Origin: Pirellulaceae bacterium
GTDB taxonomy: Bacteria; Planctomycetota; Planctomycetia; Pirellulales; Pirellulaceae
Assembly: GCA_022448315.1 (NCBI GenBank)
Contig: JAKVCA010000037.1
Coordinates: 1-49,752 of the forward strand
Direction: 5' to 3'
Length of the DNA stretch: 49,752 nucleotides
A model generated the notes under the pieces. That model did no database searches and was not told the DNA's origin. It was given only the letters and a program-made list of their open reading frames with translations. This document shows positions 1 through 49,752 of this stretch, one piece after another; the stretch's first letter is position 1, and each line of letters begins with the position of its first letter. The translations under genes were made by a program, and so were the position numbers.

Positions 1-516
1 CAAGAGTCCATCACGCATCTTCTGTTGACGCTCGTATGCCGTCTGGTCAACAAACAGCAGGTCTTGCAAACGTCTCGCCAGTTGTCGATTTCCCGCGGAC
101 TTAAGCTCCTCGATGAACTGTTTTCGGTCTCGGATATCTGCTTCAAATTCTTCGGCAGTCGGCATGTCGACAAGCTGATTGACCTGCTCCGCAACCATGA
201 AGTGTCGGTGGTAGTAGAGCCTTGGCCAATGGACATTCGGGTCAGGAAATAGGTGACTTTCAGAGCGACCGTCTGGAAACGTGACTTCGTACCGGACCAG
301 GTGACTTGGCCCCGGGTTGGGAGCAAAAAAACGATAGCCATGGCCCAGGAAGCCGGCTTGCAAATAAGGGAGAAAGAGACTCTCCAGGTGGCGAGACAGG
401 TCACTTGCTGGAGGAGGCCCAGCAAGTGGGGCAGAAATGATCGCGATCAAATGGAGAAGTAGGAGGACTGACACCAACCGACGTCGTCCGATTCCCCAAG
501 GCTTGGCATCGATCAT
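1..516 (-). CDS. Partial conserved planctomycete membrane/secreted protein (FFAPNPGP type)
   Basis: The minus strand is open from an ATG at 516 to the window edge (172 codons), so the C-terminus is missing. The ATG has an AAGGA ribosome binding site about 7 nt upstream. Residues 13-32 form a hydrophobic membrane segment or uncleaved signal. Residues 63-78 contain FFAPNPGPSHLVRYEV, followed by a segment rich in Pro, His and Tyr (HWPRLYYHRHF) and a charged helical stretch. From memory, proteins with this motif are common in planctomycetes and often sit beside HTTM-domain (gamma-carboxylase-like) membrane protein genes; such a partner would lie off the left edge. Function is unknown. The plus-strand frames here are shadows. 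Confidence 0.75.
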   Translation of the reverse strand, partial: MIDAKPWGIGRRRLVSVLLLLHLIAIISAPLAGPPPASDLSRHLESLFLPYLQAGFLGHGYRFFAPNPGPSHLVRYEVTFPDGRSESHLFPDPNVHWPRLYYHRHFMVAEQVNQLVDMPTAEEFEADIRDRKQFIEELKSAGNRQLARRLQDLLFVDQTAYERQQKMRDGLL

Positions 517-614
517 GAAACAGTTCCTTGAAAAGGGAATGACCCGGTTCCACCACTCACCCAAACCAGAGGCAAAGCCGAGACCCCACATAGATAAATC
601 GGTCGGATTCAGCC

Positions 615-658
615 AAAAAAAAACCCTTTCGCTCCGAGTATGGAACGGAAGGGTTTTT
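615..658 (-). terminator. Rho-independent terminator of the TIGR03000 gene
   Basis: An A/T- and G/C-containing inverted repeat (arms about 617-633 and 642-658, with a few mismatches) is followed on the minus strand by a run of T. It lies about 50 nt downstream of the minus-strand TIGR03000 gene and 100 nt upstream of the next minus-strand gene, so it would separate the two transcripts. Confidence 0.75.
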
Positions 659-707
659 ACGGATTTTGAGGCGATGAACTCAACGCGTTGCTACGTGAAT
701 CGTCGCT

Positions 708-1700
708 TTACTTGCGGGCTGAGGCCAATTGTGCCGAATCAGAAATCGAAGCGAAATCAAAATCGATTTCTTTTTCGTCGCCTGCCTTCAAGTTGATCGT
801 CTTCTCTTGAGTGATCGTACGACCCTCCCGGTTCACGGACACTACGATGGCATAGTCTTGCCAGACCTGTCCGTTTTTGAGCTGACGGGTTAAAAACTGG
901 CGTACAGCACCCGAAGCCTTGGTCGACGCGCCACCCAAGGTGACCATCGCGTCTTCGGGAACATTGAGTGTCAACGAAGTAACCAATTCGTCTGTCGATC
1001 CAAAGTCAAATGCAATGGACTCGTCAGCACCGGCTCGAAGTTCAACCACTTGGCTCAACTCAAGCACTTCGTCTCCCTGATCCAACTCCGCACGAACCTC
1101 ATAGGTGTAGGTAGTGTTTGGTTTCAGGTTCCGAGACACATACCGGCGAATCTCACCGGGCGTGCTGGTCGGTTTGCCATTCACAAAGACTCGAGCTTGA
1201 GCGGGCAATTTGACCTCGAGACGAGCGGAGCTGTCTTCTGCAGGGGCTTCGGTCGCCGGTTGCTCTTCGGTTTCCGGTTTTTCGACTTGGATCGCAGGCG
1301 ACATACGTCGCATGTAAACCGAACCGCAAGATCCACCACTCGATCCGCCCGAAGATCCGTAAACTTTGTAGTGAGTTCCGCTGGATCCGCCGCTGCTGTT
1401 GTACCCACCGCTGCTGTGATGATGCAGGGCAGACTTCAACCGATGAATTTTCTGGTGCAGATGTGAGAACAGACCGGAGTGATGCCCACTCGAACCACCA
1501 CTGCTGTAATAACTACCGCTGGAACCTCCACTGCTGTGGTGGCTTCCGCTGGATCCGCCGCTACTGTAGTAGCCGCTTGAGCCGCCCGATGAGCCGCTGC
1601 CATGAGAGCCCCAACCGGCGGAAACCGACGAAGCTGTCATTGCCACAGCGAGAACAGGGCCCACGGCGAAGATCAAGCCCTTCGCAATTGATCGCTTCAT
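708..1700 (-). CDS. Secreted Gly/Ser/His-repeat protein with two TIGR03000 domains
   Basis: The start at 1700 was chosen over a start 11 codons upstream because GAGGAAA lies 6 nt before it and a signal peptide (residues 1-29, ending SSVSA) follows directly. Residues 30-125 are low complexity, with repeated SSGGSSG-type units mixed with Tyr and His pairs. Two similar domains of about 75 residues follow (about 159-234 and 241-318), each with a beta-rich 'RVFVNGKPT'-like core and a 'RRYVSRNL' / 'RQFLTRQL' segment. This matches TIGR03000, a domain I know only from planctomycetes. It is probably a cell-envelope protein; the biochemical role is unknown. A strong terminator follows. Confidence 0.85.
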   Translation of the reverse strand: MKRSIAKGLIFAVGPVLAVAMTASSVSAGWGSHGSGSSGGSSGYYSSGGSSGSHHSSGGSSGSYYSSGGSSGHHSGLFSHLHQKIHRLKSALHHHSSGGYNSSGGSSGTHYKVYGSSGGSSGGSCGSVYMRRMSPAIQVEKPETEEQPATEAPAEDSSARLEVKLPAQARVFVNGKPTSTPGEIRRYVSRNLKPNTTYTYEVRAELDQGDEVLELSQVVELRAGADESIAFDFGSTDELVTSLTLNVPEDAMVTLGGASTKASGAVRQFLTRQLKNGQVWQDYAIVVSVNREGRTITQEKTINLKAGDEKEIDFDFASISDSAQLASARK

Positions 1701-2078
1701 GAACACTTTCCTCAACCAAAATCTGACGAACAAGACGTCTGGAATCAGCCATCTCGGAAAACTTTGCTAAAACCGCTCAGTTTTCTGTTTCTGCTTAAAG
1801 TCTTTGATTTGCAAACTTAGCCTAGTTTGACTCATTGGTCCAACATAGTTGGGCGACTTTTTAATTCAAGCAGAATGGGGAAAGTTTGCAGCCAGTTGTT
1901 GGGCCGCCGTGTCCCTCAGTAGAGTTGGTACGAAATTTCGCGCGCCGCGAGTTCGAGTGAAGTGGAATTAACCCAGACACCCTCGTGGCCTACTTCGTAA
2001 GAATCTCGCTCCATCAACGCGGTTACGGCGGCGAGTTTAGAGAATCAATGGGTTGTCCAACCGTGATCGATGACGGAG
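1701..2078. other. Intergenic region upstream of the TIGR03000 gene
   Basis: No convincing gene was found. It must carry the promoter of the minus-strand TIGR03000 gene. A short inverted repeat (CAAACT / AGTTTG with a 6-nt loop) lies around 1815-1835 and could be a regulator site, but this is weak. The 64-residue minus-strand frame across 2045-2239 is a shadow of the next gene. Confidence 0.4.
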
Positions 2079-3323
2079 TTATTTTTCGCCGGGGCGTACA
2101 GAGCCTTTTTCCAGAGTAATGGCGTCGAACGTAATCGTTCCCGTCGCCCCAAACAGGCCAATGCGGATAATCCCTTCTTTCGCTTGGCGAGGAACAGCGA
2201 TGAGCTTTGCTTCTTCGTGCCAGTCTTGAGTTCCAACAAATGGACCTAGGAAGCCGACACCAAGATCACGTCGTTCCTCGTCGTAGAAAGAAATCGCCAA
2301 AAGGGGAACGTCTCCCTTTGATGGCCCTGGGAAGGTCAATTCTGATTTGACCTGGGCGGTCACTTTCAGTGACGCGACTTTCGAACCATCAACCGGGAAG
2401 CCTTGAAGCATGTGGGCGGCTCGTCCGACATCGTCGTTTTTGAATTCAACATAGCGTTCGCCTTGGGGAGCTTTCGCGTCGTCGACCAGTTTCGCCTGAC
2501 GCTCGTAATACCAACCCTGCACGAATCCATCGTCACCGATCGGCAATTCGAAATTGCCATTCAGAATGGAGGGGTTTGCCGGGTCGGGTTGAACCTGCCG
2601 CAACGATTCAGCTCGACCGGTCATGGGCACGAAGAGCGTGGGTCGAAGGACTTCAGATTCAAGCTTTCCATCTCGTTTTCGAAACAAGTACAAGCTCTGT
2701 TGGTAACGTTCTCCCACTGGAATGATCATCAGCCCACCTTCTGCAAGCTGGTCGATCAAGGGCTGTGGGACGCGCTCGGGCGAACACGTGGCGATGATCT
2801 TGTTGAAAGGCGCGTATTTCGGCCACCCTTGGAACCCATCGCCCACGCGGACATGGACATTGTCGTAGTCGAGTCGTTTGAGTGTTTTCGCCGCGTTCCT
2901 TCCCAGTTCTTCGACAATTTCAATCGTGTAGACCTGATCGACGATTTCCCCGAGCACGGCCGCCTGATAACCACTTCCGGTTCCAACTTCCAGGACTCGG
3001 TCCGTAGGTTGCGGGTCCAAACATTCGGTCATATACGCAACGATGAATGGGGAGGAGATGGTTTGTGCCTCTCCAATTGCGATCGCAGAATCGTAATACG
3101 CCTGTTTGCGATACTGTGACGGCACAAATTCATGACGGAGCGTATCGATCATCGCTTGAATGACGCGTTGATTCTTGATGCCACAAGTGATGATGTATTC
3201 GTCCACCATCTTTTTGCGGGCTGCGTCCCAAGAGGCCTTCGTTTGTCCGGTTGCAGAATTTGAACTCAGCCCAAGACAGATTGCCGCGATCAGGGCAAGG
3301 GTGCAAATCATACGATTGAGCAT
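2079..3323 (-). CDS. pcm: Exported protein-L-isoaspartate O-methyltransferase homologue with C-terminal beta-sandwich-like domain
   Basis: The start at 3323 is supported by AAGGAG 6 nt upstream and by a signal peptide right after it (residues 1-27, ending SATGQ). Residues about 35-245 form a PCMT domain: the pre-motif with IGEAQTISSPFIVAYMTE, SAM-binding motif I LEVGTGSGYQAAVL (111-124), and the later IIPVGERYQQSLYLF segment. PCMT methylates isoaspartyl residues in damaged proteins using SAM. Residues about 255-410 are an extra domain resembling a carbohydrate-binding or jelly-roll fold (ILNGNFELP ... GWYYER). Standard Pcm is near 210 residues and cytoplasmic, so the signal peptide and C-terminal extension are notable. 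The catalytic family is clear; the exported location is inferred. Confidence 0.85.
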   Translation of the reverse strand: MLNRMICTLALIAAICLGLSSNSATGQTKASWDAARKKMVDEYIITCGIKNQRVIQAMIDTLRHEFVPSQYRKQAYYDSAIAIGEAQTISSPFIVAYMTECLDPQPTDRVLEVGTGSGYQAAVLGEIVDQVYTIEIVEELGRNAAKTLKRLDYDNVHVRVGDGFQGWPKYAPFNKIIATCSPERVPQPLIDQLAEGGLMIIPVGERYQQSLYLFRKRDGKLESEVLRPTLFVPMTGRAESLRQVQPDPANPSILNGNFELPIGDDGFVQGWYYERQAKLVDDAKAPQGERYVEFKNDDVGRAAHMLQGFPVDGSKVASLKVTAQVKSELTFPGPSKGDVPLLAISFYDEERRDLGVGFLGPFVGTQDWHEEAKLIAVPRQAKEGIIRIGLFGATGTITFDAITLEKGSVRPGEK

Positions 3324-3716
3324 GGTGATCTCCTTCAACGAAGGTGGGCGTTCCCCTGGATTCTGGTTATGCCGATTTTCCGGAAACGGGGAGTTTCGAG
3401 GCCGGGGCACGGGGGTGAATACAATGCGGTTCACTTCCTGTTGATTTCGGTCAAGGTCAAGGAATCCTTGACCTCAATTCAGTCCGTTGAACCTTGGGAG
3501 GACTCGCGGGGTTAAACGGGGCCTCGTACACTAGGCACAGTATAGGACATGACTTAAAAGCACCCCATTTTCCGGTCGTGTTCCCCGTCAGAATCTTGAG
3601 TTAACCGTCAGAATCATCTTGACTTGCAATCGTTGTCGGTTCGCGATGATCCGTCGAGTGTTCTACTCGACAAACTTAAAACATGAACCTGTAGATCTAA
3701 TAGAGGTAAATCGATC
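3324..3716. promoter_or_regulatory. Divergent promoter region between pcm and the aldolase gene
   Basis: This 393-nt region drives two divergent genes. It holds an exact 11-nt direct repeat CCGTCAGAATC at 3585-3595 and 3605-3615, spaced 20 bp apart start to start (about two helical turns). It also holds a perfect 7-bp inverted repeat GTCGAGT/ACTCGAC at 3653-3671 with a 5-nt loop, 46 nt before the aldolase start. Both could be regulator sites for the plus-strand gene. No regulator gene is adjacent. Confidence 0.45.
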
Positions 3717-4514
3717 ATGAAGCCGAATCCTGTCAAACAAAAATTGAGGTGGGGTGAGGTGACCTATGGGACCTGGTTGACCATGGGTGACCTCTACGGA
3801 ACTCGGGTGTTGGCTCGAATGGGTTACGATTGGTTAACCCTCGATCTCGAACACTCAGCGATCGATTGGTCGCATGCCTCTGTCATTTTTGCCGCGATTG
3901 CAGACGCGGGGTGTGTCCCCCTCGCGCGAGTGCCTGAGGGTTCGCATCATTACATTAAACGAGTGCTCGATGCGGGTGCGTGGGGCATTGTTGTTCCCAT
4001 GGTGGACACCGTCGAGCAGGCCAAGGTTGCCATTGCAGCAGCCAAGTATCCCCCGATCGGAAACCGTAGTGTGGGGGGAGGCATGGCCAATCTGAATTTC
4101 AACGCGAGCAATCAGCAGTACTACGATCAGGCAAACGACGAGGTGATTGTCATTCTCCAAACGGAAAGCCCAACGGGTGTTGAGAATGCAGAGGAAATCT
4201 ATGCGTTGCCCGGTGTGGATGCGATCTTTATCGGGCCCAATGATTTGCGTTATCAAATGCGGGATTCCGACGGGACTTTTCCAACAGCAGAGGATCACGA
4301 GGCGATGGTCCAAAAAGTGATCGAGGTTGGAAAAAAGGTCGGAACTCCGACTGGCATTCACACCATGGCGCCAAGTGAAGCCTTGACCCGAGCTCAGCAG
4401 GGCATGCAGTTTCTGGCCATCGGAAGCGACATGATGTTTCTGTCGCAAGCTGCCCACAAGACGCTTCAGGAAGTCAAACCAGAGAGTGCTTCAAAAGGCT
4501 TGGCAAAATACTAG
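3717..4514 (+). CDS. HpcH/HpaI-family aldolase
   Basis: This 265-residue protein matches the class II HpcH/HpaI aldolase family (4-hydroxy-2-oxoheptanedioate and related 2-oxo-3-hydroxy acid aldolases), which cleave 4-hydroxy-2-oxo acids to pyruvate plus an aldehyde using a divalent metal. The key residues sit where expected, one position later than in E. coli HpaI: H46 (LDLEHS), R71 (LARVP), and metal ligands E150 (ILQTES) and D176 (IFIGPNDL). Length is typical. The start is ATG with AGAGG about 9 nt upstream. It stands alone, so the substrate cannot be told; a sugar-acid or aromatic catabolic role is possible. Confidence 0.9.
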   Translation: MKPNPVKQKLRWGEVTYGTWLTMGDLYGTRVLARMGYDWLTLDLEHSAIDWSHASVIFAAIADAGCVPLARVPEGSHHYIKRVLDAGAWGIVVPMVDTVEQAKVAIAAAKYPPIGNRSVGGGMANLNFNASNQQYYDQANDEVIVILQTESPTGVENAEEIYALPGVDAIFIGPNDLRYQMRDSDGTFPTAEDHEAMVQKVIEVGKKVGTPTGIHTMAPSEALTRAQQGMQFLAIGSDMMFLSQAAHKTLQEVKPESASKGLAKY

Positions 4515-4545
4515 ATGCGTGAAGATTCTGTCATTCGGTTGCCGA

Positions 4546-6231
4546 TCACTCGCTTGGGTCTTCAGCCGCATCTTGATTATTCGGAGAATCAAATTTCAGG
4601 CGAAAACATGCCGCCTGTCTCGCATTTCGCACCAGTAAGTAGTTGCCCCATAAACAGAGGTTGTTCCAGGTGGTTCCTGACAGGGCCGCAACGGCTTGCG
4701 AGGATACCGACTTTTCCTTGCTTGCTGGGATTAGAAAGAGATCGCCCGATTCACTCAACAGAATCAGATTTTTACCAACATTCAACAGTTGGCCGTGGCG
4801 ATATCGTTTACCTTTCCAAAGTCGGGAACCGTCTTTCAAATCGATACATTCAAGGATTCCATCATTTAAGCCAAATGCGACGTCATTGCGGACGATCGCG
4901 CTCGTCAATTTTGTGCGAAGGACCCGCGGGCTAGCCCATTCAGACTTGACCGATGAAACCCCTTCCTCGGAGTTTCGAATTTCCAGTAATTCTGCCCCGA
5001 GGCCGTACCCTTTACTTACCAGGAGATGATCCTCGTCGACCTGTTGCGGTTGGGAGGTATTGGAAGCCGTGTTGCTTGTGCCCGGCCGACTATGGGTCCA
5101 TTGTTGTTTGCCCGACTGCGGATCGTGTCCTGAGACTGTCGATTCATTGACAATTACAATTTGCCTTTGGCCATCAAGCGTCATGCCGACGGGAGAACTG
5201 TAACTGATCTGTTGGTCGCCGCCTTTCCAGACGATTTCTCCCGTCGTGCGATCATAAGCGATCAGGGATACGAAGTTCTGGTTGCGACCACCACCCGGCA
5301 CAATGACGAGGTTCTCTTCGACCCACGGACTGCCGGAGCGTCCCCATAGGATCGAGACGGCGTCATCCGCTCGCGTTGAATCGACGTCTTCAACCACGTT
5401 GCGTCGCCATAAGAGTTTCCCAGTTTCCAATTCCAGGCAAACCAGAATGCCAGTGGCACCCTGAGCGAAAACTTGGTCACCATCAATCGTCGGCGTGGCG
5501 CGAGGGCCAATTCCACCCAGCTCTTCGACATGGCGGGCCGTTTCAGTGTGAAACCAGATGACGTTACCCGAACGAATGTCGTAAGCAGTCACCAGTTCCT
5601 GATCACCCCGTTGCTCTTGCGTGAAAGCCAACCCGCGGGCCGCAGAGAATCCAGACCATCCTGCACCCACCTCCTTCGTCCAGAGAAGTTCCGGTGGGAA
5701 TTCTGACCACGAACTTAACTCAACATCTGGCAGAGTCCCTGATCGATCTGACCCCAACATCCCGCCAAACGGAGTTGATTTCGCGAACAGGTTTTCGGTC
5801 CGATTTCCGGCATCCCCTTGGACTTCGGGCAGCGCAAGCAATTGATCCGGGGCCAACATTCGAAGGCGTACGTTCAGCGAGAATAAATCGCCGCTGTGCT
5901 CGACCTTGAGCAAAAATGGGAGTGAGACGATCCCCAGAAAAACCAGTACTTTGGCCGGCCAACGGTAAACGCTGCCAAACAAGAACCAACGCATCCATGA
6001 AATCAGGGCGATAAGAATGAGTGGCAAGATGAGAATGTTCGAGAGCGCCCGACCGGCGAATGGAAAAAACTCGGCAATCCACTCCGCCTTCCACTGAACC
6101 AAAAACCCGAGAATCGTGACCACAAGGAGGACGCCGTAGAATCGACGGCCCGGTAGATAGGTTTTGGAGTTAACCGGGGATGTTGTCGCCAAGTTTGTTT
6201 CCGACGAGCTTTCGGCTGGGTTATCACTCAT
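4546..6231 (-). CDS. Membrane-anchored PQQ/BamB-like beta-propeller protein
   Basis: 561 residues. Three hydrophobic segments lie at about 32-48, 60-80 and 92-108. They are followed by a propeller-like region (about 180-540) with repeated 'D-x-x-[ST]-G-x-x-x-W' blade signatures such as AYDIRSGNVIW, CLELETGKLLW and AYDRTTGEIVW. Such blades bind PQQ in quinoprotein dehydrogenases, but most planctomycete members are pseudo-quinoproteins of unknown function. No catalytic dehydrogenase residues were recognised. The gene is convergent with the aldolase gene, with a 31-nt gap. The propeller is probably extracytoplasmic. Confidence 0.85.
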   Translation of the reverse strand: MSDNPAESSSETNLATTSPVNSKTYLPGRRFYGVLLVVTILGFLVQWKAEWIAEFFPFAGRALSNILILPLILIALISWMRWFLFGSVYRWPAKVLVFLGIVSLPFLLKVEHSGDLFSLNVRLRMLAPDQLLALPEVQGDAGNRTENLFAKSTPFGGMLGSDRSGTLPDVELSSWSEFPPELLWTKEVGAGWSGFSAARGLAFTQEQRGDQELVTAYDIRSGNVIWFHTETARHVEELGGIGPRATPTIDGDQVFAQGATGILVCLELETGKLLWRRNVVEDVDSTRADDAVSILWGRSGSPWVEENLVIVPGGGRNQNFVSLIAYDRTTGEIVWKGGDQQISYSSPVGMTLDGQRQIVIVNESTVSGHDPQSGKQQWTHSRPGTSNTASNTSQPQQVDEDHLLVSKGYGLGAELLEIRNSEEGVSSVKSEWASPRVLRTKLTSAIVRNDVAFGLNDGILECIDLKDGSRLWKGKRYRHGQLLNVGKNLILLSESGDLFLIPASKEKSVSSQAVAALSGTTWNNLCLWGNYLLVRNARQAACFRLKFDSPNNQDAAEDPSE

Positions 6232-7150
6232 GGATTCAATGGCCTCACCGGGGAATCGAAGCTTGATTTGTCCGTGGGTATCTCAGTCGAGGATCAGAAA
6301 ATGGGCTGTACGACCACCGCAATACACACTCCTCGGGTCATGGTAGTCATTAAAAGAAGCCGAGAGGGGGGAAAGTCGGAAAACGGCCGCCTTTTTGTCA
6401 CGTCGGGATAGGAGGGTGCGGACTCAAGATTTCGAGGCCTGAACCTTAAGTCCCGCGTGCATCTACAAGTCCTTGGGCTGCTTCGAGCCTCGAACTCAGG
6501 TAAACACTCGGCAGGTTCATGAGGACAGGCTTCCTGTTGGCCATCGGATTCGCTACGAAAAAACCGCGATTGCCCCCGTGGGAAGCAACCGCGGTCATTT
6601 TGAAAACCTCCGGCCAATGCAGCGATGGGAGTCGCTGGGAGAAAGGCGGGGATCGAGCGTGCTAAGCACAAGCCACTTGATGATCCTGGCCTACCCGAAA
6701 AAATGGTCCCTCAGCCGTATGAGCCAGAGGAAAGTTTCCAGACGTATCTGAGTACCTATCGTACTCTTGAGCAGTATCGACCGTGAACGGCGAAGACTTC
6801 ATCACAAAAATTCGTAATGCTGACGCCGACTCAACAGACAACTCTACCCCATGTTATCTCACGAGAGGTTCGAATTGTATGACTGTCTCGGGCTGAATCA
6901 TTGCAGGACAGCACCATAAATCAAGATTGATTTGTCAAATAGCCATCCCGAGCGAGTAAAACCCGATTGTTTGGGCCTGATCCCACCGCTGCACGGACGT
7001 GGAATACATGTCAGAATTTTGTCGAAATCTGGTCGAATTATTGTTCATGGATTGTCGGATTTGACGACATCAAGGTTCCTTCAAAGCGTAGGGCGGAGCA
7101 CCGCGTCCGGCCGATCACTCAAGAATGCACTGGAACTGTCGAGCTTCGTT
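6232..7150. other. Long intergenic region containing an isolated terminator
   Basis: About 920 nt without a convincing gene. Frames at 6294-6671 (minus) and 6932-7318 (plus) give low-complexity, Arg/Pro/Ser-rich translations without family resemblance, and the second runs into rsmG on the other strand. The region holds a well-formed minus-strand terminator at 6558-6595. It may carry the 3' end of the rsmG transcript or an unrecognised small RNA. Confidence 0.45.
6558..6595 (-). terminator. Rho-independent terminator (minus strand)
   Basis: An 11-bp stem with one imperfect pair (6563-6573 with 6585-6595, rich in GC) encloses an 11-nt loop and is followed on the minus strand by six T. No minus-strand gene ends close by; the nearest, rsmG, stops about 555 nt upstream in the direction of transcription. 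Confidence 0.7.
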
Positions 7151-7810
7151 TTACCTCTCTGCCGCACCTTCGGGCCAAATCTTCAAGATGACGCTCGTCG
7201 CGCCGGATTCGGGCATGGTGTACTCTGTCGCTTTACGAAGTTGCAGCCCCCCCATCAGTCCCTGAGCACGAGCCTCTCCGCGTTCGTCGACCCATCGGGG
7301 GCCCTTGATGGCCAGTAGGCGACCCGCTTCAAACCAATGTTCACTGAGCAAGTTCAGCAATTTTCGCAGCGGCCCCACCGCGCGAGCCACGACTGCATCG
7401 AAGCGGCTGTCTTCCAACCTTTCCTCGCCACGACCCTTGAAGACTTCGACATCCAAGCCCAGTTTTTGGACCATTTGCTCAACAGCTTCCGCCTTCTTGC
7501 CGACCGAATCGCAGACCACGACGGTGAGATCTGGCCTCAGGATCTTGAGAGGAATCCCCGGAACTCCACCCCCAGTCCCCAAATCCAGGACTTCCTCACC
7601 TTCGATCAGCAATTTGGAAAGTTCATAGGAATCCAGCAGGTCTCGTCCGACAAACTGTTCGGCCGTGGTATGCCGCGTCAAATTCATCTTCTCATTCCAT
7701 GACCACAAAGTTTCGGCATACTCGGCTAGTTGCATGGATTGTTGACGAGTCACCGGAATTTCCAGCTCGACGCAATGCTGCTGGATTTGTTGAGAGAGAG
7801 TTTCTGACAT
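7151..7810 (-). CDS. rsmG: 16S rRNA (guanine527-N7)-methyltransferase RsmG
   Basis: 219 residues, typical of RsmG/GidB. RsmG methylates N7 of G527 in 16S rRNA using SAM. Family motifs are clear: WNEKMNLTRHTT (38-49), DLLDSYEL (57-64), SAM-binding motif VLDLGTGGGVPGIPLKI (74-90), and AVVARAVGPLRKLL further on. The ATG start at 7810 fits the family N-terminus. In many bacteria rsmG lies near the origin with mnmG and parAB; none of these is seen here, so the gene is relocated. Confidence 0.95.
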   Translation of the reverse strand: MSETLSQQIQQHCVELEIPVTRQQSMQLAEYAETLWSWNEKMNLTRHTTAEQFVGRDLLDSYELSKLLIEGEEVLDLGTGGGVPGIPLKILRPDLTVVVCDSVGKKAEAVEQMVQKLGLDVEVFKGRGEERLEDSRFDAVVARAVGPLRKLLNLLSEHWFEAGRLLAIKGPRWVDERGEARAQGLMGGLQLRKATEYTMPESGATSVILKIWPEGAAER

Positions 7811-8275
7811 GCGGCTTTCGCTTCAAATCGGTAGGTCAACGAGTTGTGCCAAGAAGCCCGTTCGGCAAGTTGGTCAACAGCATAAGATGGGGGGCCGTCT
7901 GGCGATAGGCCGCGGATAGCCCAGTTCGAAGTCCTCAATCCGGTCGATAATTGACAAAAAACACGGTTTTCCCGAACTTGAGGGGCCTCATTTCAGCGGA
8001 ATGGACCTTGTATGAACAGACGCATTTACGATAATACTCGGTTTGATTTTGCCCTGATCCGACAACACCGGCCCCATCATTGGTCGATTTCGAAGATGGA
8101 AGGCAGACGATCCGTGGTGGTCCCACCCTGAAACTGGGGTTGGACGTTGACCGCCGTGTCTGTTACCACACCCGGAGCGCCGCTTGGGTAAAGGTGATAA
8201 CGCGATACAAATTCTGTACCCGATTCAACAAAGTCGAGAGTGGTGAGAAAAATGACCGCTCCGGAGGAAAGCTAA
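7811..8275. other. Divergent intergenic region between rsmG and the TIM-barrel gene
   Basis: About 465 nt carrying both promoters. No gene was recognised; the small minus-strand frames at 7750-7938 and 7935-8126 lack features. A seven-codon ATG frame at 8250 ends directly before the GTG start of the next gene, but this may be chance. Confidence 0.4.
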
Positions 8276-9181
8276 GTGTTTAAAAATTTGACCGGTGATG
8301 GATTGGGTGTTTCTGCCCGTCAAAACGAAATGGTGGAACTCGCTCTCACCTATGGTTTCAAGGGCATCGATATTGACGTGACCGAAATGGTTTCTCGAAT
8401 CGCGACCTTTGGTGAGGACTTCGCAAAGCGGTACATCTCAAGTGCTCAAAAGTCCGCCAAGCTCAAGATTGGCAGCTTCAAACTGCCGATTTCCATTCTG
8501 GGAGAGGATTCAGAGTTCGAAGCTCGCTTACCCAAATTGGAGCAAGCTGCGGATTTCGCTGCGTCCATTGAAGCCATGCGTTGCGTGACCGATGTGCCTC
8601 CCGGAAGCAATCACCTCGCCTATCACGAGAATTTCGAACTCTATCGAACCCGTTTGGGTAAGGTCGCTGAGATTCTTGGAAAACGTGAGATTCAGTTTGG
8701 CATCGGAATGCAGGCTGCCGAAAATCTCCGTCAGAATTACGAATACCAATTTATCTTCCAAGCGGAAGCCCTTCTGACATTGATCAAAACCATTGGGTTG
8801 GGGAATGTTGGTTTGTCGCTCGATCTTTGGAATTGGATGGTGGGCGATGGCGGTTTGGATCAGATCGACGAGTTGACTGCGGCCAAAGTGGTTGCGGTTC
8901 GTCTTTCGGATGTTCCAGACGGAGCCGATCTTGCATCCCTCTCCTCCAAGGATCGACTCCTGCCCGGAACGGCGGAGGGAACTTTGGCGATCAAGTTGGT
9001 CGAATGGCTGGAGACCAACAACTATGAGGGGCCTGTGAGCGCGACGCCTCACTCGAGCCAATTCTCGGCTCTCACTCGCGATGCCGTCGTCCAACGCACG
9101 AGTGAAGCACTCGATGCAGTTTTGGAACGATCTGGTGCGGTTGAAGCGGCACCCGTTGCTGCAGCGGCCACCGAAGAATAG
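8276..9181 (+). CDS. Xylose isomerase-like TIM-barrel protein (sugar phosphate isomerase/epimerase family)
   Basis: 301 residues starting with GTG; the start is set by GGAGG 8 nt upstream. The sequence fits the AP-endonuclease-2 / xylose isomerase-like TIM-barrel superfamily: an N-terminal 'AFKYGFKGIDID'-like strand (here LTYGFKGIDIDVTE), a middle 'LGLSLDLWNW' strand, and the late VVAVRLSDVPDG and GPVSATPHSSQF strands. There is no signal peptide, so it is cytoplasmic. The Ala/Glu-rich C-terminus is a short tail. The substrate is unknown; relatives isomerise or epimerise sugars or inositol derivatives. A strong terminator lies 35 nt downstream. Confidence 0.8.
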   Translation: MFKNLTGDGLGVSARQNEMVELALTYGFKGIDIDVTEMVSRIATFGEDFAKRYISSAQKSAKLKIGSFKLPISILGEDSEFEARLPKLEQAADFAASIEAMRCVTDVPPGSNHLAYHENFELYRTRLGKVAEILGKREIQFGIGMQAAENLRQNYEYQFIFQAEALLTLIKTIGLGNVGLSLDLWNWMVGDGGLDQIDELTAAKVVAVRLSDVPDGADLASLSSKDRLLPGTAEGTLAIKLVEWLETNNYEGPVSATPHSSQFSALTRDAVVQRTSEALDAVLERSGAVEAAPVAAAATEE

Positions 9182-9215
9182 GGTTGGTGACCCGATCCTG
9201 TCAAAGGTTCATTTC

Positions 9216-9245
9216 AAGGACACGAGTTCATCGTGTCCTTTTTTT
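9216..9245 (+). terminator. Rho-independent terminator after the TIM-barrel gene
   Basis: A perfect 10-bp stem (AAGGACACGA with TCGTGTCCTT) with a 5-nt loop runs straight into a run of T (through 9245). It closes the transcript of the upstream gene and lies only tens of bases before the next coding region. Confidence 0.92.
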
Positions 9246-9272
9246 ATGGGTGGACGTACCCAGAGTTTCCAA

Positions 9273-10412
9273 ATGCACAAGATGATCAAAATGAGCTTTG
9301 TCCGTATTCGCCACTCTGATGTTCCCATCGGTCGAATCCGCCAAGTTTTTTCGAAGGCGGCGATCTCGAATCTTGCGATGACCTTCCTTCTGCTGAGTCT
9401 CGGAAGCAGCTGTGATCTTCGGTCCTCCGCCTCCCAATCGCCTGTAAAAAGTATGGAGTCGACTCACCAAGACGAAACCAGCGACCTGGTCTCCAATTTG
9501 GGCGCCGTTCATGCGCAGGTTCGCAAGGTACGCATGATCTACGAGGTGGCCATTGAAGAGGTTCCTCAAGGCGAGGCCTTGCGCATTTGGATTCCGAGGA
9601 TCGAGTCCGATCCGTTTCAAGATGTGAAACTGATTTCGGTCCAGATCCCAGGGGATATCCAAGAAGGCAGAGAGACCCGATACGGCAACCGATATTGGTT
9701 CACCGAAGTCGCCGACATCAAACCGGCGATTCGTGTTGAGATTATTTATGACATTGAGCGTCGCGAAGTGGTTCCTGAGAACTACTCAGCCGTCGCTAGT
9801 GGTGAGCCGGACCTCTTTCTCCAACCCAACCATCTTGTGCCCGTCGGAGGAGAATCCATCGAGGCGTTGCTTGACGAAAAGCCCATCCCAGTAGCGGCGC
9901 AAGAAAAAGCAGAGGTCTTCTACGACCTGGTGCTTGAGCATGTGGACTACAAGAAGCCGAAGGGTGAACCTTGGGGCCGGGGAGATACGAATTGGGTATG
10001 TGATTCTCGATATGGAAACTGCACCGATTTTCACAGCCTATTCATCTCGTTATGCCGGACCCATCGTGTACCTGCCAAATTTGAAATCGGTTTTCCCCTC
10101 GGTCCCGAACCGGCGGCGAATCTTCCTGGATATCATTGCTGGGCCTACTACGCCGCAGAGCGGGAGTGGCATCCGGTCGATATTTCCGAGGCAGATAAGA
10201 ACATGGATCAACGATCCTACTTTTTCGGAAAGTTGACCGCCGATCGAATTGCTGTCACGCAGGGTCGCGACCTGCACTTAACGCCCGCCCCAGCTGCAGG
10301 GCCGCTCAATTATTGGATTGACCCCTGGGTGGAAATCGACGGGCGACCTCATCCGCATCTGAAAAAACGATACCGTTACGAGCGGATCCCTGAGTCCAAG
10401 GATCTAAATTGA
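9273..10412 (+). CDS. Secreted transglutaminase-like (cysteine protease fold) protein
   Basis: The frame is open from 9081, but its first part overlaps the upstream gene and the terminator, so the start must lie at 9246, 9273, 9282 or 9291; 9273 is a compromise as none has a good ribosome binding site. A hydrophobic segment (AMTFLLLSLGSSC) suggests a signal peptide, possibly a lipoprotein. The C-terminal half has a transglutaminase core with an intact triad: Cys in YGNCTDFHSLF, His in PGYHCWAYY and Asp in WHPVDISEA. Such proteins act as peptidases, amidases or crosslinkers. The partner or substrate is unknown. It is set apart from its upstream neighbour by a terminator. Confidence 0.85.
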   Translation: MHKMIKMSFVRIRHSDVPIGRIRQVFSKAAISNLAMTFLLLSLGSSCDLRSSASQSPVKSMESTHQDETSDLVSNLGAVHAQVRKVRMIYEVAIEEVPQGEALRIWIPRIESDPFQDVKLISVQIPGDIQEGRETRYGNRYWFTEVADIKPAIRVEIIYDIERREVVPENYSAVASGEPDLFLQPNHLVPVGGESIEALLDEKPIPVAAQEKAEVFYDLVLEHVDYKKPKGEPWGRGDTNWVCDSRYGNCTDFHSLFISLCRTHRVPAKFEIGFPLGPEPAANLPGYHCWAYYAAEREWHPVDISEADKNMDQRSYFFGKLTADRIAVTQGRDLHLTPAPAAGPLNYWIDPWVEIDGRPHPHLKKRYRYERIPESKDLN

Positions 10413-10501
10413 GGTGGTGCCGGCAGTCGATGAGCTTCGATAAAGAAGCTTCCGAGAGCGCAGAGCGTCGCCTTCAAGATCTCATGGACGCTTACGTTCC
10501 T

Positions 10502-12214
10502 TTAAAGTTGTTTTGACATCTTCTCTGCCAGTCGTTGAAGCGCAGGACTCGTGTCCATCGGATCGAGGTGGACATTGACCAGGCTGATGCTGTCGTTGTT
10601 CGCTAATGATGCTTGAATCGCCTTTTCCAACTCTCCTTCGGTGTGGACTTCAAACCCCCAGCCTTTTCCCAACAGGTCGGGTATCCGGTGATAATCCCAA
10701 TTGGGAATATCATTGAAAGGGCCATCCTGCAGGAATCGCTCCGTCGTATACCCGTGATTGTTAAGGACGATGACGATCGGGTTGTATCCCAGCTTGTTTG
10801 CCGTCGAGAGTTCGAGACACGTCATCTGAAACGCGCCATCTCCGACGAGAACCACGGGTCGTAAATCTCGGTTGGCAGATTGGACGCCGACACACGCGGG
10901 TATCGCAAAACCCATGGACGTGTAATAGGCAGGACTGATGAATTCAGTGTGTCGATAGATTTCAAGGTCGGCAGCCCCAAAGAGACAATCTCCCACGTCG
11001 GCGACCACGACCATGTCATCATTTAAAAGGCAATTGATTCTCTGGAAGAGCCGTTTGACGGTCATCGGTTTGTCTTGGTTGACATCAAAAGTCGGGATAT
11101 CGGAGCGTTCAATTTTTGGTGGCTTTCGTTTGGACTCTGGGAGCTTGGTGGTTCGCAATCCATGCATGAAGTCGGCAAAGGTGACGTCTCGAAAATGATG
11201 GTGTCGGATTCGAAGTGATTCACTTGTGGCGTAGACGCAGCGACTCGGGTCCAGTCGTGCGGTAAAGATGCCGAGGTTGATGTCCGACATGAAGGTTCCT
11301 AACAGGATGACACAGTCGCTGCTTTCGACGTATTCCGTCACGGACTGTCGGCCCATCGCTCCTTCGTAGACGCCCAAATAGAGTGGGTGTTTTTCACTGA
11401 CGACTGACTTGCCCAACAGCGTGGCCGCGATGGGGATCCTGTGCGTTTCGGCAAATTCCAGAAGTGGTTCTCTCAATCCAAACCGATGAACCTCGACGCC
11501 GGCGATGATTACGGGACGTTTGCTTTTGCCAATCATCTGTCTGGCTTCTTCGAGAGATTCTCTCAATGCGTCTGGGTCGCTGAGGTGGATTTCTGATCCC
11601 GATTCATGAGGAAACAAACGCTCCGATTGGACTCGATCTCGAGGGAGTTCGAGGTACACCGGGCGTTTAAATCGCATGGCCGAATCCAGGCACCGGTCAA
11701 TGTCGCGAAATGCGGTTAATGGGTCTTCGAGCCTGGCGGCATCCACGGTGATCTTTTCAAAAACTTCGTACTGGGTGTTGAAGTCTCGAACGCGGTGATG
11801 CAGAAGTGGATCCCGCCGACGCTCTTCGATACCCGGTGCTCCACTGATCACGACGACAGGCGATTTCTCCGCGTATGCCCCCGCAATGGAATTGCATAAA
11901 CTCAGCCCTCCTACACAGTAGGTAACGCAAACCGCACCAATCCCGTTCACTCGAGCGTAAGCATCTGCCGCATACCCGGCACAGTCCTCGCGTGTCATCC
12001 CCACAACATCCATCGAGCTGTTTTGCAGCATGCCGTAGAACTGCAAGACGAAGTCTCCCGGAATGCCAAACATGGTGCTGACACCGTAGTCCTGTAGCCT
12101 TTCGATGAGATATGAGCCAATGGTCTTCCGTCCTGTGATTGGGTCGTTGGATAACGGTCCCGAAGGCGGATGAATCGGTGTCGGACGGGCGGGAATGGTT
12201 GCGGATTTTGCCAT
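10502..12214 (-). CDS. ThDP-dependent 2-oxo acid decarboxylase (pyruvate/indolepyruvate decarboxylase family)
   Basis: 570 residues from an ATG at 12214, chosen for GGAGG 7 nt upstream; an ATG 12 codons earlier lacks this. Family features run in order: [12 protein letters not shown] near 50-60, catalytic Glu E76 ([15 protein letters not shown]), the double His H139-H140 (LLHHRV) typical of pyruvate and indolepyruvate decarboxylases rather than acetolactate synthases, and the ThDP site [12 protein letters not shown] ... VLNNHGY. The enzyme would decarboxylate a 2-oxo acid to an aldehyde. It may serve fermentation, aromatic amino acid catabolism or indole-3-acetaldehyde formation; the substrate cannot be read from sequence. 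It stands alone. Confidence 0.88.
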
Positions 12215-12803
12215 GGTGCTACCTCCAGTCGATGGTTTGTGATGGGGCATCGCGCGTCACGTTCGCGCGGTGTTCGTCCGATTAAGTGCCCCTGCAATGA
12301 AGTGTTCGTGCGATGAAGAAGGGGTTGGGGATGGCGTTAAGAGAAAAGTTGAATCGTGGAACGCCATCGGCCGTACGAATCTTTGTAAATCAAGCCCGGA
12401 AAATAAGCTGGCAAACACGTTCGACGTACCTCAATTTTTTGAGACTTCAGGAGTAGCGTCAAGGAAATGCAGGGTTAACGGAATCGCACCATCGAGGGGT
12501 AAAAGACCTTAAAAGCTGAAGGGGTTGTGGGCTCGCAATCCGTATCAATAACCCACGATTCGGTCGAAAAATATTTTTGGGAGAAATGTTGAAGGGGTTG
12601 AGCCATTGAGGCAAAAATATGGACCGCTTCGTCATCTTTGACGGACACTTAGGTTGCCGCGACGGTCAAGCATGATGTCGATTGCGAAGCTTACGTGACG
12701 AAGGTCTGCCCCTGTCAGATTGTGAAATCAATCACAGTGTCCACCTGATTTCGTCGATAACCCCTTTTCCCCGAGACGTCAGCACGAAACCAAAGGAATT
12801 CCC
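12215..12803. promoter_or_regulatory. Divergent regulatory region with CRP-like palindrome and 10-nt repeats
   Basis: About 590 nt between divergent genes, without a convincing coding frame. It holds the 10-mer GAAGGGGTTG three times on the plus strand (12318-12327, 12518-12527, 12591-12600) and a CRP/FNR-family-like palindrome at 12721-12736. The NHL propeller gene starts 67 nt after the palindrome. Confidence 0.5.
12721..12736 (+). promoter_or_regulatory. CRP-like palindrome TGTGA-N6-TCACA
   Basis: The sequence TGTGAAATCAATCACA matches the core of the enterobacterial CRP consensus at all ten conserved bases. It lies 67 nt before the ATG of the NHL propeller gene, a position suited to an activator or repressor. 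Planctomycetes have CRP/FNR-family regulators, but their sites are not known to me. Confidence 0.4.
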
Positions 12804-13874
12804 ATGAGCGAAATTTCTAGACGACAGTTTGTAAAAACCACCGTATCTGCAACCGCCGCATTTTCGGTACCTGCAATCGTGACCGCCAATAAAAGTGGGT
12901 CCCGATTATGGGTCGGCAACGATGACCATGCCTTTGAGATTCAACATGACTGGCCACAGCTTCCCGAACGATTCTCGTGGCAAACGACCCACAACGTCGC
13001 GGTCGACCGTGAGGGATGCCTGTACGTCATTCACGAAGGTCGGACCAATCAGCCTGACCATCCGTCGATCTTCGTCTTCGATCCTGACGGGCGATATATC
13101 CGATCCTTTGGCAGTCAGTTTCAAGGAGGTGGTCACGGTATTGAAGTGCGACAGGAAGGCGAAGAGCAGTACCTCTACGTTGCGGCTTACCAGCAGCACA
13201 AGACGTTTGCCAAAATGGACTTGCATGGCGAGACGGTTTGGCAGAAGTACGCGCCCATGGAGTCAGGCGTCTACGCGGAGGGTGAAGATACCGATCCAAA
13301 AAAGATTTGGGGAAACGATCGATTTCTACCCACAAATTTTGCGTTTCTGGACGACGGTGGTTTTCTCCTCGCTGACGGTTACGGCTCTTGCTTCATCCAT
13401 CGGTACGATAAAGATGCCAAATGGCTGTCCTGCTTTGGTGGGAGGGGAAATGGTGAAGGCACATTCAATACCGCCCACGGCATCTGGATTGATCGTAGGT
13501 CGGGTAAAGAGCCCACCATTGTCGTGACGGACCGGGCGCACAACACGCTGCAGATTTTCGACATGGATGGCAAATATCTTGAGACGCTTACCGGATATGG
13601 ACTCCCCGCAAACATGGACACTTGGAAGGACCTGATGGTCGTGCCTGAACTCAAGGCTCGAGTCACTCTGCTGGATACCAAAAATCAAGCCGTGGTGCGT
13701 TTGGGAGACGATGTGGAGCGCATCAACGCCGATGGAAAGATCCGAACGGACCGTAACAAGTGGATCGACGGTAAATTTGTGCATCCGCATGACGCCTGTT
13801 TCGGTGCGGACGGGAGTCTGTTTGTGGCCGAGTGGGTGGGCACAGGCCGAGTCACCAAACTCAAACGGATGTAA
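12804..13874 (+). CDS. Tat-exported NHL-repeat / six-bladed beta-propeller protein
   Basis: 356 residues. The N-terminus has a twin-arginine signal (SRRQFVKTTVSATAAF, Arg 6-7) ending near residue 28. The rest shows NHL-type blades: THNVAVDREGCLYVIHEG, IFVFDPDGRYIRSFG, NFAFLDDGGFLLADGYG, AHGIWIDRRSG, LQIFDMDGKYLETL and HDACFGADGSLFVAEW. Similar propellers occur in peptidylglycine alpha-hydroxyglycine lyases and in many planctomycete exported proteins of unknown role. The Tat signal suggests it folds, perhaps with a cofactor, before export. The ATG has AAAGGAA about 6 nt upstream. No partner gene is adjacent. Confidence 0.85.
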   Translation: MSEISRRQFVKTTVSATAAFSVPAIVTANKSGSRLWVGNDDHAFEIQHDWPQLPERFSWQTTHNVAVDREGCLYVIHEGRTNQPDHPSIFVFDPDGRYIRSFGSQFQGGGHGIEVRQEGEEQYLYVAAYQQHKTFAKMDLHGETVWQKYAPMESGVYAEGEDTDPKKIWGNDRFLPTNFAFLDDGGFLLADGYGSCFIHRYDKDAKWLSCFGGRGNGEGTFNTAHGIWIDRRSGKEPTIVVTDRAHNTLQIFDMDGKYLETLTGYGLPANMDTWKDLMVVPELKARVTLLDTKNQAVVRLGDDVERINADGKIRTDRNKWIDGKFVHPHDACFGADGSLFVAEWVGTGRVTKLKRM

Positions 13875-14229
13875 AACGCTCGCCGAAGGTTGGTTTTTGT
13901 TGAGAAGGGGAGACTCAGGGTTAGCCAGAGGGGCCGTAGTGACCTGACTCGCGGAGTCAGGTCAAACCCTCAAGATGTTTCGTGGACCCTCTGGCGTCGA
14001 GGAGGTTGACCGTTCACAAAAAAATCGATGTGGGTGATACAAAAACCTCTAAAAAACGGTCCAGAAGATTGAGCGCGGGGTTAAACGACATTGAGATCGA
14101 TGTTTATGCTCCGACGGAAATGGATTACATTACTTGCCTTAACCCCTTCCCACCTTGAATATCCACCAGCGATTAGAACCGTAGGCCCGAACGGTTCGGA
14201 TGAATGTTTCGATTCAAGAAGGATTTTGA
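13875..14229. other. Intergenic region with a nested RNA-like fold
   Basis: 355 nt without a gene. A two-stem element lies at 13924-13995 (separate entry). The remainder precedes the small gene at 14230 and should carry its promoter. Confidence 0.4.
13924..13995 (+). ncRNA. Predicted structured element: outer 9-bp stem enclosing a perfect 10-bp hairpin
   Basis: An inner hairpin GACCTGACTC-GCG-GAGTCAGGTC (13941-13963) has a perfect 10-bp stem. It is enclosed by a second stem in which GCCAGAGGG (13924-13932) pairs with CCCTCTGGC (13987-13995). There is no T run on either strand, so it does not look like a simple intrinsic terminator. It lies 50 nt after the propeller gene. It could be a 3' UTR fold, a small RNA part or a DNA element; no known RNA family was recognised. 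Confidence 0.35.
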
Positions 14230-14559
14230 ATGTTGCGTTATAAACCCAGGCTTATTGCAAGCTTCGACAATCGCCTCCTTGGTGAAATCGACGCTGCCCA
14301 CGCCAAGGAGTTACTCTGGTCATGGGTCGAAGCGATTCCTGATCGCATGCTGACGGATCTGATGGCAGTTTCCGACCGAAAGAAATTTCAGACCATGGTG
14401 AGGATGCACTACACTCCGGATCGAATTGACTACAAGGTGGTTGATGACCAGATTGATATGCTGAATCTGGCCGCTCTAGGGGATCACTTGACGGCTTATG
14501 CCCAAGGTTGGGCAAAGAGCTTCAAGAGTATGCAGAGCCGCCTGTTTCTATCGGCTTGA
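14230..14559 (+). CDS. Small hypothetical protein
   Basis: 109 residues from an ATG with AAGGA 6-7 nt upstream (good evidence for translation). It has no signal peptide or membrane segment and is probably a cytoplasmic, mostly helical protein. The sequence is balanced, with conserved-looking tracts such as LLWSWVEAIPDRML and MVRMHYTPDRIDYKVVDDQ. I do not recognise a family. It is flanked by gaps of about 355 and 286 nt and seems to be monocistronic. Confidence 0.65.
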   Translation: MLRYKPRLIASFDNRLLGEIDAAHAKELLWSWVEAIPDRMLTDLMAVSDRKKFQTMVRMHYTPDRIDYKVVDDQIDMLNLAALGDHLTAYAQGWAKSFKSMQSRLFLSA

Positions 14560-14845
14560 GTCCGGTGTAAAGGTCTCACATCGGTCGGTTTTGTGAAGCG
14601 GTTCTCGTGCTCCAAATCGGAATCCCCGTCGCAGACAACGTGCCGACGTGTGGGTGTTTTCTCATGGGCTTTATTGCTCTGTTCGAGCCACCTCTCAACA
14701 AACCTCGACGAGTCATGCTCTGTTTTTCATGCAACGCTGACGAAATTTCAGTCACACTGCGATCAAGGCTGATCTTGAGAAGCTGGGATCACTCACCCGT
14801 AGCGATCTTGGGTCGTGAAATCTTGCACAGGGCCAAAATCAGTCG

Positions 14846-16123
14846 ATGAGCAAAATCGCGATGTTGACCCCTCCGGAGACGGGTCATTTGAATCCAAGTC
14901 TCGGCGTCGCCCATGCTCTCAAACGCCGCGGGCATGACGTGGTCTTCTATCAGCTTGCTGATCGTGCGGCTCGCATTGAGCGGGAAGGTTACAAGTGCCG
15001 AATCTACGGACAGGCCGAGTACCCCGTCGGTTCGATTGAACGCGAGCATGCGGAGTTGGGTCGAAGATCGGGTTGGAATGCCACAAGATATACGGCGAAA
15101 CTCGGTGAACGCCGGCTCAAGTTGGTCTGTCGAGAGGTGTTGGATTTAATCCGCGAAGACAAGTTGGATGGAATCGTTGCGGATGAAGTCATGGCTGTGG
15201 GTCGGACGTTCGGCGAAATCCTGGAGCTTCCCGTGGTCACGCTTTCCAATGCTCTACCCTTAAAAATGTCTAGCGAAATACCTCCACCCATTGTGTCTTG
15301 GAGCCATCGAACAGGAGTTTGGGGACACCTTCGTAACCGGTTTGCCAACTGGGCCATACAGACCTCTTCACTTTATGCACTCCGCGACGTCCGGCGGTTT
15401 CAAAGTCTTCACGGACAACCGAAGTTGAAGTCGCTGAACGAACTGGCCTCTCCGCTCGCGCATGTCACTCAGATTCCACAGGAGTTCGATTTTCCTCGGC
15501 AAGATGACCGTTCTCAAATTTGCGACAACTATGTGTTTGCAGGACCTTTCCGTGATGTCGGACAACGCGAGGAAATTGCGTTTCCGTTTGGATGGTTGGA
15601 TGGGCGTCCTTTGGTCTATGTTTCTTTTGGGACTCTCCAAAATCGACTTGGAAGCCGATTTCAGGAAATTGCCGATCTATGTGGGAAGCTACGCGTTCAA
15701 GCCGTGCTTTCCTTGGGGGGTGGGATCAAGCCAGAGCAATTTTCATCGCTCCCATCCAATGTGCTTGTCGTGCAATACGCGCCGCAATTGGAACTGCTGC
15801 GGCGAGCGGACCTGTGCATCACTCACGCTGGGATGAATACGACCTTGGAATGCCTCGCTCTCGGCGTTCCGATGATTACCATACCGGTTGCCAACGATCA
15901 GCCTGCTGTTGCCGCACGCGTCGTCCATCACCGCGTTGGAAAACGGATCACTCTGCGTAAGCTTCAATCGAATCATGGCATGTCGACGATGAAGCGGGCG
16001 ATCGAGGCGTTACTCGAGGATGCTGGATATCGGGACCGTATTGCGCAGTTTGCCCAAAAGATTCGGTCGGCTCCTGGCGGTGAGATTGCGGCTGATGTCG
16101 TGGAGCGTTCGCTTGCGAGTTGA
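14846..16123 (+). CDS. UDP-glycosyltransferase-like protein (GT1 / YjiC family)
   Basis: 425 residues with the two-domain GT-B layout of the UGT/MGT family. The N-terminus, MLTPPETGHLNPSLGVAHAL, is the typical acceptor-side start (strand, Gly-His, helix). The C-terminal domain has PLVYVSFGTLQNR and the nucleotide-sugar motif around H327, ITHAGMNTTLECLALGVP, followed by VANDQPAVAARV. These enzymes transfer sugars to lipids, macrolides, flavonoids or carotenoids. Some planctomycetes and other bacteria use such enzymes for carotenoid or glycolipid glycosylation, but no carotenoid gene is present here, so the acceptor is unknown. No signal peptide. Confidence 0.88.
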   Translation: MSKIAMLTPPETGHLNPSLGVAHALKRRGHDVVFYQLADRAARIEREGYKCRIYGQAEYPVGSIEREHAELGRRSGWNATRYTAKLGERRLKLVCREVLDLIREDKLDGIVADEVMAVGRTFGEILELPVVTLSNALPLKMSSEIPPPIVSWSHRTGVWGHLRNRFANWAIQTSSLYALRDVRRFQSLHGQPKLKSLNELASPLAHVTQIPQEFDFPRQDDRSQICDNYVFAGPFRDVGQREEIAFPFGWLDGRPLVYVSFGTLQNRLGSRFQEIADLCGKLRVQAVLSLGGGIKPEQFSSLPSNVLVVQYAPQLELLRRADLCITHAGMNTTLECLALGVPMITIPVANDQPAVAARVVHHRVGKRITLRKLQSNHGMSTMKRAIEALLEDAGYRDRIAQFAQKIRSAPGGEIAADVVERSLAS

Positions 16124-16544
16124 ATGCTTGGAGCGTCCATGGTCATCCGAACAGAACCTTTTAGATTCACCGATCCTGTTGATTTTCCCGGCCGTTCGAA
16201 GCAGGTTCTTTGCCTCTTTGCACGTGTCGGGCTACACGAGTTTCATTTCTAATGAAGGTTCGGGGTGGGCGTTCTATTTTACGTGACCTCGGATCGATCG
16301 GCTTGCCGGAACGTGGCCGCACCCAGAGGGTTGAACATAGAGTGTTGTCTGAACCTTCGAATCGTTTGGAGGGATCGCGATTGCTCTGCCGCGAATCCAT
16401 CGGGGTTCTCCAAGATCCGTGTCGCAATAGCGAACCTGACTTTGCAGGTTCGCCCATTTTCATTGAAGTGAGACGCTCATGTATCCATGCCATTCGACTC
16501 TGGAAACTCCGTCTTTTCGGCCACCTTATCATCAACGGCAACGA
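16124..16544. other. Intergenic region between the glycosyltransferase and a secreted protein
   Basis: About 420 nt. Overlapping Arg-rich frames on both strands have no family features and are taken as shadows. A terminator-like hairpin lies at 16430-16460. Confidence 0.4.
16430..16460 (+). terminator. Possible terminator hairpin with weak T tract
   Basis: A perfect 9-bp stem GCGAACCTG / CAGGTTCGC with a 6-nt loop is followed by CCATTTT. The stem is strong but the T tract is short, so efficiency is uncertain. It could end the glycosyltransferase transcript, about 305 nt after its stop. Confidence 0.5.
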
Positions 16545-17186
16545 ATGATTTCCCAAACTGGGTGGCTGTTGATGCTCAGTTTCATGTTGCTTGGGTTTCA
16601 ATCTGAAGCGCGAAGTGATGAAGACGAGTTAAGCCGAAAGCTGGTGGGCCATGTGATCGCGAGTCACTTGGGGAAAGTCGATTCTTTTGAGACAAGTTGG
16701 GAATACCATTCGACGCGTCGAATGGTGGCCTGGTTGGACATGTGGGTTTGGCGTCCCGAGTGGAAGTGGACTGAATCGACCTATGCCCGTGTCTGGATTG
16801 CGGACCCTGAAGCTTTAGCCGTTCAATTCCGTGAGCTTCGCGCGGATGGGAGTCGGTTGGCCTTTGATGTCACGATCGACCTGCCTTTGGAGATGAAGGC
16901 GCGGCATCAGGCTTGCGAATGGGTGGATTCAGAGTTTGGGGCCAAGGTCCAAGCTCAAATTACGTTGCGAGGAACGATGGCGATTGACGCGGGGCGGGTC
17001 CGTGAAGCCGAGTTTGCACAGGTACGGATCGGTGTGTCGGAACTCGAATTCGATCGTGCTTTCTGCCAGACGATGCGCGGGCCGATCCGTTCGACGCTCA
17101 ACTGTTTACTCGAGCAACAGCAGGAGCGTCTTTGCGGGGTTCTGGAGGCTCGATTATCGGGGAAGAAACTGGCTGGTCTGCGGTAG
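16545..17186 (+). CDS. Secreted hypothetical protein
   Basis: 213 residues from an ATG at 16545, chosen because a signal peptide follows at once (MISQTGWLLMLSFMLLGFQSEARS). An in-frame ATG at 16479 would add 22 residues before it and cannot be excluded. The mature part alternates charged and aromatic residues (MWVWRPEWKWTESTYARVWIAD) and is probably beta-rich. Two Cys near the end (FCQTMRG ... LNCLLEQ) could pair in the periplasm. I do not recognise a family. The tRNA gene lies 84 nt downstream on the same strand. Confidence 0.65.
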   Translation: MISQTGWLLMLSFMLLGFQSEARSDEDELSRKLVGHVIASHLGKVDSFETSWEYHSTRRMVAWLDMWVWRPEWKWTESTYARVWIADPEALAVQFRELRADGSRLAFDVTIDLPLEMKARHQACEWVDSEFGAKVQAQITLRGTMAIDAGRVREAEFAQVRIGVSELEFDRAFCQTMRGPIRSTLNCLLEQQQERLCGVLEARLSGKKLAGLR

Positions 17187-17270
17187 ATTCGTGGCATTGA
17201 GTGGTTGGCTAGAGGGTGCTAAAGTGCTGACTAAAAGAGGTCGGGATCAAGCCGACTTTGTGACAAGTAG

Positions 17271-17344
<74 letters not shown>

Positions 17345-17702
17345 CTTTCTATGTCTGTTCTGGACGATGCCTCGCGGCGATCATTTCTTCGCGCGTGGCT
17401 CAGGCGGCTTCCAAATCTCACGTTCCATGGCTTTCCCTAATCTCAATCCTGTCGCCCGAAGAGTACGCGACGGCAGCAGAGATTCAGGAATCCATGGCCG
17501 ACATGCCGCGGTCGATTTAGGTCCCCGGAAGGAACCGCAGGGGCATTTTGCTGTTTAATGCCAACAATTCTGCAACCTGAAATGGACAGATTTTCAACTT
17601 GAACCCTTTTTAAGGGTTCCGCCATGGCTTCGGATCTGACAAATTTTATAGGGTCAAAATCAATTGCCGCGCACAAACATCATGTGATTTAGGAAGTAGC
17701 AG
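17345..17702. other. Intergenic region upstream of a PQQ-propeller gene
   Basis: 358 nt without a gene. An 8-bp perfect hairpin GAACCCTT-TTT-AAGGGTTC lies at 17601-17619 but has no T tract after it. The promoter of the gene at 17703 should lie in the last 100 nt. The 68- and 77-residue frames here are not supported. Confidence 0.35.
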
Positions 17703-19022
17703 ATGGATTTTCGTCAACAGCTCCGCTCATGTTTATCGTTGGTGGTTTTTTTCGTATGTGTTGGGCCCGCAGAATCATGGGCTGACGATTGGGGGCATTG
17801 GCGGGGGCCAAAGGGCAATGGCGTTTCTACGGAAGCGACGCCGCCAACGGAATGGAGCGAGACGAAGAATGTCAAATGGAAGGTCGCCATCGAGGGACGA
17901 GGTTCAGGATCCCCCGTGGTTTGGGGTGAGCGAGTTTTTGTTGTGACCGCCGTGTCGACTGGAAGTTCGTCGCGGGAATCAGATGAATTCTCGGGTCGTC
18001 GAGGTAGAGGTAGCGGCGCATTAACCCGAACCGATTTTCAAATCCTTTGCTTCGACCGTGATACGGGCAAGAAGATTTGGCAGCAAACTGCCGTGACAGC
18101 GACACCTCATCAGGGTGTCCATTCCACGAACAATTTTGCCTCGGCCTCACCCTGCACAGATGGTCAGCATGTTTATGCGTTTTTTGGCTCAAGGGGTCTC
18201 TACTGCTACACCATGGATGGGCAGCTCGTATGGAAACGGGATGACTTTGGCAAAATGCAGACACGTAATGCATTCGGTGAGGGTAGCTCCCCGACGATCT
18301 CCGGATCAAAGATCATTGTGCCGTGGGATCATGACGGCCCGTCGGCGCTTTACGCGCTGGATAAGTTGACAGGTAAGACCCTTTGGAAGACCAATCGAGA
18401 TGAACCGACAAACTGGTCGACGCCTCTTATTGTTGAGAACGATGGACAGAAGCAGATCGTAATGAACGGGCAAAATTACGCTCGAGGTTATGATTTTGAG
18501 ACCGGTGAAGAACTATGGCGTTGTGGCGGTCAGACGCAACGTCCCTGCGCGTCGGCCGTTTACCACGACGGCATGATTTATGTAGGAAGTGGATTTCGTG
18601 GCTCCTTCTTGGGCGCTTTTCGAGCCGACAGTGAGGGAGACATCAGTGAGACCGCGGATGTGGTCTGGTCGGTTAGCAGGGATACTCCTGACATTGCCTC
18701 ACCTCTCCTGAGTGAAGGTCGAATCTACTTCCACAAAGGTAAATCCGGTGTCCTTTCGTGTTTGGATGCAAAGACAGGAGAACCCTATTTTTCGGCGACA
18801 CGAGTGCCGGGCCTCACCAGCATCTACGCGTCTCCCATCGCTGCTGGAGGCTACGTCTTTTTGACAGGACGCAGTGGCCGAACGGTTGTTCTCAAAGACG
18901 GCGAGGACTTTGAAGTGGTGGCATCCAATTCTGTGGGTGAAACGGTAGATGCGACTCCGGCTCCTGTCGGGAAGCAGTTGTTTATTCGCGGAGAAAGGCA
19001 TCTGTTCTGTATCGAAGAGTGA
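17703..19022 (+). CDS. Secreted PQQ/BamB-like beta-propeller protein
   Basis: 439 residues with a signal peptide (residues 1-27, ending ESWA) and the start 'DDWGHWRGPKGNGVS', a signature of planctomycete outer-membrane-biogenesis-like PQQ proteins. Blade motifs include CFDRDTGKKIWQQ, ALDKLTGKTLWKT, GYDFETGEELWRC and CLDAKTGEPYF. A Ser/Arg/Gly-rich loop (about 83-107) interrupts the first blades. Function of the group is unknown; true PQQ-dehydrogenase catalytic residues were not seen. AGGA lies 8 nt before the ATG. It is followed by 222 nt and then the DUF3592 gene on the same strand. Confidence 0.87.
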   Translation: MDFRQQLRSCLSLVVFFVCVGPAESWADDWGHWRGPKGNGVSTEATPPTEWSETKNVKWKVAIEGRGSGSPVVWGERVFVVTAVSTGSSSRESDEFSGRRGRGSGALTRTDFQILCFDRDTGKKIWQQTAVTATPHQGVHSTNNFASASPCTDGQHVYAFFGSRGLYCYTMDGQLVWKRDDFGKMQTRNAFGEGSSPTISGSKIIVPWDHDGPSALYALDKLTGKTLWKTNRDEPTNWSTPLIVENDGQKQIVMNGQNYARGYDFETGEELWRCGGQTQRPCASAVYHDGMIYVGSGFRGSFLGAFRADSEGDISETADVVWSVSRDTPDIASPLLSEGRIYFHKGKSGVLSCLDAKTGEPYFSATRVPGLTSIYASPIAAGGYVFLTGRSGRTVVLKDGEDFEVVASNSVGETVDATPAPVGKQLFIRGERHLFCIEE

Positions 19023-19244
19023 AATTCCTAAAGTGATCACAGGATGAAAAACGGGTCATAATCCAGATTGCATGAAACGCTCTCCTCGCAAGCAACGGTT
19101 CCCCCTGCCAGATTCACATTTGGGTTTGGCGGTGATGGCGACTTTTTTCAATCAAAGACCAGGGCGGAAGAGGGTCGGATCACTGAGGAATCAGGGCGAA
19201 GGTTAAATCATCCAAGCGAGCCCGATCATGCTGAGGAGCGAGAA

Positions 19245-19775
19245 ATGAACCGCCGGAAGGCGAAAAACGGCGAGCTGCCTCGCGGGTGTTCTCATGTTTT
19301 CACTTTTGTATGGTCGGGCAGTTTCTTAATTGCCGGCTTCATTTTGTTGACCATTGGCTTGTGGCAGTTCGATGAGATTGTTTCATCGAGGTCGTGGCCA
19401 TCGGTCGATGGTCGAGTACTAAGCAAAAGTGTCGAGGTCAAAAAGTTCCGAGATCGTGATGGCGGGAAGACAAGGAAATACACACCGACGGTCTCCTACC
19501 AATATACGGTCGACGGCCAAACCTACCGGGGCAATCGACTTCGGATCAATGTATGGCGTTACAAGAAACGAAACGCGGCAGCGATCGCATTGGAGAGACT
19601 CACCTCGAATGGCCAATGCCTTGTTTATTATGATGCGGATCATCCGGATCGTTCACTCTTGACCGTGGGATTCACTTGGGGAGATTTCCTTCTGCCAACC
19701 TTGGGAATCATCTTTTGTTTCTTCGGATGCGTCGGTGGTCGATTGATGCTCGCGGGGAGCCGAAGGCATCAATAG
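19245..19775 (+). CDS. DUF3592-domain membrane protein
   Basis: 176 residues from an ATG at 19245, set by GAGGAG 6 nt upstream; the frame extends further upstream but without support. Two membrane segments (about 19-40 and 147-168) flank a soluble domain with a beta-rich pattern: SWPSVDGRVLSKSV, YTPTVSYQYTVDGQTYRGNRL, and CLVYYDADHPDRSLL. This is the DUF3592 layout, in which a small extracytoplasmic or cytoplasmic beta domain sits between two helices. The biochemical role of the family is unknown. Confidence 0.85.
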   Translation: MNRRKAKNGELPRGCSHVFTFVWSGSFLIAGFILLTIGLWQFDEIVSSRSWPSVDGRVLSKSVEVKKFRDRDGGKTRKYTPTVSYQYTVDGQTYRGNRLRINVWRYKKRNAAAIALERLTSNGQCLVYYDADHPDRSLLTVGFTWGDFLLPTLGIIFCFFGCVGGRLMLAGSRRHQ

Positions 19776-20295
19776 GAAACCGAACAATAATCAAATGCGA
19801 ATGTAGAGATCGCTCGGCAAAATTCGAGATAACTACAAACGCGTCGAAGAAAATTCAGGCTGCAAGACTCAACTTTACGTGGCGACGCAGAGGCTAGTTT
19901 TCGATCCCCGATCTTCTTCAAGATCAGCTTGCTCTTTCTGAAAGGCCCTTCCATCATGCTCCCACAGGCAAGCTGAAACGTTGTTCTGTACCCATGTTTT
20001 TGGCAAAATGCGGAACCCTGATCCGGGGAATTTTGTTGAAAAATGACTGAACGGCCGATCCGATTCTTAACGCTCGGAAGCCGAGCTCGGGCCATTGGGC
20101 TTTTTTATTTGGTGCCGTTCCTTCATGTCTCATGCCGATGCCAGAAGCGTTGGCGATCATTGGGTTGTTGCCGCATCTTGGAGGTCCAATGACCTTCAGG
20201 CAACCGGTGAAGCAAAACGGGCAACAAAGAAAGGTGAGTTGAATCGAATGGACCATACTGACGCGTTATCCTGTTCAATCACGCCAACAACAGTG
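19776..20295. other. Intergenic region before the sulfatase operon
   Basis: About 520 nt. A hairpin GCTCGG-AAG-CCGAGC (20072-20086) followed within 14 nt by a run of six T (20101-20106) may be a terminator. The sulfatase frame is open from 20095 but begins with TTG and is unlike a sulfatase until after 20296. The minus-strand frames at 19769-20256 are not supported. Confidence 0.35.
20072..20106 (+). terminator. Possible terminator upstream of the sulfatase operon
   Basis: A hairpin of GCTCGG and CCGAGC arms is followed after 14 nt by TTTTTT. The stretch in between can also pair (AAGCC with GGCTT) to give a longer stem directly before the T run. Either form would end a plus-strand transcript coming from the DUF3592 gene. 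Confidence 0.4.
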
Positions 20296-21870
20296 ATGAG
20301 TTTGCGAAAATACGTACCCTCACTCGTTCAGGTATGTGTCGTTACCGTCATGCTTGCGATGTTAGGCATGCGTGTCCAAGCGGACGAGCAACGCCCGAAT
20401 ATTCTGGTCATTCTCACGGACGATCAGCGTTTCGACGCCATGGGATTCATGGGACATCCCTTCCTCAAGACACCTCATCTTGATCGTCTGGCAAGGGAAG
20501 GGGCTCATCTGAGAAATGCCTTTGTGACCACGTCGCTTTGCTCACCTAGCCGAGCGTCCATTCTGACAGGACTCTATGCCCACAATCATCGAGTGGTCGA
20601 CAACTACAACCCGATTCCAAAAGGGCTTCGGTACTTTCCCGAGTATCTGCAGGATGCCGGTTATGAAACGGCATTTATCGGAAAGTGGCACATGGGCGGA
20701 ATGATTGACCACGTGCAACCAGGCTTTGATCATTGGATCAGCTTCAAGGGTCAGGGCGTCTACTTTGGAGATCCGGATGAAGCCAAAGTCAAAGGTCGCT
20801 ATGTCCCGCAGGTCAATCGCGATGGTTTCAATATCAATGGAAAACGCATTCCTCAGAAGGGATACATCACCGATATTCTTGACCGTTTTACACGAGAATG
20901 GATCGAAGATCGGAAAGGGGATAAACCGTGGATGCTCTACTTGTCACACAAGGCGGTCCATGCCGACTTTATCCCAGCGAACCGTCACGCCTTCTCGTAT
21001 GAAAATGCTCCTTTTGAGCGACCCGAAAGCTGGTTTGAAAGCCCCGACGAGTTCACCGATGTCCCGCGATGGGTGCAGCATCAGCGCAACAGTCGACATG
21101 GGGTCGAATTCGCCTACTATACCAACCTGAACATTGAGACCTATTACAAGCGTTACTGTGAGACGATCAAAGCAATTGATGAAAGTACAGGTCGGATCAT
21201 GGAGCTTCTTGAGTCCCGGGGAGAATTGGACAAGACACTGATCCTCTATCTCGGGGACAATGGGTTTCTGTTTGGGGAACATGGATTGATTGACAAGCGG
21301 TGCGCCTACGATGCTTCGATCAGGATCCCCATGGTGATGCGCTGTCCGAAACAGTTTGAGGGCGGCCAAACCATTGATGACGTTGTGGCCAATATTGACG
21401 TCGCGCCAACGTTGCTCGATATGGCAGGGATTGGCAAGCCAGAGCACATGGACGGAGAGTCATTCCTGCCGTTATTGCAGGGGAAGGACGTCGATTGGCG
21501 CGACTATCTGTTGTATGAGTATTACTGGGAACGGAATTATCCTCAGACTCCCACCATGCATGCCCTATGTGGAAAACGATACAAGTACATTCGGTATCAC
21601 GGCGTCTGGGACATCGATGAATTGTTCGACCTGAAGAATGATCCGGGTGAGAAACGGAACCTGATTAACGACCCGGAACATCAGGAGTTGATTTCGAAAC
21701 TAAATCGAAAACTATTTGAAGTGTTACGAACGACCAAGGGAACTGAAATGCCCATTCTGGAGGATCGGGGGACCAAGTTTCTTCACCGCCGGGAGGAGGG
21801 GACCCGAGGGGCGGATTTTCCAGAATGGTTCTACCGGAAACCTGAGGCGTCCTGGCAACCAAAAAAGTAG
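20296..21870 (+). CDS. Secreted arylsulfatase-family protein (first of tandem pair)
   Basis: 524 residues from an ATG at 20296, where a clear signal peptide begins (residues 1-29, ending RVQA). An ATG at 20248 is an alternative. Family features: metal-binding DD at 42-43 (LTDDQR), the formylglycine motif C82-S-P-S-R, GKWHMGG, and late GDNGFLFGEHGLIDKR. Type I sulfatases need Cys82 oxidised to formylglycine, here probably by an FGE or radical enzyme encoded elsewhere. They hydrolyse sulfate esters on polysaccharides. It is about half identical by eye to the next gene, which lies 70 nt downstream, and the pair probably forms an operon. Confidence 0.92.
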   Translation: MSLRKYVPSLVQVCVVTVMLAMLGMRVQADEQRPNILVILTDDQRFDAMGFMGHPFLKTPHLDRLAREGAHLRNAFVTTSLCSPSRASILTGLYAHNHRVVDNYNPIPKGLRYFPEYLQDAGYETAFIGKWHMGGMIDHVQPGFDHWISFKGQGVYFGDPDEAKVKGRYVPQVNRDGFNINGKRIPQKGYITDILDRFTREWIEDRKGDKPWMLYLSHKAVHADFIPANRHAFSYENAPFERPESWFESPDEFTDVPRWVQHQRNSRHGVEFAYYTNLNIETYYKRYCETIKAIDESTGRIMELLESRGELDKTLILYLGDNGFLFGEHGLIDKRCAYDASIRIPMVMRCPKQFEGGQTIDDVVANIDVAPTLLDMAGIGKPEHMDGESFLPLLQGKDVDWRDYLLYEYYWERNYPQTPTMHALCGKRYKYIRYHGVWDIDELFDLKNDPGEKRNLINDPEHQELISKLNRKLFEVLRTTKGTEMPILEDRGTKFLHRREEGTRGADFPEWFYRKPEASWQPKK

Positions 21871-21940
21871 TCCGTCTACGATTCGTGAGTCGCAGCGACT
21901 GTACCTTGAACTCAAAAATCGCCGCTGAAGAGAACGCAAC

Positions 21941-23533
21941 ATGACATCGATTGAGAACATATCCCGACACCTTTTTTCCATGTCCATCGTCCTCGGCCTG
22001 CTTGCTCTTGGTTTTGCGTCCTCGGCCAATGCACAGGTGATTCCTGTGCCATCGACGGTTCAGGCCGTCAAAAGCGAAGGACAGAGGCCTCGTAACGTGG
22101 TCTTCATCCTTTCGGACGATCACCGTTACGATGCGATGAGCTTCATGGGACATTCACTGGCCAAGACGCCGCACATGGATGCGATGGCAAAGCAGGGTGC
22201 GCACCTGAAGAATGCGTTCGTGACCACCTCGCTTTGTTCTCCCAGTCGCGCTTCGATCCTGACCGGCCTGTACACCTTTCGCCATCGCGTGATCGACAAT
22301 CAACGGGCCGTTCCAGAAGGCACGCTCTTCTTTCCGCAGTATCTGCAACAAGCGGGGTACAAAACGGGTTTCATCGGCAAATGGCATATGGGACACGCCA
22401 GCGATGATCCTCGCCCGGGCTTCGATTACTGGTTTAGTTTCAAGGGGCAGGGGCAGTACTATCCGCCGGGCCCAAAGTACACGATCAATGACAATGGCAA
22501 GCGAGTCCCGCAGGATGGTTACATCACGACGCTTCTGACGAAGAAGGCGATCGAGTTTCTTCAGAATCAGAAAGATGCTGACGAACCGTTCTTTCTGTAC
22601 CTGTCTCACAAAGCAGTGCACGGCCCATTCACACCGGAACCCAAATACAGAGGCTCACTTGCCAACGGTCGGTTTGACCTTCCTGAGTCGAGCCAACTCT
22701 TGAGTGACAATCAACTCAATCGACCGCGTTGGTTGCTCGATCAGCGAAACAGTTGGCACGGAATGGACTTTCCGCTTCATACCGATACAAGCGTTGAAAA
22801 ATATTACAAGAGCTACTGCGAAGCATTGCGTTCCGTCGATGACAGCATCGGCGCCGTCATGGAGCAACTCAAAGAAATGGGGATCTACGATGACACGCTG
22901 GTCATCTACATGGGAGACAACGGCTACATGTTTGGCGAGCACGGATTGATCGACAAACGCGTGGCCTACGAAACGTCCAGTCGGGTACCCATGCTCATGC
23001 AGTGCCCTGCGGTGATTCAAGGTGGAACCGTTGTTGAACAGGTTGTTGCCAATATCGATATCGCTCCAACCGTCATGCAGGCCATGGGACTGGAGAAACC
23101 ACCTCACATGGACGGTCAAAGCTTCTTGCCGCTGGCGCAAGGCCAGTCGATTCCGTGGCGTGAGTATTTTCTCTATGCCTATTACTGGGAACAGAATTAC
23201 CCGCAGACGCCGACTCATTTTTCGCTTCGCGGAGACCAGTACAAATACACCACGTACTACGGACTCTGGGATACGGACGAGTTATTCGATATCAAAGCGG
23301 ACCCGATGGAACAGAATAATCTGATTCACAATCCGGACTTCGCAAAGACAATGGAGCAGATGCAAGATCGACTGTATGCCATGATGGAAGAGCTGGGAGG
23401 CATGGAGATTCCTCTCAACCCACCGCGCGGAAGGCAGCAAAACAAGCGTCTTCGTGATCGCGGCGGAGTGAAGGCAACTGATTTCCCCGAAGCCCTGATC
23501 GTTGACGAGCCACTCCGGAAAGAACTCAAATAG
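21941..23533 (+). CDS. Secreted arylsulfatase-family protein (second of tandem pair)
   Basis: 530 residues with a signal peptide (1-31, ending ASSANA). It shares the core of the first sulfatase: DD at 59-60 (LSDDHR), formylglycine motif C99-S-P-S-R within TTSLCSPSRASILTGLY, GKWHMGH, and GDNGYMFGEHGLIDKR. The C-terminal tails are also related (TRGADFPEWF versus VKATDFPEAL), which indicates a gene duplication. Differences in the middle (an insertion with QGQYYPPGPKYT versus VYFGDPDEAKVKGRY) may alter substrate choice. GAAGAG lies about 8 nt before the ATG. It is followed after 59 nt by a small AhpD-like gene. Confidence 0.92.
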   Translation: MTSIENISRHLFSMSIVLGLLALGFASSANAQVIPVPSTVQAVKSEGQRPRNVVFILSDDHRYDAMSFMGHSLAKTPHMDAMAKQGAHLKNAFVTTSLCSPSRASILTGLYTFRHRVIDNQRAVPEGTLFFPQYLQQAGYKTGFIGKWHMGHASDDPRPGFDYWFSFKGQGQYYPPGPKYTINDNGKRVPQDGYITTLLTKKAIEFLQNQKDADEPFFLYLSHKAVHGPFTPEPKYRGSLANGRFDLPESSQLLSDNQLNRPRWLLDQRNSWHGMDFPLHTDTSVEKYYKSYCEALRSVDDSIGAVMEQLKEMGIYDDTLVIYMGDNGYMFGEHGLIDKRVAYETSSRVPMLMQCPAVIQGGTVVEQVVANIDIAPTVMQAMGLEKPPHMDGQSFLPLAQGQSIPWREYFLYAYYWEQNYPQTPTHFSLRGDQYKYTTYYGLWDTDELFDIKADPMEQNNLIHNPDFAKTMEQMQDRLYAMMEELGGMEIPLNPPRGRQQNKRLRDRGGVKATDFPEALIVDEPLRKELK

Positions 23534-23592
23534 GATCTTGGCTTTGTCGGCGTTCTGCCGGCATTAAAGTCGACTTCGCCCTTGTTTCTAAA

Positions 23593-23916
23593 ATGGAAAT
23601 TCAAATGCCTTACGACGATACACCGATTGTGGAACACATTCAGCAGACACATGGTACCGATTTGTTGAGTGAACGTGAGAAGCACCTGATCGGCCTCGCG
23701 GTCACGATGACGCGGGGTTGCCAGATTTGCACAAGAAATCGGATAGAAAAAGCGAGAAGCTTCGGCATCAACGACGAGGAACTCAACGCACTGGTCGCGG
23801 TAACCTCCGCGGTGAACAGCGGCGTGACTGCCGCGACCGCTCGTGTTGCCTTTGGCATGCTCGAACAGGAGGCCGAAGCCGACTGTGGCGATGTATGTTC
23901 GCCAGACCCTAAATGA
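23593..23916 (+). CDS. Carboxymuconolactone decarboxylase / AhpD-like protein
   Basis: 107 residues. The sequence has the AhpD-like signature 'SEREKHLIGLAVTMTRGCQICTRNRIEKARSFG', with Cys at 43 and 46. AhpD proteins are alkylhydroperoxidase partners using a CxxCxxxH motif; here the expected His is Arg (R50). A second pair of Cys lies near the C-terminus (CGDVC). The start could be 23593 or 23605 (MPYDD); GGAAA lies before the second. It sits in the sulfatase operon, 59 nt after the second sulfatase. Confidence 0.8.
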   Translation: MEIQMPYDDTPIVEHIQQTHGTDLLSEREKHLIGLAVTMTRGCQICTRNRIEKARSFGINDEELNALVAVTSAVNSGVTAATARVAFGMLEQEAEADCGDVCSPDPK

Positions 23917-24040
23917 CTACCGTCAGATTGCTCGGCCCCAAGGTGATTGACCAAAAATCGGGTCCCCGATGCGTTGTTCGGATGTGAGCAAGTTTTGCCA
24001 TTCAAATCCTGGTCATAAGTTTCGTTTTGGAGATAAACCC

Positions 24041-25039
24041 ATGCCTGTCAGATGTGTTCCGCATACTTATCCTGTCATGATTCTGATCGCCATTTTTTTT
24101 GGCGGGTTATCGCCGGAATCGTTGTCGGCTGACGACTCTCTGCAGAAAAAAATGGCGCCGTTCATTGGAAGGTGGGTTGGAACGTCGAAAGCCTTCGGCG
24201 GTTTTGAAGGTACGGTTGATCAGGGCGAACTCGAATGGAACCTCAGCTTTCGTTGGGTCCCCGGTAAACAAGCGGTCGAACATCAATGGCATGTCACTTA
24301 CGCGGACTCCGGAGAGAACTTCAGTTCGGGCACGGAAATCCTTTACCACGATGCAGAGAGTGATCAATTCAGGGTGATCAGTTCGGGAATTGATGGAAAT
24401 GTCGCCTGGTCGAATCAGGGAACCGTCAGTTGGATCAAGCGTGGTGTTGAGGTGAGCCTCAAGGAGCAGACGGTCAACGGCACCAAGTCGACCTACATGG
24501 TGCGAAGAGTCAAGGAAGGTCCGAGCACATTGATGCTGTCGGTCCCCAGTCGCGTCATCGATGGTGAGGATTTCGGTGAAGTTCAGGCTTTCCCTTTGAA
24601 GCGACAACCCAATCCTCGCTATTCGAATCAGAAACTGGCCGAGGCTTTTTTTGAATACATTCTTAGTGATCCCGAAATGCTGAAACCTTTACTGCACGAG
24701 GAGTTCGAGTTCACTTACATGGGCAAAATCAAGGGGACCCTTTTGCCTTATGGCGTTCCCTATGCCACCGATGACTTTTTCGAAAAGTGGTTGCCACACA
24801 TTCCGAAACTCCTGCCAGAGGGCATTGAGCTTAAAACGCTGCAGGTCATCGCAGGCGATGAGGGCGTGGCCGTTGTTCAGAAAGGTGATGCCCAGGGTAA
24901 ATACGGTCGTTACGACAACGACTACGTATGGATCTTTACAATCGAGGATGGCAAGATCCTGTCGGTGGAGGAATACAACAGTGATTTGCTCGTCGCCACG
25001 CGAGTCTACGGACAAAAGGTGACGCCACCTGAAGAGTAG
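24041..25039 (+). CDS. Secreted protein with C-terminal NTF2/SnoaL-like domain
   Basis: 332 residues from an ATG at 24041, chosen for GGAG 8 nt upstream and a signal peptide (residues 1-29, ending SLSA). The first half (about 35-195) is beta-rich with FIGRWVGTSKAFGGFEG and SFRWVPGKQAVEHQW, resembling a lipocalin- or DUF1579-like fold. The second half (about 200-325) has a ketosteroid-isomerase/NTF2-like pattern: LAEAFFEYILSDPEMLKPLLHEEFEFTY, VVQKGDAQGKYGRYDNDYVWIFTIEDGKILSVEEY. Function is unknown. It is the last gene of the sulfatase cluster and is convergent with merC. Confidence 0.75.
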   Translation: MPVRCVPHTYPVMILIAIFFGGLSPESLSADDSLQKKMAPFIGRWVGTSKAFGGFEGTVDQGELEWNLSFRWVPGKQAVEHQWHVTYADSGENFSSGTEILYHDAESDQFRVISSGIDGNVAWSNQGTVSWIKRGVEVSLKEQTVNGTKSTYMVRRVKEGPSTLMLSVPSRVIDGEDFGEVQAFPLKRQPNPRYSNQKLAEAFFEYILSDPEMLKPLLHEEFEFTYMGKIKGTLLPYGVPYATDDFFEKWLPHIPKLLPEGIELKTLQVIAGDEGVAVVQKGDAQGKYGRYDNDYVWIFTIEDGKILSVEEYNSDLLVATRVYGQKVTPPEE

Positions 25040-25149
25040 TCGGTCTTACCACGACTACAACTCGCCGCAACCACGGACGGCAGTCTGGAGACGTTTGCTC
25101 TTATGGACGTTCGCTCTGACTGTCGAAAACGTCGAGAGATAGCTGTTCG

Positions 25150-25821
25150 CTAATTGGAAGGGGAATCTTTGTCGAGATCGGTGCTGTCGCACAAAACGGC
25201 ACTCGAGCAACAACGACAGTGGCGGCGATTCAATAGGTGAGCGGCGACGAGAGCGAAACCACCAATAGGGGTCAACCAAGGCAACAGAAAGCCGTACCAC
25301 GATGACGGTGAGCTGGGACCCTGGGAATCGACAACAGCTGACGAATCTTCGGAGCAGCAACTCTCGGAAGCCACCTCGCTTTCGGGGGAGCAACAATCAG
25401 CACACTCGGTCTCCGAAGTCGCGGCCGCTCCCGTGGTCAAGGCTTGCGGCGACTTGGGTTCGGTAGTCGCACAGCAATCGTCGGTTGATCCGAACGCCGT
25501 GACTGAAATCAGTGTCAGGCCGAGGCCAGCGATGATGATGGGAGCCATACGTCGATGATTCCGAAAGCCCGGGATGAATGCACAAACTGCGATGGCAAAG
25601 CAAGCGACAGCCATCCATTGGTGAAAGCCTTCATCTGCCAGAAAGCTAAGACCCAAAGTGGGCAAGTAGGCGATAATCAGAGGCATTGCGGCACAATGGA
25701 TCGCACAGCCGATCGCAGCGACAACACCCAGCCAGTCACTCCAGCGGGTCAATCCGGTTTTTTTCGTCGATGCCGGGGGTTCAGAGGATGCCGATTCAAG
25801 CACGGGTAAAACAGAAGTCAA
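25150..25821 (-). CDS. merC: MerC-like mercury transport protein with Cys-rich loop
   Basis: 223 residues from a TTG at 25821, supported by GGAGG 7 nt upstream; the ATG inside that region is out of frame and stops after five codons. The N-terminal part matches the MerC domain, four-helix membrane proteins that carry Hg(II) across the inner membrane: 'RWSDWLGVVAAIGCAIHC' with the Cys pair C39 and C43, then helices to about residue 120. Unusually, the loop at about 112-165 holds many Cys (DDCC, ECADCC, ESCC) and the C-terminus another cluster (CRCC, VLC). It lies 240 nt after the Cys17 peptide gene, same strand. Confidence 0.85.
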   Translation of the reverse strand: MTSVLPVLESASSEPPASTKKTGLTRWSDWLGVVAAIGCAIHCAAMPLIIAYLPTLGLSFLADEGFHQWMAVACFAIAVCAFIPGFRNHRRMAPIIIAGLGLTLISVTAFGSTDDCCATTEPKSPQALTTGAAATSETECADCCSPESEVASESCCSEDSSAVVDSQGPSSPSSWYGFLLPWLTPIGGFALVAAHLLNRRHCRCCSSAVLCDSTDLDKDSPSN

Positions 25822-25844
25822 GGTAATACCTCCATGGCGTTGCG

Positions 25845-25875
25845 AGCTGTGCGTACCGCATCACTATACACAGCT
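25845..25875. repeat. Inverted repeat just upstream of merC
   Basis: Perfect 7-nt arms AGCTGTG and CACAGCT are separated by 17 nt, 24 nt upstream of the merC start. The spacer contains TATAGT on the minus strand, which would suit a -10 box. It differs from the mer operator upstream of merR. It could be an operator or an mRNA hairpin in front of merC. Confidence 0.3.
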
Positions 25876-26060
25876 GGCCCGGCGATGGAAACGGCTCAAA
25901 GTACCCGCGCGGCCCACTGACACGGCATTCCTGACGTCAAACTCATGGCATCTCAGGGTCACCAAAGGCAATGAAAACTGAGGTGAGATAACCATGGAAA
26001 CGCCGTAAGTTTGCCGACTTAGAGGCTGACTTCCATTTTGAGGAAAATGTTGAACGTCCG

Positions 26061-26213
26061 TTATGAGCGGCAGCAGTAGTCGCATTCGTTACAGCTGGCA
26101 CACGCACAAGTCGACTGATCGCAGCCGCACGCCTCGGTTCCACAGCAGCAATCGCAGGCCTTGGTCTGGCAATCGCATTTTCCGGTTTCGCAGCAGCCAC
26201 AGGAATCGCTCAT
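26061..26213 (-). CDS. 50-residue peptide with 17 Cys (metallothionein-like), coupled to merR
   Basis: The ATG at 26213 has AAGGAG 6 nt upstream and starts one base after the merR stop, so translation is probably coupled. The product has 17 Cys in 50 residues, with no aromatic residue except a single Tyr, and motifs such as SCGCC, CDCC and CACASC. This composition fits a metallothionein-like thiol protein able to bind soft metal ions such as Hg(II), Cd or Cu(I). No family is recognised. Its place between merR and merC suggests it binds or buffers mercury; this is inference. A frame running upstream through merR is a shadow. Confidence 0.78.
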   Translation of the reverse strand: MSDSCGCCETGKCDCQTKACDCCCGTEACGCDQSTCACASCNECDYCCRS

Positions 26214-26214
26214 C

Positions 26215-26664
26215 TCATTCTCCTTCGCGTGATGTGTCGCAGCATTCCCAGTTGTTCTCGAAGCAATCGAGGAGGCTGCATTGAGTCTGTCGTGGGCCGT
26301 GATTTCCGCACGTTTGTGAAAACTTGCGGAGCATCCCAATCATTTGTTTCAGGTCGGTGATCTTTCGCTCAATCTCAACAATTTTGTCCTGGCATGCCTC
26401 CGCGAGACGGGGGCTTGTTTCCTCGTTACACAGTTGAAGGCCAAGGAGTTCTTGCGCGTCTTTTAGCGAAAATCCAAGCTCTTGGACTCGTTTTATAAAC
26501 CTGATCCTTTTGACATCGGCATCCGAATATTTGCGAAATCCGGCTCGCCGAGCAGGTTCATGGAGTAGGCCTTTCCGTTGGTAAAAACGAATCGTTTCTA
26601 CACCCACTCCAGCGCTCTTCGCCAAAGTCCCAATCGTCATTTGATCGCTTTGAATACTGCTCAT
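26215..26664 (-). CDS. merR: MerR-family Hg(II)-responsive regulator
   Basis: 149 residues from an ATG at 26664, directly after the mer-type promoter; upstream in-frame starts lie before the promoter and are not used. N-terminal winged helix: MTIGTLAKSAGVGVETIRFYQRKGLL (9-34). The three Hg-binding Cys of Tn501-type MerR have counterparts: C79 (QLCNEE), C119 (SQTCGNHG) and C129 (TQCSLL). MerR represses and, on binding Hg(II) between two subunits, untwists the promoter to activate it. A short extra tail adds Cys (DCFENNWECC). It begins a minus-strand unit with the Cys17 peptide gene and merC. Confidence 0.92.
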   Translation of the reverse strand: MSSIQSDQMTIGTLAKSAGVGVETIRFYQRKGLLHEPARRAGFRKYSDADVKRIRFIKRVQELGFSLKDAQELLGLQLCNEETSPRLAEACQDKIVEIERKITDLKQMIGMLRKFSQTCGNHGPRQTQCSLLDCFENNWECCDTSREGE

Positions 26665-26670
26665 AATCCA

Positions 26671-26702
26671 ATTATACACTCCGTACCTAAGTACGGAGTC
26701 AA
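26671..26702 (-). promoter_or_regulatory. mer-type operator/promoter of merR
   Basis: On the minus strand, -35 TTGACT (26697-26702) and -10 TATAAT (26671-26676) are 20 bp apart, longer than the usual 17. The spacer carries the dyad ACTCCGTAC / GTACGGAGT (26678-26699), the half-sites known from mer operons. The wide spacing and dyad are the hallmark of MerR-activated promoters. It lies 7 nt upstream of the merR ATG, so merR is probably autoregulated and the whole unit leaves from here, with a near-leaderless message. Confidence 0.88.
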
Positions 26703-26974
26703 GGCATTTTTTTTCAACACTCAAAAGATCGTCGGTCAGCCCGCTCGTTTCGCTTAGCCATGTTGTTGGTTTCATCGCAGCAATGAAGAGTGCTCATCAT
26801 TGCCACACGTTTTTGCGATCTTGTGCCCTCTGTGGCGGTTCAGATACGATAATTGGAGGTGTTTTAACTGCTGAATTTCACTAAAAACCTTTGAAGTCGG
26901 TTGCGGTGGTGTAAGCCCGATTCTTGCCAATGACGCTTGGATCGATCCGTGAAGCCGCGTTTCTGGGAGTCGCC

Positions 26975-27070
26975 GTGATATTTCAAAAACTGGTCGTCAC
27001 CATTGCTTCCATCGCCGGACTTGTTCTTGCGTCGAGCATGATTGCTTTGCTGCCCATGCCCATATTGTGA
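26975..27070 (+). CDS. Possible 31-residue single-helix membrane peptide
   Basis: A GTG start with GGGAG 5 nt upstream opens a frame encoding one long hydrophobic helix (VVTIASIAGLVLASSMIALL) and stopping at 27070. An ATG at 26930 in the same frame would add 15 residues. It is divergent from merR and precedes another membrane protein gene. It is short and unknown, and could be chance or a relic of a longer gene. Confidence 0.25.
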   Translation: MIFQKLVVTIASIAGLVLASSMIALLPMPIL

Positions 27071-27124
27071 AGCCTGCTTAAAGGTGTCGGTGAGTGACTG
27101 CCGCCCACCAATGCGCTAGTTTCA

Positions 27125-27511
27125 GTGCATGCGATTATCCTCTCCATCATTGTTCCGATCTGTGTTGCTGCGGTCTGGATGTGGCCATTTTTGCGACTGC
27201 CCGAAATCTGGCTGGGGATTTCCGGAACCTGCCTGAGCGGCATGATGATCTGGCTGGGGATGGATATCCTGCGTTTCATCGAGATAGGCGGGACGCTGCA
27301 GGAGTGCCCTATTCGTATCGTTTATGTCCTCTTAGGCGCGACCGATATCCCTGTCCTGCAACTGACGCTCGGCAGCTTTCTGGCCGGCATCATGTCTCGG
27401 CGTCAAAAGAGGGCTGAGGTGACGTCCCAAACGACTCCCCTGACCGGGATGGGCCATTCAACGGCAGAGACTTCTTCGACCTCGATGACCCGGTCGTCGG
27501 ATGACGCATAA
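27125..27511 (+). CDS. Small hypothetical membrane protein
   Basis: 128 residues with three likely membrane segments (about 1-17, 28-45 and 65-88) and a Ser/Thr-rich hydrophilic tail. The GTG start at 27125 lacks a ribosome binding site and the frame remains open for nine codons further upstream, so the true start is uncertain. The overlapping frame at 27094-27417 is Cys/Arg/His-rich and looks like a shadow. No family was recognised. Confidence 0.45.
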   Translation: MHAIILSIIVPICVAAVWMWPFLRLPEIWLGISGTCLSGMMIWLGMDILRFIEIGGTLQECPIRIVYVLLGATDIPVLQLTLGSFLAGIMSRRQKRAEVTSQTTPLTGMGHSTAETSSTSMTRSSDDA

Positions 27512-27569
27512 CGTCCGAAAATCGTGAGAGGGCTGAATTCAAGTAAGGGATTTTGGTGACTCACTTCGA

Positions 27570-27944
27570 TCAGTTGGCAAATCGAATGGTCATCGGATAA
27601 CGGTACCGTTCTCCTTTGCTCGCAGAGACCGCGCCCATGATTCCGAAGATCAGTTGCAAGGCGTAAGGTACCCAAGGTGCGAAGAAGATGAAGCCACACG
27701 ATAAAACGGCAATCACGATGGCACCAAAGTACCAGATCAAGAGAGTGAGCTGAAAGTTCAGTGCCTCCTTGGATTGATCATCAATGAATTCGTGTTCGTC
27801 CTTTTTCACGACCCAAAGGATCAGTGGTCCGAGAAATCCGACCAAGGCACCCAGCAGGTGGGCGAGCATGGCCAAGTTCGCAACATCCTTTGGAAACTCA
27901 TTGGGGTGGGTTTCAACCTGTGGAGGTTTGGGCGATTCTTCCAT
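27570..27944 (-). CDS. DUF4870-domain membrane protein
   Basis: 124 residues from an ATG with AAGGA 7 nt upstream. The sequence is typical of DUF4870 (Tic20-like small membrane proteins): an N-terminal soluble part, helix LAMLAHLLGALVGFLGPLI, the conserved DEHEFIDDQSKEALNFQ signature at about 49-65, then two further helices ending with RYRYPMTIRF. The role of the family is unknown. It stands alone between a small plus-strand gene and the metallopeptidase-like gene. Confidence 0.88.
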   Translation of the reverse strand: MEESPKPPQVETHPNEFPKDVANLAMLAHLLGALVGFLGPLILWVVKKDEHEFIDDQSKEALNFQLTLLIWYFGAIVIAVLSCGFIFFAPWVPYALQLIFGIMGAVSASKGERYRYPMTIRFAN

Positions 27945-28180
27945 GACAGATTCCTTGAGTAGGCGTTTTTTCGGACGGTGAATTCAAGACGAATGGAGAG
28001 AAGTTTACGTTAACATGGCAGGTGGGTTGCAGTTTCTGAACATCCCATCTCCATGGCGATTCATTCCCGTTCAGTTTTGCGGTAAACGAGAGTCAGACCA
28101 ACGAAGCCACAGGTAATCTAGAGGAATGTGGGGTAGCCTTTTCGCAGATTCTTTTTCGTCGGAAACCGTCGATCGGAAAA

Positions 28181-29173
28181 TCAATTAAAGATAGCCATGA
28201 CGGTGGGGTCAGGCTGTTGTATGAAGCGAGCAAATTTCTGGTAGAAATCGGCAAGTGTCAATCCCATATGTTTTTCGAAAGCCGCAGCTTTGCCAAGGCG
28301 TGGAATATCGTAGTACCATTCGCGCAGAACGACCTGTTCTTCAACACCTTGAACATGAATCAAGTAAGCGGTGGCCCATGCTCCCAGCATGTAGTAGACC
28401 TGAGCCGCTTCACCCTCTTCCCAGTACCGTTCGCCGGCAAGGTCCCAATCAGGCTCCTTTTCAAGAAACTCCTTGATCCCTGGGCGACCGATATTTCCCC
28501 CCGAGGTTCTTAGTTCCAACATGTATTTCTGGAAGTCGATGAGCCCGAGGTTTTCCATGAATTTCGCGGAACTGTAGGAGGCCATGCCTTCGGACATCCA
28601 CGAATTGAGGTTCTTGTCGGAATCGCGATCGAACTTGGTATCACAGTGGGCCATCTGGAATACGTGATGATATTCATGCAACGCGCCCCACGTATTTTCG
28701 ACAGGGTCTTTTTCACGTTGGGTCGCATTGGTGGTCACGTCCTCGTAGAGAACAGGAGGATCCTGAGTCCAAGTCAGCCCACCTTCCGAATGCCCTGCGA
28801 GAACGCTTTTGATTTCCTCTGTGATTGAGCCTTGGTTCAGAAACTGCATGACCTGCCGTCTTGGTGAATCGGGCGAATCGCGATTGACGCGAGTTTCGGC
28901 CCGTCTCTGGTAGATGGCACGGATGTTTTCTTCGTCACCCGGCCCGAGCAGATAAACGTAATAAGGGCCGTAGTTTCCAAAGTAGTCGATGGCGTACTCC
29001 AGCCCCCGCCGGTAGTTTTTGACTAGGCTTCCGTCAGCGTTCAGACCCTTTGCCACGATAATCTTTGGGGGTGCCTTCGAAATGCGGGATTGGGTTTGTT
29101 GAGGTTTTTCAGCGATCGCCAGGCTTGGCAGCAAGCAGCAAAAATAGGCGACGAGAGTGATAATAAAACGCAT
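28181..29173 (-). CDS. Secreted HExxH (gluzincin-like) protein
   Basis: 330 residues with a signal peptide (1-21, ending SLAIA). Zinc-peptidase features: H166-E-Y-H-H170 in GALHEYHHVFQ, and a possible third ligand E195 in WMSEGMASYSS, 25 residues on, as in gluzincins. The rest shows conserved aromatic motifs (YFGNYGPYYVYLLG, GAWATAYLIHVQG). It may be an exported metallopeptidase; no known family name comes to mind. The start has no strong ribosome binding site but the signal peptide fits. It is divergent from the Gfo/Idh gene with a gap of 286 nt. Confidence 0.72.
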   Translation of the reverse strand: MRFIITLVAYFCCLLPSLAIAEKPQQTQSRISKAPPKIIVAKGLNADGSLVKNYRRGLEYAIDYFGNYGPYYVYLLGPGDEENIRAIYQRRAETRVNRDSPDSPRRQVMQFLNQGSITEEIKSVLAGHSEGGLTWTQDPPVLYEDVTTNATQREKDPVENTWGALHEYHHVFQMAHCDTKFDRDSDKNLNSWMSEGMASYSSAKFMENLGLIDFQKYMLELRTSGGNIGRPGIKEFLEKEPDWDLAGERYWEEGEAAQVYYMLGAWATAYLIHVQGVEEQVVLREWYYDIPRLGKAAAFEKHMGLTLADFYQKFARFIQQPDPTVMAIFN

Positions 29174-29459
29174 AGCAAAATCTTTTGGTTTCTTCCAAAA
29201 AAGACTAAGGGCTTCCCGGTGAACAGGTCAGATTTTCAAAGAAAATGACGATCGAAATCCTAGCGTTTAACGACTCGGAATTCAAAGCAAGCTCGATCTC
29301 AGCCCACGTGACCGAGAGATGGTCCACAATTTCGACCCGCGGAAACACTTCCAGACTTGCGGAGCTTCAAGTGGTCGTGCGAGGATACTCGTTTGGAAAA
29401 ATTGTGAAAGCCATTGACGCCAAATCCACTGAATCCCTTCCTGCCTGGAGGCCAATCGA

Positions 29460-30935
29460 GTGAATTGTTCCGGATCGAATCGACGTGACTTTATGAAGAG
29501 ATCAGCTGCGACGGTTGCCGCCTCGACAACAACAGGGGTCCTCGGGCTTCAGGCGAAAGCCCAAACGGTGTCCGCGACGCCAGCCAAATTGAGGATCGGC
29601 TTCATCGGACCGGGAGGAAGAGGTTTCAATGCTCATGTCAAAAACCTCTGCAAATTGCAGAAGGAAGGTCAGCCCATCGAGTTGGTCGCGGTCTGCGATG
29701 TCTACAACAAACATCGACAGAGGGCCGCTGAACATATCGAAAAACAGACCGGTGTGATTGCGGAGCAATACGTTGATTACCTGGAGATGATCGAGAAGGA
29801 ACAACTCGATGCGGTCGCGATCGGAACGCCCGACCATTGGCATGCCAAGCAGACGATTGATTCACTCAACGCAGGGTTGCATGTCTACTGCGAAAAACCG
29901 ATGACCAAAACGGTTGATGAAGCGCTCGATGTAATGAAAACCTGGCAAAAGAGTGGGCAGGTGATGCAAGTTGGTGTGCAGTCCACCAGCATGCCACTCT
30001 GGAATGATGTGAATGCTCAACTCCGCGAGGGCAAGCTTGGTAAGGTCCTTCAATACCAGACCGAATTTTTTCGAAACTCGGCTCAAGGTCAGTGGAGAGC
30101 TTACAAGCTGCACAAGGAAATGAATCCTGACAATATCGACTGGAGGCGATGGCTCGGCGTGGATGAAGGACTCGCTGAGTATGAACCCTTTGATCGAGAA
30201 AAATACAGCCAGTGGAGGCGTTTCTGGGCCTACGGCTCAGGGATGTTTACCGATCTTTTTGTGCATCGAACCACATCCATGTTCAAAGCCACAGGTTTGA
30301 GATTTCCCAAGCGAGTGGTGGGGGCAGGTGGCATCTTTCTTGAGTATGACGGTCGAAATGTTCCTGATGTTGCGACGGTTGTGGCTGACTTTGATGAGGG
30401 GGTTCAGGGGCTTGTGACGGCGACCATGTGTTGTGCGAACAGTCCGATCCGTCAGCTGATTCGTGGACATCATGGGTCGTTTGTATTCGGAACCGGTGAG
30501 CAATTTGAGGAGTATGCTTTTGTTCCCGAGCGTCCTCAGGTAACGCGAAATAGCAAGCTCAAGGAAGAAAAGTACGAGGTCGAGGGCGTCAACACGACCT
30601 ACGAGCACTTCAAGAACTGGATCACGGCGATGGTCCAGGGTGACCCAAGTCTTTGCAATAACGATCCACGACTTGGAGCCGCGGCCGTAACGACAGTTAT
30701 TCTAGGCGCTCAGAGTTACCGGGAAGGTAAGGTCTTTTTCTTCGATGAACCGAACTTGATGGTCCACGACGCCAGCGGGGATTGGGCTAAGAAATGGGAA
30801 GAGCGATCTGCGGCACGTCAAAAACCGAACCACATTCCAGGTTGGAAGGCGGGGGAGTCTGGGAGCACGTTGGAGGAGCCGGACTACATGAAGCTGGCCG
30901 GGCCCTGGATCGATGGCAAAGAGCCTAGGCCCTAG
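29460..30935 (+). CDS. Tat-exported Gfo/Idh/MocA-family oxidoreductase
   Basis: 491 residues from a GTG with GGAGG 8 nt upstream. A twin-arginine signal (NRRDFMKRSAATVAAS) precedes a Rossmann start, LRIGFIGPGGRG (44-55), and the family motif E145-K-P in YCEKPM; PDHWHAKQ (124-131) is also typical. Members oxidise or isomerise sugars with NAD(P), which they bind before Tat export. The large C-terminal region (AYGSGMFTDLFVHRTTSM, NWITAMVQGDP) matches planctomycete paralogues. The substrate is unknown. The stop is 21 nt from the convergent permease gene. Confidence 0.92.
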   Translation: MNCSGSNRRDFMKRSAATVAASTTTGVLGLQAKAQTVSATPAKLRIGFIGPGGRGFNAHVKNLCKLQKEGQPIELVAVCDVYNKHRQRAAEHIEKQTGVIAEQYVDYLEMIEKEQLDAVAIGTPDHWHAKQTIDSLNAGLHVYCEKPMTKTVDEALDVMKTWQKSGQVMQVGVQSTSMPLWNDVNAQLREGKLGKVLQYQTEFFRNSAQGQWRAYKLHKEMNPDNIDWRRWLGVDEGLAEYEPFDREKYSQWRRFWAYGSGMFTDLFVHRTTSMFKATGLRFPKRVVGAGGIFLEYDGRNVPDVATVVADFDEGVQGLVTATMCCANSPIRQLIRGHHGSFVFGTGEQFEEYAFVPERPQVTRNSKLKEEKYEVEGVNTTYEHFKNWITAMVQGDPSLCNNDPRLGAAAVTTVILGAQSYREGKVFFFDEPNLMVHDASGDWAKKWEERSAARQKPNHIPGWKAGESGSTLEEPDYMKLAGPWIDGKEPRP

Positions 30936-30956
30936 AAAAGTGCGGAGCCGTTTGTC

Positions 30957-32495
30957 TCAGTCGTCTTGGGGCCGAAACGCGGTCTTGAGCCGTTCGAACG
31001 AGCGATTCAGTGGAAGTACCATTTCTCTGCAGCTTTCCAGCTTCTGGTCTTCGAGTTCATGCTTTAGACGTTCTAGTCGGTCCGAGAGTATTCGAGATTT
31101 CATCCTTTGGTAGCGAGTCACAGGGCGACCGCGAAGATACTCACTCACCATGAGTTTGCGATTCCAGTCCTCGTAAATGGGAACCCAGTATAACGCCGCT
31201 TCAAATTGCCCTGAGTTGGCAGCCGAAAAAACCTCGGTGTGCACAAACCGCATTTCCTTCAAGATCTGTTCCCGTGGTGGGTAATACAGAAAACATCCAA
31301 AAAAACTAGCGATCACAAGGCCGAGAAAAGCGATGACTCCTAAGACTGGCCCGGGCAGCACAATATCCCAATTACCCTTCTCTTTAACTACCGCCTTGGC
31401 AAGCCACGCTTCGATACGGTACTTAGAATCCAGTCGCCTTAAGAAAAGTCCCACAACGGCAACGCAAAACAGGACGGCAGCCGCGACCCATTCATGGGGA
31501 TTGATATTGTCTGACAGATTTTTTCCCAGTCGATACCAGGGTTCAGTCTCTCCAGGGAAAAAAGGATTGCAGTACCCGTCAAACGCGTGAGTATGGCCGG
31601 TAGGGTCAATGCCTTTCGGATAGAGAGGTTTGTCAAGTCCGTATCCGATGGCGACGACCAAAACAAACAGACTTGCCAATGCAATCAGGGTTCGAGCACG
31701 GGAGTGATGGAGAAAGATCCACGCGATAAGGCCGATGTTTAATCCCGCGCCGAGAACCAACAGCGTGAAAGCTGCTCCAATAGAGTTTCCATGCTGGAAC
31801 ATCGATGCCAACTGCATCATGATCGTCATCGGCGCTGCGTAGGCGGGTACGGCCACAGCTGCCATGAAGAGTGGTGCAAAAGGATCATTCGCTTCAGCCG
31901 CCATCCCTAAGCTTCCATGAGGCAAAAGCATGGCCGAGGTGGCCACCCCAAACAAGGCCACGAAGCTGTAAAGAAAGGTGGGTCCGACCGCTTCGCGGGC
32001 AGTGGTTGTTGCGATCGCTGTCAAACGGCGAATGCCGTAGGGAATTTCCGTAGGTTGCTCTCCAAGTTCAGTGTTCAGTGGAAACAGTCGGTCCCAGACG
32101 ACGCCAAGAGCTGTAACAACGGTCAAGGACCCCATACAGAATACGAAAAGGGTGAAGGGGTCAGACAAAGTCAGGCCATAGAGCACGGAAATCGGATTAA
32201 ATAAAGGGGCGGTCAGGCCAAACGCAAGCGTGGTGCCGCCTCGAATCCCTGCCTTCTGAAATTCTCGGATCACGGGCAAAACACCGAGTGAACAAACCGG
32301 CAGCAGCATGCCAATAATCCAGCCCTTCACCAGACTCAAAAATAAATTACCGCCTAGCCAGCGACGCATTTGCTCGTAGCCGATCAAGTAGCGGATGACG
32401 CCCGCAACCACAAGTCCGACCAAAATGGTTGGCGTTGCCTCAAAGGCGACCTCAATCAGTCTCTCGATACCGCCCACTAACATGATCGAGTTCAT
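30957..32495 (-). CDS. PF03773-type permease (possible SO_0444-like Cu/Zn exporter)
   Basis: 512 residues, with about ten hydrophobic segments. The first half has the PF03773 permease layout with LLPVCSLGVLPVIREFQKAG at about 64-83, close to the usual P-x-CSCG-x-x-P but with the second Cys replaced by Leu, and TAPLFNPISV. Relatives include ArsP-like exporters and the SO_0444-type Cu/Zn efflux family. A periplasmic loop has GHTHAFDGYCNPF. The C-terminal 90 residues are charged and helical, possibly a coiled coil. Its ATG overlaps the stop of the His-repeat lipoprotein gene by 4 nt (ATGA), so the two are translated together. Confidence 0.82.
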   Translation of the reverse strand: MNSIMLVGGIERLIEVAFEATPTILVGLVVAGVIRYLIGYEQMRRWLGGNLFLSLVKGWIIGMLLPVCSLGVLPVIREFQKAGIRGGTTLAFGLTAPLFNPISVLYGLTLSDPFTLFVFCMGSLTVVTALGVVWDRLFPLNTELGEQPTEIPYGIRRLTAIATTTAREAVGPTFLYSFVALFGVATSAMLLPHGSLGMAAEANDPFAPLFMAAVAVPAYAAPMTIMMQLASMFQHGNSIGAAFTLLVLGAGLNIGLIAWIFLHHSRARTLIALASLFVLVVAIGYGLDKPLYPKGIDPTGHTHAFDGYCNPFFPGETEPWYRLGKNLSDNINPHEWVAAAVLFCVAVVGLFLRRLDSKYRIEAWLAKAVVKEKGNWDIVLPGPVLGVIAFLGLVIASFFGCFLYYPPREQILKEMRFVHTEVFSAANSGQFEAALYWVPIYEDWNRKLMVSEYLRGRPVTRYQRMKSRILSDRLERLKHELEDQKLESCREMVLPLNRSFERLKTAFRPQDD

Positions 32496-33136
32496 GATCG
32501 GTCCCTTGGCTCTTTTGCAGTGGATGCCGCAAGATGATTTTCTTCATGCTCCTGCGTATTCGTCGTGCAATCTTCTTCGGGAAGCGTGAGTCGAGCGAGT
32601 TCCAAGATGCGAGAAACCTTGGCCTGCAATGGAGCCCAGTCCTGAGAATCAGATTTCAAGGCCGCGTACTCTTCGGCAGCTTCGATCGAAAACTGGTCAA
32701 CTTCGCTCCACTCACTCTCGGGTAAATCCGTATCCGCAGCAAGTTCTGGCAACCATCTCAGAAGATCCTGATATTCTTTCCCTTCCCCAGCGGCGGTCGC
32801 TTTACCCATTGCAAAGGCATCAATCAATTCACCAAGGCGTTCCGCCGCATCATAGAAGCTTTTTGGATGCTGGCTTGACGCACCGTGGCTATGTCCGTGA
32901 TCGTGTCCGTGATCGTGTCCGTGGTCGTGATCGTGATCGTGGTCGTGATCGTGATCGTGATCGTGATCATCTCTCGTCACCGACGACGAATCAGCGGCCT
33001 TTTTATTGCAAGCCATGTTGGTGAAAGGGAAGAGGCAAATCAGCAGAAGGCAACAGGCCCAAGGTATAGGACGGACCCAATGCCGAAAATTTAGAGATTC
33101 TGATATCGATTTTGCTTTTACCATGACCTGTGCCAT
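32492..33136 (-). CDS. His/Asp-repeat lipoprotein, metal-binding partner of the permease
   Basis: 214 residues. The start at 33136 is the first ATG; 33124 and a TTG at 33157 are alternatives. A hydrophobic segment (PWACCLLLICLFPFTNMAC) suggests a lipoprotein signal. Then comes a (DH)n and (GHDH)n tract (about 57-83), the type of sequence that binds Zn, Ni, Co or Cu. The rest is helical and acidic (YDAAERLGELIDAF ... AEEYAALKSD). It would sit outside the membrane and load or sense metal for the permease. The stop overlaps the permease start. moxR ends 69 nt upstream on the same strand. Confidence 0.78.
   Translation of the reverse strand: MAQVMVKAKSISESLNFRHWVRPIPWACCLLLICLFPFTNMACNKKAADSSSVTRDDHDHDHDHDHDHDHDHGHDHGHDHGHSHGASSQHPKSFYDAAERLGELIDAFAMGKATAAGEGKEYQDLLRWLPELAADTDLPESEWSEVDQFSIEAAEEYAALKSDSQDWAPLQAKVSRILELARLTLPEEDCTTNTQEHEENHLAASTAKEPRDRS
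32893..32970. repeat. Hexanucleotide repeat tract encoding the His/Asp repeat
   Basis: About 13 units of 6 nt of the form CGTGAT, CGTGTC or CGTGGT (plus strand) encode Asp-His and Gly-His dipeptides. Perfect runs of CGTGAT at the distal end suggest recent slippage, so the number of repeats may vary between strains. Confidence 0.85.
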
Positions 33137-33205
33137 TTCGGTGGTTACTAGAGCCAACAGTTTATGATCAGACTAAGCCGGCATATTTTTAACAAGGATG
33201 TCTTG

Positions 33206-34156
33206 TCAGACTTTCTGTTTGATCGGTACTTCAACCCGAGACAACATGTCGTCGATGATATCCTGTTCGTTGCGAACCGAGCTTCCCAGTCTAACGCTTA
33301 GAACCGGGTAAGCAGTGTCTTGAATGTCGTCGGGTATCACAAAATCCCGTCCTCGAAGGTGGGCGATCGCTTGGGCAACTCGTAGCCATGTGAGAACGGC
33401 TCGTGGACTGATACCCCCTGTGATCGAAGGGTGTTCACGAAGGATGTCGACGAGATCGAGAAGATATTTTTTGACGGTTTCGGCAACTTGAAGTTGTTCG
33501 ACATGTTTTTGAAGTTCACTTAGTGTCTTAGTATCGATGGCGGGTTCCACACGTTCGGATGAAGAGGAGACCTCGCCGATCGCCATGGACAGCAACCGCA
33601 TCTCTGCCTCACGGCCCGGCAAACCGATCTTAAGCTTCATTGCGAAACGATCCAATTGTGCTTCTGGAAGCGGGAATGCCCCATGACTATCCAGCGGATT
33701 CTGTGTGGCCACCACAAAGAAGGTTTCGGAGAGTTCGTAACAATGATTGTCGACGGTCACCTGGCGCTCCGCCATGGCCTCGAAAAGCGCACTTTGTGTT
33801 CGTGGCGTCGTCCGATTGACTTCATCCGCCAGCAGGATGTCACAGAACACTGGGCCTGACCTGAATTCAAATTCTCTTGATTGCTGATTGAAGACATTGA
33901 ATCCTGTCACATCACTTGGCATCAGGTCCGGAGTGCATTGCACCCGAGAGAACTGTCCTCCGATGGCAGCGGCCAGAGCTTTGGCCAGCGTCGTCTTACC
34001 CAGCCCCGGAAGATCGTCAAAAAGCAAATGACCTTTAGCCAAAAGGCAAGCGATGACCATTTCGATCACATCCTCCTTGCCGACCAGTGCACGATTTAAC
34101 TGGTTTCGGATTCGGTCGATCGAGCTTTGGTATTCGCACGTGTTTTGAGTATGCAT
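33206..34156 (-). CDS. MoxR-family AAA+ ATPase
   Basis: 316 residues from an ATG at 34156; a TTG at 34198 would add 14. Features: Walker A LPGLGKTTLAKAL (49-61), CTPDLMPSDVTGFNVF, Walker B ILLADEVNRTTPRTQSALFEAM, sensor region VVATQNPLDSHGAFPLPEAQLDRF. MoxR proteins are chaperone-like ATPases that often assist maturation of proteins or complexes, and are commonly encoded with DUF58 and transglutaminase-like genes. Here they lie 49 nt after the transglutaminase-like gene and form the third gene of the DUF58 - TgpA-like - MoxR order, whereas moxR usually comes first. Confidence 0.93.
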   Translation of the reverse strand: MHTQNTCEYQSSIDRIRNQLNRALVGKEDVIEMVIACLLAKGHLLFDDLPGLGKTTLAKALAAAIGGQFSRVQCTPDLMPSDVTGFNVFNQQSREFEFRSGPVFCDILLADEVNRTTPRTQSALFEAMAERQVTVDNHCYELSETFFVVATQNPLDSHGAFPLPEAQLDRFAMKLKIGLPGREAEMRLLSMAIGEVSSSSERVEPAIDTKTLSELQKHVEQLQVAETVKKYLLDLVDILREHPSITGGISPRAVLTWLRVAQAIAHLRGRDFVIPDDIQDTAYPVLSVRLGSSVRNEQDIIDDMLSRVEVPIKQKV

Positions 34157-34205
34157 CAATCTCGTTGTCCTGAGTTCAATTTCATGGAGTGCAATCAAGG
34201 TGCTT

Positions 34206-36776
34206 TCAGCTTAACGGGTTATCCGAAGTGAGAGGTTTCCGCCCGGATAGAACCGGTTTAGATTTTCGATGACGACTTGAGTGGAATCTGTTTTTCCCAT
34301 CGGGGGAGGCTGCCAGTTTGGACTGTTCGTCTGACCAGCCCCGCGCGTGAACCCGAAGTTCTTTTCGACTCAGGCTGAGTAACCACTTGATCGTGGCGAC
34401 GGTTTGTTCTCGCTCGGTGTTAGTTATCACTCTGGGACCGTGCCGATACCAATGTGCCGACATCGAAGTCAGGATGGATCGAGAGTCCAGAGATTCTGGC
34501 ATGATCCGACACAGACTCCGCCGGAAAAACTGTTCGATGCTCATGTTGCGAGGTCGATTCAATCCCACGGAGGCAAGTCGCCTTGGCCCTAACCATCCGA
34601 TCTGACCTGCATGGCATTGCGATCGAAGCTTGATTCGAAGTGAGAACCAACCACAAACCAATGCATCGGCCAAGCGAGCTCTCGTGACCCATAGTGTGGT
34701 CAAAATGATGGCCACGGTCAGGAGTGTTGGCCAGTAAAGTGCCAGGAAACGACCGGTCGTCAAGGCCACCAACCGAGCTCGATCCCCCCACGTCCACACG
34801 GCAGCCGAGTCTTTGTAACCCGGGGTAGGCTCAAGCAAGATCCATCGGCCATTTTCAACACAGACTTCAAGCCAAACGTGAGCATCCGCGAAATGTACCT
34901 TCGTCACACCCTCGACCCGATCGTAATTTTCGGGCGGGGCATAATATCCGGCCACTAACCGTGTGGCATAACCTAATTCTCGGAGGACGAGCGCGGCCGT
35001 GGTTGCAAACAAGTAGTCGGCTCCCTCGCCACGCGTGAAAAAGGTGGCCAAATCCGTCGCATCGCGAGACGCATGCTGGATTTTGGTTTCCGGAGTGGAC
35101 TTTGGCGCAAGTCGAAAATCATTTCGGATTCCCGAGACAACACTTTCGACTTCAAACCAATCCGATCGTCCCTCAATTCCATACTTTGTCGCCAGGTCAC
35201 GGACGTGCGTTGTAATCCGTGCCAAGGTCTCTGAATCTGGGAGGGTCTCTGGAGCCGGAGTTTCGTTCTCCTGATTTTGGGTTGTCCGAGAATCAAACAA
35301 TGACCGGGTCATGGTTTTTTTCATGGATTCTTCGGCCAACAACATGGGTCGATGACCGCCGGAATTTACATGAATGATGGTCAGGGAAGGGATGCTTTCT
35401 CGACCAGACATCGAAAGATGGTCGGTCGAAGACCACTGAAAAAAATCGAGTCGGTCGACTTTGTCAATATGCCACGCTTTGAGGTACGGAGGCATCGGAA
35501 CGTGGGCCGAGGAGTAGTTGATTATGCGAAGACGGTGTTCTCTTCCAGGAACCTCCCAGTCTTCAACTCGTCTCGGAATCGAAAACCATGGCTTGCCATA
35601 GTTCTTGCGAAAGGTGATGCCCTTTCCCTGAAAATCGGGTTCACTTTTCCACCACGATTCTCCATCAAATTGGTCAAAACGATCGATGGCAACATGGAGC
35701 GGGGAAACGCCTATCAACTGCAAGACTTCCGCTCCCAGTCGTCCCTGGCCTTTTGTCGTGGTTTTGGGCAATTCCCGTCGAGTTGAAAGGCCTTGCTTCG
35801 CTTGACTTGACTGGTCGAGTTGTTGGTGATTTTCACGAAAGTTCTCCGATTCCAACCCAATCGCCCGCTCCATGGTCTTGGACTTCTTCTTAGGTTCACC
35901 ATAGAGGTCATTGAAGGCGTCATACAAAGTGGGTTGATCGGACTCAAGGAACAGGTCGGTTTCAACCGGGCCAAAGGAATCTGCCTGGTCCGTTCCTCCG
36001 ACCAGTTGTTCTCCATCACCGACCCCAGAGCGAGCGTAGGGATCAGAGGAATTCTCACCGCCCGAACTTGGCATAAAACCGGCCAATGCACTCCATGTGG
36101 TCTGGGGCCGGGCGAGGCCAAAAAGAAGGACAATGGCGACGAGAAGCAGGATCGTGCCCAGCTTTACGGTCCAAAGAGATTCGGTCTGCGTGCTGCTTAA
36201 CGCCGGTTTCAATCGTTGCCAGTGTTCACCAAACATCCACCAGCCACTGGCGACGAGAAAGAAAGCAGCGAGCCAGACGACTTGGGGATTGTCTGAAATT
36301 GCCGATACAAATATCACCACGGCAAGGTTGCAAGCGAAAGCAATTTCTCGCCAGCGGGTTTTTCGAGTTCCAAGACAGAAAAGCATGGCGAGTTGCTGGA
36401 GGGAGGCGATGAGCCGAGTCTCAAACGCTTCTCCACTTTCCAGCAAGTTTCGGCTTACCACGTCCAGAAGCCAGACACTCGCGATCATGGTCGTGCCCGT
36501 AATCAACAGGATCACGTTTTCTCGGGTGCGATCCGCAGACGCTTTGTTTTCGTACCGTTGGCGGAGGAATAAAAATCCGGCGACGCAAAGGACTCCGAAA
36601 AGGGCTTGAAGCACGACAAGAATGGGCATGTAGTGAGATTGGCAGCGGACTGCTGTGACGAGGCAAGCGGCAAGAAGCGTTAAGCCCCAAATCCCACCAG
36701 AGGGAAGCGGTTTGCTACCTGCGGATAGTGCGTCCACTTTTTTCGTGGTTTTGACCACTCGATTAAGCGATAACAC
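34206..36776 (-). CDS. TgpA-like membrane protein with a substituted transglutaminase site
   Basis: 856 residues from a GTG at 36776, fixed by GGGAGGA 8 nt upstream and overlapping the DUF58 stop by 14 nt; the longer frame is a shadow. The N-terminal half has several membrane segments, followed by a large soluble domain and one further helix, as in TgpA/DUF3488 proteins. The transglutaminase core is recognisable (ATTAALVLRELGYATRLVAGYY; DAHVWLEV; LLEPTPG), but the expected Cys is D587 (GADYLFA) and the expected Asp is E649, while H633 remains. It is probably inactive as a cysteine enzyme, or acts by another route. Confidence 0.88.
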   Translation of the reverse strand: MLSLNRVVKTTKKVDALSAGSKPLPSGGIWGLTLLAACLVTAVRCQSHYMPILVVLQALFGVLCVAGFLFLRQRYENKASADRTRENVILLITGTTMIASVWLLDVVSRNLLESGEAFETRLIASLQQLAMLFCLGTRKTRWREIAFACNLAVVIFVSAISDNPQVVWLAAFFLVASGWWMFGEHWQRLKPALSSTQTESLWTVKLGTILLLVAIVLLFGLARPQTTWSALAGFMPSSGGENSSDPYARSGVGDGEQLVGGTDQADSFGPVETDLFLESDQPTLYDAFNDLYGEPKKKSKTMERAIGLESENFRENHQQLDQSSQAKQGLSTRRELPKTTTKGQGRLGAEVLQLIGVSPLHVAIDRFDQFDGESWWKSEPDFQGKGITFRKNYGKPWFSIPRRVEDWEVPGREHRLRIINYSSAHVPMPPYLKAWHIDKVDRLDFFQWSSTDHLSMSGRESIPSLTIIHVNSGGHRPMLLAEESMKKTMTRSLFDSRTTQNQENETPAPETLPDSETLARITTHVRDLATKYGIEGRSDWFEVESVVSGIRNDFRLAPKSTPETKIQHASRDATDLATFFTRGEGADYLFATTAALVLRELGYATRLVAGYYAPPENYDRVEGVTKVHFADAHVWLEVCVENGRWILLEPTPGYKDSAAVWTWGDRARLVALTTGRFLALYWPTLLTVAIILTTLWVTRARLADALVCGWFSLRIKLRSQCHAGQIGWLGPRRLASVGLNRPRNMSIEQFFRRSLCRIMPESLDSRSILTSMSAHWYRHGPRVITNTEREQTVATIKWLLSLSRKELRVHARGWSDEQSKLAASPDGKNRFHSSRHRKSKPVLSGRKPLTSDNPLS

Positions 36777-38073
36777 GGTGAGTGTCCTCCCGTGAAAAAC
36801 ACGCCTGCCAATAAAGCCGGAATTCTTTTTCACACCATTCGAGTTCGGATTCGAAATCCTCAAAGTCAGGCAATTCTCCGTGCGTCCATAACTTTGGCAG
36901 GTGAAAGGCCATCCAATCTGAATGTGTGGGCATCGCTGCGGCGGTGTGATCCTCGCCAAGTATGAATTCCCAAACACCCTCATCCCAAAGATCACGCTGA
37001 CTGGCAACTTCGGTTCGTGAACAAATCATCTCGTGGAGGTCGCACTCGGCCATCAACTCCAGAAGGCGATTCAATGAGGAGGGGCCGGGCGCGATCGGGT
37101 ACCATTGGTTTTCAATGTACAACTCGAGGCGGTTCCCTTGAGACAATAAAGTCCGACCGACGGTCGAGAGCCAGCGACGAAGGAGACGTTGGTGACCGGC
37201 TTGAAGGTTGCCCCGTTTCTGGTCTGCGGAGGAAAGGACGATACGTAGGCGGGGTTGTGTCGGCATACCACCCTGTTTGACGATGAGTTTTCCTTGACGT
37301 GCAGATTGTGACCAGTGCACCATCCGGAGTGAATCGCCTTCGTACCAAGGACGGAGTCCGGTCATGTCACCATCTCTTCCCGGCTGACTGCCTGCCTCGC
37401 CGAAGGCGAGTACGGTTCCGCGAAATGCGGCTCGATCGGTCAAGTTGAAGTCCATCGACCAAGGAACCACAAGGGTCGTATCAAGGACAGTGATCGCTTT
37501 GCGACTTCGGTAGACATCGAATGGGAAACTGCACTCGAGAAGCGGTTGGGCTTGAGGGATACGACCAATTCGGGGGAGATGCCAAGTCAATTCATAAGTG
37601 GATCGGGTCAATCCGTTCACCTTGGATAATGCCAACGGCGGCCGGGGCTCTTCTTCCGCTTCGAGCCCATCCTCAGAGGGCAACTGCTCTTCTTCAACGA
37701 TGGCGAGGCCGAACAACGGAGTGGGCCAGGCATTTCTTATTCGAACTGCCAGCTGTATCGGCTCACCTTCGACGACCACAGGTTCGCCGCCACACCAATC
37801 GGCTGAGACACCCCAAGTCGAAAGTTTAGGCCACATGAGTCCGATCAGCCAAAGTCCAAAAATACCTCCGGCAATGCTCCAAAGCGAGGGTGTAATGAAT
37901 AGCGCGAGCGCGATTGTCATCAGTCCGGCTAATGGCAACCAGCCCACCGGGCGATAAATCACTCGGAAGTATCGATTCCAGCCTGGACAATAGTCTGTCG
38001 TACTGTGCTTAAAGCACCATTTCACGACCTTGGCGAGCTGGATGAAAGGTTGTTGAATCCAATGGAAGCCCAT
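36763..38073 (-). CDS. DUF58-domain protein
   Basis: 436 residues from an ATG at 38073; the in-frame extension upstream has no membrane or family features. Two membrane segments lie at about 47-83, then a beta-sandwich-like region, then the DUF58 signature GRDGDMTGLRPWYEGDSLRM (233-252) followed by VHWSQSARQGKLIVKQ. DUF58 proteins work with MoxR ATPases and often resemble von Willebrand A domains. The gene leads the minus-strand cluster DUF58 - TgpA-like - MoxR and overlaps the next gene. Confidence 0.9.
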   Translation of the reverse strand: MGFHWIQQPFIQLAKVVKWCFKHSTTDYCPGWNRYFRVIYRPVGWLPLAGLMTIALALFITPSLWSIAGGIFGLWLIGLMWPKLSTWGVSADWCGGEPVVVEGEPIQLAVRIRNAWPTPLFGLAIVEEEQLPSEDGLEAEEEPRPPLALSKVNGLTRSTYELTWHLPRIGRIPQAQPLLECSFPFDVYRSRKAITVLDTTLVVPWSMDFNLTDRAAFRGTVLAFGEAGSQPGRDGDMTGLRPWYEGDSLRMVHWSQSARQGKLIVKQGGMPTQPRLRIVLSSADQKRGNLQAGHQRLLRRWLSTVGRTLLSQGNRLELYIENQWYPIAPGPSSLNRLLELMAECDLHEMICSRTEVASQRDLWDEGVWEFILGEDHTAAAMPTHSDWMAFHLPKLWTHGELPDFEDFESELEWCEKEFRLYWQACFSREDTHRVIA

Positions 38074-38430
38074 ATTTTTACCGTCTGCAAACTGCAATTT
38101 TGCCTGAAACCCCGCGTCGATTACGCTTCGTGATCCGTGCCATAATCTGCAGGGGCCACTCAAATATGTTGACGTCGCATTCGCCGAGTGATTGAAGGAA
38201 ATTTTCCCGTCAATCAGATTTTGCAACAGGGGAGGTAGGGATATTCGAATCCCCGTGGGTAAAGTCAATCTGGGTGCGGCAAAACGGAGAGCGAGACGTC
38301 GATGAGGATGAGGCGAGTTCAGAAATAAAGTGCTTAGTGATCGCCAGGGCCGAATGTGTTTTCACAGTGCGCGTCCCTAAGACGTGGGCCCCGGAAAGTC
38401 AGCCATGGTTCGGTTTGAAACCGTCTTTGG
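38074..38430. other. Intergenic region upstream of the DUF58 gene
   Basis: 357 nt; no supported gene. The plus-strand frame at 38274-38501 lacks features. It should carry the promoter for the minus-strand DUF58 cluster. Confidence 0.35.
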
Positions 38431-38871
38431 TTAAGCACTTGGCGGGCCCCGCGCCCATTGGTTCGACGGAAAGCCTTGCCGCTTTTTATGGATCACGCTA
38501 AGCGACTCGGTATGACAAGTCTGGGTGGCGACGCCGAGTCGTTCCAGTGAATCCTCACCAGTTTGCGACAATAACTGACAAAAGATGCAATCAGATTGAA
38601 TTCGAGCGTCATGTTCCAAAGCGACACTCGTGAGCCGCTCGGCCGACATTCTGCACGGAATACGATTCCTCACAATTGAGTCGTCGTGGCAAGCATGATT
38701 GTGGTCACAGCCGTGCGAATGCAGGCCGTTACTGCCCGGCCCATGGTGCGACGCACATTCGTGATTGACGCTTAGGGCGGCAACGGCATGCATCGTATGT
38801 GGCCCGCCAGCAATGATGCATTGGCCGGCCAACAAGATGCCGGCGATGTAGGTTTTTGTCTTGGAATGCAT
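38431..38871 (-). CDS. Small exported His/Cys-rich protein
   Basis: 146 residues with a signal peptide (1-22 or so). The mature start is rich in His and Cys: NHECASHHGPG, HSHGCDHNHACHDD (about 36-64), and later CIFCQLLSQTG. This resembles small exported proteins with Cys/His metal-binding sites (DUF2946-like in spirit), but I cannot name a family. It would bind a transition metal outside the cytoplasm. It lies near the His-repeat lipoprotein and permease but is separated from them by the DUF58 cluster. No ribosome binding site is clear. Confidence 0.62.
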   Translation of the reverse strand: MHSKTKTYIAGILLAGQCIIAGGPHTMHAVAALSVNHECASHHGPGSNGLHSHGCDHNHACHDDSIVRNRIPCRMSAERLTSVALEHDARIQSDCIFCQLLSQTGEDSLERLGVATQTCHTESLSVIHKKRQGFPSNQWARGPPSA

Positions 38872-38978
38872 TGCCCAAAACCACGGTGCGGTGCCATAAA
38901 ACTCGACAAAATCAGTCTAGTTGACACTACGTTTTCGATCAAATGAAAGTTCGACGGCCATGCTTTTGTAAAAAGCAC

Positions 38979-40085
38979 TCAATCCTGAGCAATGGCGACA
39001 ACAGTTTCCGGTCGCTCCACATCAAGCGTGGCAAAATAGTAGTCATTTTGGCCTCCAACTAAAGAGTAGTGGAGCCTCAGATCAAAGTGCTTTGCTTCCC
39101 AACTCCAGGTCCGCGCTGTTTTTGACCGGTTTTCAACAAGGTCTTCTTGGCCTTCGCCAAGTTTTGAACTGATTGCATCTGCCAACAGTTCGGTTTGTTT
39201 GATCTTGTCGAAGACTTCAGCCCGTCGTCCAAAGTTTCGGAACATACGGACACGGATCAGCGTGTCGGCTTCGAACACATAAGAAACCTCAACATATTCT
39301 TCATATCGAAGAACTTTCGCCTTGAGGAAAAAACGGTCGCCATCGGCTCCCTTGTCGATGTTCAAACCCTTCAGGAGGCTTCGGATATCTGCTTCAGTCG
39401 CGGACCATCCCTGTTCGGGGAAGTCTGGAAATCCTAAAACGACGCGTTCCGTCACTGTTTTGGGAATCTCGGGAAAATCGAGGACATTTCGCGTGGAGCT
39501 TGGCTCTGGATTTTGCGGAACCGAGGCGACGGGTGTCTTCGAGGGAGTGGACTGTTCGGTTTCGTCGGAGCGATTTTTCTGAGCGACTTCTTCAATGAAC
39601 TGATCGGCGTCCTGTTTGAATCGACTGAGTGCGTAGATGATGCCCGCCGTGGCGGTAATCAGAACTCCAGTTGCGACCAGGCTTAGTGTTGCAACAAGAA
39701 CTCGATTGATGATCGCCTCGTTTTTCTGGATTCGCTCGCTTTCCTCGGCTTCGTGACGTTGACGCGCCAGACTCTGCTCCGCCGAAGAAAGCGTGGTCAC
39801 AGCGAATTGATTGCGTTGCTTGACCATTTTCGGGTTCGTCGAATAGCCCTTGAATCCGGGCGATACCGCTGAACCTTTCGAAACGTTCTTCAGAGTTTCG
39901 ATGTCATTGAGAAAATCGGTGGGTTCCGATTCTGGAACACGACCTTTAAATCGTTTTCGTCCGTCTGACTTTCGCGGAAGCCGTGTGGCCATTTTGCAGT
40001 TCGGACATTTGACTTTCCGACCTGCAAGCCGAGATGCGACATTCTCTTTAACGAACGAGCAATGAGGGCATTTAAACACGATCAT
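38979..40085 (-). CDS. Zinc-ribbon membrane protein
   Basis: 368 residues from an ATG at 40085. The N-terminus is a zinc ribbon with C6-x2-C9 and C27-x2-C30 (FKCPHC, VKCPNC) typical of planctomycete signalling or sensor-like membrane proteins. A charged stretch with a coiled-coil-like segment (SLARQRHEAEESERIQKN) follows, then one membrane helix at about 126-152, then a C-terminal domain of about 150 residues (TEADIRSLLKGLNID, YEEYVEVSYVFEADTLIRVRMF) of unknown fold. Function is unknown. The short upstream extension of the frame is not used. Confidence 0.75.
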   Translation of the reverse strand: MIVFKCPHCSFVKENVASRLAGRKVKCPNCKMATRLPRKSDGRKRFKGRVPESEPTDFLNDIETLKNVSKGSAVSPGFKGYSTNPKMVKQRNQFAVTTLSSAEQSLARQRHEAEESERIQKNEAIINRVLVATLSLVATGVLITATAGIIYALSRFKQDADQFIEEVAQKNRSDETEQSTPSKTPVASVPQNPEPSSTRNVLDFPEIPKTVTERVVLGFPDFPEQGWSATEADIRSLLKGLNIDKGADGDRFFLKAKVLRYEEYVEVSYVFEADTLIRVRMFRNFGRRAEVFDKIKQTELLADAISSKLGEGQEDLVENRSKTARTWSWEAKHFDLRLHYSLVGGQNDYYFATLDVERPETVVAIAQD

Positions 40086-40353
40086 AGCGCAGCCTAACTG
40101 GATAATCCCTACAGACTCTTTCTGCAGAGCACCACTCGTACGGCTTCGGGGGGCCGACACGAGGTCAGTTCAGACAGCTAATGCGCGACTTGGTATGCGT
40201 ATTTTGGCAGGCAAAACGCAAAAATGCACCCCCAATGTTCTTTTTTAAGCCACAGAATGCCAATTCGTCGGATGTCGATGTTACCCATGAGGGGGGGCGG
40301 CGGTATTAAGGCTGGGATGGAGGTTTTTGTATCTTACTCGGAGTTTGTACCCG

Positions 40354-41496
40354 ATGACTTATGGCCGAGCACGTTTGTGGTTGGGAATTTCAGCCGTAGG
40401 TACACTCGTGCTGACAGCATCAATGGTGTACGCGACCAACCTGCCTCAACAAGTTTTTTCGGAAAGTTTGGAACCGACCCTCACCGCACCGATTTATATC
40501 GGCGGGGTCTGTCTTGCCGTAGCGATATTACTAGCACCTTTCGACTTGATGGGTGGTTTTGTCTTGCCCAATCGTTTCGCGAAGACGAATCAGTCTTTCG
40601 CTAACTGGTCGCGTCGCTACTTCAGGGCTGTCGGCACTCAAATCGCCTGCTTTACATTCTTTGGTTCGGCTCTACTTTGGACGAGCCAATTGTTCGGCAC
40701 GCTCGTCGGTTGGTTGGTGATTCCCGTTTTCATGTTCGCCGCCTTAAAAATACAGAATCATTACCATGAGAGTCGGTCCAAGCGAGTCGGTGGACGGATT
40801 AAAAACCTGTATCGCGCGACTCGAATTACAGAACGTTGGCAGATCAAGCTCCCCGAAATTGTGGTAGTTGAACACGAGGACCCGGGTTTCACGGGTGGGA
40901 TCGTTGGCTTCGGGCATCAGATCAAGATGATCATTCCTGAAGCTTGGTTGAGGTTTTCCGAAGAGCACCTCGCACTTGTCCTATCGCGTCGGGCGATTGC
41001 GGTTCAAAATCGAAGTTACCAACGTGGACTTTTACTTGGGTTCCTATGGAACACGTCCGGCATGATCTTTTGCTCTTTACTACCTAACGCAAGCTTGACG
41101 TCGCTATCTGGAATGACCACCGTCTTTTGCGGATTCACTTTATGGTCGTTTTTGGGCCTGCTTGTTTTACCGACCCTCAGTCGCTCCGCCTCGTTGATCA
41201 TCGACCAACAATTGCTCGAGCGTCAGGTGCCAAAAGAGTTGATTCTGGAAACAGCATCATCGATGGATGCGCTACAAGACGATGAACCCGAGCGACCAGG
41301 GTTCATTGAAACCATTTTTCACCCGATTCCGAGTGTTCGCAGTCGAGACGATTCGCATAGACGAGTTCTCTGGCCGGCATGGAATGCGGCTCGCTCGACC
41401 CTTTTCCTGTCGTGGCCCTGCCTTGGTTTTCTCTCACGAGCAGTTCATTGCAATCTTGGCCGACCCGAACTTTGGACCATGCTGCCGATTGACTAG
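40354..41496 (+). CDS. M48-like membrane protein lacking the HExxH site
   Basis: 380 residues from an ATG at 40354; the frame extends to a TTG at 40327. It has about five hydrophobic segments. The central part matches the layout of M48 peptidases: LPEIVVVEHEDPGFTGGIVG, then IKMIIPEAWLRFSEEHLALVLSRRAIAVQNRS. In active M48 enzymes the last stretch reads VL-x-HE-x-x-H; here those positions are R212, R213 and A216. The normal later Glu ligand is also not seen. It is probably a pseudopeptidase, perhaps a regulator or scaffold. Convergent with the next gene. Confidence 0.68.
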   Translation: MTYGRARLWLGISAVGTLVLTASMVYATNLPQQVFSESLEPTLTAPIYIGGVCLAVAILLAPFDLMGGFVLPNRFAKTNQSFANWSRRYFRAVGTQIACFTFFGSALLWTSQLFGTLVGWLVIPVFMFAALKIQNHYHESRSKRVGGRIKNLYRATRITERWQIKLPEIVVVEHEDPGFTGGIVGFGHQIKMIIPEAWLRFSEEHLALVLSRRAIAVQNRSYQRGLLLGFLWNTSGMIFCSLLPNASLTSLSGMTTVFCGFTLWSFLGLLVLPTLSRSASLIIDQQLLERQVPKELILETASSMDALQDDEPERPGFIETIFHPIPSVRSRDDSHRRVLWPAWNAARSTLFLSWPCLGFLSRAVHCNLGRPELWTMLPID

Positions 41497-41523
41497 CGTC
41501 GTCGGGCTGCTGTGACGGTAAGA

Positions 41524-41940
41524 CTAGAGGCCAAATTGACGCAAAATCCAGCCGATCGCAGCGAGCAACACGAAAACACCGAAGACAGATAACAGCAACC
41601 AGTGCACTGGCGTCCGGTGGGTCCGGCCACGTGGGATCAGACCAGTAGACCATTCGTCAAGTTTTTCAAGTTGATCGGTTTTTTCCAAGCTCCACCAGAA
41701 ATCGCTATGATTGCGCTCGTCATCAAGAACAGCCCCGAACAGATGGGTCCGCGCTCCGTCCTGATCTCGGATGTCGCACTCGAAGCGAAAAAGTTGAAGC
41801 CAACCTGGTCGTGAAATCGCATGAAGTTCGACCTCTTGAAAGGTTGCTGCATCACCTGAAAACCCTACAGAACTGAGATGATCACGGATATCTTTTTCGG
41901 TGACTCGGTTTCCAATCAGCGGTCGTGTTCGATTCTTCAT
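41524..41940 (-). CDS. Small hypothetical protein with C-terminal membrane anchor
   Basis: 138 residues from an ATG at 41940 (M10 of the longer frame). The soluble N-terminal part has mixed alpha/beta character (TEKDIRDHLSSVGFSG, LQLFRFECDIRDQDG, FWWSLEKTDQ), and a hydrophobic segment lies at the C-terminus (LLLSVFGVFVLLAAIGWIL). It would be a tail-anchored membrane protein. No family is recognised. It is convergent with the M48-like gene and 28 nt from its stop. Confidence 0.65.
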   Translation of the reverse strand: MKNRTRPLIGNRVTEKDIRDHLSSVGFSGDAATFQEVELHAISRPGWLQLFRFECDIRDQDGARTHLFGAVLDDERNHSDFWWSLEKTDQLEKLDEWSTGLIPRGRTHRTPVHWLLLSVFGVFVLLAAIGWILRQFGL

Positions 41941-42222
41941 GGTCTTGGACTCGGTAAATAACGACAAGATTTCGGTTCTTTCATTTCCGCCCCTTCGGGA
42001 AATTCATAACACCTTTGAGGAGCGAGTCGTTTCGATTGGCCTACCGCAGCAAACTTATTGTTTCTGATTTCTAGCGCGATAACGGTGAGAAATCTCACCA
42101 AAAACAGTGGTCGCTAGCGATCATTGGCAGCCATTGAGGCAAGCGAGAGAGGGTCTATGGTGCTGGCACTAATCGACGGTCACGCGTTCGCCGACTTCGG
42201 CCGAAACTCCGAGCGGATGAGT

Positions 42223-43710
42223 TCATCGGTAGAGTCTCAAAGTCGTTTCGGTGCGGATCAACAAACCTTCGGCTGTCGGCGCGGGAGTCGCAAAAACGGG
42301 GTCAGTGAACGAGCCCTGCGAAATCACGTCCAGTTCATCTTTTGTGATTCGAGCGATGGTCCAGTCTCCCGCGTTGGAGATCAGGTAGAGCAGGTCTTGC
42401 CAGAGGACGGGGGAACTGGTGTAACGTCCCCGGCTCTGTAGGCGACCCTTCTTGATGGTCTGACCACCTTGCAGCGAGATGAAGTTGTAGATGCCCCCAT
42501 CTTCGATGGTAAAAACTTGATCGTCGCAAACGAGTGGGTTTGACATTTCAGGAACCCCACGGGTCGCGGTCCATGTCAAATCCTGGTCCGTGTATTGACC
42601 CTTTTTACCGAGAGCGAGGCGAGCCATTTTGTTGCGGTTGCTCGCGAACTCCTCGGTGGCCACTCGATATTCGTTGGCATCAACGCGACCATTTTTGTTG
42701 CGGTCGCAGAATGCTCCGAGGATAAAAGCCAGCCGAATGGTTCGACCCGGAGCGCCCCGCTCCACTTCAGGTCTCAACATCAGTTGATCGGACCTTGGAA
42801 TCTGGGAAAGATCGATCTCAAGATCATCCTCGGTGGGAAATTTTCGCCGAAGCGAATCAAAATCGGGGAGGGTCAGTGGATCGCCCTCACTTCCTGTCCC
42901 ACGGTTTGAAAAAATGAACGAGTTGTCCACATAAATCGGGACGCTGATGGGCTCGAATGGATACCCTGAATTCCACGCGATGAGATCTCCGGTTTCTGCA
43001 TTGTAAATTTGGCTTACGGGTGTCCCGTTGACCGCGATCATCAGGCTTCCGTCATTGAGTCGCATGATCAAAGGGGTGGAGTTGTTGGCCGAGTTCAGCG
43101 GCCTGTCGACGGACCAGACTTCCTTGCCCGTGGAGAGGGCGTAGCATTTCAAAAAACTGCCTTCTTTCGAATCCTTGAGAAGGTAGATGCGTTGACCATC
43201 GGATACCGGAGATGTTGAGACACCGTATTGCACGGTTGCGACAGGGATGCGGTGTTCCCAGAGCTTTCGTCCGTTGCTTGAGTAACGAATCAGGCCATAG
43301 GAACCAAAGTAAGAAACGACGCCATCCTCATCTGCGCAACACGTTGGGGTCGCGAAGGAGTTGAAGGGATGGATGTTCTCCCATTCGGTGACGGATTCAG
43401 CTGTTTTCCATAGCTGCTTACCCGTTTTGATCTCAAAACAATGTGTCGATACCGTGGAAGCATCGCGGTCCGCGCTGGTGAGGTAGATGCGGTTTCCAGA
43501 GATGACCGGCGAGCTGTGCCCTTGGGGTAAATCAATGCTCCAGCGCTGATTCTTCTCAGCCAAGTCCGTGACCGGCTTGCCGGCTGTGAACGATGACTGA
43601 AGGGAGCCACCACGAAACTGGGACCATTCCTGACCTGAGGTCGAGGCAATCGCCACCCACATTTGAATCAGGGTAAAACTGACCATGCAAAGGGCAAGGT
43701 TCTTTCGCAT
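42223..43710 (-). CDS. Secreted PQQ-like beta-propeller with EF-hand insertion
   Basis: 495 residues with a signal peptide (1-27, ending STSGQ) and the planctomycete start EWSQFRGGSLQSSF. Blade motifs include CFEIKTGKQLWKT and CYALSTGKEVWSV. Between blades lies a perfect EF-hand loop at 336-347: D-R-N-K-N-G-R-V-D-A-N-E, with ligands at 1, 3, 5, 9 and 12. Such loops bind calcium. The group's function is unknown. It stands alone, divergent from the ceramidase-like gene. Confidence 0.87.
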   Translation of the reverse strand: MRKNLALCMVSFTLIQMWVAIASTSGQEWSQFRGGSLQSSFTAGKPVTDLAEKNQRWSIDLPQGHSSPVISGNRIYLTSADRDASTVSTHCFEIKTGKQLWKTAESVTEWENIHPFNSFATPTCCADEDGVVSYFGSYGLIRYSSNGRKLWEHRIPVATVQYGVSTSPVSDGQRIYLLKDSKEGSFLKCYALSTGKEVWSVDRPLNSANNSTPLIMRLNDGSLMIAVNGTPVSQIYNAETGDLIAWNSGYPFEPISVPIYVDNSFIFSNRGTGSEGDPLTLPDFDSLRRKFPTEDDLEIDLSQIPRSDQLMLRPEVERGAPGRTIRLAFILGAFCDRNKNGRVDANEYRVATEEFASNRNKMARLALGKKGQYTDQDLTWTATRGVPEMSNPLVCDDQVFTIEDGGIYNFISLQGGQTIKKGRLQSRGRYTSSPVLWQDLLYLISNAGDWTIARITKDELDVISQGSFTDPVFATPAPTAEGLLIRTETTLRLYR

Positions 43711-44019
43711 TTGAATCTGATCCTGATGGAGCGTTTGGAATATCCCGGCGTGGAAGGGTGCCTGATGCTGTGAACGATTCTAGCATGGCTGTCGGGACTG
43801 AAGCGGTAAGCGGTTTTCCAAAAGTTCATCCCATGGAGGATCGTGTTATGATACGGCAAAACGATGACTTTCGTTTTATGGAAGTTCGATTCGACTGATG
43901 AGACTGGGTGGGTTTCATTGGAATGGTTATTGCTTCAGCGTTTCAAGTTGGGAATGTTCAACCCGTCAGGACCTCGGTCAAGGCGTTTCTGACTCCTCCC
44001 AATTCTGCGAGGTCGACTC
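43711..44019. other. Divergent intergenic region
   Basis: 309 nt between the PQQ-propeller and ceramidase-like genes. TTATGAT near 43850 may be a -10 box for the plus-strand gene. Nothing else is supported; the frame at 43908-44213 is a shadow. Confidence 0.3.
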
Positions 44020-46053
44020 ATGAGGTTCATTCCCGTCATCAAAAAGATCTGGCCGAGGCTCGTGTTGTGGCTCCTGTTGGTTCACGTCTTCACGGCGAAC
44101 GGAAAAACGGAGGAGTTTCAGGTTGGCTTTGGCCGTTCAAAAATTACGCCCACCGAATCGGTTTGGATGTCTGGATATGCAGGTCGTCGCCAAGGCTTTC
44201 AGGCGGTGCTTGATGATCTTTATGTGCAGACCATGGCCGTTCAGGATGCTTACGGAACCCGAGCCTTATTGCTTCGACTCGATGTTTGCATTCTCAGGGA
44301 TGCGACGGTCACCCAGATATGCGACCTGATTCGAGAGCGGACAGGCCTCATACGAAGGCAGATTCTTGTCAACGTTTCACACACGCACTCTGGACCGGCC
44401 GTTGATGAACTTTACCACTACCCCATGTCGACAGAGCATCGCGAGAGGTTAGCGGCCTACATGGAGCGTCTCAAGGCAACCTGCGCCGAAGCGGCCTATG
44501 CCGCGATTCAGGATCTGTCGGAAGCCCATCTGGAATATGGTAAGGGTGAAGCCCATTTTTTTCACAACCGTCGAGGATTGGATGAAGCGGGCCGTTACAC
44601 CGGAATGATGGCCAATCCGGAGAATCATACCGACCGGGATGTCCCGGTACTGAAGATCAGCGGACCCGAGGGCGAGATCCGAGGAGTCGTGTATGGCGTT
44701 GCCTGTCATTGTGTCACCCTTGGAGTGAATTATGAAATCTCGGCAGATTACGCGGGATACGCGAGAATGCTGTTGGAAAAGGAGATTCCGCACGCGCTGT
44801 TCGTGACGGGATGCGGAGCCGACGCCAACCCACACAGTGGAGATGATGGGCACAAACAGGTTCAACAACATGGACGCGCGTTGGCCGATGAGATCAAGAC
44901 GGTGTTGAGCGGACCTCTGAAACGCGTTCGAGGTCCATTGCAAACTGAATTTCGATACGTCGATTTGCCCTTGGTAAGTTACGCGTCGCGCGACGATATC
45001 GAACGAATGCGCCAAGGCCCTTATGCTGACATTGGCACGACCGACAAATTACTGGCACTTCTCAATCGCGGGGCCCGGATTCCGCAGTCTTACGCGGCGC
45101 CATTCAGCGTGTGGCAATTCGGATCTGACCTGAGCTGGATTGGACTGCCCGAGGAAGCCGTTTCAGAATACGTGCCTCTGTTGCAGGAGACCCTGAAGGA
45201 TAAATCGCTTTGGATTTCTGGCTACTGCAACGACGTTTCCGGATACTTGCCTACCCGGACGATCATGAAGCAGGGGGGGTATGAGACTCGGGGGCTTATC
45301 TCCGACACCGAGGCGGGTTGGTTTGCTCCAGCAGTGGAGTCGGTGCTTCTCGAGGAGGTATCCCTGATGGTCGACGAGGCGAAGGTGAAGGTGGGACGAA
45401 GTCGCCAGGCAACAATGGCCGAAACTTTCAAAGAGTTTCGATTTGAAGAGGAGTCCCCCTTCACCAACTTCAGCGTAAAGGGCGTTGTCGAAAAATCGGA
45501 TCGCGGGATTCTGCTGGATGGCGAAAGTTATCTGGAAATGCCGCACCTCAAACTCTTGGAGTGTAAGACAAAGGGCTTGACTGTGGCAGCCTGGGTACGA
45601 CCCACTCAGGCATGCATGACCGAAAACCGGATGATTATCTGTCAGTGGGCCAACCAAATTGAGCAAGACTGTTTTGGTTTTGCGCTCGATCACGGCAGAC
45701 CCAGTGTTGGGGTTGGCGATGGAATTCGAGGTGAGGTCGGTTTTACCTGTGACACCCAACTTCCCGTGGACACTTGGACGTTTGTCGCTACAACCTGGTT
45801 TCCAGAAACTCGCCAATATCGAATCTACATCGATGGCAAACTGGCGTCGACGATGGGGGCTCAGACAGGAAGTGGGCTGAACCAGCGAAGTCAGGTCACG
45901 TTGAAAATCGGCGCGCAAGCGTCCGAAGGTCATCCCAGATACTTCATCGGTGGGATCGATGATATCTGGATCGGAAACGGACTGAATCCGGCAGCCATTC
46001 GGGAGCTGTACGAAGAACAGCGTCGGCGATTTTCAAAAAGTAAAGCGCCTTGA
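44020..46053 (+). CDS. Secreted neutral-ceramidase-like protein with C-terminal LamG domain
   Basis: 677 residues with a signal peptide (1-28). Residues about 30-420 match the neutral/alkaline ceramidase-like fold of many planctomycete proteins: FGRSKITPTESVWMSGYAGR, and a metal-binding pair H121-T-H123 (NVSHTHSGP), plus VACHCVTLG and FVTGCGADANPH. Residues about 490-665 are a LamG/concanavalin-like domain (LLDGESYLEMPHLK ... GLTVAAWVRPTQ ... YRIYIDGKLAST), which binds carbohydrates or glycans. The fusion suggests surface-bound hydrolysis of a lipid or glycan. No nearby gene gives the substrate. Confidence 0.85.
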   Translation: MRFIPVIKKIWPRLVLWLLLVHVFTANGKTEEFQVGFGRSKITPTESVWMSGYAGRRQGFQAVLDDLYVQTMAVQDAYGTRALLLRLDVCILRDATVTQICDLIRERTGLIRRQILVNVSHTHSGPAVDELYHYPMSTEHRERLAAYMERLKATCAEAAYAAIQDLSEAHLEYGKGEAHFFHNRRGLDEAGRYTGMMANPENHTDRDVPVLKISGPEGEIRGVVYGVACHCVTLGVNYEISADYAGYARMLLEKEIPHALFVTGCGADANPHSGDDGHKQVQQHGRALADEIKTVLSGPLKRVRGPLQTEFRYVDLPLVSYASRDDIERMRQGPYADIGTTDKLLALLNRGARIPQSYAAPFSVWQFGSDLSWIGLPEEAVSEYVPLLQETLKDKSLWISGYCNDVSGYLPTRTIMKQGGYETRGLISDTEAGWFAPAVESVLLEEVSLMVDEAKVKVGRSRQATMAETFKEFRFEEESPFTNFSVKGVVEKSDRGILLDGESYLEMPHLKLLECKTKGLTVAAWVRPTQACMTENRMIICQWANQIEQDCFGFALDHGRPSVGVGDGIRGEVGFTCDTQLPVDTWTFVATTWFPETRQYRIYIDGKLASTMGAQTGSGLNQRSQVTLKIGAQASEGHPRYFIGGIDDIWIGNGLNPAAIRELYEEQRRRFSKSKAP

Positions 46054-46356
46054 CCGCGCTGCGATCAGGTATCGCATGGCGTAGTTGAGATCTCCAATCA
46101 GGAGCTCTGGACTTTGGGACGAAGCATATCGATTTTGACGATTCTATGAGGTCAAATCGACGCCGCATTCGAAGAGTTTTAAAAACCCGTCTGGTTTCCT
46201 GAGAATGTTCTGAGAATCCACAACGCCTCCGGTCCGAACATGCTAGATCATTCTGGAGAACTACCGATTGCGTGGTGGGAAGCCGGACAAGTCTAACCGT
46301 CCGATTCTTCGACTTTCTGAACCCTAAACGACGACGTATGAAGGGATATTTAGAAG
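46054..46356. other. Intergenic region before the tricorn-like gene
   Basis: 303 nt without a gene. A small hairpin TGCGAT-CAGGT-ATCGCA lies at 46060-46076, without a T tract. The promoter of the next gene should lie near the end. Confidence 0.3.
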
Positions 46357-49300
46357 ATGGTTCGTTTTCGCCTGGTCATTGCCCTTGTCTGCAGCTGCAG
46401 TTTCCTTGCCTGTGAAACCTTTGGGCAAGACCTTATGAGTACGGGACAACAGGTGCGTCCCGGTTACTTCCGCATGCCGGCGATTCATGGAGATACAGTC
46501 GTATTCGTTGCGGAAGGTGATTTGTGGCGAGTTTCAGTCGTCGGAGGCCAAGCACAACGACTCACCACGCACCATGGCGAAGAGCTCCATCCAGTCATCT
46601 CCCCGGACGGCAAAAAAATTGCGTTTTCTGCAACCTATGAAGGACCTCGAGAAGTTTACGAGATGCCACTTGAAGGAGGGGAACCTCAACGGATTACCGT
46701 CGAAGCCGAGACCTCCGTGCCAGTCGCGTGGACACCCGACCAGAAGATCATCTACAGCACCCAGCATTACTCGACATTACCCGCCTATCAGCTGGTTGTG
46801 TTTGACCGTCGCACTCAATCGAGGCAGCGAATCCCCCTTGCGGAAGCGAGTGACGGATGCATGGCAAGTGACGGCACTCTGTACTTTGTCAGGCCGGGGT
46901 TTCATCGACAGGAAGTGAAACGTTATCAGGGTGGAACCGCGCGGAATATCTGGCGATTCAAGAAGGAGGGGACTGAGGCGATCAATCTGACCTCGGGGAT
47001 CAAGGGAGAATCTCATTCGCCCATGACCGATAAAAAAAGGGTCTACTTCATCACCGACCTGGATGGCACCATGAACATCTGGTCGATGAATGGCAATGGC
47101 AAAAATAGAAAACAGCACACCCGGCATGAAGGCTGGGACGTGAAGGAAGCCAGTTTGCATCAGGGGCGAATCGCCTATCGGGTGGGTGGGGACCTCTGGG
47201 TCCTCGACCTGACAACGGGCGATTCCACAAAGATGGACATCGGACTCGTCTCCGATTTTGAACAACTTCGCGACCGGTGGTTAAGTGATCCGTTTCCAAC
47301 ACTTACTTCAGCGCGGATCGGTCTACAGGGTGAGTCCATTGCAATGATATCCAGAGGGAGACTATTTGTTGTTCCTGCCAAACAAGGTCGTCGTATCGAT
47401 GTGCAACCAGTAAGCGGCGTTCGCTACCGGGACGTTTGTTTTATCCCCAAAAGTGACGATCTTTTGACGCTTAATGATCAATCGGGCGAGTTCGAGTTCT
47501 GGGCTTCTCCTCGCAACGCCTCCAGTGAAATGCGTCAAGTGACCCAAACGTCACCCATCCTCAAGTGGTTTGCGAGCCCTGCTCCAGATGGCCTTCGCTT
47601 TGCGTATCAGGATAAAAATTACGATCTCTGGATCGTCGAGAACGAGACGGGTGAACAGAAAAAAATCTCACTCAATCGGGAAGGTGTCGGAGGAGTGGCC
47701 TGGTCACCCGACGGTCAATGGCTTGTCTTCAGTCAAACGTCTGCGAATACGTACAGCCAGCTCATGTTGTATTCGGTTTCTCAGGAAACCTTGACGCCAC
47801 TGACGAGTGATCGAGTCAACAGCGATGCTCCAGCCTTCAGCGCCGATGGTCAGTGGCTTTATTTCTTTTCAGATCGTGGTCTTGTTTCCGAAGTGGGTAG
47901 TCCTTGGGGCCCCCGTCAGCCTGAGCCCTACTTTGACCGCACCATGAAGTTGTACCGAATCGCCATGAAACGCTCGCTTCGATCACCTTTCCGGGAAGAC
48001 GATGAGCTGCTTTCAGACGCGGCTCCCAAGAAGAAGGAGACCACGGACGAAGATGACGGGGCGTCCACCAAGTCGGGGGCCGACAAGGAAAATTCGAACG
48101 ACGAAGCGTCTGCAAATTACGATCTGGAAGGGATCACTCGACGGGTCAAAGAGATTGCGATCCCTCGCGGGAATTATTCGTCACTTCAAGCGACCGACAA
48201 TGCCCTTTTCTGGTTGTCGCGAACCCGAGAAGGCACGGACTTGATGTCTTTGGCGATCAATAATCAGAAGCCAAGTCCCAAAAAAGTTGCCAGCCGGGTG
48301 TTGGATTACGATCTCTCCGCCAACCGATCCAAGATGCTCATTCGTCGCTCTACCGAATTGTCCGTTGTTCCAGTCAAGGTGGGTGAGGCGGACCTGAACG
48401 CGGGTCGCGTCGATCTTGGTCAATGGAATTGCCGCATCGATGTTCGTGAAGACTGGAAGCAGATCTTCGTGGATGCGTGGCGGATGCACCGTGACTATTT
48501 CTATGATCCTGAGATGCATGGCGTCGATTGGCAGAAGATGCGGAGCAAATACGAACCTCTCGTTTCACGTGTGACGACACGATCCGAGTTGAGTGATGTG
48601 ATGGGTCAAATGGTCGCGGAACTCTCGGCATTGCACACCGCGGTGCGGGGAGGAGACCGTCGAATGGGTGAGGACAACGTTTCTGTTCCGACCCTGGGTG
48701 CAAGACTCGAAAAGGACCTGTCGGTCGAAGGATACAGGATTGCCTACATTTACCAGTCCGATCCCGATTATCCCGATCAACTTTCGCCCCTCGCTGATCC
48801 CGACCTCGATATTGCCGAGGGTGACGTCATTACTCATATCAATCGACAAAGTGTGCTCGCGGTCTTGGACCCTCATCTGTTGCTGCGAGAGCAGCAGGGT
48901 CAGCAGGTGCTCTTGACGATCCGCCGGGGTGATGCAGAGCCACGGGACGTGATTGTGAAACCAACGACCAGCGAGTCGAGTTTGCGATATCGAGATTGGG
49001 AGTACACCCGCCGGAGAAGGGTCGAAGAGCAGGGTGACGGTCAGCTTGGATACGTTCACCTGCGGGCGATGGGATCCGCCAATCTCACAGAGTGGTACCA
49101 GAACTTCTATCCTGTCTTCAATCGATCCGGACTCATTGTGGATGTTCGACATAATCGAGGAGGCAACATCGACAGTCTGATCCTTGAGAAATTATCCCGA
49201 CGAGCGTGGATGTATTGGAAAGGTCGAGTCGGGCAACCGACGTGGAACATGCAGTACGCCTTTCGCGGTCATGTCGTGGTCCTATGTGACGAGTGGACGA

Positions 49301-49689
49301 TGTCTGATGGCGAAGCGTTTGCCGAGGGCTTTCGACGTCTTGGCCTCGGAAAGGTCATCGGCACACGGACCTGGGGTGGAGAGATCTGGTTGACTTCATC
49401 CAACCGGCTGGTGGATGGCGGTATTGCGACGGCCGCAGAATTCGGAGTCTATGGACCCGAGCAAATCTGGTTGATCGAAGGGCACGGCGTCGAACCGGAT
49501 ATTGTGGTCGACAATCTGCCGCACGAGACTTTTCAAGGGCGCGATGCCCAACTGGAGCGCGCCATCCAGTTCCTCCAAGAGCAAATCGAAAAAGATCCAC
49601 GGCCTGTTCCGGCACCTCCCGCGTATCCGGATAAGAGCTTTTCGAGCCCGAAATCCTCTGCGGGCCCCGGGACCAAGAGCAAAAAGTGA
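46357..49689 (+). CDS. Exported tricorn-type S41 protease with beta-propeller and PDZ domains
   Basis: 1110 residues, close to the length of archaeal tricorn proteases. Order: signal peptide (1-24, possibly lipoprotein-like, FLACETFGQ), WD-like beta-propellers (about 35-340 and 345-660) with blade motifs such as HPVISPDGKKIAFSATYEG and GVAWSPDGQWLVFS, a PDZ-like domain (about 770-870), and a C-terminal S41 protease domain. S983 lies in WTMSDGEAFAEGF, the expected nucleophile position. Tricorn degrades peptides from the proteasome in archaea; in bacteria the role is unclear. A Ser/Glu/Lys-rich tract at about 555-585 and a Pro/Lys-rich tail are likely disordered. Confidence 0.9.
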   Translation: MVRFRLVIALVCSCSFLACETFGQDLMSTGQQVRPGYFRMPAIHGDTVVFVAEGDLWRVSVVGGQAQRLTTHHGEELHPVISPDGKKIAFSATYEGPREVYEMPLEGGEPQRITVEAETSVPVAWTPDQKIIYSTQHYSTLPAYQLVVFDRRTQSRQRIPLAEASDGCMASDGTLYFVRPGFHRQEVKRYQGGTARNIWRFKKEGTEAINLTSGIKGESHSPMTDKKRVYFITDLDGTMNIWSMNGNGKNRKQHTRHEGWDVKEASLHQGRIAYRVGGDLWVLDLTTGDSTKMDIGLVSDFEQLRDRWLSDPFPTLTSARIGLQGESIAMISRGRLFVVPAKQGRRIDVQPVSGVRYRDVCFIPKSDDLLTLNDQSGEFEFWASPRNASSEMRQVTQTSPILKWFASPAPDGLRFAYQDKNYDLWIVENETGEQKKISLNREGVGGVAWSPDGQWLVFSQTSANTYSQLMLYSVSQETLTPLTSDRVNSDAPAFSADGQWLYFFSDRGLVSEVGSPWGPRQPEPYFDRTMKLYRIAMKRSLRSPFREDDELLSDAAPKKKETTDEDDGASTKSGADKENSNDEASANYDLEGITRRVKEIAIPRGNYSSLQATDNALFWLSRTREGTDLMSLAINNQKPSPKKVASRVLDYDLSANRSKMLIRRSTELSVVPVKVGEADLNAGRVDLGQWNCRIDVREDWKQIFVDAWRMHRDYFYDPEMHGVDWQKMRSKYEPLVSRVTTRSELSDVMGQMVAELSALHTAVRGGDRRMGEDNVSVPTLGARLEKDLSVEGYRIAYIYQSDPDYPDQLSPLADPDLDIAEGDVITHINRQSVLAVLDPHLLLREQQGQQVLLTIRRGDAEPRDVIVKPTTSESSLRYRDWEYTRRRRVEEQGDGQLGYVHLRAMGSANLTEWYQNFYPVFNRSGLIVDVRHNRGGNIDSLILEKLSRRAWMYWKGRVGQPTWNMQYAFRGHVVVLCDEWTMSDGEAFAEGFRRLGLGKVIGTRTWGGEIWLTSSNRLVDGGIATAAEFGVYGPEQIWLIEGHGVEPDIVVDNLPHETFQGRDAQLERAIQFLQEQIEKDPRPVPAPPAYPDKSFSSPKSSAGPGTKSKK

Positions 49690-49752
49690 CCCGTCTCCTA
49701 AAAAAGGAAAATTCAGTTCAACAGACTTTTTGCAACCCGATATTTAATCCAT
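49690..49752. other. Downstream edge
   Basis: The last 63 nt follow the tricorn-like gene and hold no supported feature. Confidence 0.5.

Follow-up and report, generated by a model that had tools for sequence, protein, structure and literature searches.

Does a mer-type regulator gene, followed by the gene for a cysteine-rich peptide and by merC but not by a mercuric reductase, constitute a metal-sequestering system, and if so, for which metal? We addressed this question for a locus in a Pirellulaceae genome (5.03 Mb, 126 contigs, 97% complete), on a 49,752-nt stretch of DNA that is referred to here as the window. A first-pass annotation of the window had read the locus as a sequestration-type mercury unit without merA, in which MerC imports Hg(II) and the peptide traps it.

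Layout and conservation of the merR–peptide unit

All features of the locus lie on the minus strand. The first gene, merR (26215-26664), encodes a MerR-family regulator of 149 aa with the Pfam domains MerR_1 and MerR-DNA-bind, and is preceded by a mer-type promoter/operator (26671-26702) with most of its dyad inside the spacer. Between the merR TGA and the ATG of the next gene (26061-26213) lies a single G; the start of this next gene is preceded by AAGGAG, and its product is a metallothionein-like peptide of 50 aa with 17 Cys, no His, and CC and CCC motifs; position, length and Cys count are all as first annotated. merC (25150-25821) encodes a MerC-like (PF03203) membrane protein with a Cys-rich loop and a TTG start. 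From the peptide stop to the merC start we measured 239 nt (25822-26060), in agreement with the distance of about 240 nt given earlier. The sites listed for this gap include no second mer-type operator and no terminator-like site, and its single weak promoter-like site (25891-25863) is of a kind that occurs at the frequency expected by chance. The membership of merC in the merR–peptide unit is uncertain. Elsewhere in the window, an ArsP_1-type permease gene on the minus strand (30957-32495) has no evident link to the unit.

We identified 11 distinct copies of the merR–peptide pair. Four are from Pirellulaceae, namely the window, Blastopirellula sp. NAT61 (G034), and two further genomes (G002 and G405), and seven are from Nitrospirota (7 of 345 genomes sampled). 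The peptide gene directly follows merR in all 11. The merR stop and the peptide start overlap by 4 nt in three copies and are separated by 1 nt in the window and by 13 nt in the seven Nitrospirota copies, while AGGAG precedes the peptide in 10 copies and GGGAG in the remaining one. These arrangements indicate that merR and the peptide gene are a conserved unit. Because the seven Nitrospirota genomes are closely related and their copies have neighbouring genes in common, few independent events lie behind the 11 copies. The unit is rare: 3 of 98 relatives carry it, as do 3 of 397 class genomes and, in a wider sample of the phylum, 1 of 392, this one being the window's own genome. A contig scan of genomes from 84,980 species, a set that may lack close relatives of the window, yielded 248 pattern matches that reduced to three loci, two of which were Nitrospirales MAGs that belong to the seven Nitrospirota genomes above. 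Plasmid or viral carriage was considered and rejected, since no related peptide was found in plasmid records at E 0.1 and none of the 99 peptide-pattern matches in viral contigs was a relative.

The peptide is not a chance open reading frame. None of 100 first-order Markov sequences of window composition reached 17 Cys per 50 aa (maximum, 10), and the frame is conserved between copies. Such conservation in relatives, on which the first-pass reading was to stand or fall, is evident in the 11 copies, which share 16 invariant Cys columns and four other invariant columns in an alignment of 54 columns in total. The column analysis covers all 11 peptides, including L038, whereas peptide alignment A5 covers 10 of the 11, with L038 left out. 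The 11 peptides contain 16-17 Cys in 45-51 aa; 10 of them have no aromatic residue and 10 have no His. Among the seven Nitrospirota peptides, pN/pS is 0.25, which shows selection on the coding sequence. In composition, the peptide thus corresponds to a putative metallothionein, being small and about one-third Cys, with CC/CXC motifs and few aromatics. The window peptide matched no Pfam or NCBIfam family, Pfam offered no family for 10 of the 11 members, and a profile search against PDB returned one match, at E 0.74. We consider that the peptide probably mops up toxic or surplus metal.

Promoter, operator and regulator

The promoter consists of a -35 element, TTGACT (26702-26697), a 20-nt spacer and a -10 element, TATAAT (26676-26671), with the perfect dyad ACTCCGTAC-TTAG-GTACGGAGT at 26678-26699; the initial description of a classic mer promoter with a 20-bp spacer and a dyad therefore holds. 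With sites counted once per strand, the dyad pattern ACTCCGTAC-N4-GTACGGAGT has no other site in the window at up to three mismatches. All 11 merR–peptide loci have this dyad and a spacer of 19-20 nt. In each of these copies, the first ATG of merR lies exactly 6 nt past the -10 element (26664 versus 26671 in the window), which suggests that the merR–peptide message may be leaderless. A second in-frame Met, eight codons downstream, is also conserved, so that M9 (26640) is an alternative merR start in the window.

A search of eight merR–peptide genomes for the operator at up to three mismatches returned a match at the unit in every genome, on both strands owing to the dyad. Seven of the genomes contain one site only. 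The window's genome contains one perfect site, the unit operator, which is its only zero-mismatch match, and one site with three mismatches, next to which no adjoining metal gene was recognisable by eye. The reversed operator, used as a control in the same eight genomes, gave zero matches. Because no further close site with a recognisable metal gene was found, the merR–peptide unit appears to be its own entire regulon. A pattern for mer-type promoters also matched 12 of 27 other planctomycete MerR loci, at two of them far from merR.

merA, noted at first as missing from the locus, was not detected elsewhere in the genome either. In the window's 97%-complete genome, the MerA model TIGR02053 gave four matches, all under the cut-off (best, 361.8 versus 454.45), and no MerA over this cut-off was detected in six merR–peptide genomes (the window's and five others, with the duplicate entry G445 counted as NAT61). 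Moreover, the C-terminal vicinal Cys pair was absent from 14/14 TIGR02053 loci inspected, a set that included L010 but otherwise stopped short of the weaker matches (up to 107 bits). A hidden merA was rejected on the basis of these two results. A MerT search of the six genomes gave 0 matches, with an equally silent control. In the available excerpt of a MerA gene survey, one row carries a single count for Planctomycetes (PMC8261052). Since the only close match of the operator in the eight genomes is the merR–peptide unit itself, the system would act by sequestration without a mercuric reductase.

One planctomycete of the same order (L048) does carry a reductase-like ORF (L048:2-1210) just before a merR; this ORF was called by its SCCAE ending rather than by an HMM. 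The operator at that locus (1459-1490) and the window operator are identical over 22 consecutive nt (TTGACTCCGTACTTAGGTACGG). This identity is the best argument for mercury, as evidence of kinship between the DNA sites rather than of the ion sensed, and a putative Hg specificity would rest mainly on the operator.

The regulator itself falls within the MerR superfamily, with both domains over their Pfam cut-offs and a long-spacer promoter with a dyad. Among the curated models, that for Hg MerR scored highest (120 bits), followed by those for Zn (100 and 93), Cu (90) and Cd/Pb (76); the Hg model, TIGR02051, nevertheless missed its own cut-off (120.1 versus 150.85 bits). The predicted structure has the MerR fold (mean pLDDT, 72). 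In structural comparison, CadR, PbrR, CueR and MerR rank close together, and Z does not separate the metals.

The Hg-binding cysteines, which we take to be Cys82, Cys117 and Cys126 in Tn501 numbering, had all three been assigned counterparts in the window MerR. Only Cys117 and Cys126 have them. In the alignment with plasmid MerRs, ZntR and CueR, the window has Ser in place of Cys82, and each of the 11 copies has Ser, Arg or Gln there; because this alignment is gapped in that loop, C79 may take the role of Cys82 in space. In the predicted structure, the long helix spans residues 85-119 and includes C91, and the Cys82 position immediately precedes it. Seven cysteines are invariant in the clade (C79, C91, C119, C129, C134, C141 and C142). 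Five of these are extra (C79, C91, C134, C141 and C142), and the last three belong to a CFEN-x-WECC tail. Because the Cys82 position is occupied by other residues and five other cysteines are invariant, the metal is not readable from the sensor; as the metal site is non-canonical, the metal response itself is one that we infer.

The non-Cys residue at the Cys82 position, which compares with Ser in CueR, would be compatible with a copper(I) or silver unit in which a CueR-like sensor is combined with a MymT-like copper metallothionein whose ligands are all thiolates, and the all-Cys, His-poor peptide would suit such a role. However, the curated CueR models score below the Hg and Zn models, the loop is C-x9-C as opposed to C-x7-C in CueR, and the operator search of the eight genomes revealed no copper exporter under its control. 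We regard a copper unit as unlikely.

Consistent with a separate regulator type, the search of the class (397 genomes) returned three genomes at 277-281 bits with the next best at 130, and all three carry the peptide. In the MerR tree, which includes 26 of the 27 planctomycete MerR loci (L072 missed the pattern and was omitted), the 11 peptide-linked proteins form one group with support of 100/99, indicating that peptide-linked MerRs are a discrete clade. Two of the three plasmid MerRs join this group, weakly and on long branches (85/67). Inside the group, the Nitrospirota proteins branch from within the Pirellulaceae set (100/98 and 97/79), a topology expected after a transfer. The CFEN-x-WECC tail follows the clade, being present in 11/11 peptide-linked MerRs and in 0/31 other MerR-family proteins aligned. 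This tail, the strict pairing of the peptide with the clade and the sole close operator per genome would all be expected if the peptide were a dedicated partner that strips metal from MerR to reset the switch, and not a general sink. A peptide with 17 Cys can, however, serve as sink and partner alike, and we think it rather doubtful that stripping is its dedicated function.

merC and the zinc-type neighbourhoods

The merC product shares the PF03203 domain with the organomercurial transporter MerC (78.4 bits versus a cut-off of 27.6) but falls far below the cut-off of the corresponding equivalog model, NF033784 (14.6 versus 140 bits), and differs from that protein in its long Cys-rich loop and in the zinc-type genes next to its relatives. 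It adjoins the unit in 2 of the 11 copies, the window and NAT61, as judged in flanks of 10-20 kb, some of which were ended by contig ends. Within the family, 75 of 199 genomes encode merC-like proteins, and the window's genome encodes two. Given this wide occurrence, adjacency in 2/11 copies led us to reject merC as a conserved member of the unit. Among 20 merC loci outside the unit, 15 adjoin a COG0523 GTPase, Fur-family or ZIP gene and five adjoin none of these, in 1.5-kb flanks read by motif with HMM confirmation on representatives only.

In the merC tree, which comprises 20 of 22 proteins (L085 and L104 missed the pattern and were omitted), the window and NAT61 copies pair at 93/96. Upstream of merC homologues (L078, L087-L105), a TGCAA-N5-TTGCA box recurs that is a candidate zinc-regulator site in Pirellulaceae. 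Allowing one mismatch, it is present in 10 of 22 regions, against a mean of 0.36 and a maximum of 2 in mononucleotide shuffles. This Zur-like box is absent upstream of the window and NAT61 merC genes, which says little because eight further regions among the 22 also lack it. We conclude that zinc-type neighbourhoods are where this merC group belongs and that, in one lineage, the gene ended up next to the merR–peptide unit, of which merC would be at most an optional, lineage-specific addition. A "merR-merC" label thus need not imply mercury, as this merC group tracks zinc-type genes.

These results also weigh on the mercury-specific reading, by which MerR would sense Hg(II), MerC would import it and the peptide would sequester it in place of reduction by MerA. 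The operator core common to L048, the first rank of the Hg model, the weak grouping with plasmid MerRs and the pairing of the window and NAT61 merC copies favour it. The non-Cys residue at the Cys82 position and the missed TIGR02051 cut-off speak against it, and the role assigned to merC as Hg importer is not upheld: merC is adjacent in two copies only, lacks the unit operator, fails the MerC equivalog and has its relatives beside zinc-type genes. Overall, we find a mercury-specific unit improbable.

The surroundings of the Nitrospirota copies may point to a different metal. Genes for a cobW-family GTPase and a ZIP transporter lie within about 1.4-8 kb of 7/7 Nitrospirota copies, with the families called on representatives. 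Five of the seven are also near genes for an FAD oxidoreductase and an unnamed W-C-W-G-x-D-like protein, and the two copies without these genes have a contig end on one side. Relatives of the same two proteins flank the second merC in the window's genome, which adjoins two ZigA-like GTPases scoring 594 and 582 bits, just under a cut-off of 600. This cluster (L116:6072-11984, contig C72) contains, besides the two GTPases and the second MerC-like gene, a gene for a pyridine nucleotide-disulphide oxidoreductase and genes for a 214-aa W-C-W-G-x-D-like protein and a 95-aa protein, neither with a Pfam or NCBIfam family; relatives of the set recur near merR–peptide in Nitrospirota.

Zinc is therefore a plausible candidate for the metal handled. 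In a zinc/cadmium unit, the sensor would respond to a surplus of Zn(II) or Cd(II), which the peptide would buffer, as SmtA does under SmtB; the cobW-family and ZIP genes, the ZigA-like GTPases, the zinc-type setting of the merC relatives with their frequent TGCAA-N5-TTGCA box and the second rank of the ZntR models would all fit. By contrast, no cobW/ZIP-type neighbours were detected by motif around the three other Pirellulaceae copies and no zinc-type genes among the 16 window ORFs scanned, the unit is oriented against its neighbours in 3/7 Nitrospirota copies, and these seven copies are close relatives. SmtA holds its metal in a Cys9His cluster; 10 of the 11 peptides lack His, unlike the Cys9His clusters of SmtA and Pseudomonas metallothionein. 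We view a zinc/cadmium unit as a tentative possibility, short of an even chance.

Proposed sensor–chelator loop and known systems

Based on these findings, we propose that merR–peptide is, with good probability, a compact autoregulated sensor–chelator (sensor–metallothionein) operon. MerR relatives activate transcription by untwisting a long-spacer promoter. Here, MerR would sit on its own promoter with the 19-20-bp spacer, and a soft thiophilic metal ion would bind its Cys-rich effector domain and realign the promoter, as in MerR relatives. Since merR leads the operon under its own control, levels of sensor and trap would rise in parallel on induction: a single transcript would yield additional MerR and, through translational coupling, the peptide with its 17 Cys. 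This peptide would then wrap the ion in a metal–thiolate cluster, the free ion would fall and the promoter would switch off; such a loop would need no enzyme or pump. Metal binding, induction, sequestration and feedback are each predicted from sequence here. The MerR-controlled thiol trap envisaged in the first-pass annotation finds support in the 11 conserved loci, the lack of a detected MerA and the near-exclusive operator. For the metal, we slightly favour Hg(II) or Cd(II) over Zn(II), and Zn(II) over Cu(I).

More speculatively, the peptides and their regulators might both be new, as a metallothionein family and a MerR subclass in obligate partnership, expressed from a coupled leaderless message. 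The seven-Cys effector domain and the CFEN-x-WECC tail would form an unusual multi-thiol site from which the ion passes directly to the peptide, and the operon, exchanged between Planctomycetota and Nitrospirota, would by itself complete a metal-defence loop without enzyme or pump. We put this extended proposal forward as a conjecture that is less likely to be right than wrong.

The unit resembles the mer operons of Tn21 and Tn501 (TIGR02051) in the MerR fold, the 19-20-bp spacer, a dyad of the CCGTAC-N4-GTACGG type and two of the three metal-binding cysteines. It differs in that no merA was found, merR opens its own operon instead of being transcribed divergently, the Cys82 position is lost, five extra cysteines are invariant and the 17-Cys peptide is the only constant partner. 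In smtAB of Synechococcus, too, the gene for a small peptide rich in Cys adjoins that of the metal-responsive regulator controlling it. In the available excerpt of one source, SmtB is a divergent zinc-dependent repressor (PMC7387436), whereas the regulator here is of the MerR type and shares the operon of a peptide that matches no metallothionein Pfam family. The same excerpt describes a Pseudomonas metallothionein operon without metal-responsive regulators (PMC7387436). In Mycobacterium, the small metallothionein MymT is under a metal sensor, RicR, which an excerpted account presents as a CsoR homologue with a regulon of five operons (PMC10141476), compared with one operon here. A further parallel is CadR-zrd of Pseudomonas aeruginosa, in which, according to the portion of the report available, a MerR-family sensor activates a protein likened to metallothionein; Zrd, however, belongs to the zinc-ribbon proteins and its predicted sites are mononuclear, and the exporter gene cadA is likewise under CadR (PMC12301328).

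Regulated bacterial metallothioneins are thus described, in the excerpts available, under SmtB (PMC7387436) or RicR (PMC10141476). No published report of the merR–peptide pair was among the matches listed, in a body of literature largely without subscription journals. A metallothionein-like peptide and a MerR in one operon would be close to the minimum for a metal-defence loop that is complete in itself, and in the peptide-linked MerRs a metal site that has been studied in depth is seen in a new natural variant. At a separate locus (L049:2652-2939), a 95-aa ORF with 8 Cys lies downstream of a different MerR with a similar operator.
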